64,000 nucleotides of DNA, taken from assembly GCF_030864005.1 (NCBI RefSeq), contig NZ_CP132976.1, positions 1,612,001-1,676,000 on the forward strand, written 5' to 3'. Below the pieces are notes generated by a model. The model saw nothing but the letters and a program-made list of their open reading frames with translations, was not told the DNA's origin and ran no database searches. The position numbers were made by a program, and so were the translations under genes. The stretch comes from Achromobacter seleniivolatilans. Lineage in GTDB: Bacteria > Pseudomonadota > Gammaproteobacteria > Burkholderiales > Burkholderiaceae_B. Below, in pieces: positions 1 through 64,000 of the stretch (positions within the stretch are counted from its first letter, which is position 1; every line of letters begins with the position of its first letter).

Positions 1-375
1 AAGGAACGCGGACATCTGGGCATGGACATGGTGGTGGCGAAGCTGCCGACTGCGGGCAAGAAGATCTGCCTGGTGACGGGCCAGATCATCATGCTTTACA
101 TCGTGGGCCTGATGTTCAAAGGCAGCTGGGAACAGGCCGTGATCAATGCCGACGTCAGCGCGCCGGTCAGCGGTTTGCCGCTGGCCATCGTGTACGCGTC
201 AGGCTTGGTGTTTTCCTCGTTGGCCGGGCTGATCATCGCGGTCGACCTGTACCGAGTGCTGAGCGGCAAGCTGAATGACCAGGATCTGATCATGGTTCAA
301 GAATCCGAAGAAGCCGTGCAGCTCAAGCAAATTCTGGACGATGCGCAACAGCGCGCTCCCGGGAGAAGCGCATGA
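1..375 (+). CDS. TRAP transporter small permease (DctQ-type), 5'-truncated by window edge
   Basis: Small membrane subunit of a tripartite ATP-independent periplasmic transporter, which pairs with the large permease and a periplasmic binding protein to take up organic acids using an ion gradient. The reading frame is open through base 1, and residues before the first ATG (position 22) read KERGHLG, matching the RGH-x-x-hydrophobic segment found in the middle of DctQ proteins, so the true start lies upstream of the window. Two hydrophobic segments are visible (around 61-115 and 175-260). The stop overlaps the start of the large permease by 4 bp, indicating translational coupling. The binding-protein gene is not in the window and may lie upstream. 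Substrate is unknown; the adjacent pca genes suggest an aromatic acid. Confidence 0.85.
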   Translation, partial: KERGHLGMDMVVAKLPTAGKKICLVTGQIIMLYIVGLMFKGSWEQAVINADVSAPVSGLPLAIVYASGLVFSSLAGLIIAVDLYRVLSGKLNDQDLIMVQESEEAVQLKQILDDAQQRAPGRSA

Positions 376-1652
376 CCATCGCCGTTTTCATCGGTTCGTT
401 GTTGGGGGTCATGGCGCTGGGCGTGCCGATCGCTTTTGCATTGTTGGCCAGCGGCGTCGCGTTGATGTGGCACCTGGACATCTTTGATTCGCAGATCCTC
501 GCGCAGAACGTGATCGGCGGCGCGGACAGTTTTCCGCTGCTGGCCGTGCCGTTCTTCATGCTTGCGGGCGAGATCATGAATGTCGGCGGGCTGTCGCGTC
601 GCATTGTGGATCTGGCGCTGGCCCTGGTTGGCCACGTCAAGGGCGGGCTGGGATACGTCACCATCATGGCCGGCTGCCTCTTGTCCGCCTTGTCCGGCTC
701 GGCAGTGGCCGACGCGGCCGCACTGACCGCGTTGCTGCTGCCCATGATGGTCAGCGCTGGCCACAAGAAGGAGACCGCCGGCGGCCTGATTGCCGCGACC
801 GGCGTGATCGGCCCGGTGATTCCACCCAGCATCGGTCTGGTCATATTTGGCGTGGCGGCCAATGTGTCGATTTCCAAGCTGTTCATGGCGGCCATCGTTC
901 CCGGCCTGATGATCGGCGGCGCCCTGTGGCTGACCTGGGCGTGGCTGGTCCGGCGAGAAAAAGTGGTTCCGCCGCCACGCAAATCCGCACAGGAAATTGC
1001 CACGGCATTTCGCAAGGCGTTGTGGGCGCTGATGCTGCCGGTCATCATCCTGGTGGGCTTGCGCATGGGCGTATTTACGCCCACGGAAGCCGCGGTGGTC
1101 GCCGCCGTGTACGCCTTGTTCGTGTCCACGCTGGTCTACCGGGAGCTAAAGCTCAACCAGCTCTATGCGGTGTTTGTCTCGGCTGCCAAGACCAGCGCCA
1201 TCGTCATGTTTCTTATTGCGGCCGCCATGGTCAGCGCCTGGCTGATTACCGTGGCCGACCTGCCCGCCAAGGTCGTGGACCTGCTGCAGCCGTTCATGGG
1301 CAACAAGATTCTGCTAATGGCGGCCATCATGGTGCTGGTCATGGTGGTTGGCACGGCCATGGACATGACGCCCACCATTCTGATTCTGACGCCGGTGCTG
1401 ATGCCGCTGGTGCGGGCGGCGGGCATTGATCCGGTGTACTTCGGTGTGCTTTTCATCATCAACAATTCGATCGGCCTGGTCACGCCGCCCGTAGGCACCG
1501 TCCTGAATGTCGTGGCGGGCGTCGGAAAGATGCGGATGGATGATGTCACTCGCGGTGTCGTGCCGTTCATGGTGGCGGAGTTCCTGATCATGTTCCTGAT
1601 GGTGGCCTTCCCTGCCCTGGTAATCGTGCCCGCCCGTTGGTTTGGCGGCTGA
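372..1652 (+). CDS. TRAP transporter large permease (DctM-type)
   Basis: 426-residue polytopic inner-membrane protein, the usual length for the DctM subunit that forms the transport channel of TRAP systems. Nearly the whole protein is hydrophobic, with repeated glycine/proline-rich transmembrane segments such as GVIGPVIPPSIGLVIFG around residue 140 and a second related segment, NNSIGLVTPPVGTVLNV, around residue 365. These are the paired GxxxPP-type motifs of the family. Its start overlaps the small permease stop. It precedes protocatechuate dioxygenase genes in the same direction with a 71-bp gap, so uptake of a protocatechuate precursor or a related aromatic acid is a reasonable inference, but substrate cannot be read from the permease. 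Confidence 0.93.
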   Translation: MTIAVFIGSLLGVMALGVPIAFALLASGVALMWHLDIFDSQILAQNVIGGADSFPLLAVPFFMLAGEIMNVGGLSRRIVDLALALVGHVKGGLGYVTIMAGCLLSALSGSAVADAAALTALLLPMMVSAGHKKETAGGLIAATGVIGPVIPPSIGLVIFGVAANVSISKLFMAAIVPGLMIGGALWLTWAWLVRREKVVPPPRKSAQEIATAFRKALWALMLPVIILVGLRMGVFTPTEAAVVAAVYALFVSTLVYRELKLNQLYAVFVSAAKTSAIVMFLIAAAMVSAWLITVADLPAKVVDLLQPFMGNKILLMAAIMVLVMVVGTAMDMTPTILILTPVLMPLVRAAGIDPVYFGVLFIINNSIGLVTPPVGTVLNVVAGVGKMRMDDVTRGVVPFMVAEFLIMFLMVAFPALVIVPARWFGG

Positions 1653-1668
1653 CCGGTGCGAACCGTCT

Positions 1669-1703
1669 GCGCTTCCCTGGCCGGATGACCGCCTGGGAAG
1701 CGC
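1669..1703 (+). repeat. 9-bp inverted repeat in the dctM-pcaH gap
   Basis: Perfect stem GCGCTTCCC (1669-1677) and GGGAAGCGC (1695-1703) with a 17-base loop. It ends 4 bases before the AAAGGAG ribosome-binding site of pcaH (about 1707-1713). In RNA it would form a stable hairpin just ahead of the ribosome site; no T-tract follows, so it is not a classical intrinsic terminator. It could be a processing/stability element or a regulator-binding operator. Confidence 0.5.
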
Positions 1704-1723
1704 TTCAAAGGAGATTTTCCGCA

Positions 1724-2425
1724 ATGACCCATCTTGCTCAATACCGGCGCCCTTTCTGGAACACTCAGCCCGGCTACCGGTTCGATCCCTACGGCTCCAC
1801 ACAACTGCGCTCGCCCAACGAAGCCCTGATCGTCGTACCGCAGACCTTATCTGAAATTACGGGACCGGCCTTCGGCGCCGCGTTTGTCAGGCAAGGCGAC
1901 AACGACTTGACGCGTGTGGCAAGCGCCGACGCGATCGGAGAAAGAATCATTGTGTCGGGCCGCGTCCTGGACGAAAACGGCCGCCCGGTCCCCGATGCGC
2001 TGATCGAAATCTGGCAGGCCAACGCCGCAGGCCGCTATTTGCACAAGCGCGATCAGCACGACGCTCCGCTTGATCCCAACTTCAGAGGTGAAGGCAGGAC
2101 GGTCACCGATGCGCAGGGCCGCTACCAGTTCAAGACGATCAAGCCCGGCGCCTATCCCTGGGGCAATCACTACAACGGATGGCGCCCGCAACACATCCAC
2201 TTTTCCTTGTTTGGCCGCGCCTATGCCACGCGCCTGGTTACGCAGATGTACTTCCCGGGCGATCCTTTGCTGGAGTTCGACCCCATCTTCCAGTGCATCC
2301 AGGACGTCAAGGCGCGCAACCGGCTGATCGCGACGCTCGATTGGGAAACCACCGTGCCCGAATACGCGCTGGGCTACCGCTTCGATATCGTGCTGCGCGG
2401 CCGCAACGCGACCCCATTGGAGTAA
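1724..2425 (+). CDS. pcaH: protocatechuate 3,4-dioxygenase, beta subunit
   Basis: Catalytic iron-bearing subunit of the enzyme that opens the ring of protocatechuate between its hydroxyls to give 3-carboxy-cis,cis-muconate (first step of the beta-ketoadipate pathway). 233 residues, the family norm. The four expected Fe(III) ligands are visible: Tyr105 in GRYLHKRD, Tyr144 in AYPWGN, and His157 and His159 in WRPQHIHF. The start at 1724 is chosen because AAAGGAG lies about 10 bases ahead; an in-frame upstream start at 1637 lies inside dctM and would add a non-homologous N-terminus. Only 3 bases separate it from pcaG, so the two subunits are co-translated. Confidence 0.96.
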   Translation: MTHLAQYRRPFWNTQPGYRFDPYGSTQLRSPNEALIVVPQTLSEITGPAFGAAFVRQGDNDLTRVASADAIGERIIVSGRVLDENGRPVPDALIEIWQANAAGRYLHKRDQHDAPLDPNFRGEGRTVTDAQGRYQFKTIKPGAYPWGNHYNGWRPQHIHFSLFGRAYATRLVTQMYFPGDPLLEFDPIFQCIQDVKARNRLIATLDWETTVPEYALGYRFDIVLRGRNATPLE

Positions 2426-2428
2426 GCC

Positions 2429-3007
2429 ATGCTCTATCCCACTACCTCGCAAACCGTCGGCCCCTACTTGCACATCGGGCTGTCCGGCTTGAACTGTGCG
2501 GACCTTACCGCCGGCCTGCCCCACCTGGAAGCGACCGCAATCGTGATTGAAGGACGCGTCACCGATGGGCAGGGCAACCCCGTGCCCGACGGCATGGTCG
2601 AGCTCTGGCAAGCCGACGCGCGCGGTGTGTACCGGCATCCCGATGATCCCGGATTTGCCAGCGCGGAGTCCCAAAGCGCCAGCTTCACAGGGTTCGGCCG
2701 CGTGCCGACCGAGCCCGATGGGTCTTTCCGCTTCACTACGATCAAGCCCGGGCCGGTGGCAGGGCCGGATGGGTCGCAGCAGGCCCCGCACCTTGTGGTT
2801 TCGCTATTCATGAGAGGCCTGCTCAAGCACCTGTCGACGCGGATGTACTTTCCGGACGAGACGCGTGCGAATGAGCAGGATTGGATACTGAGCAAGGTGC
2901 CCGCCGCCCGCCGGGAAACGCTGATCGCGCACGACACCGGCAGCGGCATATTGCGCTGGAACGTGGTCTTGCAAGGTTCGGGCGAAACCGTGTTCTTTGA
3001 TATTTGA
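2429..3007 (+). CDS. pcaG: protocatechuate 3,4-dioxygenase, alpha subunit
   Basis: 192-residue non-catalytic partner of PcaH, sharing the intradiol-dioxygenase beta-sandwich fold (TDGQGNPVPDGMVELWQAD parallels the DENGRPVPDALIEIWQAN segment of PcaH). It begins with the typical alpha-subunit opening TSQTVGPYLHIGL. As in the family, the metal-ligand tyrosine/histidine set of the beta subunit is not conserved here (no HIH motif). The alpha/beta heterodimer assembles into the cytoplasmic dioxygenase. It follows pcaH by 3 bases and precedes pcaB by 24 bases. Confidence 0.95.
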   Translation: MLYPTTSQTVGPYLHIGLSGLNCADLTAGLPHLEATAIVIEGRVTDGQGNPVPDGMVELWQADARGVYRHPDDPGFASAESQSASFTGFGRVPTEPDGSFRFTTIKPGPVAGPDGSQQAPHLVVSLFMRGLLKHLSTRMYFPDETRANEQDWILSKVPAARRETLIAHDTGSGILRWNVVLQGSGETVFFDI

Positions 3008-3031
3008 CCGCGCTGACGGCGCCCCAATCTC

Positions 3032-4417
3032 ATGACCGTAATTTCCGGACTGACGGAGCAGATCTACTCCGATCGCGACATCATGGCCTTGTTCTCAGGA
3101 ACAGGAATAATCCGCCGGATGCTGGAGGTGGAAGCGGCGCTGGCGCGTGCCGAGGGTCACTGCGGAGTAATTCCGGCAAGTGCCGCCCTTTGCATCCATG
3201 ATGTCTGCCACGTTGGAGATGTTGACGGCATGCTGGACCTGGCCGCCATTGCCGACGCATCAATCGCGGCCGGCAATATCGCCATCCCTTTCGTCAAGCA
3301 ATTGACGGCAGCGGTACACAGGGTCGATCCCGAGGCTGCGCGGTATGTGCATTGGGGCGCCACCAGCCAAGACATTCTGGACACGGCACTTGTGTTGCAG
3401 ATTCGTCAGGTGGCATCCCAACTGGATCAGGATCTTCTGGCCGCCACAGAGGCATGTGCGCGGCTGACTGCCGTCCATCGGGACACCATCATGGTGGGCC
3501 GCACGTGGTTACAACACGCGCTACCTACGACTTTTGGCGCCAAGACGGCCGGCTGGCTACAGGCATTAGAGCGCAGCCGTTTGCGATTGCGGCAGGACGG
3601 AATTCAGGTGGCGCAGCTGCAATTCGGCGGTGCTGCTGGCACGTTAGCCAGCCTTGGCACTTCAGCCCCTGCGGTTTCACAGGCGCTGGCCGCTGAGTTG
3701 GGGCTGGCATTGCCCGCCATGCCATGGCATTCGCATCGAGACCGCCTGGCCGACATCGCCGCGACCCTTGGCGTCTTGACGGGCACGCTCGGCAAGATCG
3801 CCCGCGATATCTCGTTGATGGCTCAGACAGAAGTCAGAGAGCTGGCCGAGCCCGGCGGCCCTGGGCGAGGCGGTTCAAGCACCATGCCCCATAAGCGCAA
3901 CCCCGTCGGCTGCGCGGCGATTCTGGCCGCTGCGACGCGCGTTCCTCCGCTGGTTTCGACGATCCTGTCTGCAATGATTCAAGAACACGAACGCGCGTTA
4001 GGTGGCTGGCAAGCCGAATGGGATGTCTTGCCGCAAATCGCGTCGTTGACCGGCGGCGCCCTGCGGCATCTGGTCGGAATTCTGGACGGGCTAGACGTCC
4101 ACCCCCTGCGGATGAAGGAAAACCTGGACGCAACAAAGGGTTTGATCCTGGCCGAGGCTTACGCACTGGCGCTGGGGTCGCATATCGGACGTCTGCAGGC
4201 CCATGAATTGGTAGAGCAAGCGACCAAAGAAGCCATCCGCAACGATTGCTCGTTACCCGTCAGTATCCGCGCCGCCTTATCCGTCGATCCCTTGATGCGT
4301 GACTTGTTTAGTGATGAAGAGATTGAACAGTTGGGAAAGCCGGAGAATTATGTGGGCGCAGCATCGTCCATTTGTGACACGGTGCTGGCGCATTGGAAAC
4401 AGAGCGTGGGCACTTAA
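3032..4417 (+). CDS. pcaB: 3-carboxy-cis,cis-muconate cycloisomerase
   Basis: 461-residue member of the fumarase/aspartase superfamily that cyclises the PcaGH product to gamma-carboxymuconolactone. The superfamily signature GGSSTMPHKRNP lies around residue 280, and the family-typical GRTWLQHALPTTFG segment lies around residue 155. Bacterial PcaB proteins are about 450 residues, so this is full length. Third gene of the pca run. The next pathway genes (decarboxylase pcaC, enol-lactonase pcaD) do not follow; the next gene is on the opposite strand, so they must be elsewhere. Confidence 0.94.
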   Translation: MTVISGLTEQIYSDRDIMALFSGTGIIRRMLEVEAALARAEGHCGVIPASAALCIHDVCHVGDVDGMLDLAAIADASIAAGNIAIPFVKQLTAAVHRVDPEAARYVHWGATSQDILDTALVLQIRQVASQLDQDLLAATEACARLTAVHRDTIMVGRTWLQHALPTTFGAKTAGWLQALERSRLRLRQDGIQVAQLQFGGAAGTLASLGTSAPAVSQALAAELGLALPAMPWHSHRDRLADIAATLGVLTGTLGKIARDISLMAQTEVRELAEPGGPGRGGSSTMPHKRNPVGCAAILAAATRVPPLVSTILSAMIQEHERALGGWQAEWDVLPQIASLTGGALRHLVGILDGLDVHPLRMKENLDATKGLILAEAYALALGSHIGRLQAHELVEQATKEAIRNDCSLPVSIRAALSVDPLMRDLFSDEEIEQLGKPENYVGAASSICDTVLAHWKQSVGT

Positions 4418-4476
4418 TTTTATCCGGCAAAAATTGCGCCATTTTCACAGAGTTAGATTTATTTTGAAGAGGGCAT

Positions 4477-5112
4477 CTAGGCCGACGCCGCCGTCAAGCT
4501 ATACACCGACGCAGGCGGCAAGTTCATAGGAACAAACCTTGATCTGCGTGCCGACACGCCGCAAGCGGCCAGTACAGCCGGAGATATCGGGCAACGCACG
4601 CCATAGGTGAACAGGTGCATGGCGCCACCCGGACGCATGGCGCCGAACACGGCGGCGAGCAACTGCTGGTGGTGCGTCCCGCTCATGTTCCGTAACGGCA
4701 GACCGCAGATGGTCGTGCCGATTCCGTCCAGTTCGGGGTGGCTTTCGCGGGACAGTTCTTGCGCGGGCACTTGGAGCACGGTTGCTTCTGGAAACTGCTT
4801 GCGTAGGTCGCGGCTCATTTCTGTGTCCTGTTCAACCAGGACAAGGCTGGATGGATGGACGCCCCGCCGCAGCATTTCTCGCGTGAAGACGCCCGTGCCG
4901 CAACCCAGCTCCAACACTTTTCCCGCCCGGGGCTGGATGGACGCCGTAATGGCGGCCGCCAGCGCCGCGCCCGATGGCGCGACGGCGCCTATGGCGGCGG
5001 GATTGTTCAACAGTGCCTTGATGAACTGTTTTCGCTCTTGCAGCCAGCTCATTGACGCGCTGGATACCCGCTTGGGGTGCGCGACGGTCTTGCACGATGG
5101 CCTGAAATACAT
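4477..5112 (-). CDS. class I SAM-dependent methyltransferase, phospholipid N-methyltransferase-like
   Basis: 211-residue protein with a SAM-binding motif I, VLELGCGTGVFTREML, around residues 66-81, followed by an acidic LVLVEQD motif. The N-terminal stretch KALLNNPAAIGAVAPSG resembles the COG3963 group (phospholipid/phosphatidylethanolamine methyltransferase-like). The start at 5112 is preceded by AGGAG about 11 bases upstream; an internal ATG at 5052 (MSWLQER) is the alternative and would remove 20 residues of weak similarity. Convergent with pcaB across 59 bases. The lipid substrate is inferred from family resemblance only. Confidence 0.8.
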   Translation of the reverse strand: MYFRPSCKTVAHPKRVSSASMSWLQERKQFIKALLNNPAAIGAVAPSGAALAAAITASIQPRAGKVLELGCGTGVFTREMLRRGVHPSSLVLVEQDTEMSRDLRKQFPEATVLQVPAQELSRESHPELDGIGTTICGLPLRNMSGTHHQQLLAAVFGAMRPGGAMHLFTYGVRCPISPAVLAACGVSARRSRFVPMNLPPASVYSLTAASA

Positions 5113-5261
5113 GGTGCTTCCAACTCCTGAGTGAGCGCTTTGTAATGCGGTAGGTTTTTTTAGATGACCATACCCGCACTAGACTGCCCACACCCAGAAC
5201 CGGGCGTAATCACCCGTGTCAAAATGCACTCCACTCCCCTGCCCTGCGCTTCACCCGCTGC
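5113..5261. other. 149-bp intergenic region between two minus-strand genes
   Basis: Lies upstream of the 4477-5112 methyltransferase and downstream of the 5262-5552 gene. It contains a short T-run near 5153-5161 and presumably the methyltransferase promoter. No confident promoter boxes, operator repeats or coding potential were seen. Confidence 0.4.
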
Positions 5262-5552
5262 CTAGCGTACCGTCCTGATCAGACGAGCGATCTTCGAAAT
5301 TCCGCCCGTGCCGCTGGCAGCGCGCCCGACAAGCGCGGTGCCGGCCGCCGTAAATAGAGCCCGGCGCAGGACGGTGCGCCCGCGCATGCCCGCCACCATC
5401 AGCAGTGCGCCCAGCCCAAACACAATCAGATGCTCGCCGGGGAAATCAGGGCGCGCGTCGTCGATGGCCTTCAATCGCTGACCTAGCGATTGCTGTTGCG
5501 CGTCGTCGCCCGCGCCGGTGTCTACCAATGAGTGCTTGGCGGTTCTTTTCAT
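5262..5552 (-). CDS. small membrane-associated hypothetical protein
   Basis: 96-residue protein. After a hydrophilic N-terminus (residues 1-38) there is one hydrophobic segment, EHLIVFGLGALLMVAGM (about 40-56), then a basic, alanine/glycine-rich tail ending in ARLIRTVR. Start is supported by GGGAG 7 bases upstream. The upstream PRC-barrel gene ends 12 bases before, so the two are probably co-transcribed. Function is not recognised; a small envelope stress protein resembling YqjD/ElaB-type tails would fit but is not demonstrated. Confidence 0.65.
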   Translation of the reverse strand: MKRTAKHSLVDTGAGDDAQQQSLGQRLKAIDDARPDFPGEHLIVFGLGALLMVAGMRGRTVLRRALFTAAGTALVGRAASGTGGISKIARLIRTVR

Positions 5553-5564
5553 AGTGTGGCTCCC

Positions 5565-5957
5565 TTACTTGGCATAGGTGAACTCTGGCAGCGCCTTCAG
5601 GCTGTCTTTGGACGCATTCGGAAGCTGAAACTGATCCTCCACAACCTGGATGCTGGCTAATGGCACCGTTACCAAGTGCGTACCCACGCCCAGCAAGCCG
5701 CCAACGGACAGCACCGCATAGGGCTCCCACTCAGGCGGGCCAAGAATCAAATCGTCCACAGTGCCAATTTTTTCCTTATTGCCGTTGTAGACGGTGGCGC
5801 CGCTTATCTTCGACGCCCGGTAGCCCGCAGCAATTTTGGCCACATCAACGCGAACTTCGGTTACGGACTGCGGCGCACCCTGCGCCGCGGCAATAGGCAC
5901 ATTGGACATCACTCCCAACAGAACAGCCCATCCAATGGCGGCGGATTTCTCGATCAT
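5565..5957 (-). CDS. secreted PRC-barrel domain protein
   Basis: 130 residues from the ATG at 5957, which has AGGAG 7 bases upstream. Residues 1 to about 27 form a signal peptide (hydrophobic GWAVLLGVMSNVPIAAAQG, cleavage near AQG). A PRC-barrel follows, with ISGATVYNGNKEKIGTVDDL and a glycine-rich SVGGLLGVGTHLVTVP strand. PRC-barrels are small beta-barrels that bind partner macromolecules. It likely acts in the periplasm and forms a two-gene unit with the small membrane protein downstream. A second, shorter-fold relative (no signal peptide) lies at 52684-53082. Confidence 0.8.
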   Translation of the reverse strand: MIEKSAAIGWAVLLGVMSNVPIAAAQGAPQSVTEVRVDVAKIAAGYRASKISGATVYNGNKEKIGTVDDLILGPPEWEPYAVLSVGGLLGVGTHLVTVPLASIQVVEDQFQLPNASKDSLKALPEFTYAK

Positions 5958-6140
5958 GGCGCGTCTCCTGGTGGCCGTTTGGCCGTTCGTAACGCCGGGT
6001 GGCGGTCCCGCTGCATCAGCAAGTTCCGGTCCCGCAGTGTGCTGAACGTGCAGCAGCGCGGAGCAACGGAACCGCTTATCGGGAATAAGAATTGCGGCTA
6101 GAGGAAAAAGCGCGTCCAGCACGGCGCAAGGACTCAACCC
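5958..6140. other. divergent intergenic region
   Basis: 183 bp between the minus-strand PRC-barrel gene and the plus-strand acyl-CoA dehydrogenase-like gene. It must hold promoters for both. Weak sigma-54-like matches occur on each strand (about 6021-6037 minus, 6081-6095 plus) that keep only the GG/GC dinucleotides; they are much poorer than those at 44.8-53.7 kb and are not called. AAGGA ahead of 6141 is the ribosome site. Confidence 0.4.
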
Positions 6141-7190
6141 ATGTTCAGAACGATAAATCGCGCCACTCGCGCCGCCGCCGACCTTCTGGATGAACAATTG
6201 GCGGACATGGTTTGGCCGGTAGTGCCCGGCCAGAGCTTGCGCGCGCTGGTGGACGCGGGATGCGACGCCTTGCCAATGCCAGGGTCAGGAGACACCTTGT
6301 CTCGCTGGAAGACCCTGGCCAAGGTTGGCGCGGCGGATCTGGGGCTGGCCAAGCTGTTCGAGGGTCATACCGATGCGCTGGCTATTCTTGCGGAACTGCA
6401 TGGCGCCGCTGGCCCGCTGGCTGGCAGCCGCTGGGGGGTGTGGTGTGCCGAGCCGCCTCAGTATCGGGTCGGGATTACATGTTTAACGGATGGCCGAGTG
6501 GAACTCAACGGGATAAAGGCCTGGTGCTCTGGCGCGTTGGACCTGACGCATGCGCTTGTCAGCGGGTGGGACCGCGCGGGCCGCCCGTGTCTGGCTGCCC
6601 TGCACCTGGATCAGGCTGGCGTCACGATGATCGACCCGGGCTGGCATGCAGTGGGAATGCGAACCAGCGCCACAGTGAATGTGCGGTTTGATCGCGTATT
6701 TGGGACGCTGGTCGGAGCGCCAGGCGCCTACGTTGATCGACCGGGATTTCTGCATGGTGGCGCGGGGGTGGCTGCCTGCTGGTACGGTGGCGTCACCCGT
6801 GTTGCGCAGCGGCTGCGGCTGGCAGCCAGCGCGCCAAGCGGGCTGGAACATGTGGACCCCTTCCGATTAGCCCATTTGGGGGCCGCTGATACCGCGCTTG
6901 CCCAGGCTCGCGCCGTACTGCGCGAAGCTGCATCCGCTATTGATGCCGCGCCGGATGACGGCTGTGCGCTGGTCACCGCTAGAGCCAGGCTGGCCGTTGA
7001 AGCCGCGGCAGAGGAAGTGCTGCTGAGAGCAGCGCGCGCATTGGGCGCCGGTCCGATGTGCCAGGACGCCGCATTTGCCCAGGCCATGGCGGACTTACCG
7101 GTATTTATCCGGCAGAGCCACGCTGAACGTGATCAAGCGGCCCATGGCGCGCTGGTAGCGGCGCTTACGGAGCCGCCATGGATTCTGTAG
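6141..7190 (+). CDS. acyl-CoA dehydrogenase-like flavoprotein
   Basis: 349 residues with acyl-CoA dehydrogenase architecture: helical N-terminus, a central strand region with ELNGIKAWCSGALDLTHALV (about 115-135; the NG-x-K-x-W/F-x-S-G motif that binds FAD) and a helical C-terminal domain beginning near RLAASAPSG. It is shorter than the usual 380-400 residues. It overlaps the next gene by 13 bp and the three genes 6141-8441 form one unit with a methyltransferase and a glycosyltransferase. In related clusters a PIG-L deacetylase accompanies these; none is seen here. The real substrate is unknown; modification of a glycan or lipid intermediate rather than beta-oxidation is inferred from context. 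Confidence 0.78.
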   Translation: MFRTINRATRAAADLLDEQLADMVWPVVPGQSLRALVDAGCDALPMPGSGDTLSRWKTLAKVGAADLGLAKLFEGHTDALAILAELHGAAGPLAGSRWGVWCAEPPQYRVGITCLTDGRVELNGIKAWCSGALDLTHALVSGWDRAGRPCLAALHLDQAGVTMIDPGWHAVGMRTSATVNVRFDRVFGTLVGAPGAYVDRPGFLHGGAGVAACWYGGVTRVAQRLRLAASAPSGLEHVDPFRLAHLGAADTALAQARAVLREAASAIDAAPDDGCALVTARARLAVEAAAEEVLLRAARALGAGPMCQDAAFAQAMADLPVFIRQSHAERDQAAHGALVAALTEPPWIL

Positions 7191-7804
7191 ACGGACATTT
7201 CGAGCGCTTGTATCAAAGCGGCGTAGACCCGTGGCGCGTGCGCGACGCTTGGTACGAGCAGCGCAAGCGCGAACTGATTCTGGCTGCGTTATGCAGGCAG
7301 CGCTACGCCCACGCCTTCGAAGCGGGTTGCGGCGAAGGCGATATGACCCTGCGGCTGGCACAGCGATGCACACAGGTCTGCGCAGTTGACGGATCACCGA
7401 CCGCCGTACAGCGATGCCGTATCCGAGTCACAGCGCAACAAGAGAAAGGCGTCGAGGTGCTAGCTCTGCGACTGCCCAGCCAATGGCCGGACGCCCGGCA
7501 GAGTTTTGATCTGGCGATTGTCTCCGAGATTGCTTACTACTTTAACGACGCCGACCTGGCCGGATTTCTCAGGCGTCTTTGGCATTGCCTGCAACCAGGC
7601 GCAGAGGTGGTCGCCTGCCATTTTCGCCCCGCGTTTTCTGACCGCCGTCAGCACACCGACGCCATACACGAAGCGATTGCCCAAATGCCCGGCATGACTT
7701 TACTCGTCCATCACCTGGAAACGGAGTTCAGGCTGGATATCTGGCGCAAACAGCCGCCGCAGCAAGGACACGACGATGATCGGAATTTGCATTCCTGCCC
7801 ATGA
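7178..7804 (+). CDS. NodS-like SAM-dependent methyltransferase
   Basis: 208 residues. The N-terminus carries the NodS-type signature FERLYQSGVDPWRVRDAWYE, followed by SAM-binding motif I AFEAGCGEGDMTLRLA (about 47-62) and an acidic CAVDGSP motif II. NodS methylates the amino group of a deacetylated chito-oligosaccharide, so an amino-sugar or similar acceptor is plausible but unproven. GGAG lies 5 bases before the ATG, inside the preceding gene, and the 3' end overlaps the glycosyltransferase by 29 bp, showing tight coupling. Confidence 0.83.
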   Translation: MDSVDGHFERLYQSGVDPWRVRDAWYEQRKRELILAALCRQRYAHAFEAGCGEGDMTLRLAQRCTQVCAVDGSPTAVQRCRIRVTAQQEKGVEVLALRLPSQWPDARQSFDLAIVSEIAYYFNDADLAGFLRRLWHCLQPGAEVVACHFRPAFSDRRQHTDAIHEAIAQMPGMTLLVHHLETEFRLDIWRKQPPQQGHDDDRNLHSCP

Positions 7805-8441
7805 TGAAGAGCGCCACATCGCCGCTTGCCTGAAGTCAGCCACCGCTGCGGCGCGCCATCCATTACTACAAGACGAACCCGTCCAGATTGTGGTGGTGCT
7901 GGATCAATGCCGCGACCGGACTGCCAAGCTGGCAGCAGCCTGGCCGGTGCGATGCCTGACAATCCGCGCGCGCAACGTCGGGATGGCCCGCGCCGTTGGC
8001 GCACAGCATCTGCTGACGGCCGGTGCGCGCTGGCTCGCTTTTACCGATGCCGACACGCGCGTGTCGCCGCGCTGGCTGGTGGATCAGTTGTCGCTGCAGG
8101 CCGATGTGGTCTGCGGCACTGTGGGCGTCACGGGCTGGGCCGCACATGGGTCGAACGCCAAAGCAGCCCGGCGCCACTTTGCCTTGCATTATCAGGACAA
8201 GGACGGGCACCGCCACGTGCATGGCGCCAACCTGGGTATTGCGGCGCCAGCCTACCGGCGCATTGGCGGCTTTGCCGCCTTGGCGTGCAGCGAAGATCAA
8301 GCGATTGTTGACCGTCTGCAACTGGACGGCTGCTGCATCGCCTGGAGCGCCCTGCCCAGGGTCACAACCAGCGCACGCCCCTATTCCCGCGTTGAAGGCG
8401 GCTTCGCAAGCGCGCTGCGCGAGTTCAATTCCAAGGTTTAG
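7776..8441 (+). CDS. family 2 glycosyltransferase
   Basis: 221 residues with a GT-A fold: N-terminal IGICIPAHDEERHIAACLKS and a DADTRVSPRWL metal/nucleotide-binding DxD-type motif around residues 90-93. No transmembrane segment is evident, so it is probably cytoplasmic. ATG is preceded by AAGGA 7 bases upstream. Last gene of the overlapping acyl-CoA dehydrogenase/NodS/glycosyltransferase trio, which suggests it transfers a sugar to the same intermediate the other two modify. Donor and acceptor cannot be inferred. Confidence 0.85.
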   Translation: MIGICIPAHDEERHIAACLKSATAAARHPLLQDEPVQIVVVLDQCRDRTAKLAAAWPVRCLTIRARNVGMARAVGAQHLLTAGARWLAFTDADTRVSPRWLVDQLSLQADVVCGTVGVTGWAAHGSNAKAARRHFALHYQDKDGHRHVHGANLGIAAPAYRRIGGFAALACSEDQAIVDRLQLDGCCIAWSALPRVTTSARPYSRVEGGFASALREFNSKV

Positions 8442-8602
8442 CGCACTGTTTTTTCAGAAATATCTGATGGTTCCCATGGGGCATTTGCCATACCTTCGTG
8501 CTGTCCTGGAAGACCGGTTGCTGGCATCAGAAACTCGGGCTCTCTCCTAATAACAATGCCGACTTTTCTTCAGGTCTGCGCCATCTCGGAGCCTGCGTTT
8601 AC

Positions 8603-10255
8603 ATGCCTCGCCTCTTTTCCAACTTGTCTTTGAAATCTCGTCTGGTCTTGGGATTCTCACTTGTACTGCTGATGATGTGCCTTTTGACCGCAATGGGAAT
8701 CACCCGCGTCAATGCCATATCGAATTCGCTGACCACGATCGGCGATCTGAACAGTGTCAAGCAGCGCTATGCGATCAATTTCCGTGGCAGCGTCCATGAC
8801 CGGGCGATCAGCCTGCGCGACGTGGTCTTGGCCCCGCAAGGACAAACCAGCACGTTCATCCAGGAAATTTCACAGTTGGCCGCTGCCTATGCGGAATCCG
8901 CCGTGCTGCTGGACAAGATGTTCGACAACGACAGCAATGTCTCAACTGAGGAAAGAAGAATCCTGGCCAGTATCAAGGACATCGAAGCGCACACGTTGCC
9001 GCTGATCGATCGGGTAATTGAGCTACGCAATTCAGGACGGCATGAAGCTGCCGTGAATCTCATGCTGGAGCAAGCGCGCCCCGCGTTCATTGAATGGCTG
9101 GCTCGCATCAACCAGTTCATTGATCTGCAAGAGCGTATGAATCAGGCGGAGTCTTCCAGCGCGCGTGAAGCCGCGGCGGGCTTTCAGACGTTCATGATCG
9201 CGATCACTTTGCTTAGCGCCGTTTTGGGAGTCTTGATTGTTAGCCTGACCATTCGTTCTATCCGGCGCGCTCTGGGTGCTGAACCCTATGAACTCAGCGC
9301 GATTGCATCGGGTATTGCAGGCGGCAATCTTCTGGTCAATATCGACACGAAAGCCGCACAGGCCGGAGGCGTCATCAGTTCTATCGCCCATATGCGAGAC
9401 AGTCTCGCAAGCATTGTGTCTGATGTGCGTAAAGGCACGGAATCGATTGTCAATAATGCAGCCGCCCTGGTGGAGGGCAACCGGGATCTCAGCGCCAGAA
9501 CAGAAGATCAAGCAGCATCCCTGCTACAGACCACGTCCTACATGGATGAGCTGACATCCATCGTGGACACGAACCGCCAGAACGTTGTACATGCCACGCA
9601 TTTGGTTGAGTCGGCCTCCGAAGTTGCCGTGCGGGGCGGCGAGGTCATGGCAGAAGTCGTCGCCACGATGCGTAAGATCGACGCATCTTCCCAGCAGGTA
9701 TCCGAAATTATCGGCGTGATAGACAGCATTGCTTTCCAGACCAACATTCTGGCACTGAACGCTGCCGTAGAAGCCGCCCGAGCAGGCGCCCAAGGACGCG
9801 GCTTTGCCGTTGTGGCGGCGGAAGTGCGTTCGTTGGCGCAGAGTTCAGCGGCAGCGGCCAAAGAAATCAAGATTCTTATCGGCGCGGCGGTGGAGAATAC
9901 GCAAGCCGGACATACTTTGGCGGATCACGCTGGCACGACCATGCAGGAAGTCGTTGAAAGTGTGAAAACGGTGTCGAGCATCATGCGCGAAATCTCGGTG
10001 GCCAGTAACGAACAAAGCACTCGCATTGCCGGAGTGAATGAGGTCATCCGCGGCCTGGACCGGAACACGCGGGAAAATGCCGCACTTGCGGATGACGCCA
10101 CCAGCCTGGCAGTTGCGGCAAGCGAACAGGCATCTCATTTGAGAACGCTGGTCGGCTTGTTCAATACGTCGGACATCAGCCATGCCGTTCGGCCAACGGC
10201 GTCATATGTTGAACACTATCCTGGCGTTGTCCAACACGAGCGGCTCATGCGATAG
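8603..10255 (+). CDS. methyl-accepting chemotaxis protein
   Basis: 550-residue transmembrane chemoreceptor. TM1 covers about residues 12-34, a periplasmic four-helix-bundle-like sensor follows (about 35-190), then TM2 (about 194-216) and a HAMP-like linker. The cytoplasmic signalling hairpin contains the highly conserved tip [20 protein letters not shown] flanked by methylation helices. No NWETF-type CheR/CheB tether is seen at the C-terminus. Start at 8603 (MPRLFSNL) places a basic residue-rich segment before TM1; the upstream in-frame start at 8498 would add 35 residues unlike a receptor. Stand-alone gene; the ligand is unknown. Confidence 0.93.
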
Positions 10256-10297
10256 ACGACGAGTGGATGCGAAGGCAACATCGCCATCAGTAAAACG

Positions 10298-10331
10298 TGC
10301 GGCCCGGCTCTGCATGCAGAGCCGGGCCGCA
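10298..10331. terminator. 34-bp perfect palindrome between convergent genes
   Basis: A 17-bp arm (TGCGGCCCGGCTCTGCA) is followed directly by its exact reverse complement, centred on GCATGC. It lies 42 bp after the chemoreceptor stop and 8 bp beyond the cysteine desulfurase stop on the other strand. The very strong GC stem and convergent placement fit a bidirectional terminator, although neither flank has a clear T-run. Confidence 0.7.
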
Positions 10332-10339
10332 AGCTCGCC

Positions 10340-12322
10340 TTAGCCGTTGCGGCGGGCAGAAGACAAGCGTTGCACCACTTGCAGCAAGCGATCGATCTCG
10401 TCGTAGGTGTTGTAGAACGCCAGCGACGGCCGCACCGTGGTTTCCACGCCAAAGCGGCGCAAGATGGGTTGCGCGCAATGGTGGCCCGTGCGCACAGCGA
10501 TGCCTTCATCGTTTAACGCCTGACCCACCTCTTCCGTGCTGTAGCCGGCCAGCACAAACGACATGACGCTGGCTTTCTCTGCCGCCGTTCCGATCAGCCG
10601 CACGCCCTTGATAGCGCCCAATCCGCGCATGCCGTAGACCAGCAGCTCGTGCTCGTAGCGGCCGATGTTTTCAATGCCCAATCGCGTCACGTAGTCCAGC
10701 GCCGCACCCAATCCGACGGCATCGGCGATATTGCCAGTACCGGCTTCGAACTTATTGGGTATGGGCTGGAATACCGTTTTCTCGAAAGTCACATCGGCAA
10801 TCATGTTGCCCCCGCCTTGCCACGGCGGCATGTCTTCCAGCACCTCGCGCTTGGCCCAGACTGCGCCAATCCCAGTGGGTCCGAAGATCTTGTGGCCCGA
10901 GAACACGAAGAAATCAGCGCCCAGGTCTTGCACATCCACCCGCATATGCGATACCGACTGGGCGCCATCGACCAGCACGCGGGCGCCCGCCCGGTGCGCC
11001 AGGTCAACGATCTGCTTGATAGGCGTTACCGTGCCCAACGCATTCGAGACCTGCGTCACCGACACGATACGCGTGCGGTCATTGAGCAGCTTCTGGTATT
11101 CATCCAGCAGAATCTGGCCGCTGTCGTCGACGGGAATCACGCGCAGGCGTGCGCCTTTGGCGGCGGCCAATTGCTGCCAGGGCACGATGTTGGCGTGGTG
11201 TTCCAGGTTCGACACGATGATCTCATCGCCCTCACCCACGTGTTGCGCGCCCCAGCTTTTGGCGACCAGATTGATCGCTTCGGTGGTGCCGCGCACGAAA
11301 ATCACTTCGTTCACGTCCGGCGCATTGATAAAGCGTCTGACCCGTTCACGCGCGCCTTCGTAGGCGTCCGTGGCGCGGGCAGCCAGTTCGTGCGCTGCGC
11401 GGTGAATGTTGGAGTTTTCGTGAGCGTAAAAATACGCAATGCGATCGATGACGCTTTGCGGCTTGTGCGTGGTTGCGGCGTTGTCGAACCACACCAGCTG
11501 GCGGCCGTTGACACGTTCCTGCAATACGGGAAAGTCGCGCCGCACCGCGTGCACATCAAATGGCGGACGCGCATCCGAACCTGCATGCGGCGCCGTGCGC
11601 GCATTGGGATGCGCTGGCGTCACATAGCCGCTGGGCAGCACCACGGCGTCCACGAAGTAGTATCGCGGGTCGCCGGCAGGCGCTGGATTGGAAGCGGGCT
11701 GGGGCGATGCGGCAGCGGGAGCCGAAGCAGGCAACGAATACCCCGCCAACTGATCACTGACGCGCGTTGCCCCCAGTACATTGGGGCTGTCTGCACTGCC
11801 TGCCAATGGTTGGCCGTGCGACGCATCCAGGAAATAGTACGGCGCAGCCGCGCGGGCCGAACCATCAGACGGGGCAACCACGGGCGCAATGCCCGTAGCA
11901 CCCGATCCAAAGCGCGGTTCGTATGCAGGCACCGCCGTCACGACATTGTCCGGCAAGCCGTTACCGGCCTGCGCGTGCGGCAACAACGCTGGGGCGCGAT
12001 GCGCCAGTGATGGCAATTGCGCGGGCGACGCGGGCACCAGGTTGGCTCCCGGCGCATAGCCTTGCGGAATCGGGGTCCCCGGCACGCTAGGGCCCAAGCC
12101 CGCAGGGCTGACCAGCGGCGAACCGGGCGGCGCGACATTCAAGGGCGCCTGCACCCCAGGGGGCACGGCCGCCGGCACATTACTCGCCACGCCCTGCCCT
12201 GGCAGCGCCGAGAAGAAGGCGTTGGCCAGGCGGGAAAGCTCACCCGGATCGATGGGCGCTTCCGGCGCGCCCGGCAAGCCGCCCAAGGCGGCAATCGGCA
12301 CAGAGGAATCTGCAAGACTCAT
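10340..12322 (-). CDS. family 2A encapsulin cargo: SufS-like cysteine desulfurase with disordered N-terminal domain
   Basis: 660 residues, about 250 longer than free SufS-type desulfurases. The C-terminal enzyme (about 254-660) removes sulfur from L-cysteine using PLP: the Schiff-base lysine is Lys478 in SGHK and the sulfur-accepting cysteine is Cys616 in RTGHHCAQP, the group II signature. Residues 1-253 are Pro/Ala/Gly-rich and predicted disordered, with a short helical PGELSRLANAFFSAL patch (27-41) and two copies of YYF(L/V)DA (162-167 and 221-226). Family 2A encapsulin systems load a desulfurase through such an N-terminal domain, and the shell gene lies immediately upstream (8-bp gap). Expected role: generate sulfane sulfur for storage inside the shell. 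Domain assignment is firm; the docking role of the motifs is inference. Confidence 0.92.
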   Translation of the reverse strand: MSLADSSVPIAALGGLPGAPEAPIDPGELSRLANAFFSALPGQGVASNVPAAVPPGVQAPLNVAPPGSPLVSPAGLGPSVPGTPIPQGYAPGANLVPASPAQLPSLAHRAPALLPHAQAGNGLPDNVVTAVPAYEPRFGSGATGIAPVVAPSDGSARAAAPYYFLDASHGQPLAGSADSPNVLGATRVSDQLAGYSLPASAPAAASPQPASNPAPAGDPRYYFVDAVVLPSGYVTPAHPNARTAPHAGSDARPPFDVHAVRRDFPVLQERVNGRQLVWFDNAATTHKPQSVIDRIAYFYAHENSNIHRAAHELAARATDAYEGARERVRRFINAPDVNEVIFVRGTTEAINLVAKSWGAQHVGEGDEIIVSNLEHHANIVPWQQLAAAKGARLRVIPVDDSGQILLDEYQKLLNDRTRIVSVTQVSNALGTVTPIKQIVDLAHRAGARVLVDGAQSVSHMRVDVQDLGADFFVFSGHKIFGPTGIGAVWAKREVLEDMPPWQGGGNMIADVTFEKTVFQPIPNKFEAGTGNIADAVGLGAALDYVTRLGIENIGRYEHELLVYGMRGLGAIKGVRLIGTAAEKASVMSFVLAGYSTEEVGQALNDEGIAVRTGHHCAQPILRRFGVETTVRPSLAFYNTYDEIDRLLQVVQRLSSARRNG

Positions 12323-12330
12323 CGCGCGGC

Positions 12331-13263
12331 CTACTTGTAGGTATCGGGATAGTCGTGATATTTCCCGATCTCAACGTCATCCAGCACGGCCAGCGCGTCG
12401 TCGGCCAACAAAGCCAGCGAGCAATACAACGAGATCAGGTAGGAAGCGATTGCATGGTTGTTAATGCCCATGAACCGCACGGACAGACCCGGGCTTTGCT
12501 CGCCGGGCAAACCGGGCTGATACAGACCGACCACACCCTGACGCTTGTCGCCCACGCGCAGCAGCAGAATCTTGGTCTTACCATCGGCCACCGGCACCTT
12601 GTCCGAAGGAATCAGCGGAATGCCGCGCCACGTGATGAACTGCGATCCGAACAGGCTGACGGTAGGCGGCGGCGTGCCGCGGCGCGTGGCTTCGCGGCCA
12701 AAGGCGGCAATGGCCAACGGATGCGTCAGGAAGAAAGCGGGTTCCTTCCAAACCTTGGTCAGCAGTTCGTCCAGATCGTCGGGCGTGGGCGCACCGGTCA
12801 GCGGGAAAATGCGCTGCTCTTCGGTCACCTGCGACAACAAACCGTAATCGGGATTGTTGATCAGCTCGCTTTCCTGATTTTCCTTGATCGTTTCGATCGT
12901 CAGGCGCAGTTGTTCCTTGATCTGGTCATGCGGGCTGCTGTAGAGATCAGAGATGCGGGTATGCACGTCCAACACGGTGCTGACGGCGTTCAGGAAGTAC
13001 TCGCGCGGATTCTCTTCGTAGTCGACGAAGGTGCGCGGCAGCTGGTTTTCGGCCTCGCGCGCCGTGCATGTGACTTTGATGTTTTCGGGATTCTTGACTT
13101 TGTTCAGGCGGTAGATGCCTGCTTCCACCGGCACCCATTGCAGCAAATGGGTCAGCCAACGGGGGCTGATGGTGGATAGTTGCGGAACGGTTTTGGTGGC
13201 GTTGGCTAACTGCCTTGCGCCGTTGTCGCCCAGTGCGACGGTCCCGCCTACGGTGGCACTCAT
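12331..13263 (-). CDS. family 2A encapsulin nanocompartment shell protein (SrpI-like)
   Basis: 310 residues, HK97-type capsid fold protein of the SrpI/major membrane protein I family. Recognisable family segments include QLSTISPRWLTHLLQWVPVEAGIYRLNKVK near the N-terminus (split: SPRWLTHLL about 36-44, VEAGIYRLNKV about 49-59), CTAREAENQLPRTFVDYEE (about 69-87) and C-terminal LLRVGDKRQGVVGLYQPGLP. Start 13263 (MSATVGG) has GGAG 6 bases upstream; the longer in-frame start would run into the regulator gene. Shells of this family self-assemble in the cytoplasm and enclose the cysteine desulfurase encoded just downstream; sulfur storage has been reported for the family. Confidence 0.93.
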   Translation of the reverse strand: MSATVGGTVALGDNGARQLANATKTVPQLSTISPRWLTHLLQWVPVEAGIYRLNKVKNPENIKVTCTAREAENQLPRTFVDYEENPREYFLNAVSTVLDVHTRISDLYSSPHDQIKEQLRLTIETIKENQESELINNPDYGLLSQVTEEQRIFPLTGAPTPDDLDELLTKVWKEPAFFLTHPLAIAAFGREATRRGTPPPTVSLFGSQFITWRGIPLIPSDKVPVADGKTKILLLRVGDKRQGVVGLYQPGLPGEQSPGLSVRFMGINNHAIASYLISLYCSLALLADDALAVLDDVEIGKYHDYPDTYK

Positions 13264-13348
13264 ATGAATCTCCGAAATAAACAAATAATCAAAATGACTG
13301 AACCGAAGTCTGCGCGCCGCCCAACCGAGCGACAACAGGCTATCGCCA
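13264..13348 (-). promoter_or_regulatory. AT-richer leader upstream of the encapsulin gene
   Basis: The 85 bp between the XRE regulator stop and the shell start is markedly AT-rich near 13270-13295 compared with its surroundings. It is the only gap of this size inside the nanocompartment locus, so it is the likely site of a dedicated shell/cargo promoter and of XRE control. No clear -35/-10 pair or operator repeat was identified. Confidence 0.35.
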
Positions 13349-13582
13349 TCATTCGGGGTTGAATCTTCCGCATTGCGCCAACAGGCTTGCCGCATCCAAT
13401 TGCAGCGCAGTGGCGAGCTTGTGTACGGTCACGATTGACGCAACGACGCGCGCGCGCTCGATCTCGCCCACATAGGAACGGTCCAGATCGGAACGCTCCG
13501 CCAATTGTTCCTGTGACCAGCCCTGGGTTTCGCGCAGCGCTCGCACGGTGCGGCCAAACACCTTCACGACGTCTTGGCTCAT
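13349..13582 (-). CDS. XRE-family transcriptional regulator of the nanocompartment locus
   Basis: 77 residues consisting essentially of one Cro/CI helix-turn-helix: GRTVRALRETQGWSQEQLAE (about 10-29, first helices) and DLDRSYVGEIER (about 32-43, recognition helix). There is no sensory domain. Its start overlaps the serine acetyltransferase stop by 4 bp (ATGA) and it sits directly before the shell gene, so local autoregulation of the sulfur compartment is likely. Similar short XRE regulators occur next to other family 2A encapsulins; the DNA target was not located. Confidence 0.85.
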   Translation of the reverse strand: MSQDVVKVFGRTVRALRETQGWSQEQLAERSDLDRSYVGEIERARVVASIVTVHKLATALQLDAASLLAQCGRFNPE

Positions 13583-14508
13583 CCAGCAGGCTCCTGCTCG
13601 GCCACCGGCTGTTCTCGCTGGCGTTGTGTGCTGCGGGGGCCGGCTTGGGTCACGGCGGCGCCCGCGGCGACGTCTTCAGTGATCCAGACATTGCCGCCAA
13701 TGACGGCGCCCCGTCCCAGCGTCACGCGGCCCAGGATGGTGGCCCCGGCATAGATGACGACATCGTCTTCCACGATGGGATGGCGGGCCACGCCTTTTTC
13801 CAGATTGCCATCCGCATCCGTGACAAAGCGTTTTGCGCCTAGTGTCACGGCTTGGTAAATACGCACGCGCCGCCCGATACGCGCGGTTTCGCCAATGACG
13901 ACGCCCGTGCCGTGATCAATGAAACAGCCCGGGCCGATCTGCGCGCCGGGGTGGATGTCGATGCCCGTTTCGCCATGCGCGATTTCGGCCGCAATGCGCG
14001 CCAGCAGCGGAAGTTCCAGCAAATAGAGCTGATGGGCCAGCCGGTGATGGATCAGCGCGTGTATGCCGGGATAGCAGAGCAGCACTTCGTCCACGCTGCG
14101 CGCGGCCGGATCGCCCTGATACGCCGCCAGCACATCACTATCCAGCAGACGCCGCACGTCAGGCAAGGCGGCCGCGAAGCTGCGCACGACCAGCGCCGCC
14201 CGTTCATCCACGCTGGCATCATCCGGCGCATAGCGCCGCAGTTCCAGACGCGCTTGTTCCAGCAGGCTCCGCAAGGCGGCATCCAGCGTGTAACCCACGT
14301 AGAAGTTTTCGCTCTCGTGGCGCATGTCCACGGGGCCCAGCCGCATGGGAAAAAGCGCGCGCTTGAACTTATCGAAGATATCGGCCAACGCTTCGCGGGA
14401 GGGAAACTCGCGCTCACCCGGTTCGCGGGTGCGTTGTTGGGAAGTTCTCCATTCGGCCCGGATGCCTTCCAGCGCCCGCACCACGCCATCCAGATCGAAT
14501 ACCGCCAT
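13579..14508 (-). CDS. epsC: serine O-acetyltransferase, EpsC/CysE type
   Basis: 309 residues. Catalyses acetyl-CoA plus L-serine to O-acetylserine, the precursor of cysteine. The helical N-terminal domain is followed by a left-handed beta-helix of hexapeptide repeats (from about residue 190) with the catalytic histidine motifs IDIHPGAQIG and IDHGTGVVIGE. Start at 14508 (MAVFDLDG) was chosen because it follows the rhodanese stop by 1 bp and has AGGA 6 bases upstream; the longer frame adds residues encoded within the rhodanese gene. In this locus it would supply cysteine for the encapsulated desulfurase, linking assimilation and storage of sulfur. Confidence 0.9.
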   Translation of the reverse strand: MAVFDLDGVVRALEGIRAEWRTSQQRTREPGEREFPSREALADIFDKFKRALFPMRLGPVDMRHESENFYVGYTLDAALRSLLEQARLELRRYAPDDASVDERAALVVRSFAAALPDVRRLLDSDVLAAYQGDPAARSVDEVLLCYPGIHALIHHRLAHQLYLLELPLLARIAAEIAHGETGIDIHPGAQIGPGCFIDHGTGVVIGETARIGRRVRIYQAVTLGAKRFVTDADGNLEKGVARHPIVEDDVVIYAGATILGRVTLGRGAVIGGNVWITEDVAAGAAVTQAGPRSTQRQREQPVAEQEPAG

Positions 14509-14509
14509 A

Positions 14510-15004
14510 TCAGTCCTGAACCCAGGGCAAACCACGGTGGCGCCAACCGTCGTTCAATCCACGGTGTTGATTGGCGTCGATCTCGCCTTCAAATCCCTCA
14601 AAGACGTTGAAGACAGACGAGAAGCCGGCCTTGGCTGCCGCTTCGGCTGCCAGGGCGGAACGCTTGCCGCTGCGGCACAGCAGCAGAACGACTGCGTCTT
14701 TACCGCCAGCGCTCGCGACTTTGGCTTCCAGTTCGCGCACAAAGCGCGGATTGCGCGTCAGGCTGGTTCCGGTCGCCCACGGCACATGCACCGTACCGGG
14801 AATGTGGCCGACAAACTTGCGTTCTTCGGCCGAGCGCACGTCCACCAATACGGCTGCGCCGTTTTGGGCAAGCGTCCAGGCGTCGTCCGGCGAGACGCCG
14901 CCTGAATACGGCAGATGCTGTTCCAGCGCCCGGGCGCGTGCTTGTTCCAGGGTTGCGGGCAAGACCCGTTCAGATACGGCGGCTTCGGTGGTGTCGTAGC
15001 TCAT
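14510..15004 (-). CDS. rhodanese-like sulfurtransferase
   Basis: 164-residue single rhodanese domain. The active-site loop LLCRSGKRSA places the persulfide-forming cysteine at Cys110; the DVRSAEERKFVGHIPG segment (about 55-70) is the conserved substrate-binding N-terminal motif. Rhodaneses move sulfane sulfur between donors and acceptors, so it could carry sulfur to or from the desulfurase/encapsulin compartment. Start 15004 (MSYDTTEA) has GGAG about 11 bases upstream. First gene of the rhodanese-epsC-XRE-shell-cargo run, with gaps of 1 bp and -4 bp to the next genes. Confidence 0.9.
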   Translation of the reverse strand: MSYDTTEAAVSERVLPATLEQARARALEQHLPYSGGVSPDDAWTLAQNGAAVLVDVRSAEERKFVGHIPGTVHVPWATGTSLTRNPRFVRELEAKVASAGGKDAVVLLLCRSGKRSALAAEAAAKAGFSSVFNVFEGFEGEIDANQHRGLNDGWRHRGLPWVQD

Positions 15005-15104
15005 GGTGGAAGGGGCTCCAAACAAGGGATCGCGGCAAGGGCGACAGAACCCACAATCTAGGCCCAAAGCCGCGAAATCCAAATGAATAAAAAGTCGGAA
15101 ATTA

Positions 15105-15119
15105 ACAACCGCTGGTTGT
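15105..15119. repeat. 6-bp inverted repeat (ACAACC/GGTTGT) upstream of the rhodanese gene
   Basis: ACAACC-GCT-GGTTGT, a perfect 15-bp dyad in the 144-bp gap between the binding-protein gene (ends 15149) and the rhodanese gene (starts 15004). On the minus strand it is followed by TAATTT and then an AT-rich tract that could contain the rhodanese promoter. It may be an operator for the XRE regulator or a weak terminator for the upstream transporter gene. Confidence 0.4.
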
Positions 15120-15148
15120 GTAGCCGCCCTGCCCGCTTGCTCGCAGGC

Positions 15149-16141
15149 TTACTTGCGGGCCAGGGATTGTTCGTACGGGCCGGCGTCCAGCGCGCCCGCA
15201 GGCAAATCACCCTTCAGCGTGCCGTTGTCTTTGAAAATCTGGAATTCGCGCTTGAGCGTTTCCAGGTCGGCGGCGTTGAGCGACACGCGGTAGTTCTCAT
15301 CCCACAAGTCTGCAAACACCTGTGCATCCGCCTGCGGCAGATTGGCCGCCTTTTGCACCGCGCTGACTACTTGGGCGGGATTGGACTTGCCGTACTCCAG
15401 CGCTTGGCGCAAGGCCACGATCGCTCGCACCACCGCATCAGGATTCTTTTGCAGGTACTCCGCCCGCACTACGCCGACCGCGTTGTACGGCACGCTATCG
15501 CCCTTGGTCAGCGTCTTCCACTGTTCGCCGAACGTCGACAAGGTGCGAACTTTCAGATCTTTCAATTGCGCTGTGGTCACGTTGCGCAGCGCGGCGGCAT
15601 CCACTTCTTTTTGCGCCAGGAACTGCACCAGCCGCGGCTCGTTGCCGGGGACCAGCGTGAACTCGTTCTCTTTGATGCCATGGTTGCCCGCAAGCACCGC
15701 ATTGGCGATGGTGGCAGTGGAGCTGCCCGCTGGCGACATGCCGATCTTCTTGCCCTTCAGGTCGGCAAGCGATTTGATCGGCGAGTCTTCCAGTACTACG
15801 AACGACACGTTCGATGGCTGAGTCGCCAGAATGATCTTGACGGGCACGCCGTCGGTGGCCAGGGCGAAAGCGCCCGCGGCGGGTGAACCGAACGCCAGAT
15901 CAATCGCGTTGGCCGCGATGGCGCGGGTAGGTCCATTGACGTCCGAAAAATGTACGTACTCCACCTCCAGTCCTTGATCCTTGAAGAAACTGCCGGCCTC
16001 AAGGACAGCGCCGTAACCCAGTGTCAGACCGCTGGGCCAGTAACCAACGCGGATCTTCTCGGCCTGTGCGGGCGACGCCGCCACCGTGCCAGCAAGCAGC
16101 GTCAGCGCCGCGGCGCGTTTGATAAGTTGCAGGATGTTCAT
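15149..16141 (-). CDS. ABC transporter substrate-binding protein, sulfonate/nitrate/taurine type
   Basis: 330 residues with a signal peptide of about 27 residues ending ASPAQA. The mature part starts EKIRVGYWPSGLTLGYG and contains LKGKKIGMSPAGSSTATIANAVL, typical of SsuA/TauA-like type II binding proteins that deliver sulfonates, nitrate or aromatic acids to an ABC permease. Start 16141 has GGAG 5 bases upstream. No permease or ATPase is directly adjacent; it lies after the aldolase gene and could serve either transporter at 16924-18471 or 23508-25120. The neighbouring sulfur locus makes an organosulfur substrate attractive but unproven. Confidence 0.87.
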   Translation of the reverse strand: MNILQLIKRAAALTLLAGTVAASPAQAEKIRVGYWPSGLTLGYGAVLEAGSFFKDQGLEVEYVHFSDVNGPTRAIAANAIDLAFGSPAAGAFALATDGVPVKIILATQPSNVSFVVLEDSPIKSLADLKGKKIGMSPAGSSTATIANAVLAGNHGIKENEFTLVPGNEPRLVQFLAQKEVDAAALRNVTTAQLKDLKVRTLSTFGEQWKTLTKGDSVPYNAVGVVRAEYLQKNPDAVVRAIVALRQALEYGKSNPAQVVSAVQKAANLPQADAQVFADLWDENYRVSLNAADLETLKREFQIFKDNGTLKGDLPAGALDAGPYEQSLARK

Positions 16142-16169
16142 GTGTGCTCCGATAGAGAACCGCGCGATG

Positions 16170-16952
16170 TCATAGACCGCGCGGCATTGAGTGATAAGAA
16201 GGGTCAATGTGGTCCAACCTGCGCAGCAAGGCTTGCCACAGGCGCGGTCCGCTGCGGCTCGCAGCGCGGTCAAAGGTTGCCGCCGCCCGTTCGATGGCGT
16301 CGAGCGCAGGCACGGCGACGGCTTGGCCCGTTGCCTGTATCTGCAACTGCGCCCGGCAGGCGAATTCCAGAAAGAACATCAATTCAAACGCCTCGCCCAC
16401 GGTCGCCCCGCAGGTCAGCAGCCCGTGGTTGCGCAGCATCAACGCCTTGTGCGGCCCCAGATCGCGCACCAGACGGTTGCGCTCATCCAGATCCACGGCC
16501 ACCCCTTCATAGGCGTGGTAGCCAATCCGGTTATGAAAGCGGGCCGCATGTTGCGTGTACGGCAATAAGCCGTCGCGCAAGGAGGACACCGCCACGCCAG
16601 CCAGCGTATGGGTATGCATGACGCACACCGCGTCCGGCCGCGCCTGATGCACGGCCGAATGAATCACAAAGCCCGCCCGGTTGATGCCCAGCCCGCTCGG
16701 GTCGTCCAGTAATTCGCCATCTGGCCCGACTGTGACGAGGTTGTCCGCCCGAATCTCTTCAAACAGCAGGCCGAACGGGTTGATCAGGAATTGATCGTCC
16801 GCGCCCGGCAGACGCGCCGAAATGTGCGTGTAGATCAGGTCCGTCATGCCATACAGGGCAGCCAGCCGATGGCAGGCCGCCAGATCAGCGCGCATTTGAG
16901 CCCGGGCGGAATCAAGTGGGGGCTCAACTGCGGGCTTGAGTATCTGCGCCAC
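16170..16952 (-). CDS. class II aldolase/adducin family protein
   Basis: 260 residues from a GTG at 16952. GGAGG lies 6 bases before that GTG, inside the permease gene, a stronger signal than at the internal ATG (MRADLAACH). Metal-binding histidine motifs of the family are present: VMHTHTLAG (about 133-141) and LRNHGLLTCG (about 197-206). Members cleave or epimerise sugar phosphates, or decarboxylate/dehydrate small hydroxy acids. The overlap with the ABC permease (29 bp) couples it to that transporter, suggesting it acts on the imported compound, but the substrate cannot be assigned. Confidence 0.85.
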   Translation of the reverse strand: MAQILKPAVEPPLDSARAQMRADLAACHRLAALYGMTDLIYTHISARLPGADDQFLINPFGLLFEEIRADNLVTVGPDGELLDDPSGLGINRAGFVIHSAVHQARPDAVCVMHTHTLAGVAVSSLRDGLLPYTQHAARFHNRIGYHAYEGVAVDLDERNRLVRDLGPHKALMLRNHGLLTCGATVGEAFELMFFLEFACRAQLQIQATGQAVAVPALDAIERAAATFDRAASRSGPRLWQALLRRLDHIDPSYHSMPRGL

Positions 16953-17706
16953 CGGCAGCCTCCCAGAAAACGATCTTGCGATGCAGCCAGCGCACGCTTT
17001 GCGCGCCTGTGATGCCAAACGCCGCCAGCAGAATGACCCCGGCGAACATGGTGCTGACATTCAGATTGACGGCTGCGGACCCGATCAGATATCCCAGTCC
17101 GGCCTCGGACGACACCAGCTCGCCCACAACAGTGCCTATCAGCGCCAGCGACACGCCAATCTGCAAGCCGGCAAAAATGTCGCCCGCAGCGGCAGGCAGC
17201 TTCACGTGGCGAAAGATGTACCAGCGCGATGCCGAAAATGCCCGGCACGCGTCCACCAGATCCGGGTCCACACGGCGGATGCCGACGATGGTGTTGATGA
17301 ACAGCGGGAAAAAGCAGATCAGAACGACCAGCACCACTTTGGACGCCAAGCCAAACCCGAACCAGACAAGAATCAACGGCGCCAATGCCACCTTGGGCGT
17401 GGCCTGGATGGCGACCAGCAAGGGATACACAAACTTCTCAAAGGTGCGGGACTCGGCCAGCACCGCGCCCAGCACCAACGCCAGCACACTGCCTATGGCA
17501 TAACCGATGACGGTTGCAGACACCGTATAGCCGATATGGCGCCAGATGGTGCCGTCCTGAAACACGGATACCAGCGCGCTGAACACGGCGCCCGGCGTCG
17601 TCAGGATGTAGTCGGGAACTTGGAAGAATTTGACGGATAGATGCCAGGCCAGCAGCACGACAAGCAGCGTGGCCAAGGGATACAGGACAGAAGTCAGTCT
17701 TTGCAT
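16924..17706 (-). CDS. ABC transporter permease, sulfonate/nitrate type
   Basis: 260 residues, about six hydrophobic segments, with the EAA-like cytoplasmic loop DACRAFSASRWYIFRHVKLPAAAGDIF (core RWYIFRHVKLPAA, about 155-168) that contacts the ATPase. Matches SsuC/TauC-type permeases in size and in the NTIVGIRRVDPDLVDACRA approach (core GIRRVDPDLV). Sits 3 bp after the ATPase gene and overlaps the aldolase. Together with the genes at 17710-18471 and 18468-19553 it forms a complete importer. Confidence 0.9.
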   Translation of the reverse strand: MQRLTSVLYPLATLLVVLLAWHLSVKFFQVPDYILTTPGAVFSALVSVFQDGTIWRHIGYTVSATVIGYAIGSVLALVLGAVLAESRTFEKFVYPLLVAIQATPKVALAPLILVWFGFGLASKVVLVVLICFFPLFINTIVGIRRVDPDLVDACRAFSASRWYIFRHVKLPAAAGDIFAGLQIGVSLALIGTVVGELVSSEAGLGYLIGSAAVNLNVSTMFAGVILLAAFGITGAQSVRWLHRKIVFWEAAGGADTQARS

Positions 17707-17709
17707 GAT

Positions 17710-18471
17710 TCAGCTGATGAAGTGGCGGCGCAGGTGATCGGTGGCCGCCACGAATGCCGGTTCTGCCAGCGTCGCCAATGAGCGCGGGCGGGCGATATCC
17801 ACGTGATAGTCCTCAACCACCCTGCCCGGCCGCGCCGACATGACCAGAACGCGGTCGGACAGCAAGACGGCTTCGGGAATGCTGTGAGTAATGAACAACA
17901 CGGATTTACGGTCGCGCATCCAGATACGCTGCAATTCCAGCGTCAAGGCCTCTCGCGTCATGGCATCCAGCGCCGCAAAGGGTTCGTCCATCAGCAGCAG
18001 TTTGGGATCGCGTTGCAGCATCCGGGCCAGGCCGACCCGCTGCTGCATGCCGCCCGACAACTCGTTGGGATAGTTATCGGCAAAGTCCCGCAAACCCACA
18101 ACTTCCAGCAGTTCGCGGGCGCGCTGCCGAGCCGACGGGCCGTCTTCACCGAGCGTCTGGCTGGGCAGCAGCACGTTGTCCAACACGGTCCGCCACGGCA
18201 GCAAGGTCGGTTTCTGAAACGCCACGCCTATGTCGCGGTTTGGTCCATCGACCGGAGTTCCCGCGACTTCGATGCGGCCACGGGTGGGCGAAAGCAGTCC
18301 CGCAGCGAGCTTGAGCAAGGTGGACTTGCCGCAGCCAGACGGCCCCAGAATCGTCACGAACTCGCCCTCGCCCACGCGCAGATCCACGTCGCTCAACGCG
18401 TCGATGCTACCCCGCCGCGTCTGGTAGGACACGGACACGGCCTGCGCCTGCAACAAGGGCGTAGCCGTCAT
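17710..18471 (-). CDS. ABC transporter ATP-binding protein, sulfonate/nitrate type
   Basis: 253-residue nucleotide-binding subunit. Walker A GPSGCGKSTLLKL (about 43-55), Q-loop around VAFQKPTLLPW, signature LSGGMQQRVGLARM (about 140-153) and Walker B LLLMDEPFAALD (about 159-170) are all intact, followed by the switch histidine in FITHSIPEA. These match SsuB/TauB-like ATPases. Starts 4 bp inside the end of the binding-protein gene and ends 3 bp before the permease, giving an SBP-ATPase-permease order. Confidence 0.93.
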   Translation of the reverse strand: MTATPLLQAQAVSVSYQTRRGSIDALSDVDLRVGEGEFVTILGPSGCGKSTLLKLAAGLLSPTRGRIEVAGTPVDGPNRDIGVAFQKPTLLPWRTVLDNVLLPSQTLGEDGPSARQRARELLEVVGLRDFADNYPNELSGGMQQRVGLARMLQRDPKLLLMDEPFAALDAMTREALTLELQRIWMRDRKSVLFITHSIPEAVLLSDRVLVMSARPGRVVEDYHVDIARPRSLATLAEPAFVAATDHLRRHFIS

Positions 18472-19553
18472 TGCGCCGCCTTGGCCTGAGCACGTACGGC
18501 AGCAGCGTCAAAGCTGCTGAACTGCGGCACCAGTTGGTTGCTGAAGATCTTTTCCACCGGGATGGCATCGGTATTGAATTCGCCAGCGGCGTGCATGGCG
18601 CCCACAAATGAACGGATCACGGGCAAATCGAACTCGCCCGCCACGCGGTCGCTGCCGTCCGGACGGCGCAATGTGCTGTCCATACGCTTTTTCACCAGCA
18701 CGATGGCCTCGTCCAGGTTCTTCTGGTAGTCGCCGTCTTTAGGCTTGGCCTCGGGCTGGTACTTCCAGAACGTCTCTGCGCATAGACGCGGGTTGGCGTC
18801 GCACGCCAGCACCGCCTTGGTGTAAGCGCGGCCGAAGCGGGCCAGCAGGTCCGGCTGGTCACGCAGGGTGTCTTCATGCGCGATAAAGCCGTTGCTGTTG
18901 ATCTTCTGGAATATGGGCGGGTACGGCAGGCGGCGCACCTTGGTACCGGTCAGTTCCAGCATGGCCGTCCAGGAACTGTTGAAGTTCAGGGCATCGACCC
19001 TGCCCTCTTTCAGCGCCAGAAAACCCGATCCCAGCACGCCTACCGCCACGATATCCACGTCTTTGCCCGGCACCAGCGATTCCTGGCGCAACAACGCGCG
19101 GGTGGAGGGAATCGTGCCCCAGGTCAACGCGCCCACGCCGATCTTCTTACCCTTCAGATCCTTGATCGTCTTGATCGGTCCATCCGCCAGCACGGCAAGT
19201 TCCAGCTCGTTGGACGGAATGGTGTTGTAGAAGTAGCGCACGGGCAACGGCGTCTTGCCGGTCTCGTAGCTGGCAAGCACGGGTTCTGGCAGCGGCAAAC
19301 CTATAGTGACTTTCTTGGACGCCACTTGCGGCAGCAAAGCGCCTGCGCCCTGGAACACGATAGTTTTTACCTCGATGTTTTCCTGGTCGAAATAACCCAG
19401 GTCTTTGCCCAGGCCATAGACGCCGCCGCTGGCAACCGTCAAGGGGATGCCCAGCGCCACGGTGACCGCGTCTGCGGCATGCGCGGCCGACGCGGCGGAC
19501 AGCGCCAAGGCGGCCACGCTTGCGCGGGCCAGAGTGCGAGAGGTCTTCTTCAT
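18468..19553 (-). CDS. ABC transporter substrate-binding protein, NitT/TauT type
   Basis: 361 residues with a signal peptide (MKKTSRTLARASVAALALSA, cleavage near AHA). The mature N-terminus VALGIPLTVASGGVYGLGKD and the LKGKKIGVGALTWGTIPSTRALL segment place it with periplasmic proteins of the nitrate/sulfonate/taurine family. Start 19553 was preferred to the upstream in-frame start because it begins the signal peptide. It overlaps the ATPase gene by 4 bp, so it is the dedicated receptor of that transporter. The ligand is unknown; the following CoA-ligase gene suggests a carboxylic acid. Confidence 0.87.
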   Translation of the reverse strand: MKKTSRTLARASVAALALSAASAAHAADAVTVALGIPLTVASGGVYGLGKDLGYFDQENIEVKTIVFQGAGALLPQVASKKVTIGLPLPEPVLASYETGKTPLPVRYFYNTIPSNELELAVLADGPIKTIKDLKGKKIGVGALTWGTIPSTRALLRQESLVPGKDVDIVAVGVLGSGFLALKEGRVDALNFNSSWTAMLELTGTKVRRLPYPPIFQKINSNGFIAHEDTLRDQPDLLARFGRAYTKAVLACDANPRLCAETFWKYQPEAKPKDGDYQKNLDEAIVLVKKRMDSTLRRPDGSDRVAGEFDLPVIRSFVGAMHAAGEFNTDAIPVEKIFSNQLVPQFSSFDAAAVRAQAKAAQ

Positions 19554-19613
19554 TGCGAGTATCCGTGGGTAAACAATCAGGGAAAAATCAAACATGGAGG
19601 GTCGGCGCCTCGT

Positions 19614-21149
19614 TCAGGCCAACGCGCCTGTTTCGCGCAGCGCGTCCACGGCTTGCTGCTTGAGCAAGTTGCGGTCGACTTTATTGGTGGAGGCCAGAGG
19701 CAGCGCGTCTAGAAACCAGACACGGCGCGGGTGTTGATAGGCAGGCGCGTGGGCCAGCACATGCTGTTTGACGGCGTCTTCCGTCAAGCCGCTTGCGGCG
19801 GCGGGCACGACAAACGCCACGGGTTTGTGGCCCTTGATGTCATCCGGCACCGGCACAACGCAAGCCTGTTGCACGCCGGGTAGCGTCTCCAGCACCTTCT
19901 CGACTTCGCCGGGAAAGATGTTTTCGCCGCCCGAGACGAACATATCGTCGTCGCGGCCAACGAAGTAATAGAAGCCCTGCGCGTCGCGGCGCAGCACATC
20001 GCCCGTGACGTAATACCCGTCAGGCGTAATCGCTGCGCGGATATCGGGGCGATTGTGATAACCCAGCATGATGCCGGGGCTTTTCACGTGCAACACGCCC
20101 TGTTCGGCCTGCGCGCCCTCGGCATTGACCAGCCGCACCTGCACTTGGGGATGCGCGTAGCCGATGGACATATCGGGCTGCGCCACGCCATCGGGATGCG
20201 GGCCGAAGGTCACTGGGCCGGCTTCTGTCGTGCCATAGGAATTAATGACGCGCGCTTGGGGCAAGGCATGACGGATGGCGGCTTGCAGGGCTTCGCTTAC
20301 CGGTGCGGAACCCATGCGCACCACTTGCACACTGCTCAGGTCGGCATCGGCCAGCAGGTCTTGTTCACGCAGCACCATTGCCATCATGGGCGGCACCGAG
20401 GTCAGCCATGTGGGCCGATACCGTGCAATCGCCTCGATGTAGGGGCGCGCCTTGAATTGCGGCAGCAACACAATCGTCGCTTGTCCCGCGATCGCCAACT
20501 GGCACAGGGCCAGCGCGTTCATGTGATACATCGGCGCGGCGATCAGATACCGCTCGCCAGCCAGACTTTGCCCGTCAAGCCGGGTCTTTACCACCCACAA
20601 ATGGCTCTGGTGCGACAGCATCACACCCTTGGGTTTTCCTGTGGAACCCGATGTGTACAAAAAGAACGCGGGCTCGTCTGGCTCGGGTGTGACCGTTTGG
20701 AACGGCCCCGGATTCAGCAACGCGTCAAACCCGCTATCACCCTGGCCGCCAAACTCCACGACGGGCAGGCCATCGGGCGCCTGAGCGCGGCGCGCCGTGT
20801 CGCAGAACACCAGCTTTGCGCCGCTGTCCTGGATGACGAAGTCGGACAAAGCACGCGGAAACTTGTAGTTGACGGGCACGACCACCAGACCAGCGCGTTG
20901 CGCGCCCAGCAGCACGGCCAGGTACTGCGCGCTGTTGGCCGCCAGCACCGCGATCCGGTCTCCGCGCAGCAGGCCACGGTTCAACAGACCGCGCGCCACC
21001 GCGTCCGAAAGGCTGCTCAGCTCACCCGAAGTCAGCCGGGTTTCGTTCAGGTCGTCGTCCAGAGCGATCACAGCCAATTCGGCGGGGTCGCCATCCGGTG
21101 GCGCCAGATTGCCCAAGTTATAGGAGTGGAACTTGCGCTCAGTGCTCAT
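19614..21149 (-). CDS. AMP-forming acyl-CoA synthetase/ligase
   Basis: 511 residues; adenylates a carboxylic acid and transfers it to CoA. The phosphate-binding loop YTSGSTGKPKGVMLSH (about 170-185), the YVTGDVLRRD and GRDDDMFVSGGENIFPGEVE motifs (near 385-415) and the catalytic lysine context STNKVDRNLL near the C-terminus are all present. ATG at 21149 (MSTERKF) is chosen over a TTG 6 bases upstream. It overlaps the VOC gene by 11 bp. With the thioesterase, quinone-reductase-like and racemase genes nearby it is probably the entry step for an imported acid; specificity cannot be read. Confidence 0.9.
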   Translation of the reverse strand: MSTERKFHSYNLGNLAPPDGDPAELAVIALDDDLNETRLTSGELSSLSDAVARGLLNRGLLRGDRIAVLAANSAQYLAVLLGAQRAGLVVVPVNYKFPRALSDFVIQDSGAKLVFCDTARRAQAPDGLPVVEFGGQGDSGFDALLNPGPFQTVTPEPDEPAFFLYTSGSTGKPKGVMLSHQSHLWVVKTRLDGQSLAGERYLIAAPMYHMNALALCQLAIAGQATIVLLPQFKARPYIEAIARYRPTWLTSVPPMMAMVLREQDLLADADLSSVQVVRMGSAPVSEALQAAIRHALPQARVINSYGTTEAGPVTFGPHPDGVAQPDMSIGYAHPQVQVRLVNAEGAQAEQGVLHVKSPGIMLGYHNRPDIRAAITPDGYYVTGDVLRRDAQGFYYFVGRDDDMFVSGGENIFPGEVEKVLETLPGVQQACVVPVPDDIKGHKPVAFVVPAAASGLTEDAVKQHVLAHAPAYQHPRRVWFLDALPLASTNKVDRNLLKQQAVDALRETGALA

Positions 21150-21993
21150 AAACAAAATCCAGCAAGGTGTTCAGTCCAGGCAAGGCCACGGCCAGACCGC
21201 TTTCGCCATCGCGCTGCCACGACTGGCTGCGCACCTGCTCACCCAGCGCGGCAACGTGGCGCTGCAAGGCCTCGGGCTTGCCAGCGCGCAGCACGATGGC
21301 GCCAAAGAAGCTGTCCCGGCCCAGGCTGTCGCAGCCCAGGTCGTCGTAACGCCGCGCATAGGCTTCCGGGTCCAGAAGCGTCACCGAGAATCCCGGGCTG
21401 GGAATGGAAAAACCTTCCGCTCCCAAATGCACCTGTCCGAACGCGGCCTGCGCATAGGCCAAGGCATCGGACGGCGCGCGCGAGGACACCAGCGTCAAAC
21501 CGGCGAGCCCCAAGACGCCGTTGGCGTGGGCCTGCCATTCAGGGCGCCATACCAGTTCGGGCGTCAGGTGCTGGCAGTAATAGACACGCCCGGCTTCAAA
21601 TGCGCCCGGTGTGTAGCGCACGGTGCGAAAGCTCGCCTCGTGCCAGGCGCCGTCCAACTCCAGCGGCCGGGTGAACGCATGCAAGGGCGCAACCGATGCC
21701 CCGGCCTTGGACAGCGCCGCATGAACGTCGTCGGCCGAGGCGGGTTTGTAGACCAGCCCGTCGATGCCGCCTGGGTTGTCCAGAATTTCCTGGCGCAAGG
21801 TGCCCCCATCGGTCGGCAAGCCTATCAATTCCAGATAGTCGTCCTGGAACACCATCAAGTGGTTGACGGACCCGAAAGCGTGGCGGCCTTGCGGCGTCAG
21901 CGTGAAACCCAGCCCTCCAAACAGGCGCGCGGCCTCATCGGTGTCGAAACGGGTGTTGACCACAAGATGGTCCAGCGGCAAAGCGTTCTGCAT
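21139..21993 (-). CDS. VOC/glyoxalase-like domain protein
   Basis: 284 residues. The N-terminal half begins LDHLVVNTRFDTDEAARLFGGLGF and contains HAFGSVNHLMVFQDDYLELIG, the strand pattern of the glyoxalase-like (PF13468-type) vicinal oxygen chelate fold; a second, weaker half follows. VOC proteins bind a divalent metal and act as isomerases, dioxygenases or lyases. It is tightly packed between the acyl-CoA ligase (overlap 11 bp) and a thioesterase (11-bp gap), so it likely acts on an intermediate of the same pathway. Reaction unknown. Confidence 0.82.
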   Translation of the reverse strand: MQNALPLDHLVVNTRFDTDEAARLFGGLGFTLTPQGRHAFGSVNHLMVFQDDYLELIGLPTDGGTLRQEILDNPGGIDGLVYKPASADDVHAALSKAGASVAPLHAFTRPLELDGAWHEASFRTVRYTPGAFEAGRVYYCQHLTPELVWRPEWQAHANGVLGLAGLTLVSSRAPSDALAYAQAAFGQVHLGAEGFSIPSPGFSVTLLDPEAYARRYDDLGCDSLGRDSFFGAIVLRAGKPEALQRHVAALGEQVRSQSWQRDGESGLAVALPGLNTLLDFVYEH

Positions 21994-22004
21994 GACGGAT
22001 GCCT

Positions 22005-22430
22005 TCAGGCCTTGGGCGGCGTGGTCAGATAGACGCCCCGCCCGCTGGCCAGCAACACGCCTTGCGCGTCTTCAATGCGCGCCTCGGCTACCGACAGCTG
22101 CTTGCCGGCCTTGACGACCTTGCCGCGGATGGTCAGGTCGCCCTGAATTGCCGGGCGGTGATAGTCCACGCGCAAATCCACCGTGGGCACGCCGCGCCCG
22201 GTATACGACACCAGCGCCCAATCGGCGGTCAGGTCGATCAGCGCGGCAAGTATGCCGCCATGGGTGTAGGGGTTGTCGGGGTTGACCGACCATTCTTCGC
22301 GCCACGTGGCTTGCAACGTGATTTCGCCTTCGCCCACGGACAGCACTTTCAGGCCCAGCCACTGGTGATAGGGGCTGCGCAGCAAGCGGGTCTGGATCTC
22401 GGCGGCAACGGGCAGGTTTTGTTCAGACAT
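22005..22430 (-). CDS. PaaI-family hotdog thioesterase
   Basis: 141 residues with a single hotdog fold. The catalytic segment PDNPYTHGGILAALIDLTAD (about 69-88) carries the HGG and downstream Asp typical of PaaI/YdiI-like acyl-CoA thioesterases. It would release CoA from an acyl- or aryl-CoA, either as a pathway step or to clear stalled intermediates. Lies between the VOC protein (11-bp gap) and the quinone-reductase-like gene (21-bp gap) in one orientation, consistent with one operon. Confidence 0.88.
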   Translation of the reverse strand: MSEQNLPVAAEIQTRLLRSPYHQWLGLKVLSVGEGEITLQATWREEWSVNPDNPYTHGGILAALIDLTADWALVSYTGRGVPTVDLRVDYHRPAIQGDLTIRGKVVKAGKQLSVAEARIEDAQGVLLASGRGVYLTTPPKA

Positions 22431-22451
22431 GTTCGATTTTCCGGGTCAGGT

Positions 22452-23468
22452 TCAAGGAGCAACGATGATCTTGCCGATGACCTTGCGGTCACGGATGGCA
22501 GCCAGCCCTAAGGCTGCTTCTTCCAGCGGCACCACGCGGTCAATCAACGGCGCGATATCTCCGCGATCGACCAGGTCCAGCAGCGCGCGCAGGTCGTCGT
22601 CGTAGAAACTGTTGGAGCCCTTCACGGTCAGTTCAAAGCTCCAGATGTAGCGCAGGTCTTCCTTCGGGTCGTAACCGGCGGTGGCCCCGCAGGTCAGCAG
22701 CAGGCCGCCCCGGCGAATGCAGCGCAGCGAGGGCACCCAGGTGTCTCCACCGGTAAAGTTCACCACCACATCAACGCCGCCTTCGGTGCCGCGCCGTTGC
22801 GGCTTGCCATATTGCTGAATGGCCCATTTGGAGAAGTCGGTTTCGCGATAATCAACCACGTGATCAGCGCCGATCTCTCGCAGGCGGGCCAGTTTGTCCG
22901 CGCCGCTTGCGCAGGCGATCACTTCCGCACCCAGCCGTTTTGCCAGGATGACGCTGGCCGTGCCCACGCCGCCGCTTGCGCCCAGGATCAGCACGCGGTC
23001 GCCAGGCTGCACCGTGCGATGCGTAACCAGCATGCGATGGGCAGTGCCGTAAGCCACGGGCAAGGCGGCGGCTTGCGCGTAGGTAACGTTGGCGGGCAAC
23101 GGCAGCAACTGCGCGGCCGACACCAGGCAGTACTGCGCCATGCCGCCGTCCAGCATTTCGCCCATCAGGCCTTTCTCGCGATTCAGCGGATTGACCAAGA
23201 CGCGATCACCCGCCTTCCAGCCGGTCACATCCGAGCCGACCTCGGCGATATCGCCCGCCAGATCCAGGCCAATCACCACGGGCAACGGCACTTTGATACC
23301 GGGCATGCCCTGGACTGTGAATACGTCGTGATAGTTGAACGAAGAGGCGCGCACGCGCACCAGCACGTGGCCGGGAATCACCTGCGGCACAGGCTTGTCT
23401 TCGACGACCGACAGTTGGTCCAGGTCGCCGTGCGCGTTGAGCACCAGCGCCTTCATGGTTTGGGACAT
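22452..23468 (-). CDS. quinone oxidoreductase-like medium-chain dehydrogenase lacking zinc ligands
   Basis: 338 residues of the medium-chain dehydrogenase/reductase superfamily with an NADPH-binding Rossmann motif LILGASGGVGTASVILAKRLGAE (core GASGGVGTAS, about 176-185). The catalytic zinc site is not kept: the usual Cys and GHE positions read FNYHD and GLDLAG, and the four-cysteine structural-zinc lobe is replaced by NREKGLMGEMLDGGMAQYC, which has one cysteine. It therefore resembles zinc-free quinone or enoyl reductases more than alcohol dehydrogenases, although automatic annotation may call it zinc-binding. Part of the acyl-CoA gene run. Confidence 0.85.
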   Translation of the reverse strand: MSQTMKALVLNAHGDLDQLSVVEDKPVPQVIPGHVLVRVRASSFNYHDVFTVQGMPGIKVPLPVVIGLDLAGDIAEVGSDVTGWKAGDRVLVNPLNREKGLMGEMLDGGMAQYCLVSAAQLLPLPANVTYAQAAALPVAYGTAHRMLVTHRTVQPGDRVLILGASGGVGTASVILAKRLGAEVIACASGADKLARLREIGADHVVDYRETDFSKWAIQQYGKPQRRGTEGGVDVVVNFTGGDTWVPSLRCIRRGGLLLTCGATAGYDPKEDLRYIWSFELTVKGSNSFYDDDLRALLDLVDRGDIAPLIDRVVPLEEAALGLAAIRDRKVIGKIIVAP

Positions 23469-23507
23469 ACGATTGAATCCGTGAATGAAAAGAGAAAATC
23501 TAAGAAG

Positions 23508-24311
23508 TCAGTCCGCTGCCGCGCGGCGCCAGCGGAACAGATAGGTTTCCAGCGGCTTGAGCACGCAGAACTCGATCAGCATCATCAGTACGATCAGCGT
23601 GATGGTCCAGGCGAAGACCTGATCCGTTTGCACCAGATCGGCCGCCTGACGCAGCCGGTAGCCCACGCCATTGGATGCGCCGATGGTTTCCGCCACGAGC
23701 GACACGCGCCAGCCAAAGCCGAAGGCCAGCCGCGCGCCCGAGAAGAAATCGGGCAGGATGGTGGGCACATAAATCTTGCGCAGAATCCGCAGGGGCGACA
23801 TGCGAAAGCTGTGCGCCAGCTCGACCAGGTCGGCGCGCACGGAGCGCGCGCCCTGCCAGACGTTGGTCAGGATCAGCGGCAACGCCGTCATGAACACCAC
23901 AAAGATGGTGGTGGCGTTCGAGATACCGAACCAGATGATCGCGAAAATTGCCCAGATCGCTGACGAAATGGTGTTGGTCACGGCCAGGACCGGTTCGAAG
24001 AACTCGCCCAGCTTGCGGCGGCTGCCAAACAGCAGCCCCAGCGCCGTGCCGGCCACGGCCGCGAGCGAAAACCCGGCGATTACCCGCCAGAACGTCACGC
24101 CCAGGTCGCGCCAAAATGTATCGCTAGCCAACAAGCGGCCCAAGGCGTCAGCCACGCGGGCCGGTCCCGGCAGGATGTAAGCCGGCACGCCGCGCGCGGC
24201 AAACGCCCATGCGGCCAGCAACAGCGCGGCGAGCAACAGGCGCTTGCCGGCGTTGCCGCCCATGACGCGCCAGAGCGAGGTGCGCTCGCTGGTAATGGAA
24301 GACTGAGTCAT
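23508..24311 (-). CDS. ABC transporter permease, sulfonate/nitrate type (second system)
   Basis: 267 residues with about six membrane-spanning segments. The cytoplasmic coupling loop ELAHSFRMSPLRILRKIYVP (about 166-185) is the EAA-type motif of SsuC/NrtB-like permeases. Ends 2 bp before, and is transcribed after, its ATPase gene at 24314. No binding-protein gene adjoins this pair; the binding protein at 15149-16141 is the nearest candidate without its own permease. Confidence 0.9.
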   Translation of the reverse strand: MTQSSITSERTSLWRVMGGNAGKRLLLAALLLAAWAFAARGVPAYILPGPARVADALGRLLASDTFWRDLGVTFWRVIAGFSLAAVAGTALGLLFGSRRKLGEFFEPVLAVTNTISSAIWAIFAIIWFGISNATTIFVVFMTALPLILTNVWQGARSVRADLVELAHSFRMSPLRILRKIYVPTILPDFFSGARLAFGFGWRVSLVAETIGASNGVGYRLRQAADLVQTDQVFAWTITLIVLMMLIEFCVLKPLETYLFRWRRAAAD

Positions 24312-24313
24312 AC

Positions 24314-25120
24314 CTACACCAGCACGCGAAGTTGACGGATCAGTTCGGCAACCTCGACCTGTGCCGGCACACGCGGGCGCGCCAGCGTCACCGGCGCGAT
24401 CTCCCGGATACGGCCGGGCCGCGGTTGCAGGATCACCACCTGATCGGCCAGCACGATCGCTTCTTCGACGTCATGCGTCACAAAGACGACAGTCATGTTA
24501 CGGCTGGCCTGAATAGCCAGCAGTTCCGCATGCATCTGCGCACGGGTGCCCGGGTCCAGCTTGGAAAAGGGTTCGTCCAGCAACAGGATGCGCGGCTCGT
24601 TGACCAGGCTGCGCGCCAAGGCAACCCGGCTGCGCATGCCGCCAGAGAGTTCGTGGGGATAGGCTTTCTCGAAACCGGTCAGGCCCACAGCGACCAGCGC
24701 TTGAAGCGCTCGCGTCTGACGCTGCGACCGGGGCAGCGTTCCCGCTTCCAGACCGAAGCAGACGTTGTCGCGCGCAGTACGCCAAGGCAACAAGCGGTCG
24801 TCCTGAAACAGGTATCCCACCGCGCGCCAATCGGTGTAGGCCGCCGTGCTGGCGCCTTCAACCAGAATGGCCCCTTCGTCCGGGTGGGCCAGCCCGGCGA
24901 TCAGATTCAGCAGCGTGCTCTTGCCGCAACCCGATGCGCCCAGAATGGCCACAACCTGCCCGTGGGGTATATCCAGATTGATTTCGTCCAGCACATGCAG
25001 CGGCGCGTCATTGCGGCGTGCAAAGCGCTTGGACACGTTTCTTAGCGAAATGGCGGCAGGAGTCGCTTGAAGGCTGGGCGAAGTGCGGTGAGCGTGATGA
25101 ATGTCGGACAGATCGGTCAT
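24314..25120 (-). CDS. ABC transporter ATP-binding protein, sulfonate/nitrate type (second system)
   Basis: 268 residues from ATG 25120. Walker A GASGCGKSTLLNLIAG (about 69-84), Q-loop YLFQDDRLLPW, signature ELSGGMRSRVALARSL and Walker B ILLLDEPFSKLD are intact, with FVTHDVEEA as the switch region. The longer in-frame start is a GTG at 25156 without a clear ribosome site. First gene of the long minus-strand catabolic run ending near 15149; it is divergent from the hydrolase gene at 25351. Confidence 0.92.
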   Translation of the reverse strand: MTDLSDIHHAHRTSPSLQATPAAISLRNVSKRFARRNDAPLHVLDEINLDIPHGQVVAILGASGCGKSTLLNLIAGLAHPDEGAILVEGASTAAYTDWRAVGYLFQDDRLLPWRTARDNVCFGLEAGTLPRSQRQTRALQALVAVGLTGFEKAYPHELSGGMRSRVALARSLVNEPRILLLDEPFSKLDPGTRAQMHAELLAIQASRNMTVVFVTHDVEEAIVLADQVVILQPRPGRIREIAPVTLARPRVPAQVEVAELIRQLRVLV

Positions 25121-25350
25121 GAAGGGCTTTGTTAGCGATGCTGTCCACACCGACACTACGGCGTAACAACAACATGCCTTGCAGCTTATGCGTCGCGCAC
25201 ATGCTTCGGAACTACCGATTTCCCATCTGCTAATTGCGGCTCGTCCTTAGCCGGAAAACAAGTAACGCTATGCGAAAAGCTTCCTTGGAGACGGCGTCAT
25301 CAGCGCCTAAGTTCGATGGCCTTCGCTGTTGTTTTCGGAAAACGCATCCT
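25121..25350. promoter_or_regulatory. 230-bp divergent control region
   Basis: Separates the minus-strand transporter/acyl-CoA run from the plus-strand hydrolase-racemase pair, so it should contain promoters for both. It is less GC-rich than the genes. No convincing promoter hexamers, regulator dyads or coding potential were recognised; the in-frame extension of the plus-strand ORF to 25234 is considered non-coding. Confidence 0.4.
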
Positions 25351-26682
25351 ATGACTGCCCGCATTGCCATCCACCCCGCCGTCGCATTGATCGACGTTCC
25401 GCGCGCCATTACGCTGTCTGGTTTCGCCGCGCACACTCCCGTCACGCTCACGCTGACCTCGAAACAGGCCGACGGACAGGTCTGGCGCAGCCGCAACGTG
25501 TATCTGTTGGATGCCAATGGCGCGATTGATGTTGCGCAGCAGGCGCCAGAGTCTGGCGCTTATGCAGGCGTGGACGGTCAAGGACCGTTCTGGTCTCAAT
25601 CCGTTCTGTTGACGGACGATGCCGACGCCGCGCTGTTGCTCGCGCCAGCGGGCGCGGACGGCGCGATTCACACACTGGCGTCCGCCACCGACGGCCACGG
25701 CAACCATGCGTCGGCGCGTATTGAACAGCACTACGCCGCACCCGGCGCCGTCCGGCAGGAACTGCGTCAAGATGGTCTGGTTGGCACGCTATACCTTCCG
25801 GCTGGCCCTGGCCCCCACCCTGCCATCGTTGTGCTCAACGGCTCGGGCGGCGGCATCAATGATGCGCGCGCCGCCCTGTTCGCCTCGCATGGTTACGCGG
25901 CGCTTGCGTTGGGCTATTTTGGTGCGCCCGGTCTGCCCGACTATCTTTCGGGCATTCCATTGGAGTACTTCGAACGAGCGCTGCAATGGTTGCGCCACAC
26001 GGTCAAGCCGGCCGGAGATTTTGTTGCGGTCAGCGGCCATTCACGCGGCGGCGAACTGGCGCTGTTGCTGGGCAGCCTTTACCCTCGCGCCGTATCGGCG
26101 GTGATTGCCTATGTGCCCAGCTCGGTCGTGCACGGCGTACTGAACGCAGGCAAACCCGGCGAAGGCCGCTTCAAACCCGCCTGGACGCAAGGCGGCCAAG
26201 CGCTTGCGCACGTTTGGGAACAAAATGCTGCGCAAGACTGGAGCCTTGTTGACGCCCTGCCCGAGCCGCGCCGCCAGGCCCAAGCCTTTGTGCAGGCCCA
26301 GCAGGATGAAACGGCTGTCGCCCGAGCCCGGATTCCCGTCGAACGCATTGCTGGGCCTGTCCTGCTGCTATCGGCGGGCGATGACGGTTATTGGCCGTCG
26401 ACGCAATATGCGCGTGACGTGGCCCAGGCGTTGAAGGCGGCAGATCACCCGCACGCCGTTGAACACCACGATTACCCCCAGGCCGGGCATGCTTTGCAAG
26501 CGCCGCACGTGCCAACCACCGAGCTCGCGCGGGCGCATGCGGTGTCCGGGGTCGTGCTGACAGGCGGCGGCGACGCCGCAGCGAATGCTCGCGCCAATGT
26601 GGATTCCTGGGAAACCGTGCACCGCTTCTTGTCCAACGCGGTGGCTCAACACACGCCGCTGGCCGTCGCACATGCCGGATAA
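25351..26682 (+). CDS. acyl-CoA thioester hydrolase/BAAT-family alpha/beta hydrolase
   Basis: 443 residues from ATG 25351. An N-terminal immunoglobulin-like domain (about 1-130, opening ARIAIHPAVALIDVPRAIT) precedes an alpha/beta hydrolase with an oxyanion-type VLNGSGGGINDARA segment and nucleophile elbow SGHSRGGELALLLGS (Ser in GHSRG). This two-domain arrangement is that of the bile-acid-CoA:amino-acid N-acyltransferase / acyl-CoA thioesterase family; here the nucleophile is serine rather than cysteine, favouring hydrolysis. A C-terminal histidine is seen in PQAGHALQ. It overlaps the racemase by 11 bp, so both probably act on an acyl-CoA. Confidence 0.83.
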   Translation: MTARIAIHPAVALIDVPRAITLSGFAAHTPVTLTLTSKQADGQVWRSRNVYLLDANGAIDVAQQAPESGAYAGVDGQGPFWSQSVLLTDDADAALLLAPAGADGAIHTLASATDGHGNHASARIEQHYAAPGAVRQELRQDGLVGTLYLPAGPGPHPAIVVLNGSGGGINDARAALFASHGYAALALGYFGAPGLPDYLSGIPLEYFERALQWLRHTVKPAGDFVAVSGHSRGGELALLLGSLYPRAVSAVIAYVPSSVVHGVLNAGKPGEGRFKPAWTQGGQALAHVWEQNAAQDWSLVDALPEPRRQAQAFVQAQQDETAVARARIPVERIAGPVLLLSAGDDGYWPSTQYARDVAQALKAADHPHAVEHHDYPQAGHALQAPHVPTTELARAHAVSGVVLTGGGDAAANARANVDSWETVHRFLSNAVAQHTPLAVAHAG

Positions 26683-27835
26683 GACTGCGGGCGGTGCGCT
26701 GGCCGGCCTGACCGTCATTGAAATGGAAGGTATCGGCCCGGCGCCGCTGGCAGCAATGCTGCTGGCGGACATGGGCGCCACGGTGCTGCGCATTCAACGG
26801 CGCGAGCCGGTGGAACAAGGCATTCAGCGTGATCTGCGCTTCAACCTGCTATTGCGTAACCGTACGACGATAGCACTGGACCTTAAGCAGCCAGATGCCG
26901 TCACCCTGGTGCTGGATTTGCTGGAAAACGCCGATGTGTTGATCGAGGGCTTCCGGCCCGGCGTCATGGAACGTCTGGGCTTGGGTCCTGACGTTTGCCT
27001 GGCGCGCAACCCGCGCCTGATTTTCGGCCGGGTGACGGGCTGGGGTCAGGACGGGCCGTTGGCGCAGTCTGCTGGACACGACATCAACTACTTGGCGCTG
27101 ACAGGCGCACTGGACGCGATAGGCCGCCAAGGTCAGCCGCCAACGCCGCCGCTGGCGCTATTGGGCGACTTTGCGGGAGGTGGACTGTATTTGGCGCTGG
27201 GCATTCTGGCCGCATTGCTGGAACGTACGCGCAGCGGCCAGGGTCAGGTCATTGATGCAGCCATGGTGGATGGCGTGGCCTCGCTGTCCACCGCCTTCTT
27301 CGGTTTGGCCGCAGCAGGCGTCTGGCGCGCCGAACGGGGCGTTAATCTGATCGATTCAGGCGCGCCCTTCTACGACGTGTACGCCTGCCGGGATGGCCGC
27401 TATGTGTCCGTCGGCCCGTTGGAACGCAAGTTCTTCGAAAAGCTGCTGGCCTTGCTGGACCTGCCGCCAGCACTAGTGCAACAGCAGTCAGACCGTGCGC
27501 AATGGCCCGCCTTGCGGCAGCACCTATCGACAGCATTTGCTCAACGCACGCGTGATGAATGGTGCGCGCTGCTGGAAGGAACGGACGCCTGCTTCGCGCC
27601 CGTACTTAGCTTTGAAGAAGCGCCGGCGCACGCCCATATGCAGGCACGTGGCACGTTTATTGAGATCGACGGCGTGTCACAGCCCGCAGCGGCGCCACGC
27701 TTTAGCCGCAGCGCAGCCCCGCCGATAAGCCCGGTGGCGCAGCCCTTGCGGGGCACGGCGGCATTGGTGGCGCTAAGTCAGTGGCTGTCGCCCGCGCAAG
27801 TGGACCGCGCCCAGTCGCTCGGCTTGCTGGGCTAG
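26672..27835 (+). CDS. alpha-methylacyl-CoA racemase (CaiB/BaiF family)
   Basis: 387 residues. Interconverts the 2R and 2S epimers of branched-chain acyl-CoA. The segment AGHDINYLALTGALDAIGR and the downstream LLGDFAGGGLYLALG closely match racemases, with the His of AGHDINY and the Asp of DFAGGG being the proton-shuttling pair (equivalent to His126 and Asp156 of the mycobacterial enzyme). ATG 26672 gives an 11-bp overlap with the hydrolase gene, whose in-frame upstream extension is spurious. Together with the CoA ligase on the opposite strand this points to catabolism of a methyl-branched or sterol/terpenoid-like acid. Confidence 0.9.
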   Translation: MPDKTAGGALAGLTVIEMEGIGPAPLAAMLLADMGATVLRIQRREPVEQGIQRDLRFNLLLRNRTTIALDLKQPDAVTLVLDLLENADVLIEGFRPGVMERLGLGPDVCLARNPRLIFGRVTGWGQDGPLAQSAGHDINYLALTGALDAIGRQGQPPTPPLALLGDFAGGGLYLALGILAALLERTRSGQGQVIDAAMVDGVASLSTAFFGLAAAGVWRAERGVNLIDSGAPFYDVYACRDGRYVSVGPLERKFFEKLLALLDLPPALVQQQSDRAQWPALRQHLSTAFAQRTRDEWCALLEGTDACFAPVLSFEEAPAHAHMQARGTFIEIDGVSQPAAAPRFSRSAAPPISPVAQPLRGTAALVALSQWLSPAQVDRAQSLGLLG

Positions 27836-27843
27836 TTGGCCGG

Positions 27844-28404
27844 CTACAACGACGAGGCGGCGCGTGCCGCCTGGTCGTAGATGCCTGACAGAAAACGTAA
27901 GCGGCTGGCGATGCGAGACAGTTCCTGCGCGTCGTCCAGCTCGCTTTCCACGCTTTGCAACAAACACTCTTTACGCACCTCGCGGAACCGCCCCAGCAAT
28001 TCAGAACCGTGTTGCGACGTGGCATAGAACACTTCCTTGCCGCTGCGCGTGCTTTGAATCAGGCCCTGGCCAATCAGTTTCTTCAAGGCGTAATTAACGA
28101 CGTGGGTGTCCTCATAGTTCAGCGTGAAGCAGATGTCCGCCAAGCGTTTGCCGCGGCCGCGGTGGTGAACGTGATGCAGTACCAGGATGTCTGTGGCGCC
28201 CAGATCCTGCGCGCCGGCGGCTGCCATGCAGCGCGTGATCCATCGCTGGAACGCATTATTGGCCACGATGATGCCGAATTCCAGCTCTGACAGCTCGGGA
28301 TGCGCGCCTTCTGCCAGGTGCGCCGCAGACATAATCCGCAAAGCGCCCTGTGGCGTCTGGCTTGCCGTATCGATGTGCTGCTTGGTCGCTCGCTTGCTGC
28401 TCAC
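27844..28404 (-). CDS. MarR-like winged-helix transcriptional regulator
   Basis: 186 residues. A winged helix-turn-helix spans about residues 70-135, with DILVLHHVHHRGRGKRLADI (about 72-91) leading into NYEDTHVVNYALKKLIGQGL as recognition helix region and STRSGKEVFYATSQHG as the wing. The C-terminal helices probably dimerise. It is convergent with the racemase and lies 24 bp beyond the 2Fe-2S gene in the same direction, so it may be the last gene of, and regulator for, the flavoprotein/transporter operon at 28429-35124. Confidence 0.82.
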   Translation of the reverse strand: MSSKRATKQHIDTASQTPQGALRIMSAAHLAEGAHPELSELEFGIIVANNAFQRWITRCMAAAGAQDLGATDILVLHHVHHRGRGKRLADICFTLNYEDTHVVNYALKKLIGQGLIQSTRSGKEVFYATSQHGSELLGRFREVRKECLLQSVESELDDAQELSRIASRLRFLSGIYDQAARAASSL

Positions 28405-28428
28405 CGTGCTTTTCTCCTCAGTACGTTG

Positions 28429-28797
28429 TCAGTCGGATTCATCATTCACCAGCCGTTCCTTTGCGGGCGCAATCGCCGTAACCAGATCACGCAGCCGCGT
28501 TTTGTTGGGCAACGGTTCCACCACATGGCGCGCGCCCGGCACCGGCCGTGCCACGCAGGCATACACCACCTTCCCGTCAAACTGCATCATGCATTCCTTG
28601 CAAGCGTTTGCATTGATACAGGAATAGCGGAATGCCAGACTGTCGTCGTGTTGTTCGCGAATCCACCGCAAGGCATCCAGCAAGGAGGCCGCCTGCGCCG
28701 TGGGTATTTGATAGTCGTCATAGTGGGATGGGCCTTCGGCCAGCCCGCGCAGCACCGACAAGTTGACGCAGGTCTCTGATTCGTTTGGGATGGCCAC
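28429..28797 (-). CDS. short 2Fe-2S protein, SdhB/FrdB N-terminal-domain-like
   Basis: 122 residues from a GTG at 28797. The stop of the flavoprotein overlaps this start (TAGTG), and AGGAG lies 7 bases ahead, fixing the start. Cysteines 60, 66, 69 and 81 form a plant-type [2Fe-2S] motif like that of succinate dehydrogenase/fumarate reductase iron-sulfur subunits, but with five rather than four residues between the first two. The C-terminal domain that normally holds [4Fe-4S] and [3Fe-4S] clusters is absent. It probably passes electrons to or from the adjacent FAD subunit. Confidence 0.8.
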   Translation of the reverse strand: MAIPNESETCVNLSVLRGLAEGPSHYDDYQIPTAQAASLLDALRWIREQHDDSLAFRYSCINANACKECMMQFDGKVVYACVARPVPGARHVVEPLPNKTRLRDLVTAIAPAKERLVNDESD

Positions 28798-30524
28798 TAC
28801 GTCGCTCCTGCCGTTTCTTGGTGTGGACCCGCCGTCCAGACAGCTTGTGGTTCCAGCCGCCAACCCTGTGGATCAAGCACAGCGGTCTGGTTCAAACGCC
28901 AGTCGGGGTCCAGGCTGGGAAAGTCTTCTCGTTGATGCGCGCCCCGGCTCTCTTCGCGCGCCAGCGCAGACGCCACGACAGCTTGGGCCACAAGCAGCAT
29001 GCTGTGCAGGTCCAGGCAATCAATGCGGCGCGCATCGTGCGGACCCGCGCTGCCGGTCAAGGTATCGCCCAATTCGTCGCGTAGCGCCTGCAACTGCGAT
29101 TGAGCGCGCAGAAGTCCTGCCCGCGTGCGGAAGGGGCCGGCATCCGCTTGCATGGTTTCTTGAAGACGCCGCAGCAAGGCCGCCGCATTGGGCGGATTGA
29201 CTCGCGAGTCGTCTTGTTCCAGTGCGTGGATACGCACAGCTTCCTGCACACGCAGCGCAGCGGCAGACAGCGCGGGCGCCGCCTGAGCCGCCTCTGCGGC
29301 ATACCGCCCTGCCCGCAAACCAAATGCCACGGCCTCGGTGATGGCATTGCCTGACAGGCGGTTGGCCCCGTTGGCGCCACCCACTGCCTCGCCGGCGGCG
29401 AACAAACGCGGCACATCTGACTGCATGTCCACGCCCACGCGCACGCCGCCCATGTGATAGTGCGCAATGGGCGCCACTTCGACCATGTCGCGGGTCAAAT
29501 CGATGCCATTGGATGCCAGCGTGTCGATGATCGGACCAAAGGCCTCGCGCAATTTCTCGGGCGGTACATGCCGAAAGCTCAAGTAGGCGCCGCCTGCCGG
29601 TGTGCCGCGTCCAGCTTCCACTTCTTTGACGATGGCGTAGGTAGCCGCATCCCGCGTCACAACATACCGGCCGGTAGCCTGCGACGCGCTGTCGTAATTG
29701 CCGACAAACGGTTCGCCCAATCCGTTCAGCAGCTCGCCGCCCAGCTTGTAGCGAAACGGGTCCCACATGATCGGGTCCAGACCGACCAGCCTGGGTGCCA
29801 AATGCCCGATCGGAAAGAACTGCACAAACTCCATATCGATCAACCGTGCACCCGCCCGCGCCGCCAAAGCGTATCCATCGCCGCCCATATTGCTGGACGC
29901 GCTGTTGCGGCGGTACAAACGTGTCAGCCCGCCCGTGGCGACGATGACGGCGCCCGCCCGGATCACTACCGGCCGGCCGCTGTCCAGGTGCAGCGCCAGC
30001 GCGCCGGCCGCAACGCCATCACGCACCAGCACATCCACCACATACAGATCACCCGCGCGGCGAATACTGTCATGCCGGGCGACCTGCGTGCGCAATGTCT
30101 TGGCCACTGCCGGACCGGTATTCAGATAGTCCACGTACACACAGCGAGGCCGGTCATGCCCCGGTGCATGGGCCTGACGCAGATGAGTGGCCTCGCGCGC
30201 CCAGCCCACGCCCCAACGCTCAAGCAGCCGGATGGCATCCACGCCTTCTTCACACAGCAGCCGCGCCAGCGGCTCGCTGCACAAGCCCCGGCCAGCGCGC
30301 AGTGTGTCGTCGTAGTGATGACGCCAATGGTCTTCGGTTTGTTCGCCCAGCGCCGCGGCTACCGTCATTTGCGCCATGATGGTAGCCCCGCCCCGGCCAA
30401 TAAGACTGCGGTCGGCCAACAGCACGCGAGCGCCGTTCTCGGCTGCCGCCACTGCGGCGCTCATACCCGCCGCGCCTGCGCCGATCACCAGCACATCGGT
30501 ATCGATATCAAGATCGTTCATCAT
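28797..30524 (-). CDS. fumarate reductase/succinate dehydrogenase-type flavoprotein
   Basis: 575 residues. FAD-binding DVLVIGAGAAGMSAAVAA (about 9-26) and GRGGATIMAQM, the substrate-site YHMGG motif (about 353-357), and GGANGANRLSGNAITEA (about 375-391) are all hallmarks of the SdhA/FrdA/AprA superfamily. Its start overlaps the LivF-type gene end and its stop overlaps the 2Fe-2S gene start. No membrane anchor or SdhC/D gene is present, so it forms a soluble two-subunit oxidoreductase with the small iron-sulfur protein. The transporter upstream likely imports its substrate, whose identity is unknown. Confidence 0.9.
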   Translation of the reverse strand: MMNDLDIDTDVLVIGAGAAGMSAAVAAAENGARVLLADRSLIGRGGATIMAQMTVAAALGEQTEDHWRHHYDDTLRAGRGLCSEPLARLLCEEGVDAIRLLERWGVGWAREATHLRQAHAPGHDRPRCVYVDYLNTGPAVAKTLRTQVARHDSIRRAGDLYVVDVLVRDGVAAGALALHLDSGRPVVIRAGAVIVATGGLTRLYRRNSASSNMGGDGYALAARAGARLIDMEFVQFFPIGHLAPRLVGLDPIMWDPFRYKLGGELLNGLGEPFVGNYDSASQATGRYVVTRDAATYAIVKEVEAGRGTPAGGAYLSFRHVPPEKLREAFGPIIDTLASNGIDLTRDMVEVAPIAHYHMGGVRVGVDMQSDVPRLFAAGEAVGGANGANRLSGNAITEAVAFGLRAGRYAAEAAQAAPALSAAALRVQEAVRIHALEQDDSRVNPPNAAALLRRLQETMQADAGPFRTRAGLLRAQSQLQALRDELGDTLTGSAGPHDARRIDCLDLHSMLLVAQAVVASALAREESRGAHQREDFPSLDPDWRLNQTAVLDPQGWRLEPQAVWTAGPHQETAGAT

Positions 30525-31273
30525 GCCCCCAAGTACGCCCGCTGCACCGCGCCATCGGCCGCCAATTCCGCAGCCGCGCCTTCCGTAACCAGTTGTCCAT
30601 GCTGCAACACGTAGGCCCGGTCCGCCAATTCCAGCGCCATGCGCGCGTTCTGCTCAACAAGCAGAATCGTCTGGCCCGCCGCTTTCCAGCGGAACAGGAT
30701 TTCATACACGCTATCGACAAACTTGGGCGACAGGCCCATCGACGGCTCGTCGATGCAAACAAGTTCGGCCTGCCGTAGCCATGCGCGGCCCAGTGCCAGC
30801 ATCTGCTGTTCGCCGCCTGACAAGGTGCCAGCCAGTTGGCGGCGGCGTTCCGCCAAACGCGGAAAACTGGCATAGACCCGCTCCAGGTCGGCGGCCACCT
30901 CGGCGCGTTGGGCGCGGCGCGGCCATGCGCCCATCAGCAGGTTTTCCTGCACGCTCATTTCGGGAAAGACCCGCCTGCCTTCCGGCACGCTGGCCACGCC
31001 TTGCGCGATGACATCTGCTGGCGCCTGACCGTGTATGGGCAAGCCGCGCAAATGGATGGAACCGGCAGATGGCCGGACAAGCCCCAGCACGGACTTCAGC
31101 GTTGTGGACTTGCCGCAGGCGTTGCCACCCAGGACGGCGACGACTTCACCGCGTTGCACATGCAGCGATACGCCAAAGAGCGCCTGTACTGCGCCATAGT
31201 GGACGTCCAGCCCGGCAATGGCGAGCAGCGGCGGCGCCGCATGAATAGAAAGAGTGTCAGCCAAGATGCGCAT
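30521..31273 (-). CDS. branched-chain amino-acid-type ABC transporter ATPase (LivF-like)
   Basis: 250-residue nucleotide-binding protein. Walker A is LGGNACGKSTTLK (the usual NGAGKST reads NACGKST), signature LSGGEQQMLALGRAW, Walker B LVCIDEPSMGLSP and switch LLVEQNARMAL are present. Length and the IDEPSMGLSP motif match LivF rather than LivG. Overlaps both neighbours: 17 bp with LivG and 4 bp with the flavoprotein. One of two ATPases of the importer encoded to 35124. Confidence 0.92.
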   Translation of the reverse strand: MRILADTLSIHAAPPLLAIAGLDVHYGAVQALFGVSLHVQRGEVVAVLGGNACGKSTTLKSVLGLVRPSAGSIHLRGLPIHGQAPADVIAQGVASVPEGRRVFPEMSVQENLLMGAWPRRAQRAEVAADLERVYASFPRLAERRRQLAGTLSGGEQQMLALGRAWLRQAELVCIDEPSMGLSPKFVDSVYEILFRWKAAGQTILLVEQNARMALELADRAYVLQHGQLVTEGAAAELAADGAVQRAYLGA

Positions 31274-32120
31274 CCGATTCCGACGGGCGGGTGCGAACCC
31301 GTCCCAGATAAGCTTCGATCACCGCCGGATCATCCAAAGTTTGCGCAGGCGCGCCTTCGGCCAACACCTGCCCCTGGTTCAGCACCACCAGGTGATCCGC
31401 CACCTGCCGCACGAGCGACAGTTTGTGTTCCACCACCAACAGGCCAAGCTCGGGATGAGTGCGGCGCAAGGTCAGCAGCAGCTCCGTCAGTTCGCCCGTT
31501 TCCGTGGGATTCATGCCAGCGGCCGGTTCGTCCAGCAACACATAACGCGGATCGCCCGCCAATACTCGGGCCAGCTCCAGGCGCCGGCGATTCGCGTAAG
31601 ACAGGCTATAGGCAGGCGCGTCGCGGCGCTGCCACAGGCGATCACCAAATAACCGCATTGCGTACTCCGCACGTTCGTGCTGGATGCCTGTGCGCTTGCG
31701 CCATCCCCGCGAGCGGACAAGAGCGCCCAGCGCTTCGGACAGCGGATTGAGCAAGCCGCCGCCAAGCTGGCGCAACGCCGCCGCCTGCGTGCCCAGCAGC
31801 ACGCTTTCCCATACGGTCAAGGCAGGAAACACCCGCGAGGTCTGAAAACTGCGGCCCAGTCCCATGCGGCAAATGCGCTCGGGCGGCAGGCGATCAATAC
31901 GCTTGCCGTCCAAAAATATCGAACCGGCGCTGGGCCGGGCAACGCCGCTAAGTAACTGAATCAGCGTGGATTTTCCTGCGCCGTTCGGGCCGATCAGGGC
32001 CAACGTCTGCCCCGGCGCCAGATGGAAGCTGACGTCATGCACCGCGCGCACACCGGCGTAATGGCGCGACACGGCCTGCGCCGTCAGACCGACCGGCGTT
32101 GTATTCTGTTTTTGATTCAT
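31257..32120 (-). CDS. branched-chain amino-acid-type ABC transporter ATPase (LivG-like)
   Basis: 287 residues from ATG 32120, which overlaps the permease stop by one base (TGATG). Walker A IGPNGAGKSTLIQLLSG (about 41-57) and Walker B YVLLDEPAAGMNPTE (about 179-193) are canonical. The signature helix reads LSYANRRRLELARVL, where the usual glycine/glutamine are replaced by Ala-Asn, an atypical but conservative variant for LivG proteins. Partners the LivF-like protein. Confidence 0.91.
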   Translation of the reverse strand: MNQKQNTTPVGLTAQAVSRHYAGVRAVHDVSFHLAPGQTLALIGPNGAGKSTLIQLLSGVARPSAGSIFLDGKRIDRLPPERICRMGLGRSFQTSRVFPALTVWESVLLGTQAAALRQLGGGLLNPLSEALGALVRSRGWRKRTGIQHERAEYAMRLFGDRLWQRRDAPAYSLSYANRRRLELARVLAGDPRYVLLDEPAAGMNPTETGELTELLLTLRRTHPELGLLVVEHKLSLVRQVADHLVVLNQGQVLAEGAPAQTLDDPAVIEAYLGRVRTRPSESDAHLG

Positions 32121-33997
32121 CAATGCGCTCCCAGCAAGCCTTGGGGCCGCCACCGCAGCATCAACAACAGCAGCACGCCATAGGCGATCATTCGCCAGTC
32201 CGCAAACGGCCTGAGCAATTCAGGCAGCAAGGTCAGCGCAATACCCGCAACGGCGGCTCCTGCCAAATTGCCCAATCCGCCAAGAACCGCCATCGCCAGC
32301 AGCAACAGCGACGCTTGAACCGAGAAGCTGTCGGGACTGACCACGGACTGCACATAGGCAAACAGCCCGCCTGCCAGACCCGCCAACGCGCCCGAAACCG
32401 CAAACCCCAGCAAGAGATACCGCAGCACTGGCAGTCCGCTGGTATGCGCCGCCAGCCGGTCTTCACGGATACCGCGCCATGCGCGTCCAATATCCGAACG
32501 GAGCAGGCGCTCGGCCAGAAACAGGCCCATTGCCGTCACTGCAACCACCAGCCAATACTTGTGCGACACGCTGCCCAAGCGCAGATCACCCGCCAGCGCC
32601 AACCGGGGCGCTGGAATGCCGGGCATACCCATCGGGCCGCGCGTCAGATCGATCCATGTCATGAACACCAGAAAACCCACCTGCCCGATAGCCAGCGTGC
32701 CTAACGCCGCGGTATGGCCATTCAGCTTGCGCAACGGCAGCGCCGCCAACACTGCCACGGCAGCCGTTATCAACGCCGCTGCGGGCAAGGCCAATTCCAC
32801 AGGCCAGCCATACTGCTTGGCCAGAATGGCCACCGCATACGCGCCCACACCGTAAAACGCCGCATGTCCCAGGGACAGCACGCCCAGAGCGCCTGACACC
32901 AGCGTCACGCTGGCTGCCAGCAAGGCGAAAATCAACGCGTAGGAAAAGGCTTGCAAGACATAGCCGCTCTGCGTGAGCAGCGGCAACAGCGCAAAGACCA
33001 CACCCGCCATCAAATAGCCGCGAGGCTGTAGCCGGTACGAACGCCACGCCGCGCGCTGGCTCGACGAAGACGCCAGCAAACTTGTGGTTGGCATTGGCCC
33101 AGATGCGCCCGACACGCCGCCCAAGGCTTCCAGCCGCCGGTCGCCAAGCAGGCCTTGCGGCCGCACCAGCAAGAACAACAGCAACAGCGCGTAAGCCACC
33201 AGATCACGATACCCCTCGCCCAGATAAGCACTGGCAAGCGTCTCGGCCACGCCCAGGAGCAGACCGCCCAGCACCGCGCCGGGGATGCTGGACAAGCCCC
33301 CAAGCAGCGCCGCGGCAAAACCTTTCAGCCCGAACGGCAACCCCATTTGCGGAAAAACGCTCTTGAAGTACATCGCCACCAAAATGCCGCTGAGTGCGCC
33401 CAGCGCACCCGCCAGGCCAAACGCCAGTTGCTTGACCTGACCCGTGCGCACGCCCAATTGGGAGGCCGCGTCGCGGTCTTGGGCGGTGGCGCGCAAACTA
33501 CGCCCCGTCCAGGTGCTGCGCAAGAACCAGGTCAAGGCGGCCGTCGCCGCAAGACCGAACCCGAAAATCAGAATATCCGTGCTGCCGATGTAGGCGCCGC
33601 CCACGAAGAAGGTCTTTTCTTCGTAAGGCAGCGCAAACACCTGCCCTTCCGGCGACCAGATAATTTCCGCGAGCTGGTCGAGAACCATGCTGATCGCCAA
33701 TGTCGACAGCAACGGCGCGATGTAGGGCGCGTTCTCCAGCGGACGCAACGCCACGCGCTCAAGCAACATACCCAGCACCGTGGTCGCCAGCACCGACAAA
33801 ATTGCCGCCACCCACAAAGGCAGCCCGAATGACACCCCGGTGAATGCCAGGAATGCGCCCAGCATGAAGAGCGCGCCCTGGGCGAAGTTGATCAGATTGG
33901 CAACGCCGAATACCAGCGAAAACCCAAGCGCGATCAAGGCATACACCTGACCGATTGCCAGACCGTTTAGTACCTGGCTGAAGAACAATTCCATCAC
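32120..33997 (-). CDS. fused LivH-LivM type ABC transporter permease
   Basis: 625 residues, about twice a single permease. The N-terminal half (1 to about 290) is LivH-like (LNGLAIGQVYALIALGFSLV, then GALFMLGAF), and the C-terminal half (about 335-625) is LivM-like (LGVLSLGHAAFYGVGAYAVA, EDRLAAHTSGL). A short linker, residues about 295-330, joins them. Usually these are two genes; here one polypeptide supplies both membrane halves. Residual transport context: binding protein 14 bp upstream and LivG directly downstream. Confidence 0.92.
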   Translation of the reverse strand: MMELFFSQVLNGLAIGQVYALIALGFSLVFGVANLINFAQGALFMLGAFLAFTGVSFGLPLWVAAILSVLATTVLGMLLERVALRPLENAPYIAPLLSTLAISMVLDQLAEIIWSPEGQVFALPYEEKTFFVGGAYIGSTDILIFGFGLAATAALTWFLRSTWTGRSLRATAQDRDAASQLGVRTGQVKQLAFGLAGALGALSGILVAMYFKSVFPQMGLPFGLKGFAAALLGGLSSIPGAVLGGLLLGVAETLASAYLGEGYRDLVAYALLLLFLLVRPQGLLGDRRLEALGGVSGASGPMPTTSLLASSSSQRAAWRSYRLQPRGYLMAGVVFALLPLLTQSGYVLQAFSYALIFALLAASVTLVSGALGVLSLGHAAFYGVGAYAVAILAKQYGWPVELALPAAALITAAVAVLAALPLRKLNGHTAALGTLAIGQVGFLVFMTWIDLTRGPMGMPGIPAPRLALAGDLRLGSVSHKYWLVVAVTAMGLFLAERLLRSDIGRAWRGIREDRLAAHTSGLPVLRYLLLGFAVSGALAGLAGGLFAYVQSVVSPDSFSVQASLLLLAMAVLGGLGNLAGAAVAGIALTLLPELLRPFADWRMIAYGVLLLLMLRWRPQGLLGAH

Positions 33998-34011
33998 GTC
34001 CGCCAGTTTGA

Positions 34012-35124
34012 TCAGTCGATCTGGAACTGGCCGTTGCTGACCTTGATGAACACCGGGTCCTTGCGGACGTTGCCGTTTTCGTACTTGGTCACGCCGGTAA
34101 TGCCTTGATAGGCCGCACCGTTGGCCAGTTCGTCGCGCACGGCCTGTCCGGTCAGCGGCTTGCCCGACTGAATCACGCGGCGGATCGCGGCAACGCCAAC
34201 GCCCGTGGCGTCATAGGCCAGTGCGGCGAACTGATCTGGCGTGCGGTTGTACTTTTTACGATAGGCCTCGGTGAAAGCCGCTGTCTTCGGGTTGCCTGCA
34301 AAGAACAAGGTGTGCAGTTCTACGCCTTCGGCGGCCTTGCCGCTCAGTTCCAGGAACTTGGGCGAGGTCAACGGAATACCGCCGCCCACCGGAATGTCGA
34401 CGCCAGCCTGGCGCAGTTGCTGCAAGAAGATGGACGCTTCCTGATACGGCAGCGCCAGGAACACGCCTTCCGGCTTGAGCGATTTGATCTTGCTGACCAA
34501 GGGCCGGAAGTCCTTCGCGCCTGCCACCACGGCTTCGGTCAGCAGCACTTGTCCGCCGCCCTTGACGATGGCGGCAGCCGTGGCCTTGCCGGTGTAGAGG
34601 CCCCAATCGTCTTGCGAGTAAGGAATGACAACAGTCTTGGCCTTCAACTGCTTTTGAATCGTGTCGGCGTTGTACTGCGCCAGCACGTCATCCGTGTTGT
34701 TCTGGCGGAATTGATAGGGGCTTAATTTGGAGAAGTCGGGATGCGATGCGGTCGGGCTGATCTGCGGAATCTTCGCTTCAGTAAAGATGGGCGCCGCCGC
34801 GACGGAAGCCGTGGTGGACCAGGAGCCGATGGCCAGCACCACACCCGGAGTTTCAGCAATTTTGCGCGCTACTGTGGCGGCTTCCTGCGGAGAGTTGCGA
34901 TCGTCTTCAACGATGAGCTTTACCGGACGGCCTTCGATGCCGCCCGCGGCTTTCACTTCGTCCAGGTACAGGTTCACCCCTTCCTGGAAGCTGATGCCGT
35001 ATTGGGCGAAGTTGCCGGACAGGTGAGAAAAGAAACCGATGCTGACAGGGTCAGCAGCCAGCGCGGACGCAGTCAGAAGCGAAGACAACGCTGCGAACAG
35101 CGGGCGGGAGTAGCGACGGGACAT
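34012..35124 (-). CDS. branched-chain amino-acid-type ABC transporter substrate-binding protein
   Basis: 370 residues with an N-terminal signal peptide (about 1-23, ending ASALA). The mature protein begins DPVSIGFFSHLSGNFAQYG, the PBP1 (LivK/amide-binding) opening, and contains KLIVEDDRNSPQEAATVARK, a standard element of the family. Extracytoplasmic receptor for the fused LivHM permease. Ligands of this family range from amino acids to urea and aromatic acids; the linked flavoprotein suggests a compound to be oxidised or reduced, but identity is open. Confidence 0.92.
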   Translation of the reverse strand: MSRRYSRPLFAALSSLLTASALAADPVSIGFFSHLSGNFAQYGISFQEGVNLYLDEVKAAGGIEGRPVKLIVEDDRNSPQEAATVARKIAETPGVVLAIGSWSTTASVAAAPIFTEAKIPQISPTASHPDFSKLSPYQFRQNNTDDVLAQYNADTIQKQLKAKTVVIPYSQDDWGLYTGKATAAAIVKGGGQVLLTEAVVAGAKDFRPLVSKIKSLKPEGVFLALPYQEASIFLQQLRQAGVDIPVGGGIPLTSPKFLELSGKAAEGVELHTLFFAGNPKTAAFTEAYRKKYNRTPDQFAALAYDATGVGVAAIRRVIQSGKPLTGQAVRDELANGAAYQGITGVTKYENGNVRKDPVFIKVSNGQFQID

Positions 35125-35183
35125 GTTGACGACCTCGATGTTGAACGCGCGGCGCGATCATGTTTTTCTGATCACCGCCACGC

Positions 35184-35200
35184 CATGCCACGCTGGCATG
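35184..35200. repeat. inverted repeat CATGCCA/TGGCATG upstream of livK-type gene
   Basis: CATGCCA-CGC-TGGCATG, a perfect 17-bp dyad centred about 68 bp upstream of the binding-protein start (35124). Size and symmetry fit an operator for a dimeric regulator. No T-tract follows, so a terminator is less likely. Confidence 0.45.
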
Positions 35201-35233
35201 AAGGTCGGAACATTAACTTTTTGTCGATAAAAC

Positions 35234-35250
35234 GCTAACTTAATATTAGC
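35234..35250. repeat. AT-rich inverted repeat GCTAA/TTAGC upstream of livK-type gene
   Basis: GCTAA-N7-TTAGC within the AT-rich block, about 118 bp upstream of the binding-protein start. The length and AT-rich centre resemble MarR-type operators, and a MarR-like regulator is encoded at the other end of this operon (27844-28404). Assignment is inference. Confidence 0.4.
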
Positions 35251-35592
35251 AATAAGCTAGTGTGAAACTGGGGTTCCACCGCAAGCACGCCTTGCCCGCA
35301 AGTCGCTGCGCCTGATGCGGCAACAAGCATATGCCTAGATATTCTTTGTCTGCACAGCTGGCGCTCCTTAGTATGACTCCAAGCTATTTCACAGAAATCT
35401 TTTGGAGTTCGGAAGCATGAGTTCGTTTAAGAAACTGCCATCTATCGACACAGCCCGCAGGCGTTTGCTGTTTCATTCCGGCGCTGCCCCGACGGCCGCT
35501 GCGCCGGACAGCGCGCAATACGCGTTGTCCGGCAGAATTGAGCTGATGGCCGGGTGGGCAACGCGTGCTGCTGCCCCGCTCCACGCCGCCGC

Positions 35593-37266
35593 TCAGGCCG
35601 CTTCAGCGTCCAACTCGGTTTGCCGTTGACCGGCATCCCGATAGCCGGGACGAGCCGCCAGGAGCTCCCGCGTGTAGGCGTGCTGCGGCTTCGCGAACAC
35701 CTGGTCCACGGCGCCCTGCTCCACCAATACGCCAGCCGCCATGACCGCAACCCGGTCGCTGATGTGCTGGACAACCTCCAGATCATGCGAGATCAGCAGA
35801 TAGGTCAGGCCGAATTCGGCCTGCAATTGCTGCAATAGGTCCAGCACCTGGCTTTGCACCGCAACGTCCAACGCGGACACCGGTTCATCCAGCACGATCA
35901 GCTCTGGTTGCAGAGCCAGCGCCCGAGCGATGGCCACCCGTTGCCGCTGCCCGCCCGATAGCGCCGCAGGTTTGCGCGACAGCATCCCGCGTTCCAATGC
36001 CACCTGATCCAAGAGCTGTGCCGCCCTGGCTCGCTGGTCACGCGTCGATCCTGCCCGGAAGGCCCGCAAGGGTTCGGTCAGGATGTCTTCGATGGTGAAC
36101 CGGGGGTCTAGCGAGCTGTACGGATTCTGATGCACGAACTGAATACGCCGCCGCAAGAGCCTTAGCCCTTCGCCTTTGAGGCCGCCAATATCTTGCCCGG
36201 CGAAGGTGACGCGGCCCCCCGAGGGTTGCTCCATGCGAACGATCATGCGCGCGGTGGTGGATTTACCAGAGCCGGATTCACCCACCAGGGCCAGGGTCTG
36301 GCCCTGCGCAATGTCAAACGACACGCCGCGCACGGCGTGCAATGCCGCGCCGCCCGCCAAGGCAAAGGTTTTGCTCAGGTCGCTGACCGTCAGCAAGGGC
36401 TTGATCGCTGCGGCGTTGGCCGCTTCTGGAGGCGACACCGCAAACGTTCGGGAAGATGCCCCGGGACGCGCGGCAAGCAAGGCCTGCGTGTAGGGATGTT
36501 GGGGCCGTTCGAATACATCACGCGCACGCCCTTCCTCCACAATCAGCCCCTGGCGCATCACGATGACCCGGTCAGCCCTTTCGGCGGCCAGCGCCAGATC
36601 ATGTGTGATCAACAAGACCGATGTTTTGCACTCTTGCGTCATCAGTGTCAGCTGATCCAGTATTCGCCGTTGAACCGTCGCGTCCAGCGCGCTGGTGGGT
36701 TCGTCGGCAATTACCAGATCCGGCCGGCAGGCAAACGCAATGCCTATCAACACCCGTTGGCGCATACCGCCTGATAACTCATGCGGATACTGCGTTGCGC
36801 GCAACGACGGCTGCGACAGGCCCACTTGATCCAGGATCTGCACCGCCCGCTGACGTGCGTTCACGCGGTCTGCCAAACCGTGAATACGCAGCACTTCCGC
36901 CACCTGATCACCAATGCGCATGGCCGGGTTCAGCGAGACGGCGGGGTCTTGCGGCACCAGGCCGATTCGGGCGCCACGCAGGCGGCGCCATGCGCCCTCG
37001 CCTGCGCGGGTCAGCTCTTCGCCCTGAAAGCGGATCGAGCCGCTGGCAATGCGCGCGCCCTCTTGCAGTAAGCCAATAATCGCGTGCGCGGTAGAAGACT
37101 TGCCCGATCCTGATTCGCCCACAATGGCGACGATTTCACCCCCATCCACGTGCAAGGTGACGCCACGCACGGCATGCACTGCGTGTCTGCCGGCGGCATA
37201 GGCAACATGCAAGCCACGCACGTCCAGCAACGGACCCGCGGCTGAACCAATGGAGTCTGTAGTCAT
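35593..37266 (-). CDS. fused DppD-DppF-type peptide ABC transporter ATPase
   Basis: 557 residues with two complete nucleotide-binding domains. First: Walker [13 protein letters not shown], signature [12 protein letters not shown], Walker [13 protein letters not shown]. Second: Walker [14 protein letters not shown], signature [15 protein letters not shown], Walker [13 protein letters not shown]. The oligopeptide-type C-terminal extension ([14 protein letters not shown] and [14 protein letters not shown]) follows each domain. Start 37266 overlaps the permease stop by 4 bp. Such fused ATPases (GsiA-like) energise dipeptide/glutathione/nickel-type importers. Confidence 0.93.
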
Positions 37267-38162
37267 CGCGATCCTTTCGTACGCAGGCGTTCCAGAGTTT
37301 TTCCCAAGCTGTTGGTGGACAGCACCACCAGGATGATGACGGCGCCGGGCATCGCGGTCAGCCACCACGCGCGCACCAGATAATTGCGGCCTTCGGCGAC
37401 CAGCGTGCCCCACTCCGGCGCAGGCGGCGCCGCGCCAAAGCCCAGAAAGCTCAAGGCCGACACGGACAGAATGGCCGAGCCGAATTCCAGCCCGGCCAAC
37501 ACCAGCACAGGGCCGGCCGCGTTGGGCAGCACATGCCGCCGCAACACGCCGAACCAACGTTGACCGCTGCCAAATGCGGCTTCAATGTACGCGTGAGCCT
37601 TGATCCGCAACACTTCGGCACGCATCACGCGGGCGAAGGTTGCGATAGTGGCCACCCCTACCGCCAACGCAACATTGACGGTTCCAAAGCCCAGCACGGT
37701 CACGACCATCAGCGACAAGAGCAAAGATGGAATAGCCAGCAGCACATCCACAATCCGCATCACCGCGTCGTCTACCGCGCGCCCGGAGAATCCCGCCAGC
37801 AGCCCAAGCACGCAACCCGCAGCAAGCCCCAGAGAAACGGCAATGACGGTAGCCTTCAACGACAATGCAGCGCCATGTACGACGCGCGCGTAAACGTCGC
37901 GGCCCAGGTAATCCGTGCCAAACCAATGCGCCGCCGAAGGCGGCCGCAAACGCCACGCCACATGGGTCTGAAAAGGGCTTTGCGGGGCAAAGACATCCGG
38001 AAAGAACGCCCAGCCCAGCGCCACAATCACGACACTCAACGCCAGCAACAACGCCAGCCAACGGCGGGCGTCACCGAATAATTCCGGCCAGCGGCGGGGC
38101 AACATCCGCGGCTGCGCCGCTGCGATAGACGGGTCCGGCAAAAGGGAATAGGAGCGAGCCAT
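37263..38162 (-). CDS. peptide-type ABC transporter permease (DppC-like)
   Basis: 299 residues from ATG 38162. A hydrophilic N-terminus precedes TM1 (about 35-57), then the family-typical periplasmic HWFGTDYLGRDVYARVVHGA and five further segments; the coupling loop EAAFGSGQRWFGVLRRHVLPN lies about 195-215 (core GVLRRHVLPN). Upstream in-frame starts would overlap DppB in a different frame and are rejected. Pairs with the permease at 38170. Confidence 0.92.
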   Translation of the reverse strand: MARSYSLLPDPSIAAAQPRMLPRRWPELFGDARRWLALLLALSVVIVALGWAFFPDVFAPQSPFQTHVAWRLRPPSAAHWFGTDYLGRDVYARVVHGAALSLKATVIAVSLGLAAGCVLGLLAGFSGRAVDDAVMRIVDVLLAIPSLLLSLMVVTVLGFGTVNVALAVGVATIATFARVMRAEVLRIKAHAYIEAAFGSGQRWFGVLRRHVLPNAAGPVLVLAGLEFGSAILSVSALSFLGFGAAPPAPEWGTLVAEGRNYLVRAWWLTAMPGAVIILVVLSTNSLGKTLERLRTKGSR

Positions 38163-38169
38163 GGGGTCT

Positions 38170-39120
38170 TTATGCGTAAGCACGCTGCGCCGAGACGATG
38201 CGCGGGTCGAACAAGGGATACAACAGGTCCACCAGCAGATTGACCAGCACATAGATCAACGTGGACAGCACTACCAGCCCTTGCACCATGGGAATATCCT
38301 GCGCCTGCACGGCGATTTCAGTCAGGCGGCCAATGCCTGTGCGAGAGAACACCGTTTCCGTCACCACCGAACCGCCCAACAAGTGGCCGGCGCTCATTCC
38401 AACCAGCGTCAGCGTGGGAATCGCAGCGTTGCGCAACGCATGCAGTAAGTGAACGCGGCGGCGAGATGCGCCCTTGGCGTAGGCGGTGTCGATGTACCCC
38501 TGCCGCAAGGCGGATTGCAGACTCTTTGCCAGTACCTGGGCAATGGCCGCGCTGGTCGGAATCGCCAGCGTTAGCGCGGGCAACACCAACGCCGCAAAGC
38601 CTGCGTTTCCTGTCGCCGGAAAAATCGCCCATCCGAAGGAGAAAAACTGCAACAGCGCGAGCCCGATCCAAAAGGAAGGAATGCTGACGCCCAGCGGCGG
38701 CAGGCATAGCAGCAGATCCGACAGCCAGCGGCGGCGCGTGTAGGTGGCAGCCAGCGCGATACCCAAGCCCAGCGCCAACGAGATCAGCAGAGCCAGAGAC
38801 GCCAGTTTCAGCGTTTCGGGCAAGGCTTTTTGAACCGTCTCGACGACATCCTGGCCGTTCTCGATCGATATCCCGAAGTCGCCCTGCACGGCACGGCCCA
38901 GCGCTGTCAGATACTGCACGACGACAGGCTTATCCAGGCCAAATTGGCTGCGCATCTGGGCCACTTGCGCGGGGTCTGCCAGCACGCCCTCGCCCCGAGC
39001 ATCCAGCATGATCGCCACGGGATCGCCGGGCAGCACGTACAAGATCAGGAACGACACCGAAAAGGCGGCCCACACCACGAAGATCGCCTGTCCAAAGCGG
39101 GAAAGCAGGTAGCGGCGCAT
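38170..39120 (-). CDS. peptide-type ABC transporter permease (DppB-like)
   Basis: 316 residues beginning MRRYLLSRFGQAIFVVWAAF, the classic DppB N-terminal membrane helix. The LPGDPVAIMLDARG segment and the coupling loop YAKGASRRRVHLLHALRNA (about 222-240) are characteristic. Six membrane segments are evident. Seven bases separate it from DppC and 6 from the binding-protein gene, giving the order binding protein-DppB-DppC-fused ATPase. Confidence 0.93.
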   Translation of the reverse strand: MRRYLLSRFGQAIFVVWAAFSVSFLILYVLPGDPVAIMLDARGEGVLADPAQVAQMRSQFGLDKPVVVQYLTALGRAVQGDFGISIENGQDVVETVQKALPETLKLASLALLISLALGLGIALAATYTRRRWLSDLLLCLPPLGVSIPSFWIGLALLQFFSFGWAIFPATGNAGFAALVLPALTLAIPTSAAIAQVLAKSLQSALRQGYIDTAYAKGASRRRVHLLHALRNAAIPTLTLVGMSAGHLLGGSVVTETVFSRTGIGRLTEIAVQAQDIPMVQGLVVLSTLIYVLVNLLVDLLYPLFDPRIVSAQRAYA

Positions 39121-39126
39121 TGGAAA

Positions 39127-40752
39127 TCAGCGGCTGGAGGCCAGCCACGTATCCTGCAACACCGGCCAGCGTGGCGTGGACAGCCACAAGCCACGTACAT
39201 TGGGCGCCACCGCGAATACCGTATTGCTCTCTTTCAGCGGAATGGCGTAACCCTGATCGATGATGGTGCTTTGGATATCGCCGACCAGCTTAAGGCGGCG
39301 AGCCGTGTCGACCGTTACGCTTTGCTGATCCAACAAGGCATCCAGCTCGGGTTGCGGCGCGCCCAGGCCACGGCCGAACTTGCTGGAAAACATCGCCAGC
39401 AAGACATCGGGGTCTGGCCGGGTCAGATCCGACAAGCGCAGGTCATAGTTGCCAGCGCGGATCACACCGCCGATTTCGGCGTCCGAGCGCAGATTCAGCC
39501 GCAAGTCCAGACCGATCTGGGCCAGTTGCTCCTTGATCAATTCAAGCGTGGGCGTGTAACCCGGAAAACTCCACGTCACGCCCACTTGCAAACGTTGCCC
39601 GTCGCGGCTGCGAATGCCGTCCTTGCCCGGCTTCCAGCCTGCCTTGTCCAGCAAGGCCCGTGCGGCGTCGGGTTGATAGGCCAGCTTGGATGAGAGGTCC
39701 AGGTAGCCCGGCACGGTGGATGACAGCACGCTGGTCGCCGCTTTGTCGTATTCGGTGTAGAGCGCCTCGATGATCTCCGCGCGGTTCACGCCGATCACCA
39801 GTGCCTGCCGCACCTCGCGGTGTGCCAGGATGGGACTGGCAATGTTCGGATAAAGGGTTATTCCAATACCGCCTGCCGAGCGCGCCACCACCGTTGCGCC
39901 CGCCGCTTTCACGCGCTGGACGTCTTCGGTTGGAATTTCTTCGATGGCGCCGACCTGCTTGCTGACCAAAGAGCCGACCCGCACGCTGCCCTCAGAAATT
40001 GTCTGGAACGTGACCTCGTCCAGATACGCCGGGCCATTGTGCGCGGCGTTCGAAGACGCCCATTGGTAGTCGGGCCGGCGCTTCAACACAATTTTCTCGT
40101 TCTTCACCACCTGATCAATCACAAAGGGGCCGGTGCCGATGATGGCTCCCTGGCAGCGCTGTTCAGGCGTCTTGGCCAATGTGGCGAGCGCCAGCGGCGC
40201 CAACGTCTTTTCCGTCAACGCCTGCAGGAACCCCGCTTTGGGGTGGTCGAATCGAATAACCACTGTCAGCGGGTCCAAAACGTCTGCCCCCACGTACCCG
40301 GCCAGATAACCTGATGCCTGCGGCGCGCGCCCTTCCTTGGCATAAACGGCCAGCGCGTCAAAATTTGCTTTGACTGTATTGGCGTCCAACGGCTCGCCAT
40401 TGCTGAACGTCACCCCTTCGCGCAGACGCAGCACCAGCTTCTTGCCATCGTCCTGAAATTCCCATTGCGTGGCCAGCCATGGCAGGATCTGGCCCGACTG
40501 CTTGTCCTGGTCCAACAGCGTATCCAGCGCCTGGCGGCTGGCGTTCTGCGCCCGTGCGCTTTGCGCCAGATCCAGGCATGGCGGAAAAGAACTTTGCGCC
40601 AAGACCAGTTTTCCGCCGCTGCGGGGCGCGGGTTCGGCAGCCAACGCTGTGCTGGCTAGCAAGGCGCCGGCAAACAGCCCGGCAATGGCGGCGGGCCAGA
40701 TCTTGCGGTGTTGCAACGAGGGCGCGTGCGTGTACGAATATTCAGTGATCAC
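39127..40752 (-). CDS. peptide/opine-type ABC transporter substrate-binding protein
   Basis: 541 residues, SBP family 5 (DppA/OppA-like). A signal peptide covers about residues 18-39 (IAGLFAGALLASTALA). The family signature region LVLRLREGVTFSNGEPLDANTVKANF (core EGVTFSNGEPLDA, about 109-121) is clear. The start is a GTG at 40752 with only a weak ribosome site; no better start precedes the signal peptide. Neighbouring amino-acid-oxidase-like genes suggest a ligand with a secondary amine, such as an opine or N-methylated amino acid, but this is inference. Confidence 0.9.
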   Translation of the reverse strand: MITEYSYTHAPSLQHRKIWPAAIAGLFAGALLASTALAAEPAPRSGGKLVLAQSSFPPCLDLAQSARAQNASRQALDTLLDQDKQSGQILPWLATQWEFQDDGKKLVLRLREGVTFSNGEPLDANTVKANFDALAVYAKEGRAPQASGYLAGYVGADVLDPLTVVIRFDHPKAGFLQALTEKTLAPLALATLAKTPEQRCQGAIIGTGPFVIDQVVKNEKIVLKRRPDYQWASSNAAHNGPAYLDEVTFQTISEGSVRVGSLVSKQVGAIEEIPTEDVQRVKAAGATVVARSAGGIGITLYPNIASPILAHREVRQALVIGVNRAEIIEALYTEYDKAATSVLSSTVPGYLDLSSKLAYQPDAARALLDKAGWKPGKDGIRSRDGQRLQVGVTWSFPGYTPTLELIKEQLAQIGLDLRLNLRSDAEIGGVIRAGNYDLRLSDLTRPDPDVLLAMFSSKFGRGLGAPQPELDALLDQQSVTVDTARRLKLVGDIQSTIIDQGYAIPLKESNTVFAVAPNVRGLWLSTPRWPVLQDTWLASSR

Positions 40753-40809
40753 AATTGGCTCTGATGAAAAGATTGGACGGCGATGCCAGAGCGGCAGACT
40801 GCCCGGCGT

Positions 40810-41961
40810 TTACGCTTTAAAACGCGCGGCCGCAAACGGCGCCAGCACCTCGGGGCGTTCGCCCGATGTCAGCCACGCAGCGACCGCTTCAGCCACGGCC
40901 GGGCCGATGGCAAAACCATGGCCGCTCCACCCCGTCGCGTACAGCACGCTTTCGTGACCCGGCACACGATCGATGACGGGAATCTGGTCCACCGAGCTGG
41001 AATCCGCCCGGCTGGCGTCCAGATGGGTCACCACCGTATCCACCGACGTCTTGGGAAATGTGGCGGTCAAGGCCGTCAGACTGGCGTTCAAGGTCGATAG
41101 ATCTGTGTTGCCGGTTTCGGTCTCGTCGTCCCAGCGGCCGACGGCGCCGCCCGTGACGGTGATGTGATCGGCATCGGCGCGTTTAATCGACAAGGTCCGG
41201 TTGCTGTGGTTGATCAGGTAGTCCAGCTTCAGATCACGCGAAACCCGCAACTGCGCCACCTGCGGGTTGAACGACCAGATTGGCAACTGAATGCCAAACG
41301 CGTCGTTCAGCAGTTTGGGGACCTGGGTGTTCGCGGCAAGCACCACCGCCCGCTCGGCCCGGTAGACGCGCCCATCGGCCAACACAACGGACGCGTTGCC
41401 AACGCCATGGGACTGAACGGCCGAGACATTGGCGCCCTCTATCAATGTGACGCCTTGCGCCACCGCCGCTTGTGCAAAGGCGCGAGTGGCGATGTTGTGA
41501 TCGGCAATGCCATCGTTCGGGCTGTATAGCGCATAGATCACCTTATCCGACACATCAGGCAGCTTTTCACGCACCCCTGCGGCGTCCAGAATCTCTGTCC
41601 GGGCGCCGTACGCGTTCTGGACAGCGGCGCGAGCCGCCAGTGTTACGCGGCCATGCGTGCCGCCGACCCGCTCCAACTCACCCAGGCTCAATCCGCCCAA
41701 AGGTTGAAACCCGCTGTCAGTGCCGAGCCGGGACGTCAGCGTTGGCCAAATCTGCAACGCGCGCACGGCCAGCGGCAGCTCACGCAAATCCCGGTTATTG
41801 GCGCGTACGCCACGATGGCCCGGGCCGCCGGACGCGCCACTGGCTACTTCGTGGCGTTCCAGCAAGGTAACGGAATGGCCTGCTGTTGCCAGCGTCCACG
41901 CCAGGGACGCGCCAAAGATGCCAGCGCCCACAATCACATAATCACTTGATACGTCAGTCAT
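40810..41961 (-). CDS. FAD-dependent oxidoreductase, D-amino-acid/sarcosine oxidase family
   Basis: 383 residues. The N-terminal FAD-binding site DYVIVGAGIFGASLAWTLAT (about 7-26) with the acidic ribose-binding TLLERHE, plus the C-terminal ATGWSGHGFAIGPAVAEAVA segment, place it in the DadA/sarcosine oxidase/glycine oxidase (DAO) family. Such enzymes oxidise primary or secondary amines of amino acids. It lies 57 bp upstream of the peptide/opine-type transporter genes in the same direction and 41 bp after the second flavoprotein. Confidence 0.88.
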   Translation of the reverse strand: MTDVSSDYVIVGAGIFGASLAWTLATAGHSVTLLERHEVASGASGGPGHRGVRANNRDLRELPLAVRALQIWPTLTSRLGTDSGFQPLGGLSLGELERVGGTHGRVTLAARAAVQNAYGARTEILDAAGVREKLPDVSDKVIYALYSPNDGIADHNIATRAFAQAAVAQGVTLIEGANVSAVQSHGVGNASVVLADGRVYRAERAVVLAANTQVPKLLNDAFGIQLPIWSFNPQVAQLRVSRDLKLDYLINHSNRTLSIKRADADHITVTGGAVGRWDDETETGNTDLSTLNASLTALTATFPKTSVDTVVTHLDASRADSSSVDQIPVIDRVPGHESVLYATGWSGHGFAIGPAVAEAVAAWLTSGERPEVLAPFAAARFKA

Positions 41962-42002
41962 ATTTCATCCACACAGACAGATTCAGGAAAACGTCTAAGG
42001 CG

Positions 42003-43133
42003 TCAGGCAGCGGCTGGCGTGACGAAGCGCGCGGGCCGGAAGTCGGCCAGCAGCGGCGACTGAGCGCCATCGACAATTTCGCCTGCGAGCAATTCGGAAA
42101 GAATGGGCGCCAGAGTGGCGGCGCTGTGGCTGAACAAGACATGCAGGCCAGACACGGAAGGCAGTTCGCCTGCCACGGCCCGTTGATCTCCCGGAATCGG
42201 GCGCCGGCCGATGCCAGTACGCACGTCGGACCATTCGGGGCTGCCATCAAGCCAGCGCGCCGCGGCCGTGGTCACGGCTTGAATGACGCCGGGCGGCACG
42301 CTCCAGCCTTGCGTGTCATCGCCCGTCACTTCAAGATCGGCCCAGTCCGCATGCAGGGCCAGCGCGCCATCCCCACGCGGGCGGATGGCAACATCGGGTG
42401 CGCGCAGCACAGACTTGGGCGCGACGCCGCGACGGCGAGCCGTAACGAGCAAGGCGTTATTGGTTTGCGCAGGCAACTCGAAGCCCACCTGACGCAGCAC
42501 CTCTGGCGTGCCAGCGCCGACAGCCAGCACGACGGCATCCGCGTGGATTGTGCCGCCATCATCGATCACCAGACCTGTGATTTTTCCGCCAGCCGCCTGA
42601 AGCCGGGGCGATTGGCCCACCGTGACGAATTGGACCTGCCGGGCGCTTAAGCCCTGCCGCAACACGCTCAGGTATTCGGGCAGATCAATCCAGCCTTCAA
42701 TGGATGACTCGACCAGACCAAAGCCGTCGATAGCGGCGCGATCCAGCGCGGGTTCCGCGTGTATGGCTTGATCCGTGTCGAGCCAGCGTGCGCTGTATCC
42801 GGACTCGCCCAGCTGTGCGGCGCGCGATTTCAATTGTTCTTGTTGCGCTGCATTGCGCCATGTCAGCGACCCGTGGAACCGCAGCCAGCCCGCTTGCGGC
42901 ACCGCAGCAGCAAGTGCGCGATAGCGGTCCAGGGACAACAGACGCAGCCGTCGGTAACTTTCTGGCGCTGCACCAAACGCATTCAGCCAAGAGTACGAAC
43001 GCAGCGATGCCGTGCGATGGTCTGGCGGCAGCTCTACCACCACAACCTGAGCGCCGCGAGCCGCGGCCTCAGTTGCCACACTTAAACCCAACACACCTGC
43101 CCCGATTACCACGACCTTCTTCACCACAGACAT
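42003..43133 (-). CDS. FAD-dependent oxidoreductase, DAO family (second)
   Basis: 376 residues from ATG 43133, which has GAAGGA upstream. FAD motif VVVIGAGVLGLSVATEAAARG (core GAGVLG, about 10-15) and acidic VVVVELP follow the DAO-family pattern. It is a distant relative of the protein at 40810 (both near 380 residues, same fold). Two adjacent, divergent flavoproteins may act as separate enzymes or as a heteromeric dehydrogenase like opine/hydroxyproline dehydrogenases, although the small cysteine-rich subunits of those complexes are not seen. First gene of the transporter operon. Confidence 0.87.
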   Translation of the reverse strand: MSVVKKVVVIGAGVLGLSVATEAAARGAQVVVVELPPDHRTASLRSYSWLNAFGAAPESYRRLRLLSLDRYRALAAAVPQAGWLRFHGSLTWRNAAQQEQLKSRAAQLGESGYSARWLDTDQAIHAEPALDRAAIDGFGLVESSIEGWIDLPEYLSVLRQGLSARQVQFVTVGQSPRLQAAGGKITGLVIDDGGTIHADAVVLAVGAGTPEVLRQVGFELPAQTNNALLVTARRRGVAPKSVLRAPDVAIRPRGDGALALHADWADLEVTGDDTQGWSVPPGVIQAVTTAAARWLDGSPEWSDVRTGIGRRPIPGDQRAVAGELPSVSGLHVLFSHSAATLAPILSELLAGEIVDGAQSPLLADFRPARFVTPAAA

Positions 43134-43379
43134 CAAATCATCCTTCAGGCACGACTTATCAGCGGGCCATTCTGGATGAGTCGCAGCAGTGCACCAACGA
43201 CCTAATCGGCATATGGATATCGCATGCGGCGTTGGCGCGCGGTTCGCGTAGCGCTTGCAGCGGCCCGCTTTCGGACATAAATTGAGCAATGCTGTTTGCG
43301 GGTTTGCCCGTTGCGGCAATTGCCCAGAACAGCATTCCTAGGTTGTTTTTTATCTTTTGTGCCCGCCAGGAGCGATGCG
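43134..43379. promoter_or_regulatory. divergent promoter region
   Basis: 246 bp between the minus-strand flavoprotein and the plus-strand small secreted protein. It includes a nested inverted repeat (43288-43336) followed by a T-rich stretch at about 43343-43357, and the AGGAG ribosome site for 43380. A weak sigma-54-like match at 43233-43247 has two mismatches at key positions and is not called. Confidence 0.5.
43288..43336. repeat. nested inverted repeat with two inner hairpins
   Basis: Outer arms AATGCTGTT (43288-43296) and AACAGCATT (43328-43336) are perfect reverse complements. Between them are two smaller dyads: CGGG-TTTG-CCCG (43299-43310) and the palindrome GGCAATTGCC (43315-43324). 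The RNA could form a three-way junction in the leader of the 43380 gene; a T-rich stretch lies 7 bases downstream. Role unknown. Confidence 0.5.
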
Positions 43380-43763
43380 ATGAAAGTGAAACACCTGCTA
43401 GGCCCTGCAGCCCTTGCTGCATCCCTGCTGTTTTCCACGCCCGGCGTGGCTCAAACAGCGGACCCCGTCCCAATTGTGACGGGCAAACAATGGACTGAGT
43501 CCGACGCCAATCTGAAGAAAGCCTATCTACTGGGCGTGGCCAATCTTCTTCAAGTTGAACGGGCGTATCAAGAGCGCCGCGCGCCCCCCGATAGCCAAAG
43601 CCTGATCCCCAGATTCTCCAAGGGTTTGCAAACCCATACCATCGACTCAGTGCGTGACGGGCTGGATCGCTGGTATGCCGCCAATCCGACGCGGCTGGAC
43701 CGCCCCGTGATCGAAACCCTGTGGTTTGAGATCGTCGTACCCGGCGCCAAGCGCACCCCCTGA
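43380..43763 (+). CDS. small secreted hypothetical protein
   Basis: 127 residues with a signal peptide (MKVKHLLGPAALAASLLFST, cleavage near VAQ-T at about 25). The mature part (DPVPIVTGKQWTESDANLKK, then AYLLGVANLLQVERAYQ) is helical, with a conserved-looking WYAANPTRLDRPVIETLW segment near residue 95. AGGAG is 7 bases before the ATG. Ends 10 bp before a small lipoprotein gene, so probably one operon. Similar small periplasmic proteins occur beside glycine-zipper lipoproteins; function is not known. Confidence 0.75.
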   Translation: MKVKHLLGPAALAASLLFSTPGVAQTADPVPIVTGKQWTESDANLKKAYLLGVANLLQVERAYQERRAPPDSQSLIPRFSKGLQTHTIDSVRDGLDRWYAANPTRLDRPVIETLWFEIVVPGAKRTP

Positions 43764-43773
43764 AGGAGCCGTC

Positions 43774-43998
43774 ATGAAGATTATTCGATCGATTATCTTG
43801 GGCGTTGCAATAGGAACGCTAGGGGCCTGCACCAACATGACCCCTAAACAACAGGGCACGATGTCAGGCGCAGCCATAGGCGCCGCAGCTGGCGCCGGTA
43901 TCGCTGCCATCGCGGGCGGCAGCGCCTGGACTGGCGCGGCCATAGGTGGCGTGGCGGGCGGCGTCGCGGGCAATATCCGCGGTGGAAACTCCCACTGA
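43774..43998 (+). CDS. glycine-zipper lipoprotein
   Basis: 74 residues. The signal sequence MKIIRSIILGVAIGTLGAC ends in the lipobox LGAC (Cys19), so the mature protein is lipid-anchored. The rest is dominated by a glycine zipper: GAAIGAAAGAGIAAIAGG, then GAAIGGVAGGVAG, likely inserting in or packing against the outer membrane. AAGGAG lies just upstream of the ATG. Resembles OsmB/YMGG-type stress lipoproteins, which fits the envelope-stress character of the surrounding genes. Confidence 0.82.
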   Translation: MKIIRSIILGVAIGTLGACTNMTPKQQGTMSGAAIGAAAGAGIAAIAGGSAWTGAAIGGVAGGVAGNIRGGNSH

Positions 43999-44007
43999 TT
44001 CAATGCC

Positions 44008-44544
44008 TTATGCAGGCGCCGGGGACGAGTCCGCCCCCGGTGTCCAGCAGAACCACGTCAATCGCGGCACTGACTCGGAGTCGTCAGGATCGTCGTGCTC
44101 AAACCCGATATCCACGCCGCCGGCTGTTCTTACTTGAAAAGCAAATGGCGGCATATGAGGCCGCACGGACCGGATACCGATTCCATAGCCTGGCGCTGTG
44201 TCCAGAAACTGTTGCATAGCCATGCCAACGGGCAGCAGGTCTGCTTGCATTAACGCTAGCGAGCCGCCGCAAGCCACGCCCCCTCGTCCGCTGAAACTAT
44301 CCACAAAGACGGTGGCCAGAGCCGTTGCCGCAGCAAAATGAAATTCAGCGTCGCCATACGTGATGATCAACGGGAAGCAGGCTGGATCGTCCGCGCGGTA
44401 CGGGCGATCCAGATCAGCGGGGCTATAGATTTCCTCTGGCTCGCCCAATGCGGCGATTACCGCTTCAGGCGTGCTGGAAGCCACAGGCATATACGGGCCA
44501 AACGCGCCGGTTTGCAGGAAGGTAAGAAGGGATATTGACGTCAT
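44008..44544 (-). CDS. hypothetical protein
   Basis: 178 residues, no signal peptide or membrane segment. The opening TSISLLTFLQTGAFGPYMPV followed by STPEAVIAALGEPEEIYSPA resembles short bacterial proteins seen as immunity-like or solitary genes, where a regulator-like 'alpha then GxP' start recurs, but no toxin partner is nearby. It is convergent with the lipoprotein gene across 9 bp. I do not recognise its family. Confidence 0.65.
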   Translation of the reverse strand: MTSISLLTFLQTGAFGPYMPVASSTPEAVIAALGEPEEIYSPADLDRPYRADDPACFPLIITYGDAEFHFAAATALATVFVDSFSGRGGVACGGSLALMQADLLPVGMAMQQFLDTAPGYGIGIRSVRPHMPPFAFQVRTAGGVDIGFEHDDPDDSESVPRLTWFCWTPGADSSPAPA

Positions 44545-44583
44545 GCCGCCATTATCCCGCCCCGGCGCAGCCGATGCCGCTCC

Positions 44584-44775
44584 TTAACCGTATGCGCGGC
44601 GAGCGTAGGCGTTTTTAACGTACCCCGCCAATTCGGCCTCTACCGAAGAAATGGCTTCCGATTGCGGTTCATCGGGATGCAGCAGCCGTTGCGCAGCAGC
44701 CAACGTGCGCTGCGCACGGCGCTCTCCGTCACTTAAAGGGCGCACCAATTGGGGATTGTTGTTCTGTAATTCCAT
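44584..44775 (-). CDS. small hypothetical protein behind a sigma-54-type promoter
   Basis: 63 residues, hydrophilic and helical: MELQNNNPQLVRPLSDGERR, ending ELAGYVKNAYARRAYG. AGGAG lies 7 bases before ATG 44775. The longer in-frame reading to 44823 passes through the promoter element at 44819-44836, so it is rejected. The predicted transcription start (about 44808) gives a leader of about 33 bases. Function unknown; the promoter class and neighbours suggest a stress- or starvation-induced small protein. Confidence 0.7.
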   Translation of the reverse strand: MELQNNNPQLVRPLSDGERRAQRTLAAAQRLLHPDEPQSEAISSVEAELAGYVKNAYARRAYG

Positions 44776-44818
44776 GACGCTTCTCCTGGGAAACCATGAA
44801 AGACCGCATACCCCCTTC

Positions 44819-44836
44819 AGCAAGTCGCGTGCCCAA
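44819..44836 (-). promoter_or_regulatory. sigma-54 -24/-12 promoter-like element (minus strand)
   Basis: Reads TTGGGCACGCGACTTGCT on the minus strand: GGCACG-N4-TTGCT, matching consensus TGGCACG-N4-TTGCW except the first T. Predicted start of transcription about 44808, ahead of the 63-residue gene at 44775. Confidence 0.72.
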
Positions 44837-44861
44837 GCAAAAAAACCTTTGTCTGACTGTC

Positions 44862-44880
44862 TTGGGCACGCCGCTTGCTA
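44862..44880 (+). promoter_or_regulatory. sigma-54 -24/-12 promoter-like element (plus strand)
   Basis: TTGGGCACGCCGCTTGCTA: GGCACG-N4-TTGCT with the right spacing. It sits 26 bp from the minus-strand element at 44819-44836, facing away, and about 80 bp before the gene at 44961. Confidence 0.72.
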
Positions 44881-44960
44881 GAGGGAAATCCCCTTCGCGG
44901 CGGCAGCCAGACGGCAACATGGCGCTGCGAGTTTCGCGGTTGTCGAAACAAGGATCTTCC

Positions 44961-45251
44961 ATGGCCTCGCCCCAGCCCATCCCCGCGCCGATGCAAATCG
45001 GCGGCACAACGGTGCATTTCCTTCATCCCCATACAGCGTCAAGCGAGGCAATCGCGCCGGAAGCAGCGGCTTATCCGCCCTGCGCCAACGGCATCTTTGC
45101 GCACCTGGAACCCGCAGGGGCCACTCCGCCGCCCCCGATCCCTGCCGAAGTACATCGGCGCAAGCGCGTCGGGTTTGGCGTGTATCTGCTCCTTGTGTTT
45201 TGGGCCATTTGCGCCGCGATGCTGTTGAGCTTTTCCGTGTTGACCGCGTGA
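44961..45251 (+). CDS. small tail-anchored hypothetical membrane protein
   Basis: 96 residues from ATG 44961 (AAGGA 7 bases ahead). The N-terminal two-thirds is hydrophilic and proline-rich (PAGATPPPPIPAEVHRRKR), followed by one C-terminal membrane segment, FGVYLLLVFWAICAAMLLSF (about 72-91), leaving only a few residues outside. In-frame starts at 44796 and 44919 are possible, but 44796 lies upstream of the predicted sigma-54 promoter. Function unknown; topology predicts cytoplasmic bulk with a C-terminal anchor. Confidence 0.65.
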   Translation: MASPQPIPAPMQIGGTTVHFLHPHTASSEAIAPEAAAYPPCANGIFAHLEPAGATPPPPIPAEVHRRKRVGFGVYLLLVFWAICAAMLLSFSVLTA

Positions 45252-45287
45252 CCGGGCTCGCCAGCGCTGAAGAGGATTCAGGGTGTG

Positions 45288-45341
45288 CGGGATGCTTTTA
45301 CACCGCCAGGTAAGAACTTACCGGCGCCGGGCCGCATCCCG
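45288..45341. terminator. nested inverted repeat between convergent genes
   Basis: Outer stem CGGGATGC (45288-45295) / GCATCCCG (45334-45341) encloses an inner hairpin GGTAAG-AA-CTTACC (45309-45322). It lies between the ends of the 44961 gene and the TonB-dependent receptor gene, so a bidirectional terminator is likely. Confidence 0.5.
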
Positions 45342-45349
45342 CTCCAGGC

Positions 45350-47545
45350 TCAGTATTGATACCGCATGGTCAGCACGGCGCTTCTGCCCGCCCCCCACGC
45401 CCCTTGGCTGTAGAACCCGACCTGGCTGTAGTACTTGCGGTCAAATAGGTTGTTGACGTTAAGCTGGGCCGTAAGGTTGCGGTTGAAGCGATAGCGCGCC
45501 ATCAGGTTGGTGATGGCATAACTACCCTGGCCGACCCGTTCATCTCCATTGGGGCCGCTGCCAATCGAGTAAACACCGCTCTGCCAGTTGACGCCGCCGC
45601 CTACAGTCAGTCGATTCCAGTCACCCGGCAATTGATAGGTGGTGAAGACCCGTACCAGACTGCGAGGCTGGTCAGTCTGAATCGCATTGCCTTGGCCATC
45701 ACGGGCGGTCCAGTGCGACCACCCGGCCGCAAGATTCCAGCCCGGCGACACTTCACCTGAGACTTCCAGGTCAAACCCGCGGCTGCGCGTGCCCTGAGCA
45801 GCCGAATAGGCCTGGTTGATCGTGCCGGGCACCATGTAACCGGGATCGATCTGTGCCACGTTGTCCTGTTCCACTTGGAACACTGCGGCGCTGGCGTTCA
45901 GGCGCCCTTCCAGAAACTCGCCTTTGATACCGGCCTCGTACGCCTTGCCGTCCAGCGGGTCCAGCCAGCCCCCGTTGCGGTCCTGATAGCTTTGCGGATT
46001 GAAGATTCCGGTATAGCTCACGTAGGCGGTGTACGTTTCATTGATGTCGTATAACAACCCGGCGTAAGGCGTAAATTCATTCTTCTCAAAGGCCATGCGG
46101 CTGCCGCCGTCAAAGCCGACCGAGTCAGTCTTCCATGTGCTGTATCGCCCGCCCACGATCAATTTCAGCGGATCTGCCAGATTGAGGCGCAGCGCCCCAT
46201 ACCACCCGGTTTGCTTGGTGGTGTATCGGCTTGCCGTAACCGAAGTGTCGCTCCAATCGGGTTCAGGGTAGGAACCGTCCCAGTTCATGAAATTGCCAAC
46301 CGGCGTGGTGGACATAGCGGCACGGTAGTCAAAATCGGCGTATTGGCGATTCAGGCTCGCCCCCACCACGGCCTCATGACGGCGGCCGAACAGGGTAAAG
46401 GGGCCGGACGCCTTGACGTCCAAACTGTTCTGCTTGCGATCCCCCAAGTACCATGCGGGCGATGCGCCCATGCCCAGGCCGGTTTCCCGATCGGGCCAGC
46501 CGTACAGATAGAGCAGTTTGCCGTCCATCTCGTGCTTGGAATGGGAGACTGCGGCCTCGACTTTCCATTCATTGTCAAAGCGGTGTTCCAGGGTGGCGAA
46601 GCCCCCTTGTGTCGTGCTGCCCCAAGAGCTCCAGTCTGCCCCCGTGTTAAGCGAACGGCGCCAATCGGTACGGCCGCCGTCGGCGTACCACAGCGGGAAG
46701 CCGCCCCAACTGCTGCGCTGCGGATCGTTGTTCTGGTAGTTGAACCCGATGCTGAGAGTGGTGCGCGACGTCAGGTCGGCATCCACCACGCCATAGAAGA
46801 TCTTCTTGCGATTCTGATAGCCGTCCAGATAGGAATGGTTGTCTTGATACGCCGATACGATACGCCCGCGCACGCTCCCCTCGGTGTTTAGCGGCGTGGA
46901 CAGGTCTACCGAGCCACGATATGTATCCCAATTGCCTGCGCTGACGCTTACATCCGCCTTGAATTCGCGGCTGATGGCATGTTTGCGCACCAGATTGATC
47001 GACGCAGATGGATTGCCCGCGCCCGTCATCAGCCCGGTTGCGCCGCGAACGACTTCTATCCGGTCATAAATGATGGGATCAATGGATGACTCCCCAGCCG
47101 CATAACCGACGTCAAAACTCGTGGGCATGCCGTCATACATGTAGTTGCTGACACTGAAACCCCGTGAGCTGAACGAAGACCGCTCACTGTCGTAGGTCTG
47201 TACCGAAATGCCCGGCGTGCTGGCCATGACGTCGGCCAGCGATCGCATGTCTTCATCTTCCATGCGTTGACGGGTAACGACGGTTACCGACTGCGGCGTT
47301 TCTCGCAGCGTTAAGGGTAGCCCCGTGCTGGCGGAGGTGGCTCGCGGTGTGTATGAGCCAGTGCCCTCGGTTGTGGTGCTGTCCGATTCGCCTACGACTT
47401 GTACGGAAGGCAATGTGGCCACACCACTTTGCTGCGCCGACGCGGCGGCGGATGCGAATGCTAAAAAAAGCAGGCCGCAGGTGCGGCGCAGGACAAACTG
47501 TGTGCGTGCTGCGGCAGTGAGGCCAACAGGCCATTGATCTTGCAT
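45350..47545 (-). CDS. TonB-dependent siderophore receptor
   Basis: 731-residue outer-membrane beta-barrel receptor. A signal peptide (about 1-37, ending ASAQQS) leads to a TonB-box-like segment, a plug domain with LTLRETPQSVTVVTRQRMED and IEVVRGATGLMTGAGNPSAS, and a 22-strand-type barrel ending in the aromatic residue of TMRYQY, as outer-membrane insertion requires. The N-terminal STN signalling domain is missing, so it is a FhuE/FoxA-like transducer-free receptor. No sigma/anti-sigma or siderophore genes adjoin; a Fur-like site precedes it. Likely imports a ferric hydroxamate or similar xenosiderophore. Confidence 0.93.
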   Translation of the reverse strand: MQDQWPVGLTAAARTQFVLRRTCGLLFLAFASAAASAQQSGVATLPSVQVVGESDSTTTEGTGSYTPRATSASTGLPLTLRETPQSVTVVTRQRMEDEDMRSLADVMASTPGISVQTYDSERSSFSSRGFSVSNYMYDGMPTSFDVGYAAGESSIDPIIYDRIEVVRGATGLMTGAGNPSASINLVRKHAISREFKADVSVSAGNWDTYRGSVDLSTPLNTEGSVRGRIVSAYQDNHSYLDGYQNRKKIFYGVVDADLTSRTTLSIGFNYQNNDPQRSSWGGFPLWYADGGRTDWRRSLNTGADWSSWGSTTQGGFATLEHRFDNEWKVEAAVSHSKHEMDGKLLYLYGWPDRETGLGMGASPAWYLGDRKQNSLDVKASGPFTLFGRRHEAVVGASLNRQYADFDYRAAMSTTPVGNFMNWDGSYPEPDWSDTSVTASRYTTKQTGWYGALRLNLADPLKLIVGGRYSTWKTDSVGFDGGSRMAFEKNEFTPYAGLLYDINETYTAYVSYTGIFNPQSYQDRNGGWLDPLDGKAYEAGIKGEFLEGRLNASAAVFQVEQDNVAQIDPGYMVPGTINQAYSAAQGTRSRGFDLEVSGEVSPGWNLAAGWSHWTARDGQGNAIQTDQPRSLVRVFTTYQLPGDWNRLTVGGGVNWQSGVYSIGSGPNGDERVGQGSYAITNLMARYRFNRNLTAQLNVNNLFDRKYYSQVGFYSQGAWGAGRSAVLTMRYQY

Positions 47546-47590
47546 GTAAATTCCCTTTCCCTGACCCGACGATGAATCGGAGAAAAGTGT

Positions 47591-47610
47591 AATGCAACTG
47601 ATTCGCATGT
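47591..47610 (-). promoter_or_regulatory. possible Fur box upstream of the siderophore receptor
   Basis: AATGCAACTGATTCGCATGT resembles the Fur consensus, keeping AATG, GATT and CAT at expected spacing, with an imperfect ATGC...GCAT dyad. It lies 45-65 bp before the receptor start (47545), as expected for iron-repressed receptor genes. Confidence 0.45.
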
Positions 47611-47688
47611 AGATTATGTGTGGCGAATTTACGACTCTGCTCTGACCCTGTTTCTACATCGCCCGGGCTCTCGAAACAGGCCTACGCC

Positions 47689-47706
47689 CAGGCACGCGAA
47701 TTGCGG
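47689..47706 (+). promoter_or_regulatory. sigma-54 -24/-12 promoter-like element
   Basis: CAGGCACGCGAATTGCGG: GGCACG-N4-TTGC. Predicted transcription start near 47716, about 23 bases before the ATG of the lipid operon at 47739, which has CGGAG as ribosome site. Confidence 0.65.
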
Positions 47707-47738
47707 CAGTCACGGACTTTTCTCTGTCCGGAGCGACT

Positions 47739-48509
47739 ATGGCAGTTCCCGCCGATGGTTCCCCGCAGCTGCTGACGGTGCTTACCGTCAACACCCATAA
47801 GGGCTTCACCAGTTTCAATCGCCGTTTTATGTTGCACGACCTGCGCGAAGCGCTGCGGATGGCAGCGCCAGACGTGGTGTTTCTGCAAGAAGTGCTGGGG
47901 GAACATGTGACCCACGCGGAACGTCACGTGGGCGCGTGGCCCGCCATATCGCAATATGAATTTCTGGCAGATACCTTGTGGTCCGACTACGCCTATGGCC
48001 GTAACGCGGTCTATCCCGCCGGGCACCATGGCAATGCCATCCTGTCGCGCTACCCAATAGAGCGGTTTGAGAATCACGATGTCAGCGTTCACGGGCATGA
48101 AGGCCGGGGCCTGCTGCACTGCGTGCTGCGCGTACCCGGCCACGACACCCCGGTGCACACGATTTGCGTGCATCTGGGCTTGCTGGAACGCCATCGCGGC
48201 GAACAAATGCGCAGACTTTGCCGTCTGGTGGACCGCGATGTTCCTGCTGATGAACCCTTGCTTATCGCGGGCGACTTCAATGACTGGCGGCACAAGGCAG
48301 ACCGTCTGATGGTCAGCTGCGGCGCAAAGGAAGTCTTCACGACCCGGCTGGGCCGCCCTGCCCGCACCTTTCCGGCGCGTTGGCCCGTGCTGCGCCTGGA
48401 CAGGATCTATGTGCGCAACGTGCGCGACTGGCAGCCCCTGCCGCTGGCGTCTCGCGTGTGGTCGCGGCTGTCTGACCATGTGCCGATCTCTGCGGAGATT
48501 GCGTTATGA
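47739..48509 (+). CDS. endonuclease/exonuclease/phosphatase-family protein (YbhP-like)
   Basis: 256 residues of the EEP metallohydrolase fold. Catalytic motifs in order: TVNTHKGF (about 17-24, replacing the usual TxNI), FLQEVLGE (Gln-Glu metal ligand, about 48-55), HGNAILSRYP, AGDFNDWRHKADRL (about 176-189) and C-terminal SDHVPISAEI with the catalytic Asp-His. It starts the clsB-ybhN-like operon, overlapping clsB by 4 bp, the same gene order as ybhP-clsB-ybhN in Escherichia coli. It probably acts on a phospholipid- or nucleotide-type phosphodiester; the real substrate is unknown. Confidence 0.88.
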   Translation: MAVPADGSPQLLTVLTVNTHKGFTSFNRRFMLHDLREALRMAAPDVVFLQEVLGEHVTHAERHVGAWPAISQYEFLADTLWSDYAYGRNAVYPAGHHGNAILSRYPIERFENHDVSVHGHEGRGLLHCVLRVPGHDTPVHTICVHLGLLERHRGEQMRRLCRLVDRDVPADEPLLIAGDFNDWRHKADRLMVSCGAKEVFTTRLGRPARTFPARWPVLRLDRIYVRNVRDWQPLPLASRVWSRLSDHVPISAEIAL

Positions 48510-49708
48510 ATGCCGTGAATCTGGGATGGCGCGAGGGCAACCGCTACACATTGCTTGAAAACGGCGAAGTCTATTTTCCGGCCGTGCGCCGCGCCATCGA
48601 GGCCGCAAAGAACGAGGTACTGGTCGAGACTTTCATCCTGTTCGACGACAAGGTGGGTCAGGAATTGCAGCAGGTCCTGATCGCAGCGGCACAGCGCGGC
48701 GTCAACGTGGACCTGCTGGTGGACGGCTACGGGTCGGACGAACTGTCTGAAGCGTTCGTCGCTGCCATGACAGCCAGCGGCGTACGGTTCCACATCTTTG
48801 ACCCGCGCCCCAGGCTTTTGGGTATCCGCACGAATGTATTTCGCCGTATGCACCGGAAGATTGTGGCCGTGGACGGCGTTTGCGCGCTCGTTGGGGGTAT
48901 CAATTTCTCGGCCGACCACCTGCCAGACTTCGGGCCGCAGGCCAAACAAGACTACGCCGTGCAGGTTGACGGGCCGCTGGCGGCCGACATCGCAGACTAT
49001 GCGCGTGCGGCGCTGGCGCGTCACCGCCCGCGCCGCTGGAGGCGCGGCGACCGGGACTCCATGCCCGACGGCGATGGCGGCGGGCGTCTGGTGGTACGCG
49101 ATAACCTGGGCCATACGACGGATATTGAACGCTACTACCGGGCCGGCCTGCGGTCCGCCAAACATGATGTGCTGATTGCCAATGCCTATTTCTTCCCTGG
49201 CTACCGGCTGCTTCGGGACCTGGTCAAAGCCGCCAGGCGCGGAGTACGGGTGCGGCTGCTGCTGCAAGGCGAACCCGATATGCTGGTGGCCCGGTTGGCC
49301 GCGACCATGCTGTATGACTATTTGATCGCGGCCGGCGTCGAGATCTTTGAATATTGCAAACGGCCCCTGCACGGCAAGGTAGCTTGCGTCGATGACGACT
49401 GGTCCACCGTGGGTTCAAGCAATCTCGATCCTCTGAGTCTGGCCTTGAACCTTGAGGCGAACGTCGTGGCGCGGGATGCCTCGCTGAACAGCGCCTTGCG
49501 AGCCAGCCTGGAACGGCTGATTGCCCAGGACTGCAAGCCCGTGCCTGCGGCGTCCAAACCCACGCGCGGACTGCGGCGGTTCTGGCTGGGTGTGGTGGTG
49601 TTTCACTTCTTACGACGGTTTCCCGTCTGGGCGGGATCTTTGCCCGCCCACAAGCCGCGCCTGCACACCGTGAAGGCCGATAGCCCAAGCGAAAGCGAGA
49701 CGGCATGA
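48506..49708 (+). CDS. clsB: cardiolipin synthase ClsB-type
   Basis: 400 residues, phospholipase D superfamily. Two HKD motifs are visible: MHRKIVAVDG with His116, and LHGKVACVDDDWSTVGSSN with His289, which together form one active site. It lacks the N-terminal membrane helices of ClsA, as ClsB (YbhO) does. It transfers a phosphatidyl group to make cardiolipin from phosphatidylglycerol or phosphatidylethanolamine. Overlaps both neighbours by 4 bp (ATGA), so YbhP-like, ClsB and the YbhN-like protein are made together. Transcription is probably from the sigma-54-like element at 47689. Confidence 0.92.
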   Translation: MNAVNLGWREGNRYTLLENGEVYFPAVRRAIEAAKNEVLVETFILFDDKVGQELQQVLIAAAQRGVNVDLLVDGYGSDELSEAFVAAMTASGVRFHIFDPRPRLLGIRTNVFRRMHRKIVAVDGVCALVGGINFSADHLPDFGPQAKQDYAVQVDGPLAADIADYARAALARHRPRRWRRGDRDSMPDGDGGGRLVVRDNLGHTTDIERYYRAGLRSAKHDVLIANAYFFPGYRLLRDLVKAARRGVRVRLLLQGEPDMLVARLAATMLYDYLIAAGVEIFEYCKRPLHGKVACVDDDWSTVGSSNLDPLSLALNLEANVVARDASLNSALRASLERLIAQDCKPVPAASKPTRGLRRFWLGVVVFHFLRRFPVWAGSLPAHKPRLHTVKADSPSESETA

Positions 49709-50706
49709 GGATCTTTCGCACATCCTTCATGCGGTCGCTGCGCCACCGCTGGCCGCGCATCAAGAAAGTGCTGCCGTGGCTGATTCTTGCTGTCGTCGCC
49801 TGCCTGCTGTTTTACTTTGGCCGTTCGGTGGACTGGCCGCAGGTCTGGCTGGCCATGCGCCGCATTCCGCGCGAATCGGTGTTGATCGCAGCGGGCCTTG
49901 TCGCATCAGGCTATTTGATCTATGGCTCTTTAGACCTGCTCGGGCGCCGCTACACGGGGCACAAATTGCCGTGGCCCACGGTGTTGGGGGTAGCGATGGT
50001 CAGTTACGCGCTAAACCTGAGCCTGGGCGTGCTGGTCGGCGGCCTTGGGGCGCGCTTGCGGCTTTACGCCAAGCTGGGCTGCCGCAAGGCAATCGCGACC
50101 CGGGTCGCCTTGTTCTCGGCGGCGTCCAACTGGATAGGCTATGGATGGGTCGCCGGGGTGGTGTTTGTCAGTGGCGCCATCCCCGTGCCCTCGGGGTGGG
50201 ACATCGGCAGTGGACTCCTGCGCGGGATCGGCGCGGTATTGCTGGCGGCTGTTGCCTCTTATGTATGGCTTTGCGCCCGGTCCAAGCGCCGTTCTGCCAC
50301 TTGGCTGGGGCAAAAGATCCATTTGCCGCGCGGCCGCATGGCCCTGTTGCAAAGCCTGATCGGCGCGCTGTCGTGGATGTGCATGGGCGCTGTCGCCTGG
50401 GTGCTGCTGCAAGGCAAGGCGCCCTACCCTGTGGTACTGGGCATTTTGCTGTGTTCCAGCTTCGCGGCTGTGCTGACCCGCGTGCCTGGCGGTCTGGGCA
50501 CGACTGAAGCCATCTTCGTCGCGGTGCTGTCTCCACCCTTGCCAGCCACCGAGGTGCTGGGCGCCGCCTTGGCCTACCGGGCGTTTTACGCGCTGACACC
50601 GCTCTGCCTGGCATTGCTGGCGTTTCCGATTGCCGAAGCCTTGCTGGCTTGGCGCAAGCGGCAGTCGCCGCAACCGCTACAGCCTACAGACAAGCTGACT
50701 CTATAG
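49705..50706 (+). CDS. YbhN-like lysylphosphatidylglycerol synthase-type membrane protein
   Basis: 333 residues, about eight hydrophobic segments (first LPWLILAVVACLLFYFGRS, about 24-42). Segments LGVLVGGLGARLRLYAKLG and RVPGGLGTTEAIFVAVL match the UPF0104/lysylphosphatidylglycerol-synthase transmembrane family, without the catalytic soluble domain of MprF. E. coli YbhN has this position in the ybhP-clsB-ybhN operon. A lipid flippase or lipid-handling role is inferred from family and neighbours. Confidence 0.87.
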   Translation: MRIFRTSFMRSLRHRWPRIKKVLPWLILAVVACLLFYFGRSVDWPQVWLAMRRIPRESVLIAAGLVASGYLIYGSLDLLGRRYTGHKLPWPTVLGVAMVSYALNLSLGVLVGGLGARLRLYAKLGCRKAIATRVALFSAASNWIGYGWVAGVVFVSGAIPVPSGWDIGSGLLRGIGAVLLAAVASYVWLCARSKRRSATWLGQKIHLPRGRMALLQSLIGALSWMCMGAVAWVLLQGKAPYPVVLGILLCSSFAAVLTRVPGGLGTTEAIFVAVLSPPLPATEVLGAALAYRAFYALTPLCLALLAFPIAEALLAWRKRQSPQPLQPTDKLTL

Positions 50707-50716
50707 CAGCATGCTG

Positions 50717-50733
50717 TGGGCACGCGGCTTGCT
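50717..50733 (+). promoter_or_regulatory. sigma-54 -24/-12 promoter-like element
   Basis: TGGGCACGCGGCTTGCT: GGCACG-N4-TTGCT. It begins 11 bp after the ybhN-like stop. Predicted start of transcription is about 50744, practically at the ATG of the following gene (50746), so either the mRNA is almost leaderless or translation begins at a later in-frame codon such as GTG 50782. Confidence 0.68.
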
Positions 50734-50745
50734 GCGCCGGCAGGC

Positions 50746-51897
50746 ATGACACCTCCCAGCCCCCCTCCCTCGTCCGACCTGGTGGTCGCCTTTCCGCGGC
50801 GCGCGGATGCGTCCGAACACGAAATCGCATCTCAGGAAGCGCTGGCCGGGCGTCTGGCCTCCTTGTTGGGCAGGCGCTTTGACCCGAGCTACCGGCCCAG
50901 CCGGCGCCGTGGCGAACCGCCGCCCTATTTCGTGCCAGACCGCACGCTCATCGGCGTCGACCGGGCAGGACGGCTGGGCATCAATCGCGCCGCAGACCTG
51001 TACGGCGGGGTGGCCCCGCATTCCTTCGTGGCAGGAAAATCCATTACTCACGGGCTGATTGACGTACACGCCAAAGCCCCCGCGGCCTGGGTGCGCGAAT
51101 TGGCCAATACGCTTCGCGATGTGGTGCTGAGTGGCTACACAGCATTCACGCCGCAAGACGCCGAAGCGGCGGGATTGAAATTATTGAAACAAGGCGCTGT
51201 CCGCATCAAGCCCGCGGACGGCATTGCGGGACGCGGACAGGTAGTGGCACGCAATGCGGCCGAGCTGCGCGCCGGTTTAGCTGAACAATCCGCCCCGGTG
51301 ATGCGCAGGCTGGGCCTGGTGCTGGAAGAAGACCTGAAAGACGTGGTGACCTACAGCGTGGGCTGGGCGCGCGTGGGCAAGATGGAAATCGCCTACGTCG
51401 GCACGCAGTCCCTGACCCCGGACAATCAGGGCACTTCCGTCTATGGCGGTTCCGAATTGCGGCTGGCCCGAGGGGGCTTTGACGCGTTGCGCGCGCTGGA
51501 CTTGAGCGCAGACGAACGATTGGCGGTGGACTTGGCGTGCCACTACGACGCGGCTGTCTCCACGGCATACCCGGCACTATTCGCATCCCGCAGGAACTAT
51601 GACGTCGCGTTTGGCCTTGCCGCGTCGGGCGAAATTCGATCAGGCGTTCTGGAGCAATCCTGGCGGGCTGGCGGCGCCAGCCTGGCCGAGCTTGCGGCTA
51701 TGCAGTCCTTCGCCCAGTCGCCCGTCATGGCGTCGGTGCGTGCCGCCACCCGCGAACGTTATGGCCATAAAGAACCCGCGCCGCATCCGGAACGTTTGGT
51801 ATTTCACGGGGTTGATTCGTCCGTGGGCCATATCAGCAAGTCGGGCGGCGTCTTGCAGGAGACGGATGAGGAGAACGCGGATGGCGGCCCACAGTGA
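50746..51897 (+). CDS. DUF3182 family protein (ATP-grasp-like)
   Basis: 383 residues from ATG 50746. The N-terminus is proline-rich (TPPSPPPSS), and the core includes GRLGINRAADLYGGVAPHSFVAGKSITHGL and GAVRIKPADGIAGRGQVVA, the latter resembling the lysine/glycine-rich ATP-binding loop of ATP-grasp enzymes (core VRIKPADGIAGRGQ). An acidic VLEEDLKDVVTYSVG segment follows. This matches DUF3182 proteins of Burkholderiales and pseudomonads, function unknown. It overlaps the downstream hydrolase by 17 bp, making a two-gene unit behind a sigma-54-like promoter. Confidence 0.8.
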   Translation: MTPPSPPPSSDLVVAFPRRADASEHEIASQEALAGRLASLLGRRFDPSYRPSRRRGEPPPYFVPDRTLIGVDRAGRLGINRAADLYGGVAPHSFVAGKSITHGLIDVHAKAPAAWVRELANTLRDVVLSGYTAFTPQDAEAAGLKLLKQGAVRIKPADGIAGRGQVVARNAAELRAGLAEQSAPVMRRLGLVLEEDLKDVVTYSVGWARVGKMEIAYVGTQSLTPDNQGTSVYGGSELRLARGGFDALRALDLSADERLAVDLACHYDAAVSTAYPALFASRRNYDVAFGLAASGEIRSGVLEQSWRAGGASLAELAAMQSFAQSPVMASVRAATRERYGHKEPAPHPERLVFHGVDSSVGHISKSGGVLQETDEENADGGPQ

Positions 51898-52639
51898 TCC
51901 GATCGCGCTTTCCGTCGACGGCCAAACGCTGGACGCCACGTTCCTGACACCCGAAAACAAAGTACCAGGAGTGTTGTTCATTCATGGCTGGGGCGGCAGT
52001 CAAACCTTTGACCTGTCGCGTGCCAAAGGAATTGCCGCGCTGGGCTGTGTTTGCCTGACCTTTGATCTGCGTGGCCATGCCGCCACCCAGGCGCAACAAC
52101 TTCAAGTAACCCGCGAAGACAATCTGCGCGACGTGCTAGCCGCGTATGACAGGCTGGCCAGCCATCCGTCGCTGGATTCGGGTTCAGTGGCGGTGGTGGG
52201 CAGCAGCTACGGCGGATATCTGGCGGCCCTGCTGTGCAGCTTGCGGCCGGTGCGCTGGCTGGGGCTGCACGTGCCCGCGCTGTACCGCGACGATGAATGG
52301 CTGCTGCCGAAGAACCAGCTCAACCGTGAAACCCTGCGCGCTTACCGCAACACGTATGTGTCGCCGGAAGAAAACCGCGCCTTGAAAGCCTGCGCGGCGT
52401 TCGCGGGTGACGTACTGATTGTGGAGGCCGAGCACGACACGTTCATCCCGCACTCGACAATCATGAGTTACCGGTCGGCATTCCGCCGAGCTCATTCGAT
52501 GACGCATCGCATCATCGACGGGGCGGATCACGCGCTTACCGAAAAGTCGGCGCAGCGCGCCTACACGTCAGTCCTGGTCAACTGGGTGACGGAAATGGTC
52601 ACCGGCGCGCGCATCGGAGATCCGCGGCCGGTGCCGTAA
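51881..52639 (+). CDS. alpha/beta hydrolase
   Basis: 252 residues from ATG 51881 (GAGGAG 7 bases ahead). HGWGGS forms the oxyanion region; the nucleophile elbow VVGSSYGGYLAALL holds the catalytic serine (about 110), the acid is in EAEHDTFIP (about 193) and the histidine in DGADHAL (about 225). No signal peptide. The AHSDPIALSVDGQTLDATFL start and size fit a prolyl-oligopeptidase-like/dienelactone-hydrolase-like esterase. The 17-bp overlap couples it to the DUF3182 protein; the substrate is unknown. Confidence 0.85.
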   Translation: MAAHSDPIALSVDGQTLDATFLTPENKVPGVLFIHGWGGSQTFDLSRAKGIAALGCVCLTFDLRGHAATQAQQLQVTREDNLRDVLAAYDRLASHPSLDSGSVAVVGSSYGGYLAALLCSLRPVRWLGLHVPALYRDDEWLLPKNQLNRETLRAYRNTYVSPEENRALKACAAFAGDVLIVEAEHDTFIPHSTIMSYRSAFRRAHSMTHRIIDGADHALTEKSAQRAYTSVLVNWVTEMVTGARIGDPRPVP

Positions 52640-52647
52640 TCCACAGC

Positions 52648-52673
52648 AAGCCCGGGCCTAGCGGCCCTGGCTT
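52648..52673. terminator. bidirectional hairpin terminator between convergent genes
   Basis: AAGCC-c-GGGCC-TAGC-GGCCC-t-GGCTT, a nearly perfect stem with one mismatch bubble and a 4-base loop, starting 9 bp after the hydrolase stop and ending 11 bp before the PRC-barrel stop. A short TTT follows on the plus strand. Confidence 0.68.
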
Positions 52674-52683
52674 TGCCATCGGA

Positions 52684-53082
52684 CTACCAATAAATGTCTT
52701 GCTTGTAATACGTGTGCAAATTGCGAGCCCACGTCTCATCGGCCATCTTTGGCCAATTGTCCTTATCAAAGCCCGGCGCGTTCTTCAGGGTTTCCTTGTC
52801 CACGTTCAGCACGAAGCACTTGCGATCCGTGTCCAGCGTCAACGCCCCCCAAGGGATGGCATACAGCGTGTCGCCCATTCCCAGCAGACCCCCGCGCGAC
52901 AACACGGCATACGCCACGCGGCCACGGGGTACGTCGATCATGATGTCCTTGATCGAACCCAGCTCTTCACCCGCCGAGTTGTACACGTCATTGCCCGCCA
53001 ACGTGTCTGCGGCCATGACCTGCGGGCCCGGACCGGCCGGATTGCTCTTGGGGCCGCCAACGATATTGGTTTGATTTTCCAT
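52684..53082 (-). CDS. cytoplasmic PRC-barrel domain protein
   Basis: 132 residues without signal peptide. The PRC-barrel spans about 26-95: LAGNDVYNSAGEELGSIKD, then YAVLSRGGLLGMGDTLYAIP, ending with a C-terminal helix and the WARNLHTYYKQDIYW tail. It is probably co-transcribed after the DUF883 gene (78-bp gap). The same pairing of a PRC-barrel with a small membrane protein occurs at 5262-5957. Role unknown; such proteins are often induced in stationary phase. Confidence 0.82.
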   Translation of the reverse strand: MENQTNIVGGPKSNPAGPGPQVMAADTLAGNDVYNSAGEELGSIKDIMIDVPRGRVAYAVLSRGGLLGMGDTLYAIPWGALTLDTDRKCFVLNVDKETLKNAPGFDKDNWPKMADETWARNLHTYYKQDIYW

Positions 53083-53160
53083 TGTCTATCTCCTATGCGG
53101 GGCGTAAGCCCTGCGTTTGCGTATCGTGGATGTGAGAACTGCTAGGCCTGCCGTGCGCGT

Positions 53161-53499
53161 TCAATCGCGTCCGTTGCCAGACATGAAACACATACCGACC
53201 AGCACGCCCACCAAGGCGGCGCCAGCAACGGTCTTCCAGGCGTTCTCGTGCACATAGCCATCAGTGGCCTGCGAGACCTCGCGGGCGCGCCGCCATGCGT
53301 GCTTCTCCCAACCCCGCGTTTGCTCGCGAGCGGCATCCAGCTGTTGCTTGAGCCGATCCCGGGCTGCCTCGGCTTCAGAACCTGCTTGGCTGGCCGTGCT
53401 GCGCAACAAGCTTTCCGTGCCGGCGATAAGGTCGCGCAGTGTGCTACGGGTTTCGTCGCCGGACTTGATTATGTCGCGCAATCTGGACTCTGTATTCAT
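53161..53499 (-). CDS. DUF883 (ElaB/YqjD-like) membrane-anchored protein
   Basis: 112 residues. A long amphipathic helix (about 10-80: TESRLRDIIKSGDETRSTLR, then GSEAEAARDRLKQQLDAARE) is followed by the typical C-terminal YVHENAWKTVAGAALVGVLV anchor with the WK motif and final glycine-rich membrane segment. These proteins bind ribosomes at the membrane in stationary phase in E. coli (YqjD). Start 53499 has AAGGAGG, a very strong ribosome site. Reads away from glgA, behind a sigma-54-like element at 53561. Confidence 0.85.
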   Translation of the reverse strand: MNTESRLRDIIKSGDETRSTLRDLIAGTESLLRSTASQAGSEAEAARDRLKQQLDAAREQTRGWEKHAWRRAREVSQATDGYVHENAWKTVAGAALVGVLVGMCFMSGNGRD

Positions 53500-53560
53500 G
53501 ACACCTCCTTGAATAAATAACACTCGATAGGCGCGTTTCGCGCTCATCCACCGCCCTATC

Positions 53561-53577
53561 CGCAAGCGCCGTGCCGC
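53561..53577 (-). promoter_or_regulatory. sigma-54 -24/-12 promoter-like element (minus strand)
   Basis: Minus-strand GCGGCACGGCGCTTGCG: GGCACG-N4-TTGC. Predicted start near 53550, giving a 50-base leader to the DUF883 gene. Confidence 0.65.
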
Positions 53578-53713
53578 AAGGCTGGAATCTGACCTGTCGC
53601 CTGTTTTTGCTGCGGTGCTCCCAAATTTACAAACACCTGCAACAACGACGCTTCGGCGCGATGCGTGGCGCGCCAGCCCCCCTGCCTGGCGCGCCTGTGC
53701 TCGTGATGTGGCT

Positions 53714-53731
53714 TTGGGCACGCGCCTTGCG
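53714..53731 (+). promoter_or_regulatory. sigma-54 -24/-12 promoter-like element upstream of glgA
   Basis: TTGGGCACGCGCCTTGCG: GGCACG-N4-TTGC. Predicted start near 53742, about 56 bases before the glgA ATG, suitably placed to drive the entire overlapping glgA-glgE-treS-glgB run. Confidence 0.7.
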
Positions 53732-53797
53732 CATAAGGCGCTATGGCATCGGGCACCCTTTTTTCCATCGGCCCTCTGCCCCTACCGGGAGCAAGGC

Positions 53798-55369
53798 ATG
53801 GCGAACACAACCATATTGATCGTGGCAGCAGAGGCGTTCCCTTTGGCCAAAACAGGCGGATTGGGCGACGCCATTACTGGCATGGCGCGCGCACTGATTG
53901 AGCGCGGTATTGCCGCAACTATTCTGCTGCCCGCCTATCGGGGCGTGGCCCGCCGCCTGCCCGGCGCGCGCGTCGCGGCTCGGCTGGAAGATTTGCCCGG
54001 TGGCGATGCGCGCCTGCTGGCGGGCACCTGCCCGCAATCTGAACTGCCTTTCCTGCTGCTGGAAAACGACTCGCTGTTTGACCGCAGCGGGCTGTACCAA
54101 GCGGACGACGGACAGGAGATTGCGGATAACGGGCTGCGCTACGCCGCCTTGTCGCACGCCGCGGTGCGCATTGCTCGCGGCCTGCCTGGCATTGCTCGCC
54201 CCGATGTGGTGCATGCGCACGATTGGCACGCGGCGCTGACGCCGATGCTGCTGCGCGAAGCTGGCCTGCACGACGTGAAAAGCGTGCTGACTATCCACAA
54301 CCTTGCCTTTCATGGGCAATTTCCCCTACACGAAGCGGCAGCATTCGGCATTCCCGCTTCCTGCTGCGGTGAACACGCCGCCGTGGCCTGGGACAAACTG
54401 AATTTCATGAAAGCGGGCATCCGCTACGCCGACCGGGTCACCACGGTCAGCCACACCTATGCCCGCGAGATCCTGACGCCGGAGTTTGGCTGCGGACTGG
54501 ATGGTTTGCTGCGTGAACGCGGCGCGGATCTGATGGCCATTCCCAACGGCATCGACACCAAGCTGTGGGACCCGTCCCGCGACATGCAATTGGGGCAACT
54601 GCGCTATCACGCGGGCGACCTATCCAATAAGCGCTTGTGCAAGACCGCGCTGCAACGCGAGTTTGGCTTGCGGCCAGACCCGCAAGCCACGCTCGTTGTG
54701 TCGGGCAGCCGCTTGACCGAACAAAAGATGGCCGATGTGGCGGTGGAAGCGCTGCCCGCTGTGTTGGACGCGCACCCCGAAATGCAGGTAGCCTTTCTGG
54801 GCCAGGGCGACCGCCGTCTGGAAAACGCACTTAAAGCCCTTGCACAGCGCTACCCCGAACGGTGCGGCATACATATCGGCTATGACGAGGCGCGCGCGCA
54901 CAGACTGCACGCCGGCGGCGATGTCCTGTTGCACGGCAGCCGTTTTGAGCCGTTTGGCCTGACGCCGCTCTATGCCATGCGTTACGGCACGCTGCCCATC
55001 GGGTCACGCGTGGGCGGCATGGCCGACACCATTCAAGATCCAGGCGCCGCCGCGCCGCTGACTGACATGGCGTTCGCCAACGGCCTGCTGTTTGATGGCG
55101 ACAGCGCCCAAGCGATGGCAGACGCGATCTCCCGCGCGCTGCACTTGCGGCGCCACCCCACCCTGTGGCGTGCGATGCAACGCAATGCCATGGCTAGCGA
55201 CTTCAGCTGGCTTGGCGCCGTGGGTCCGTATCAAGAGCTATTCGATTCACTGGTTGCGCCTGCCGCGCTCGAGGCGCCAGCCTCACTGCCCGAGCCCGTC
55301 AACGCACTTGCCGCCGCCCAACTTCGGCGCACCCGTCAAGCTGGCGGTTCAGCGGCCATGCCGCGATGA
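53798..55369 (+). CDS. glgA: glycogen synthase (GT5)
   Basis: 523 residues, ADP- or UDP-glucose-dependent alpha-1,4-glucan synthase. The N-terminal AKTGGLGDAITGMARAL carries the sugar-nucleotide-binding Lys18-x-Gly-Gly motif; the C-terminal domain has SRFEPFGLTPLYAMRYGTLP (about 378-397) with the catalytic-type glutamate. Start 53798 (MANTTILIV) has GGAG upstream. Its stop overlaps the glgE start. Acts in the cytoplasm, with GlgB branching and GlgE elongation encoded downstream. No glgC (ADP-glucose pyrophosphorylase) is in view. Confidence 0.93.
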   Translation: MANTTILIVAAEAFPLAKTGGLGDAITGMARALIERGIAATILLPAYRGVARRLPGARVAARLEDLPGGDARLLAGTCPQSELPFLLLENDSLFDRSGLYQADDGQEIADNGLRYAALSHAAVRIARGLPGIARPDVVHAHDWHAALTPMLLREAGLHDVKSVLTIHNLAFHGQFPLHEAAAFGIPASCCGEHAAVAWDKLNFMKAGIRYADRVTTVSHTYAREILTPEFGCGLDGLLRERGADLMAIPNGIDTKLWDPSRDMQLGQLRYHAGDLSNKRLCKTALQREFGLRPDPQATLVVSGSRLTEQKMADVAVEALPAVLDAHPEMQVAFLGQGDRRLENALKALAQRYPERCGIHIGYDEARAHRLHAGGDVLLHGSRFEPFGLTPLYAMRYGTLPIGSRVGGMADTIQDPGAAAPLTDMAFANGLLFDGDSAQAMADAISRALHLRRHPTLWRAMQRNAMASDFSWLGAVGPYQELFDSLVAPAALEAPASLPEPVNALAAAQLRRTRQAGGSAAMPR

Positions 55370-58300
55370 GGCGGCTGGCCATGACGGACGCACTTCAGTC
55401 CACGGAGTTGGCGCCGCCGCGGCGGATATTTCACGCTCGCGCCGGACTGCCGGACGGCTCGCCCGGAACCGGTGGCCTGGCAAGCTTGAACGCCCGCGTG
55501 CAACGTATCCAGACATGGGGCTTTGACACGGTCTTGATTCCCGCGCCGTGGCTGCGCCCGGAGGATGCACTGTCGCTCGCGCCTCTGGATGCTGACCTGA
55601 GCGCATCGGGCGCTACGGTTCAACCCATTACCGAACGGCTGGCCCGAACCGCCAAGGCCGTCTCTGCACAAGGGCTGGACCTGTTTGTGCGCGTCACGCT
55701 GGACCGTGTGGCCGTTGGCGCCCCTGAAACCACTGCCGCACCGGGCTGGCATCGCGCCCACGCGGATGATCCGGCGCGCGACCCGCGCCTGCCAGCGGGC
55801 GAAGGCCGAATCCTGCATCTACTCGACAGCCCGCCAGCGGCGTTCGTACAGGCGTGGTCCGAGCGTCTGACCCGTTGGACAGCCTGCGGTGTGTCGGGTT
55901 TTCTGTTTGAGGCCCCGGATTGCCTGTCCGCCGACGCCTGGCAGGCGCTGCTTGCGCCTATGCGTAAGCAAGCGCCTGCGCTCCGCTTTTTGGCATGGAC
56001 TCCAGGACTTAGCCCCAGCCAACTGGACGGCTTGCGACCGGCGGGCTTTGACGGCGTGTTCTCTTCCCTGCCTTGGTGGGACTATCAGGCTGCCTGGCTG
56101 GCAGACGAGGCCTGGCGTCTGCGCCGCGTCGCGCCCGTAATGGCCAGCACATCTCCGCTGGACGGGGTCGAGATTGGCAGGCCGCTGCCTGATCGCCGCA
56201 CCGGTTGGGCCGCAGCCGTCAGCGCGCAAGGCTGGATGGCTGCCGACGACGACATTGAGCCGCTGGGCGAGGCGCAAGAAATCAACCAATGGCTCGTCGC
56301 CCACCCCTTGACCGGATTGCCGCGCGTACTGGGCGGCCGGGACGCAAGAGCGACGTTGGTGCTGCGGGACGCAGCGGATCACAGCGCTGCCATCCTGGCC
56401 TTGAACTTCAGCACCGTCACGCCTGCGGCCATCGATTGGGATGCCGTCGCCACTTGCTTGCCGCCTGGCGAAATCGCGCCGCATCGTCAAGTGGACGACG
56501 CGTGTCTCGCGGCAGAACAACTGCCGCCCGCAGGTTGCGCGCTGCTAGCCGTAGCGCCGATGTCCCCAGTGCGCGAGGCCTCATTGCATCCAGGCCCACG
56601 CACCGAAGGCGGCGCCAGTCTGCGTATCGCCATTGAACGCGTTTCCCCTGCCGTGGACGGCGGGGCATACCCCGTCAAATACACCGTGCACGAACGCATT
56701 GTGGTTCAAGCCGACCTGCTGATGGATGGCCACGATCAGATGGCGGGGGAATTGCGTTGGCGCGCCGCCGACGAATCCAAGTGGCGTATCGTCCCGCTCA
56801 AAGCCGGGCTGAACGACCGGTGGCAGGCCAGCTTCCGCCCGCGCCGGATTGGCCCGCACGAATTTCAGATCGCGGCGTGGTTTGATGCCTGGCAGACCCT
56901 CAGGCACGACATTGAGGTCAAACATCTGGCGGGCGTCGACGTAAGGCTGGAAGTGCAAGAGGCGGTGCAGTTGCTGTCGGCGGCGCAAAAGCGTTCCGCC
57001 CAGCCCGGTACTTCAGCAGTTCGTTCGGAGCACCGCCCGGACAGCGCCTCATGGGTTGAACGCGCACTCAAGGCTGCCACCGCAAAAGACGCCCAAGCGC
57101 CCGGGAACGAGCTTATCGCCCAGCTCGTAGCTGAAGACCTGGCACTGGCCATGCGGGATCTGGACCCCCATCCCTTTGAATCCGTCACCCCGGCGCCCTT
57201 TCCCGTGTGGGTAGACCGGCAGCAGGCCTGCCATGCCGCCTGGTATGAATTGTTTCCGCGCTCGCAAGCGCAGGAACCTGGCCGCCACGGTACGTTCGAC
57301 GATGTTATCGAACGGCTGCCCGACATTCAGGAAATGGGTTTTGACGTGCTGTATCTGCCGCCGATACACCCCATTGGGATGCGCAACCGCAAGGGGCCGA
57401 ACAACAGCCTGCAAGCGGGACCCGGCGATGTCGGCAGCCCTTATGCCATTGGATCGCCCGACGGCGGGCACGACGCAATCGAGCCAAAACTTGGAACGTT
57501 GCAGGATTTTCTGCGTCTGGTGCAGGCGTCCCATGACCATGGCATGGAAGTGGCGCTCGACTTTGCCATTCAGTGTTCCCCCGACCATCCCTGGTTAAAG
57601 CAGCATCCGGACTGGTTTTCATGGCGCCCCGACGGCTCCTTGCGCTATGCCGAGAACCCGCCAAAGAAATATGAAGACATCGTCAACGTGTCGTTTTATG
57701 GATCACCGCCACGGCGCGCGCGCAGGCTTTCTCTGTGGCGCGCCCTGCGCGATGTCGTGCTGTTCTGGGTGGATCACGGGGTGCGGATCTTTCGCGTAGA
57801 TAACCCCCACACCAAGCCACTGCCTTTTTGGCAATGGCTGATCGCTGAAGTGCACGGCCAGCACCCCGACGTGCTGTTTCTGTCCGAAGCCTTTACACGC
57901 CCCAAGATGATGTACCGGCTGGCCAAGGTGGGATTCACGCAGTCCTACACCTATTTCACGTGGCGCAACAACAAGGTGGAGCTACAGGAGTATCTGCAAG
58001 AAATCTCGCAGCCGCCCCCGGCCGATTTCTTTCGCCCGCACTTTTTTGTGAACACGCCGGATATCAACCCCGTGTTTTTACAGACATCCGGGCGTCCCGG
58101 TTTTTTGATTCGCGCCGCGCTGGCCGCGACAGGCTCTGGCCTATGGGGCATGTACAGCGGTTTCGAACTTTGCGAGGCCGCGCCGGTGCCGGGCAAAGAA
58201 GAATATCTGGACTCCGAAAAGTACGAGATCCGGCAGCGGAACTGGCGACAGCCCGGCAATATCCGAGCCGAGATCACGCGTCTGAATCTGATCCGCCGCG

Positions 58301-58611
58301 CCAACCCCGCGCTGCAAAGCCATCGGGGCCTGACCGTGGCGGCCACTGGCAATGACCGCGTGCTGGCTTTTATCAAGGCCACACCCGGCCGGGGCAACGT
58401 AGTGCTGACCGCCATCAGCCTGGACCCCTTCCATGCCCAAACGGCGCAACTCGACACGCCGTTCTGGTTTTTTGGCGAACCCCGTCCGGGCCACCTGATG
58501 GCGGAAGACCTGCTTGCGGATACCCGTGATACCTGGCGCGAGCCCGCGCGCGCCGTCACCCTGACCCCCGATCAACCCTATCGCATCTGGCGGTTGTCAT
58601 TGAACGGTTGA
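55366..58611 (+). CDS. glgE: alpha-1,4-glucan:maltose-1-phosphate maltosyltransferase with extra N-terminal domain
   Basis: 1081 residues; GlgE proteins are usually about 660-700. From about residue 420 the sequence is GlgE: an N-terminal beta domain (RIAIERVSPAVDGGAYPVKY), then the GH13 barrel with LYLPPIHPIG, the nucleophile Asp812 in FRVDNPHTKP and the acid/base Glu841 in LFLSEAFTRP. Residues about 20-400 form an additional region with barrel-like strands (TWGFDTVLIPAPWLRP, LDLFVRVTLDRV, GFDGVFSSLPWWDY) resembling a degenerate GH13 domain without the catalytic set. GlgE adds maltosyl units from maltose-1-phosphate to glucan. Start overlaps the glgA stop (ATGA). Confidence 0.9.
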   Translation: MRRLAMTDALQSTELAPPRRIFHARAGLPDGSPGTGGLASLNARVQRIQTWGFDTVLIPAPWLRPEDALSLAPLDADLSASGATVQPITERLARTAKAVSAQGLDLFVRVTLDRVAVGAPETTAAPGWHRAHADDPARDPRLPAGEGRILHLLDSPPAAFVQAWSERLTRWTACGVSGFLFEAPDCLSADAWQALLAPMRKQAPALRFLAWTPGLSPSQLDGLRPAGFDGVFSSLPWWDYQAAWLADEAWRLRRVAPVMASTSPLDGVEIGRPLPDRRTGWAAAVSAQGWMAADDDIEPLGEAQEINQWLVAHPLTGLPRVLGGRDARATLVLRDAADHSAAILALNFSTVTPAAIDWDAVATCLPPGEIAPHRQVDDACLAAEQLPPAGCALLAVAPMSPVREASLHPGPRTEGGASLRIAIERVSPAVDGGAYPVKYTVHERIVVQADLLMDGHDQMAGELRWRAADESKWRIVPLKAGLNDRWQASFRPRRIGPHEFQIAAWFDAWQTLRHDIEVKHLAGVDVRLEVQEAVQLLSAAQKRSAQPGTSAVRSEHRPDSASWVERALKAATAKDAQAPGNELIAQLVAEDLALAMRDLDPHPFESVTPAPFPVWVDRQQACHAAWYELFPRSQAQEPGRHGTFDDVIERLPDIQEMGFDVLYLPPIHPIGMRNRKGPNNSLQAGPGDVGSPYAIGSPDGGHDAIEPKLGTLQDFLRLVQASHDHGMEVALDFAIQCSPDHPWLKQHPDWFSWRPDGSLRYAENPPKKYEDIVNVSFYGSPPRRARRLSLWRALRDVVLFWVDHGVRIFRVDNPHTKPLPFWQWLIAEVHGQHPDVLFLSEAFTRPKMMYRLAKVGFTQSYTYFTWRNNKVELQEYLQEISQPPPADFFRPHFFVNTPDINPVFLQTSGRPGFLIRAALAATGSGLWGMYSGFELCEAAPVPGKEEYLDSEKYEIRQRNWRQPGNIRAEITRLNLIRRANPALQSHRGLTVAATGNDRVLAFIKATPGRGNVVLTAISLDPFHAQTAQLDTPFWFFGEPRPGHLMAEDLLADTRDTWREPARAVTLTPDQPYRIWRLSLNG

Positions 58612-58632
58612 CCCCGTCCGGAGCCCGAAACC

Positions 58633-61600
58633 ATGATCAGTGAAAACCAGACCTTTAAGGACGACGCGCTTTGGTACAAGGACGCCGTCATCTACCAGCT
58701 GCATGTGAAGTCGTTCTTTGACTCCAACGACGACGGCGTGGGCGACGTGCCCGGCCTGATATCCAAGTTGGACTACATCGCCAGCCTGGGGGTGAACACC
58801 ATCTGGCTGCTGCCCTTTTATCCGTCGCCACGGCGAGACGACGGCTATGACATTGCCGATTACCGCGGGGTGCATCCCGACTACGGCACCGTGGCAGACG
58901 TGCGCAAGCTGATCCGCGAGGCGCACGCCCGTGGCCTGCGGGTCATTACAGAGCTGGTGGTGAACCATACGTCTGACCAGCACCGTTGGTTTCAACGCGC
59001 CCGCACGTCCCGGCCGGGATCGGCGGCCCGCAACTTCTACGTCTGGTCGGACAACGACAAAGCCTACACCGGCACTCGCGTCATTTTCTGCGACACCGAA
59101 AAATCCAATTGGACGTGGGACCCGGTTGCCAACGCCTATTTCTGGCACCGCTTCTATTCCCATCAGCCGGACCTGAACTACGACAACCCGCAAGTGCTCA
59201 AGGAAGTGCTGTCCGTGATGCGCCATTGGCTGGACATGGGAGTTGACGGGCTGCGGCTGGATGCCGTGCCGTATCTGGTCGAGCGCGAAGGCACCAATAA
59301 TGAAAACCTGCCTGAAACGCATCAGGTGCTCAAGCAGATCCGGGCGGTGATCGATGCCGAGTACCCCGGCCGTCTACTGCTGGCCGAGGCAAATCAATGG
59401 CCCGAAGACGCGCAGGAATATTTCGGCAACGCCGATGAATGCCATATGTCATTCCACTTTCCGCTGATGCCGCGCATGTACATGGCGATCGCGCAGGAGG
59501 ACCGCTTCCCGATCACTGACATCATTCGCCAGACGCCGGACATTCCCGAGACCTGCCAATGGGCGATTTTTCTGCGCAATCACGACGAGCTGACGCTGGA
59601 AATGGTGACCAGCCGCGAACGGGATTACCTGTGGAGCGTCTATGCCGCCGACCCGCGCGCCCGCATCAACCTGGGTATTCGGCGCCGGCTGGCGCCCTTG
59701 CTGGAGCGCGACCGCCGCCGCGTTGAACTGATGAACAGCCTGCTTCTGTCCATGCCCGGCACGCCGGTGCTGTACTACGGCGACGAGCTGGGCATGGGCG
59801 ACAACGTGCATCTAGGCGACCGGGACGGGGTGCGCACCCCCATGCAATGGTCCCCCGACCGCAATGGGGGCTTCTCGCGCGCCGATCCGGAACGCCTGCC
59901 GCTGCCGGTACTGATGGGTCCGTTGTATGGGTACGAAGCGGTCAACGTCGAAGCCCAGCAGCGCGACCCGCATTCGCTCTTGAACTGGACGCGCCGCATG
60001 TTGGCGCAGCGCCGTCAGACCCGGGCCTTTGGACGCGGCGTGCTGCGGTTCATTTTGGCAGGCAATCGCAAGATTCTCGCTTACCTGCGCCAGTGGAACG
60101 ACACCACGATTCTATGCGTGGCCAATCTGTCGAATGCCGCGCAACCTGTCGAGCTTCAGTTGCAGGAGTTCAACGGCCGCGTGCCGGTGGAGATGCTGGG
60201 CGGCACGCCCTTTCCTGCCATCGGCGAACTGCCCTATCTGCTGACGCTGCCGCCCTACGGCTTTTATTGGATGGACCTGAGCGCCGACGCCGCACCGCCC
60301 GGATGGCATGCCAGCGGCCCCGCGCAAATGCCCGAATTGACCACGCTGGTCTTGAAATCGCGTGGCGGCGCATCGCTAACCGACGCCTCTCGCGCCACGC
60401 TGGAAAACGAAGTGCTGCCAGAGTATCTGGCGCGGCAACGCTGGTTTCCAGGCTCGCAGGCGCCCGCCCGTGCGCGGCTGGCCTATGCCACGCCATTTCA
60501 TGCCGCAGGCGCTGAATACTACTGGGCCGAAATCGAACCCGAAGGCGGACCGGAAGGCTTGCGCGCGCAAGCGCCGTTCGTGCTGGTGTGGGACGAAACG
60601 GCCCAGGTGCAGTACCCCATCGCTCGAGTTCGCCGTGGCCCGGAGGTGGGCATTCTGGCCGACGCCTTCCTGCAACCGGGCTTTGTCCTGGGCATCGTGG
60701 AAGCCTTGCGCGCCAGCCGCGAACTGGATGGCCGCGAAGGCGGCAAACCGGGCGACAAGCCCGGCTTTATCCGCTATCTGCCTGAACAGGGCTTGAGCGC
60801 AATTGAACTGGGCGCCGAACCCGTCCTGCAATGGATCACGGGAGAACAATCCAACAGCTCCGTCATCATTGACGGATCAGCCATATTGAAGCTGATCCGC
60901 AGCGTGCAACCCGGCTTGTCGCCCGAGGTTGAACTTACGCGGCATCTGACCCGGTCCGGCTACGCCAATATTCCCGCGCTGCTGGGCGAGGTGTTGCGGG
61001 TCGATTCCGAAGGCGTGCCGCACACGCTGGCGGTGCTGCACGCCTATGTCACGAACGAAGGCGACGCCTGGGGCTGGACGCTGGACTATCTGAAACGCAC
61101 CTTGGGCACGGCCCTGCTTGGCGGCGACACCCCCGACGAGTTCGAAGCCAGTCTTGAAGGATATGCCGTCGTGGCAGCCACCATCGGCCGCCGGCTGGCC
61201 GAGCTGCACAATGTCTTGGCCCAGCCCAGCGAAGATCCCGCCTTCGCGGCGCAGATCGCCACCGCCGAAGACGCAGAAGCGCACGCCACGCGCATCATCG
61301 CCCAGCTGGATCGGGCAGCAGAAGATCTGCATGCGGTCCTGGATACGCTGGAAGCCCCATCGCGCGCCTGCGCGCAGTGGTTCTTCGAACATCGCGGCCG
61401 GCTGACAGACCGCACTGGCGCGATGGCGCAATCCCTGACCGGCGCGCCGCTTATCCGCGTACACGGAGACTTTCATCTGGGTCAGGTTCTGGTCGCGCAG
61501 ACCGATGCCTATCTGATTGATTTTGAAGGCGAACCGATTCAGTCGCTGGAAGCACGCCGCCATCTGACCACACCCTATAAGGACGTGGCCGGCATGCTGC

Positions 61601-61989
61601 GATCATTTGACTACGCCGCGGCATCCATCGCCCGCACCGACCCGCTGGGCGGTGCGCCCACCGACGCCAACGCGGGGGCATCCGACTCGCCGTCCGCTCC
61701 GGGCGTGCCGCAAGACTTGCGCGACGCTTTGCTCACACGGTTCAACACACGCGCCTCGGAAGCTTTTCTGCAAGGCTATCGCGATGCCGCATCAACCGCG
61801 ATTGCATTGCGGGCCGATCAGGAAGCGGCGCTGTTGGCGTTGGCGCAACTGGAAAAGGCCGCCTATGAGGTCAGCTACGAAGCCGCGCACCGGCCCGATT
61901 GGATTTCGATTCCGCTGTGCGCCTTGACCGGGCTGGCGCGCCAACTGCTGCAAAGCGCGGCAATAGATGCCGAGGAAAAAGCCCGATGA
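58633..61989 (+). CDS. treS: trehalose synthase/maltokinase fusion
   Basis: 1118 residues. The N-terminal GH13 enzyme (about 1-550) interconverts maltose and trehalose: catalytic Asp210 in [10 protein letters not shown], Glu252 in [11 protein letters not shown] and Asp318 in [10 protein letters not shown]. The C-terminal part (about 580-1118) is a maltokinase (Mak/Pep2-like) with an aminoglycoside-kinase fold, including [12 protein letters not shown] (about 942-953) and LIDFEGEP. The fusion converts trehalose to maltose and then maltose-1-phosphate, the substrate of GlgE encoded 21 bp upstream. Ends overlapping glgB by 4 bp. Confidence 0.93.
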
Positions 61990-64000
61990 ACCACCGCGCC
62001 GTTCCATTCCAGCAATCGCCCGAGTTCACGCCCGGTGAAGTCGCTGCGCCCGACTTGACCGCGCTTGCATCCGGCTCGCACAGCGATCCCTTCGCCATTC
62101 TGGGCCCGCACGACGGCGTCGTCCGTGTGATGGCGCCCGGTGCATCTGCCGTTTCCCTGGTGTACCCCGATGGCGCCCGCGCCGTCTTGCAAGAGCAAGT
62201 CCAAGGCCTGTATACCGGCGCGGCCTGCGCCGCACGGGCGGGCCAGCCAGGCTCCTACCAGTTGGCCATCCAGTGGCCTGGGGGCGAACAGATCACCGCC
62301 GACCCCTACGCCTTCGGCCCCCTGTTGCCGGATACCGGCCTGGAGGCATTGGCCGGCGGCGACTGGCAAGCCGCCCGGGATCTGTTGGGCGCACGGCTGG
62401 ATAGTGTGGACGGCATAAGCGGCCTGCGCTGTGCGATCTGGGCGCCCAATGCGCGCCGCGTCGCCATCGTTGGCGACTTCAACAGTTGGGATGGCCGCCG
62501 CCACCCGATGCGTCTGCGCCACGCCGCAGGCGTCTGGGAGCTCTTTATTCCCGGCGTGAGCGCAGGCGCCCGCTACAAATTTGCCATTACCAGCGGCTCC
62601 GGTGTCATTACGTTCAAGGCGGACCCGCTGGCCCGCCGCACAGAAATGCCGCCTGCGACCGCCTCGGTCGTGGACGACCCGGCACCTTACCCTTGGACCG
62701 ATGACGCCTGGATGCAATCACGCGCCGGGCGGCAGACGCCGTCTTCCCCTATTTCTATTTACGAAGTCCACGCAGGCTCATGGGTTGCGCACGACGGCGG
62801 CCGCTGCGCCTGGGACCAGCTTGCCGATAAGCTTCCCGCCTACGCGCTCGCCATGGGCTTCTCCCATGTAGAACTGATGCCCATCATGGAGTATCCGTTC
62901 GGCGGTTCCTGGGGTTACCAGCCGCTGGGCCTGTTTGCGCCTTCCGCACGATTTGGACCGCCAGCCGCCTTCGCCCGCTTCGTCGACCGCTGCCACGCCT
63001 CTGGCATAGGCGTCATTCTGGATTGGGTCCCCGCCCATTTTCCCGACGACGCCCACGGGCTGGCGCTGATGGACGGCACCGCCCTGTATGAATATAGCGA
63101 TCCGCGCGAGGGCTACCACCCGGACTGGCACACGCTCGTCTACAACCTGGGCCGGACCGAAGTCAAAGCCTTCATGATCGCCAGCGCCATGCACTGGCTG
63201 GATCACTTCCATATCGACGGTTTGCGCGTGGATGCCGTGGCATCCATGCTGTATCGCGATTACAGCCGCAATCCCGGTGAATGGATTCCCAACCGTTACG
63301 GCGGCCGCGAAAACCTGGAGGCGGTGGAGTTCTTGCGTGAGCTGAACACCACCGTGCGCGACCGGCAGCCCGGCGCCATTGTGGTGGCAGAAGAGTCCAC
63401 CGCCTGGCCGGGCGTGACCGCCCCGGTGTCCGAGGGCGGATTGGGCTTTCACTACAAGTGGAACATGGGCTGGATGCACGACACGCTGCGTTATGTGGAA
63501 GAAGATCCCGTCTACCGGAAATTCCACCACCACGACATCACCTTTGGCATGGTGTACGCCTATTCCGAGCGCTTCGTCCTGCCGCTTTCCCATGACGAAG
63601 TTGTCCACGGCAAGGGTTCCTTGCTGAACAAAATGCCCGGCGATCACGCGGCCAAGCTGGCGAACCTGCGCGCCTATCTGGGGTTTATGTGGGCGCACCC
63701 CGGCAAAAAGCTGCTGTTCATGGGCGGAGAAATCGCCCAGCCCGCGGAATGGAATCACGACGCGGTGCTTGACTGGAATCTGCTGGATAACCCCGGTCAC
63801 AAGGGCGTGCAGCGTCTGGTCGCAGATTTGAACCGGATCTATCAGGCGTCCCCCGCGCTGCATGAACACGATGCCGACCCCGAGGGCTTTGCCTGGGTGG
63901 TGTTTGACGATGCCGACAACAGTGTCTTGGCCTTCTTACGGCTGGGCAACGGGCCGGCGATGCTGGCGGTCAGCAACTTCACACCCGTCGCCCGGCACGG
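61986..64000 (+). CDS. glgB: 1,4-alpha-glucan branching enzyme, 3'-truncated by window end
   Basis: First 671 codons of glgB; no stop before the window ends (full-length proteins run about 730 residues). Domains: an N-terminal CBM48-type region (about 20-110), a second beta region with [20 protein letters not shown] (about 140-160), and the GH13 barrel with Asp416 in [11 protein letters not shown], Glu469 in [11 protein letters not shown] and Asp537 in [13 protein letters not shown]. It cuts alpha-1,4 chains and re-attaches them as alpha-1,6 branches. ATG overlaps the treS stop (ATGA). Completes GlgA, GlgE, TreS-Mak and GlgB in one unit. Confidence 0.94.

Follow-up and report, generated by a model that had tools for sequence, protein, structure and literature searches.

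The window analysed here is a 64,000-nucleotide stretch of the Achromobacter seleniivolatilans genome, and a first-pass annotation had placed in it a five-gene, minus-strand encapsulin cluster, at coordinates that the ORF positions bear out. The genes and the hairpin that follows them are:

14510..15004, minus strand: rhodanese gene, single-domain sulfurtransferase
13579..14508, minus strand: serine acetyltransferase (SAT) gene, EpsC/CysE-type serine O-acetyltransferase
13349..13582, minus strand: XRE gene, 77-aa regulator resembling controller (C) proteins
12331..13263, minus strand: shell gene, family 2A encapsulin
10340..12322, minus strand: desulfurase gene, SufS-type cysteine desulfurase cargo with an N-terminal loading region of about 250 residues
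10298..10331, minus strand: terminator-like hairpin of 15 pairs, 3′ of the desulfurase gene, from a hairpin scan

The XRE and SAT genes overlap by 4 bp, and the 85-bp gap claimed in front of the shell gene is indeed present (13348-13264). The region holds four terminator-like hairpins against 4.6 expected from shuffles, and the one after the desulfurase gene has the longest stem of the four. The adjacent ABC transporter was considered as a sulfonate importer and rejected, its SsuA-family matches reaching 104 and 63 bits against a cut-off of 163.5.

The shell and desulfurase are a genuine family 2A pair, as had been proposed, scoring 530 bits with the NCBIfam model encap_f2a (cut-off 380) and 942 bits with f2_encap_cargo1 (cut-off 800), respectively. 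The 310-aa shell protein finds no match but itself in its own genome and contains SrpI-like (341 bits) as its only Pfam domain, without the cNMP domain, as expected of family 2A; it also passes the family 2B model (412 bits over 400), with its best stretch in the shell part of that model. Two solved shells of the same family, 8t6r (559 bits) and SrpI of Synechococcus elongatus (6x8m, 489 bits), align with it over nearly its full length. In a phylum sample, 4 of 20 genomes show what family 2B shells would be expected to give, with frames of 471-520 aa whose match runs mainly from position 50 of the model onward. Solved desulfurases align with the cargo from about residue 250 onward, leaving an N-terminal region in which we find both published loading motifs of desulfurase cargo (PMC8049743, in part), the first as LSRLANAFFS (residues 29-38) and the second as APYYFLDA (160-167), with a further YYF copy at 218-226; RTGHHCAQP lies at 611-619. 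The loading motifs are claimed for the window desulfurase alone, as a crude pattern for the first finds 22 of 127 desulfurase ORFs and a YYF pattern 99 of 127.

The cluster is known, and its accessory gene set, or operon as such, is already published. Family 2A desulfurase encapsulins share with the window a SufS-type cargo with an N-terminal loading region as well as rhodanese and SAT accessory genes (PMC8346489 and PMC8049743, both in part), these two being the most enriched accessory genes of family 2A operons (PMC8346489, in part). What the available portions of the same two papers do not describe for family 2A is a regulator or DNA site of the kind seen here, where an XRE gene stands between SAT and shell with a predicted promoter of its own behind it. 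The order rhodanese-SAT-shell-desulfurase, in the same direction, is shared by 71 of 73 named relatives, these being the most similar ones, as well as by 27 of 42 loci from an even sample of the order Burkholderiales; these counts leave out loci without enough flank (7/80 and 3/45, respectively). Rhodanese and SAT are therefore conserved beside the shell in relatives, and the lack of conservation that the first-pass annotation had named as grounds for abandoning its view is not what we observe. XRE, by comparison, is missing from 25 of the 42 sampled loci, and since in four further genomes of the genus the remaining four genes stand with neither XRE nor its site, the switch described below is dispensable.

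The features at the XRE stop codon and ahead of the shell gene are as follows.

13332..13352, minus strand: whole conserved element including the flanking TG and TTG, from column conservation in 89 unique XRE-bearing loci
13338..13347, minus strand: C-box-like predicted operator GGCGATAGCC (consensus GGCTATAGCC), 1 nt past the XRE stop codon
13330..13335, minus strand: predicted -35, TTGTCG (relatives: TTGANN)
13307..13312, minus strand: predicted -10, CAGACT, after a 17-nt spacer (relatives: GACACT commonest)

The element has the consensus G[G/T]C-TATA-GC[C/A]-TG-TTGA, starts 76-148 bp ahead of the shell gene and is present at 12/16 positions or better in all 89 unique XRE-bearing loci against none of 42 loci without XRE, while simulated sequence reaches that score in 1.8% per locus (115/6550); the window site, at 14/16, is a good one. 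An nAnAnT hexamer follows at a spacer of 17 in 67 of the 89 loci and of 18 in another 18 (85 together), while no other spacer between 0 and 39 has it in more than 2. The window shell promoter gave no match in a strict consensus scan and is weak. The same association appears when the order is sampled evenly (399 genomes), with the site in 17/17 XRE-bearing and 0/28 XRE-less loci, or 13/13 and 0/28 once four loci common to the discovery set are removed. Scanning these 399 genomes with the pattern returned 10 exact matches against 0 for a backward-read control, all of them on the shell's strand and 81-113 bp before a shell gene, and 7 from outside the discovery set. Given that related loci are not independent, the pooled figures overstate the association; a shell tree offers 12 independent pairs on its supported branches, and all 12 agree in having XRE with the site (sign test, p 0.0005). 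As for the samples, 6 of 137 records were removed as duplicates before counting, the tree leaves out 3 of 131 for want of a usable shell frame, locus L204 offers just 230 bp ahead of the shell, G821 (E 3.8e-4) was left out, and G851 (41% identity) was counted as a row without XRE. The site, the promoter geometry and the covariation with XRE are, like the genes, their families and their order, read directly from sequence. In the window's genome, GGCKATAGCMTGTTG has a single zero-mismatch site, the shell operator, and a genome-wide XRE regulon was considered and rejected: matches with up to two mismatches number 31 forward and 37 reverse, close to the 28 and 29 of the backward-read control, and give no sign of a wider regulon there.

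The XRE product is a small HTH protein of the XRE type and a relative of known C proteins, its best PDB matches being C.AhdI (1y7y, 48 bits) and C.BclI (2b5a, 46 bits), and its AlphaFold2 model shows five helices at a mean pLDDT of 94.6. It carries an SQE motif at residues 23-25, as do 73 of 76 XREs, and the recognition helix L-[N/D/H]-R-[S/T]-Y-[V/I/L]-GE is found in all 76 (LDRSYVGEIER in the window). In C proteins, SQE contacts sigma70 and the C-box reads GACT-tat-AGTC (PMC4824078, in part), or GAC-TATA-GTC with an outer TG (PMC3758141, in part). The restriction-modification (R-M) controllers C.AhdI, C.BclI and C.Esp1396I have their size (74-82 aa against 77 here), the HTH fold and the SQE motif in common with the window XRE, and their sites likewise combine a palindrome with a TATA centre, an outer TG and a position just ahead of the -35. 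However, within the same 3 + TATA + 3 layout the window shell site has GGC/GCC where those controllers have GAC/GTC, it consists of one palindrome where they have paired OL/OR, and the predicted target promoter lies downstream of the regulator's own gene, unlike in R-M systems. Because no restriction or modification genes were found among the 12 neighbouring proteins scanned (3.0 to 23.5 kb), we do not class this XRE as an R-M controller, although its mode of action may be that of a C protein. We found no regulator of this type in encapsulin papers, in a search that took in little of the subscription literature, and the available part of PMC8987985 mentions encapsulins and Xre only separately; an XRE regulator of an encapsulin operon appears to be new.

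Similar sites occur in relatives at the other end of the cluster, where the window contains one decayed candidate and a further, different element.

15040..15056, minus strand: candidate second (feedback) site TTGTGGGTTCTGTCGCC, decayed, with 1 substitution and 2 insertions relative to the relatives' form
15078..15097, minus strand: element CGACTTTTTATTCATTTGGA in the rhodanese promoter, the one TTTTATTC match in the window

A second site, scoring 9/10 or better and lying no more than 150 bp ahead of rhodanese, is present in 36 of 84 XRE-bearing loci (0.6 expected) and in 0 of 18 without XRE, and is missing from the other 48. It is flanked by TG in 30 of the 36, TG not having been a selection criterion, and 24 of the 36 have TAnnnT no more than 20 nt upstream, against a background of 16%. 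Independent pairs are suggestive for this site (a mean of 5.4 of 9 going the same way, 0 opposite and 3.6 without difference; median p 0.06). XRE and the shell site are adjacent, and one deletion would take both. Their joint loss alone is thus no proof of interaction, and the distant rhodanese site provides independent evidence for the link between XRE and its site. The window candidate TTGTGGGTTCTGTCGCC, which overlaps the end of a predicted -10 (TAGATT), is not convincing on its own. As for TTTTATTC, it is found (at most one mismatch) upstream of rhodanese in 55 of 102 loci. It might mark a sulfur-starvation (CysB-type) regulon, but its 4 genome matches at up to three mismatches equal the control count.

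From these observations we infer binding, activation, repression, timing and sulfur flow, and our preferred reading, to which we give a probability of about 70%, is that the family 2A operon is divided into two transcription units, with XRE activating the shell-desulfurase promoter and often repressing its own operon. The rhodanese promoter would drive rhodanese-SAT-XRE, and XRE, a controller-protein-like activator that is probably a dimer, would then bind GGC-TATA-GCC, whose centre lies some 42 bp upstream of the start predicted for the shell promoter, where its SQE helix would contact sigma-70 and turn on shell and desulfurase. In many relatives, XRE may also bind the like site near the rhodanese-promoter start and dampen its own operon, a negative feedback that apparently does not operate in the window. 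The outcome would be a delay, with production of the sulfur acceptor and of the cysteine-precursor enzyme coming ahead of the cysteine-consuming compartment.

Many XRE proteins are repressors, and the same operon and XRE-site pair could also be read with XRE keeping the shell promoter repressed until some signal lifts the repression. The second site, near the rhodanese start region with TAnnnT just upstream, does occupy a repressing position. At the shell promoter, however, the site stops 2 nt short of the -35 and leaves the stretch from -35 to a weak -10 free, and the sigma-contact motif is retained in nearly all XREs, making this reading unlikely.

Somewhat less likely again is a single transcript from the rhodanese promoter for all five genes, as the first-pass annotation would have it, with the element being merely the end of the XRE gene. 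The genes are tightly packed, relatives without XRE keep them without the element, and the XRE stop codon forms the last 3 nt of the site in 58 of 89 loci. Nevertheless, in the other 31 the site lies wholly past the stop, with offset and phase varying between loci, which rules out a conserved coding end and places the DNA, not the protein, under conservation; the -35 and -10 follow at near-fixed spacing, and the element recurs ahead of rhodanese. A single unit is doubtful, since the element precedes the shell in all 89 XRE-bearing loci and is followed in 85 of them by a promoter-like hexamer at a spacing of 17-18 nt. Read-through may nevertheless contribute to expression.

The sulfur route calls for more restraint than it was first given. 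The rhodanese (Pfam Rhodanese 58 bits; PDB 8w14 176 bits) has the active loop CRSGKRS from residue 110, a pattern present in 115/115 rhodanese ORFs scoring at least 150 bits, a count that takes in the window ORF and duplicate loci. The SAT is EpsC-type, at 161.4 bits with NCBIfam EPS_EpsC (cut-off 150), 169 bits with cysE (below its cut-off of 210.65) and 254 bits with PDB 3f1x; it shares DIHPGA and DHGTGVVIGETA with EpsC-type SATs (NF041874; 3f1x, 6lcn) and differs from them in being encoded with an encapsulin. The C-terminal isoleucine of CysE docks CysK, and the window SAT, which ends in EPAG, lacks it. The claim of a self-contained route from serine to cysteine was overstated, as the SAT product is O-acetylserine and the cluster has no cysteine synthase: none of six genome-wide cysKM matches falls in the window, and the only CysK/M-type gene over the cut-off (C1:3214621) is about 1.6 Mb away. 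That rhodanese is the way out of the shell for sulfur is a guess, and it is unlikely to be the sole exit, given that 15 of the 42 sampled loci showed no rhodanese within the stretch retrieved. Thus, although SAT adjoins the shell in 37 and rhodanese accompanies it in 27 of those 42 loci, the missing synthase and the missing rhodaneses make it improbable that the operon is a complete pathway from serine to stored sulfur and back.

It is quite possible, and we put it forward tentatively, that a restriction-type controller and its C-box were recruited into a metabolic operon as a timer, with negative feedback on the first promoter. The shell and its cysteine-consuming desulfurase would be held back until sulfur acceptor and cysteine-precursor enzyme are in place, much as the endonuclease is made to lag behind the methyltransferase by C proteins. 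If true, this would be a restriction-system control circuit serving metabolism. A regulator with an exact DNA site, together with natural relatives that have or lack the switch, makes it testable when desulfurase encapsulins are switched on and how the cell avoids a drain on its cysteine. The XRE protein and the matching DNA switch ahead of the shell gene suggest how such shells may be turned on.

The first-pass annotation had described five genes running in one direction at this locus, and this is borne out: all of them lie on the minus strand exactly where it had placed them, with these family-scan scores:

15004-14510, minus strand: rhodanese (58 bits)
14508-13579, minus strand: EpsC-type serine acetyltransferase, SAT (161 bits, above the model cut-off)
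13582-13349, minus strand: XRE, a small XRE protein of 77 aa
13263-12331, minus strand: family 2A encapsulin shell (encap_f2a, 530 bits; SrpI-like, 341 bits)
12322-10340, minus strand: desulfurase cargo (f2_encap_cargo1, 942 bits)

The SAT also scores 169 bits with the cysE model, yet falls below that model's own cut-off, and the solved shells 8t6r and 6x8m align to the window shell over nearly its full length. Rhodanese and SAT are separated by 1 bp, SAT and XRE overlap by 4 bp, and gaps of 85 bp and 8 bp precede the shell and the desulfurase, respectively. A 15-pair hairpin with a T-run lies 3' of the desulfurase, and it is the longest stem listed in a terminator scan that gave 4 terminator-like sites against a shuffle mean of 4.6. 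The gene cluster is of an already known kind, and such shells reportedly store elemental sulfur, according to a 2024 paper. Cargo loading via a disordered N-terminus, with the motifs LARLANEFFS and AASPYYFLDG, is described in PMC8049743.

The cluster had also been read as a complete route from serine through cysteine and persulfide to stored sulfur, a reading that is only partly supported. All five genes are present, but the sequence does not bear out a complete pathway, because O-acetylserine is not cysteine and the single CysK/M-type gene above cut-off is far off, at C1:3214621, ~1.6 Mb from the window. Five further, weaker CysK/M-type matches occur elsewhere in the genome, none of them inside the window, and a second SAT-like gene is found at C1:280785.

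Shell similarity was used to fetch 80 named loci, a set biased to close relatives; 73 had enough flank, and the order and direction rhodanese-SAT-shell-desulfurase were kept in 71, with XRE also in 66. When genomes of the window's order (Burkholderiales, to judge from the named relatives) were sampled evenly, 45 of 399 had a shell match; 45 loci were read, with one genome counted with two contigs and one very weak match left out. In the 42 with enough flank, the shell was accompanied by the desulfurase in 41, SAT in 37, rhodanese in 27, and XRE in 17. Three loci, from Herminiimonas, Halomonas and a family member (L065, L078 and L143), carry rhodanese, shell and desulfurase, with no SAT found. 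In a phylum sample, the family 2A model matched in 20 of 397 genomes, in 4 of them with a match that resembles family 2B. A shell is carried by 12 of 268 family genomes.

One conserved element occupies the XRE-shell spacer. In 131 unique loci (137 records minus 6 duplicates), this shell site matches at least 12 of 16 positions in all 89 loci with XRE, and all 16 in 64 of them, while the 42 unique loci without XRE score no more than 11/16; a score of 12 is reached by first-order Markov sequence in 115 of 6550 trials. Across the 21 positions [T]TG-NN-G[G/T]C-TATA-GC[C/A]-TG-TTGA, per-column conservation climbs out of the background and is 1-2 bits at most of them; it then drops, and recovers at nAnAnT 17 nt downstream of TTGANN. 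The nAnAnT spacer is 17 in 67 of the 89 loci and 18 in 18 (together 85), and no other spacer between 0 and 39 occurs in more than 2 loci. Since only 2 nt separate the end of the palindrome from the predicted -35, its centre falls near -42 of the predicted promoter, where class II activators and the upstream C-protein site are positioned. In 58/89 loci the XRE stop codon supplies the final three bases of the element, and in the other 31 the element lies entirely 3' of the stop, by 1 to 184 nt and in all three phases; what is conserved is DNA and not protein.

The exact 16-mer has 10 matches in the 399 genomes (backward-read control, 0), all on the shell's strand and 81-113 bp upstream of a shell; three are in loci where the site was first seen and seven outside them. 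XRE and site were concordant in 45/45 even-sample loci (17 both, 28 neither), and in 41/41 (13 both, 28 neither) when four loci shared with the discovery set were removed. A shell tree built from 128 loci shows 14 changes of XRE state, and the site follows XRE in 12/12 independent pairs on supported branches. Because the XRE gene and the shell site adjoin, one deletion could remove both, and sites were therefore sought elsewhere. A similar site (at least 9/10 positions, within 150 bp upstream of rhodanese) was present in 36 of 84 loci with XRE (0.6 expected) and in 0 of 18 without. The flanking TG typical of the shell site, which was no part of the selection, was found at 30 of these 36 rhodanese sites, and a TAnnnT hexamer lay within 20 nt upstream in 24 (random places in the same regions, 16%), a placing that would set the site near the transcription start, in a repressing position. 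With relatedness accounted for, the association of the rhodanese site with XRE is suggestive only (median p 0.06).

By sequence, the nearest solved structures to the window XRE are C.AhdI and C.BclI, both restriction-modification controllers, and its AlphaFold2 model shows five helices with confidence (pLDDT 94.6). Identity of encapsulin XREs to it is 39-62% overall (43-row alignment); 73/76 have SQE, and 76/76 share a helix reading L[NDH]R[ST]Y[VIL]GE. SQE is held to be the C-protein contact with sigma-70 (PMC4824078), and C.Esp1396I contacts GAC and GTC flanking TATA, plus an outer TG (PMC3758141). Thus, XRE may function like a C protein, and it is not classed as a restriction-modification member because no restriction or modification gene was found among the 12 neighbouring proteins scanned.

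In the window, the shell site (GGCGATAGCCTGTTGT) scores 14/16 and is the sole exact match to GGCKATAGCMTGTTG in the genome. The shell promoter here, TTGTCG-17-CAGACT, is weak, and a strict scan passes over it, as may happen with an activated promoter. The rhodanese site is decayed, and four further genomes in the genus retain rhodanese, SAT, shell and desulfurase but have neither XRE nor site, so the window may show the switch declining within its genus.

Two further features lie upstream of rhodanese:

15078-15097: TTTTATTC element, also upstream of rhodanese in relatives
15105-15119, minus strand: ACAACC-AGC-GGTTGT, an inverted repeat on the upstream border of both the rhodanese promoter and the conserved block

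The former is common to 55/102 loci at one mismatch or fewer, and no regulon emerged for it; the latter is partly retained in the Achromobacter relatives L002 and L003. In the four genus relatives L002, L003, L144 and L145, blastn homology is bounded near the operon edges (10339-10368 and 15124-15128; in L002 it starts at 12060 because the contig ends within the desulfurase) and is interrupted at XRE (from about 13295 to 13590 or 13628), while the flanks are different. The operon adjoins homologues of window 35.3-40.0 kb in L002 and L003, and a homologue of 4493-5052 in L145. The operon block seems to be mobile. Directly upstream of rhodanese in the window (15149-19595, minus strand) are a class II aldolase gene and an ABC transporter whose two binding proteins are of the NMT1 type; the scores do not support sulfonate specificity. 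A gene at 6141-7190 (plus strand), adjoining a methyltransferase, weakly matches the SfnB sulfur acquisition oxidoreductase (45 bits against a cut-off of 431), with no Pfam match at 1e-8.

Beyond the gene families, their order, the site, its geometry and its covariation with XRE, which are observed, we propose that XRE would activate the shell and desulfurase and would often damp its own operon, and that the cysteine-consuming compartment would consequently be delayed behind rhodanese and SAT. No report of a controller-protein switch of this kind was found in the literature searched, where most subscription papers fall outside reach. As the cluster itself was already known, it is this putative switch that merits tests.
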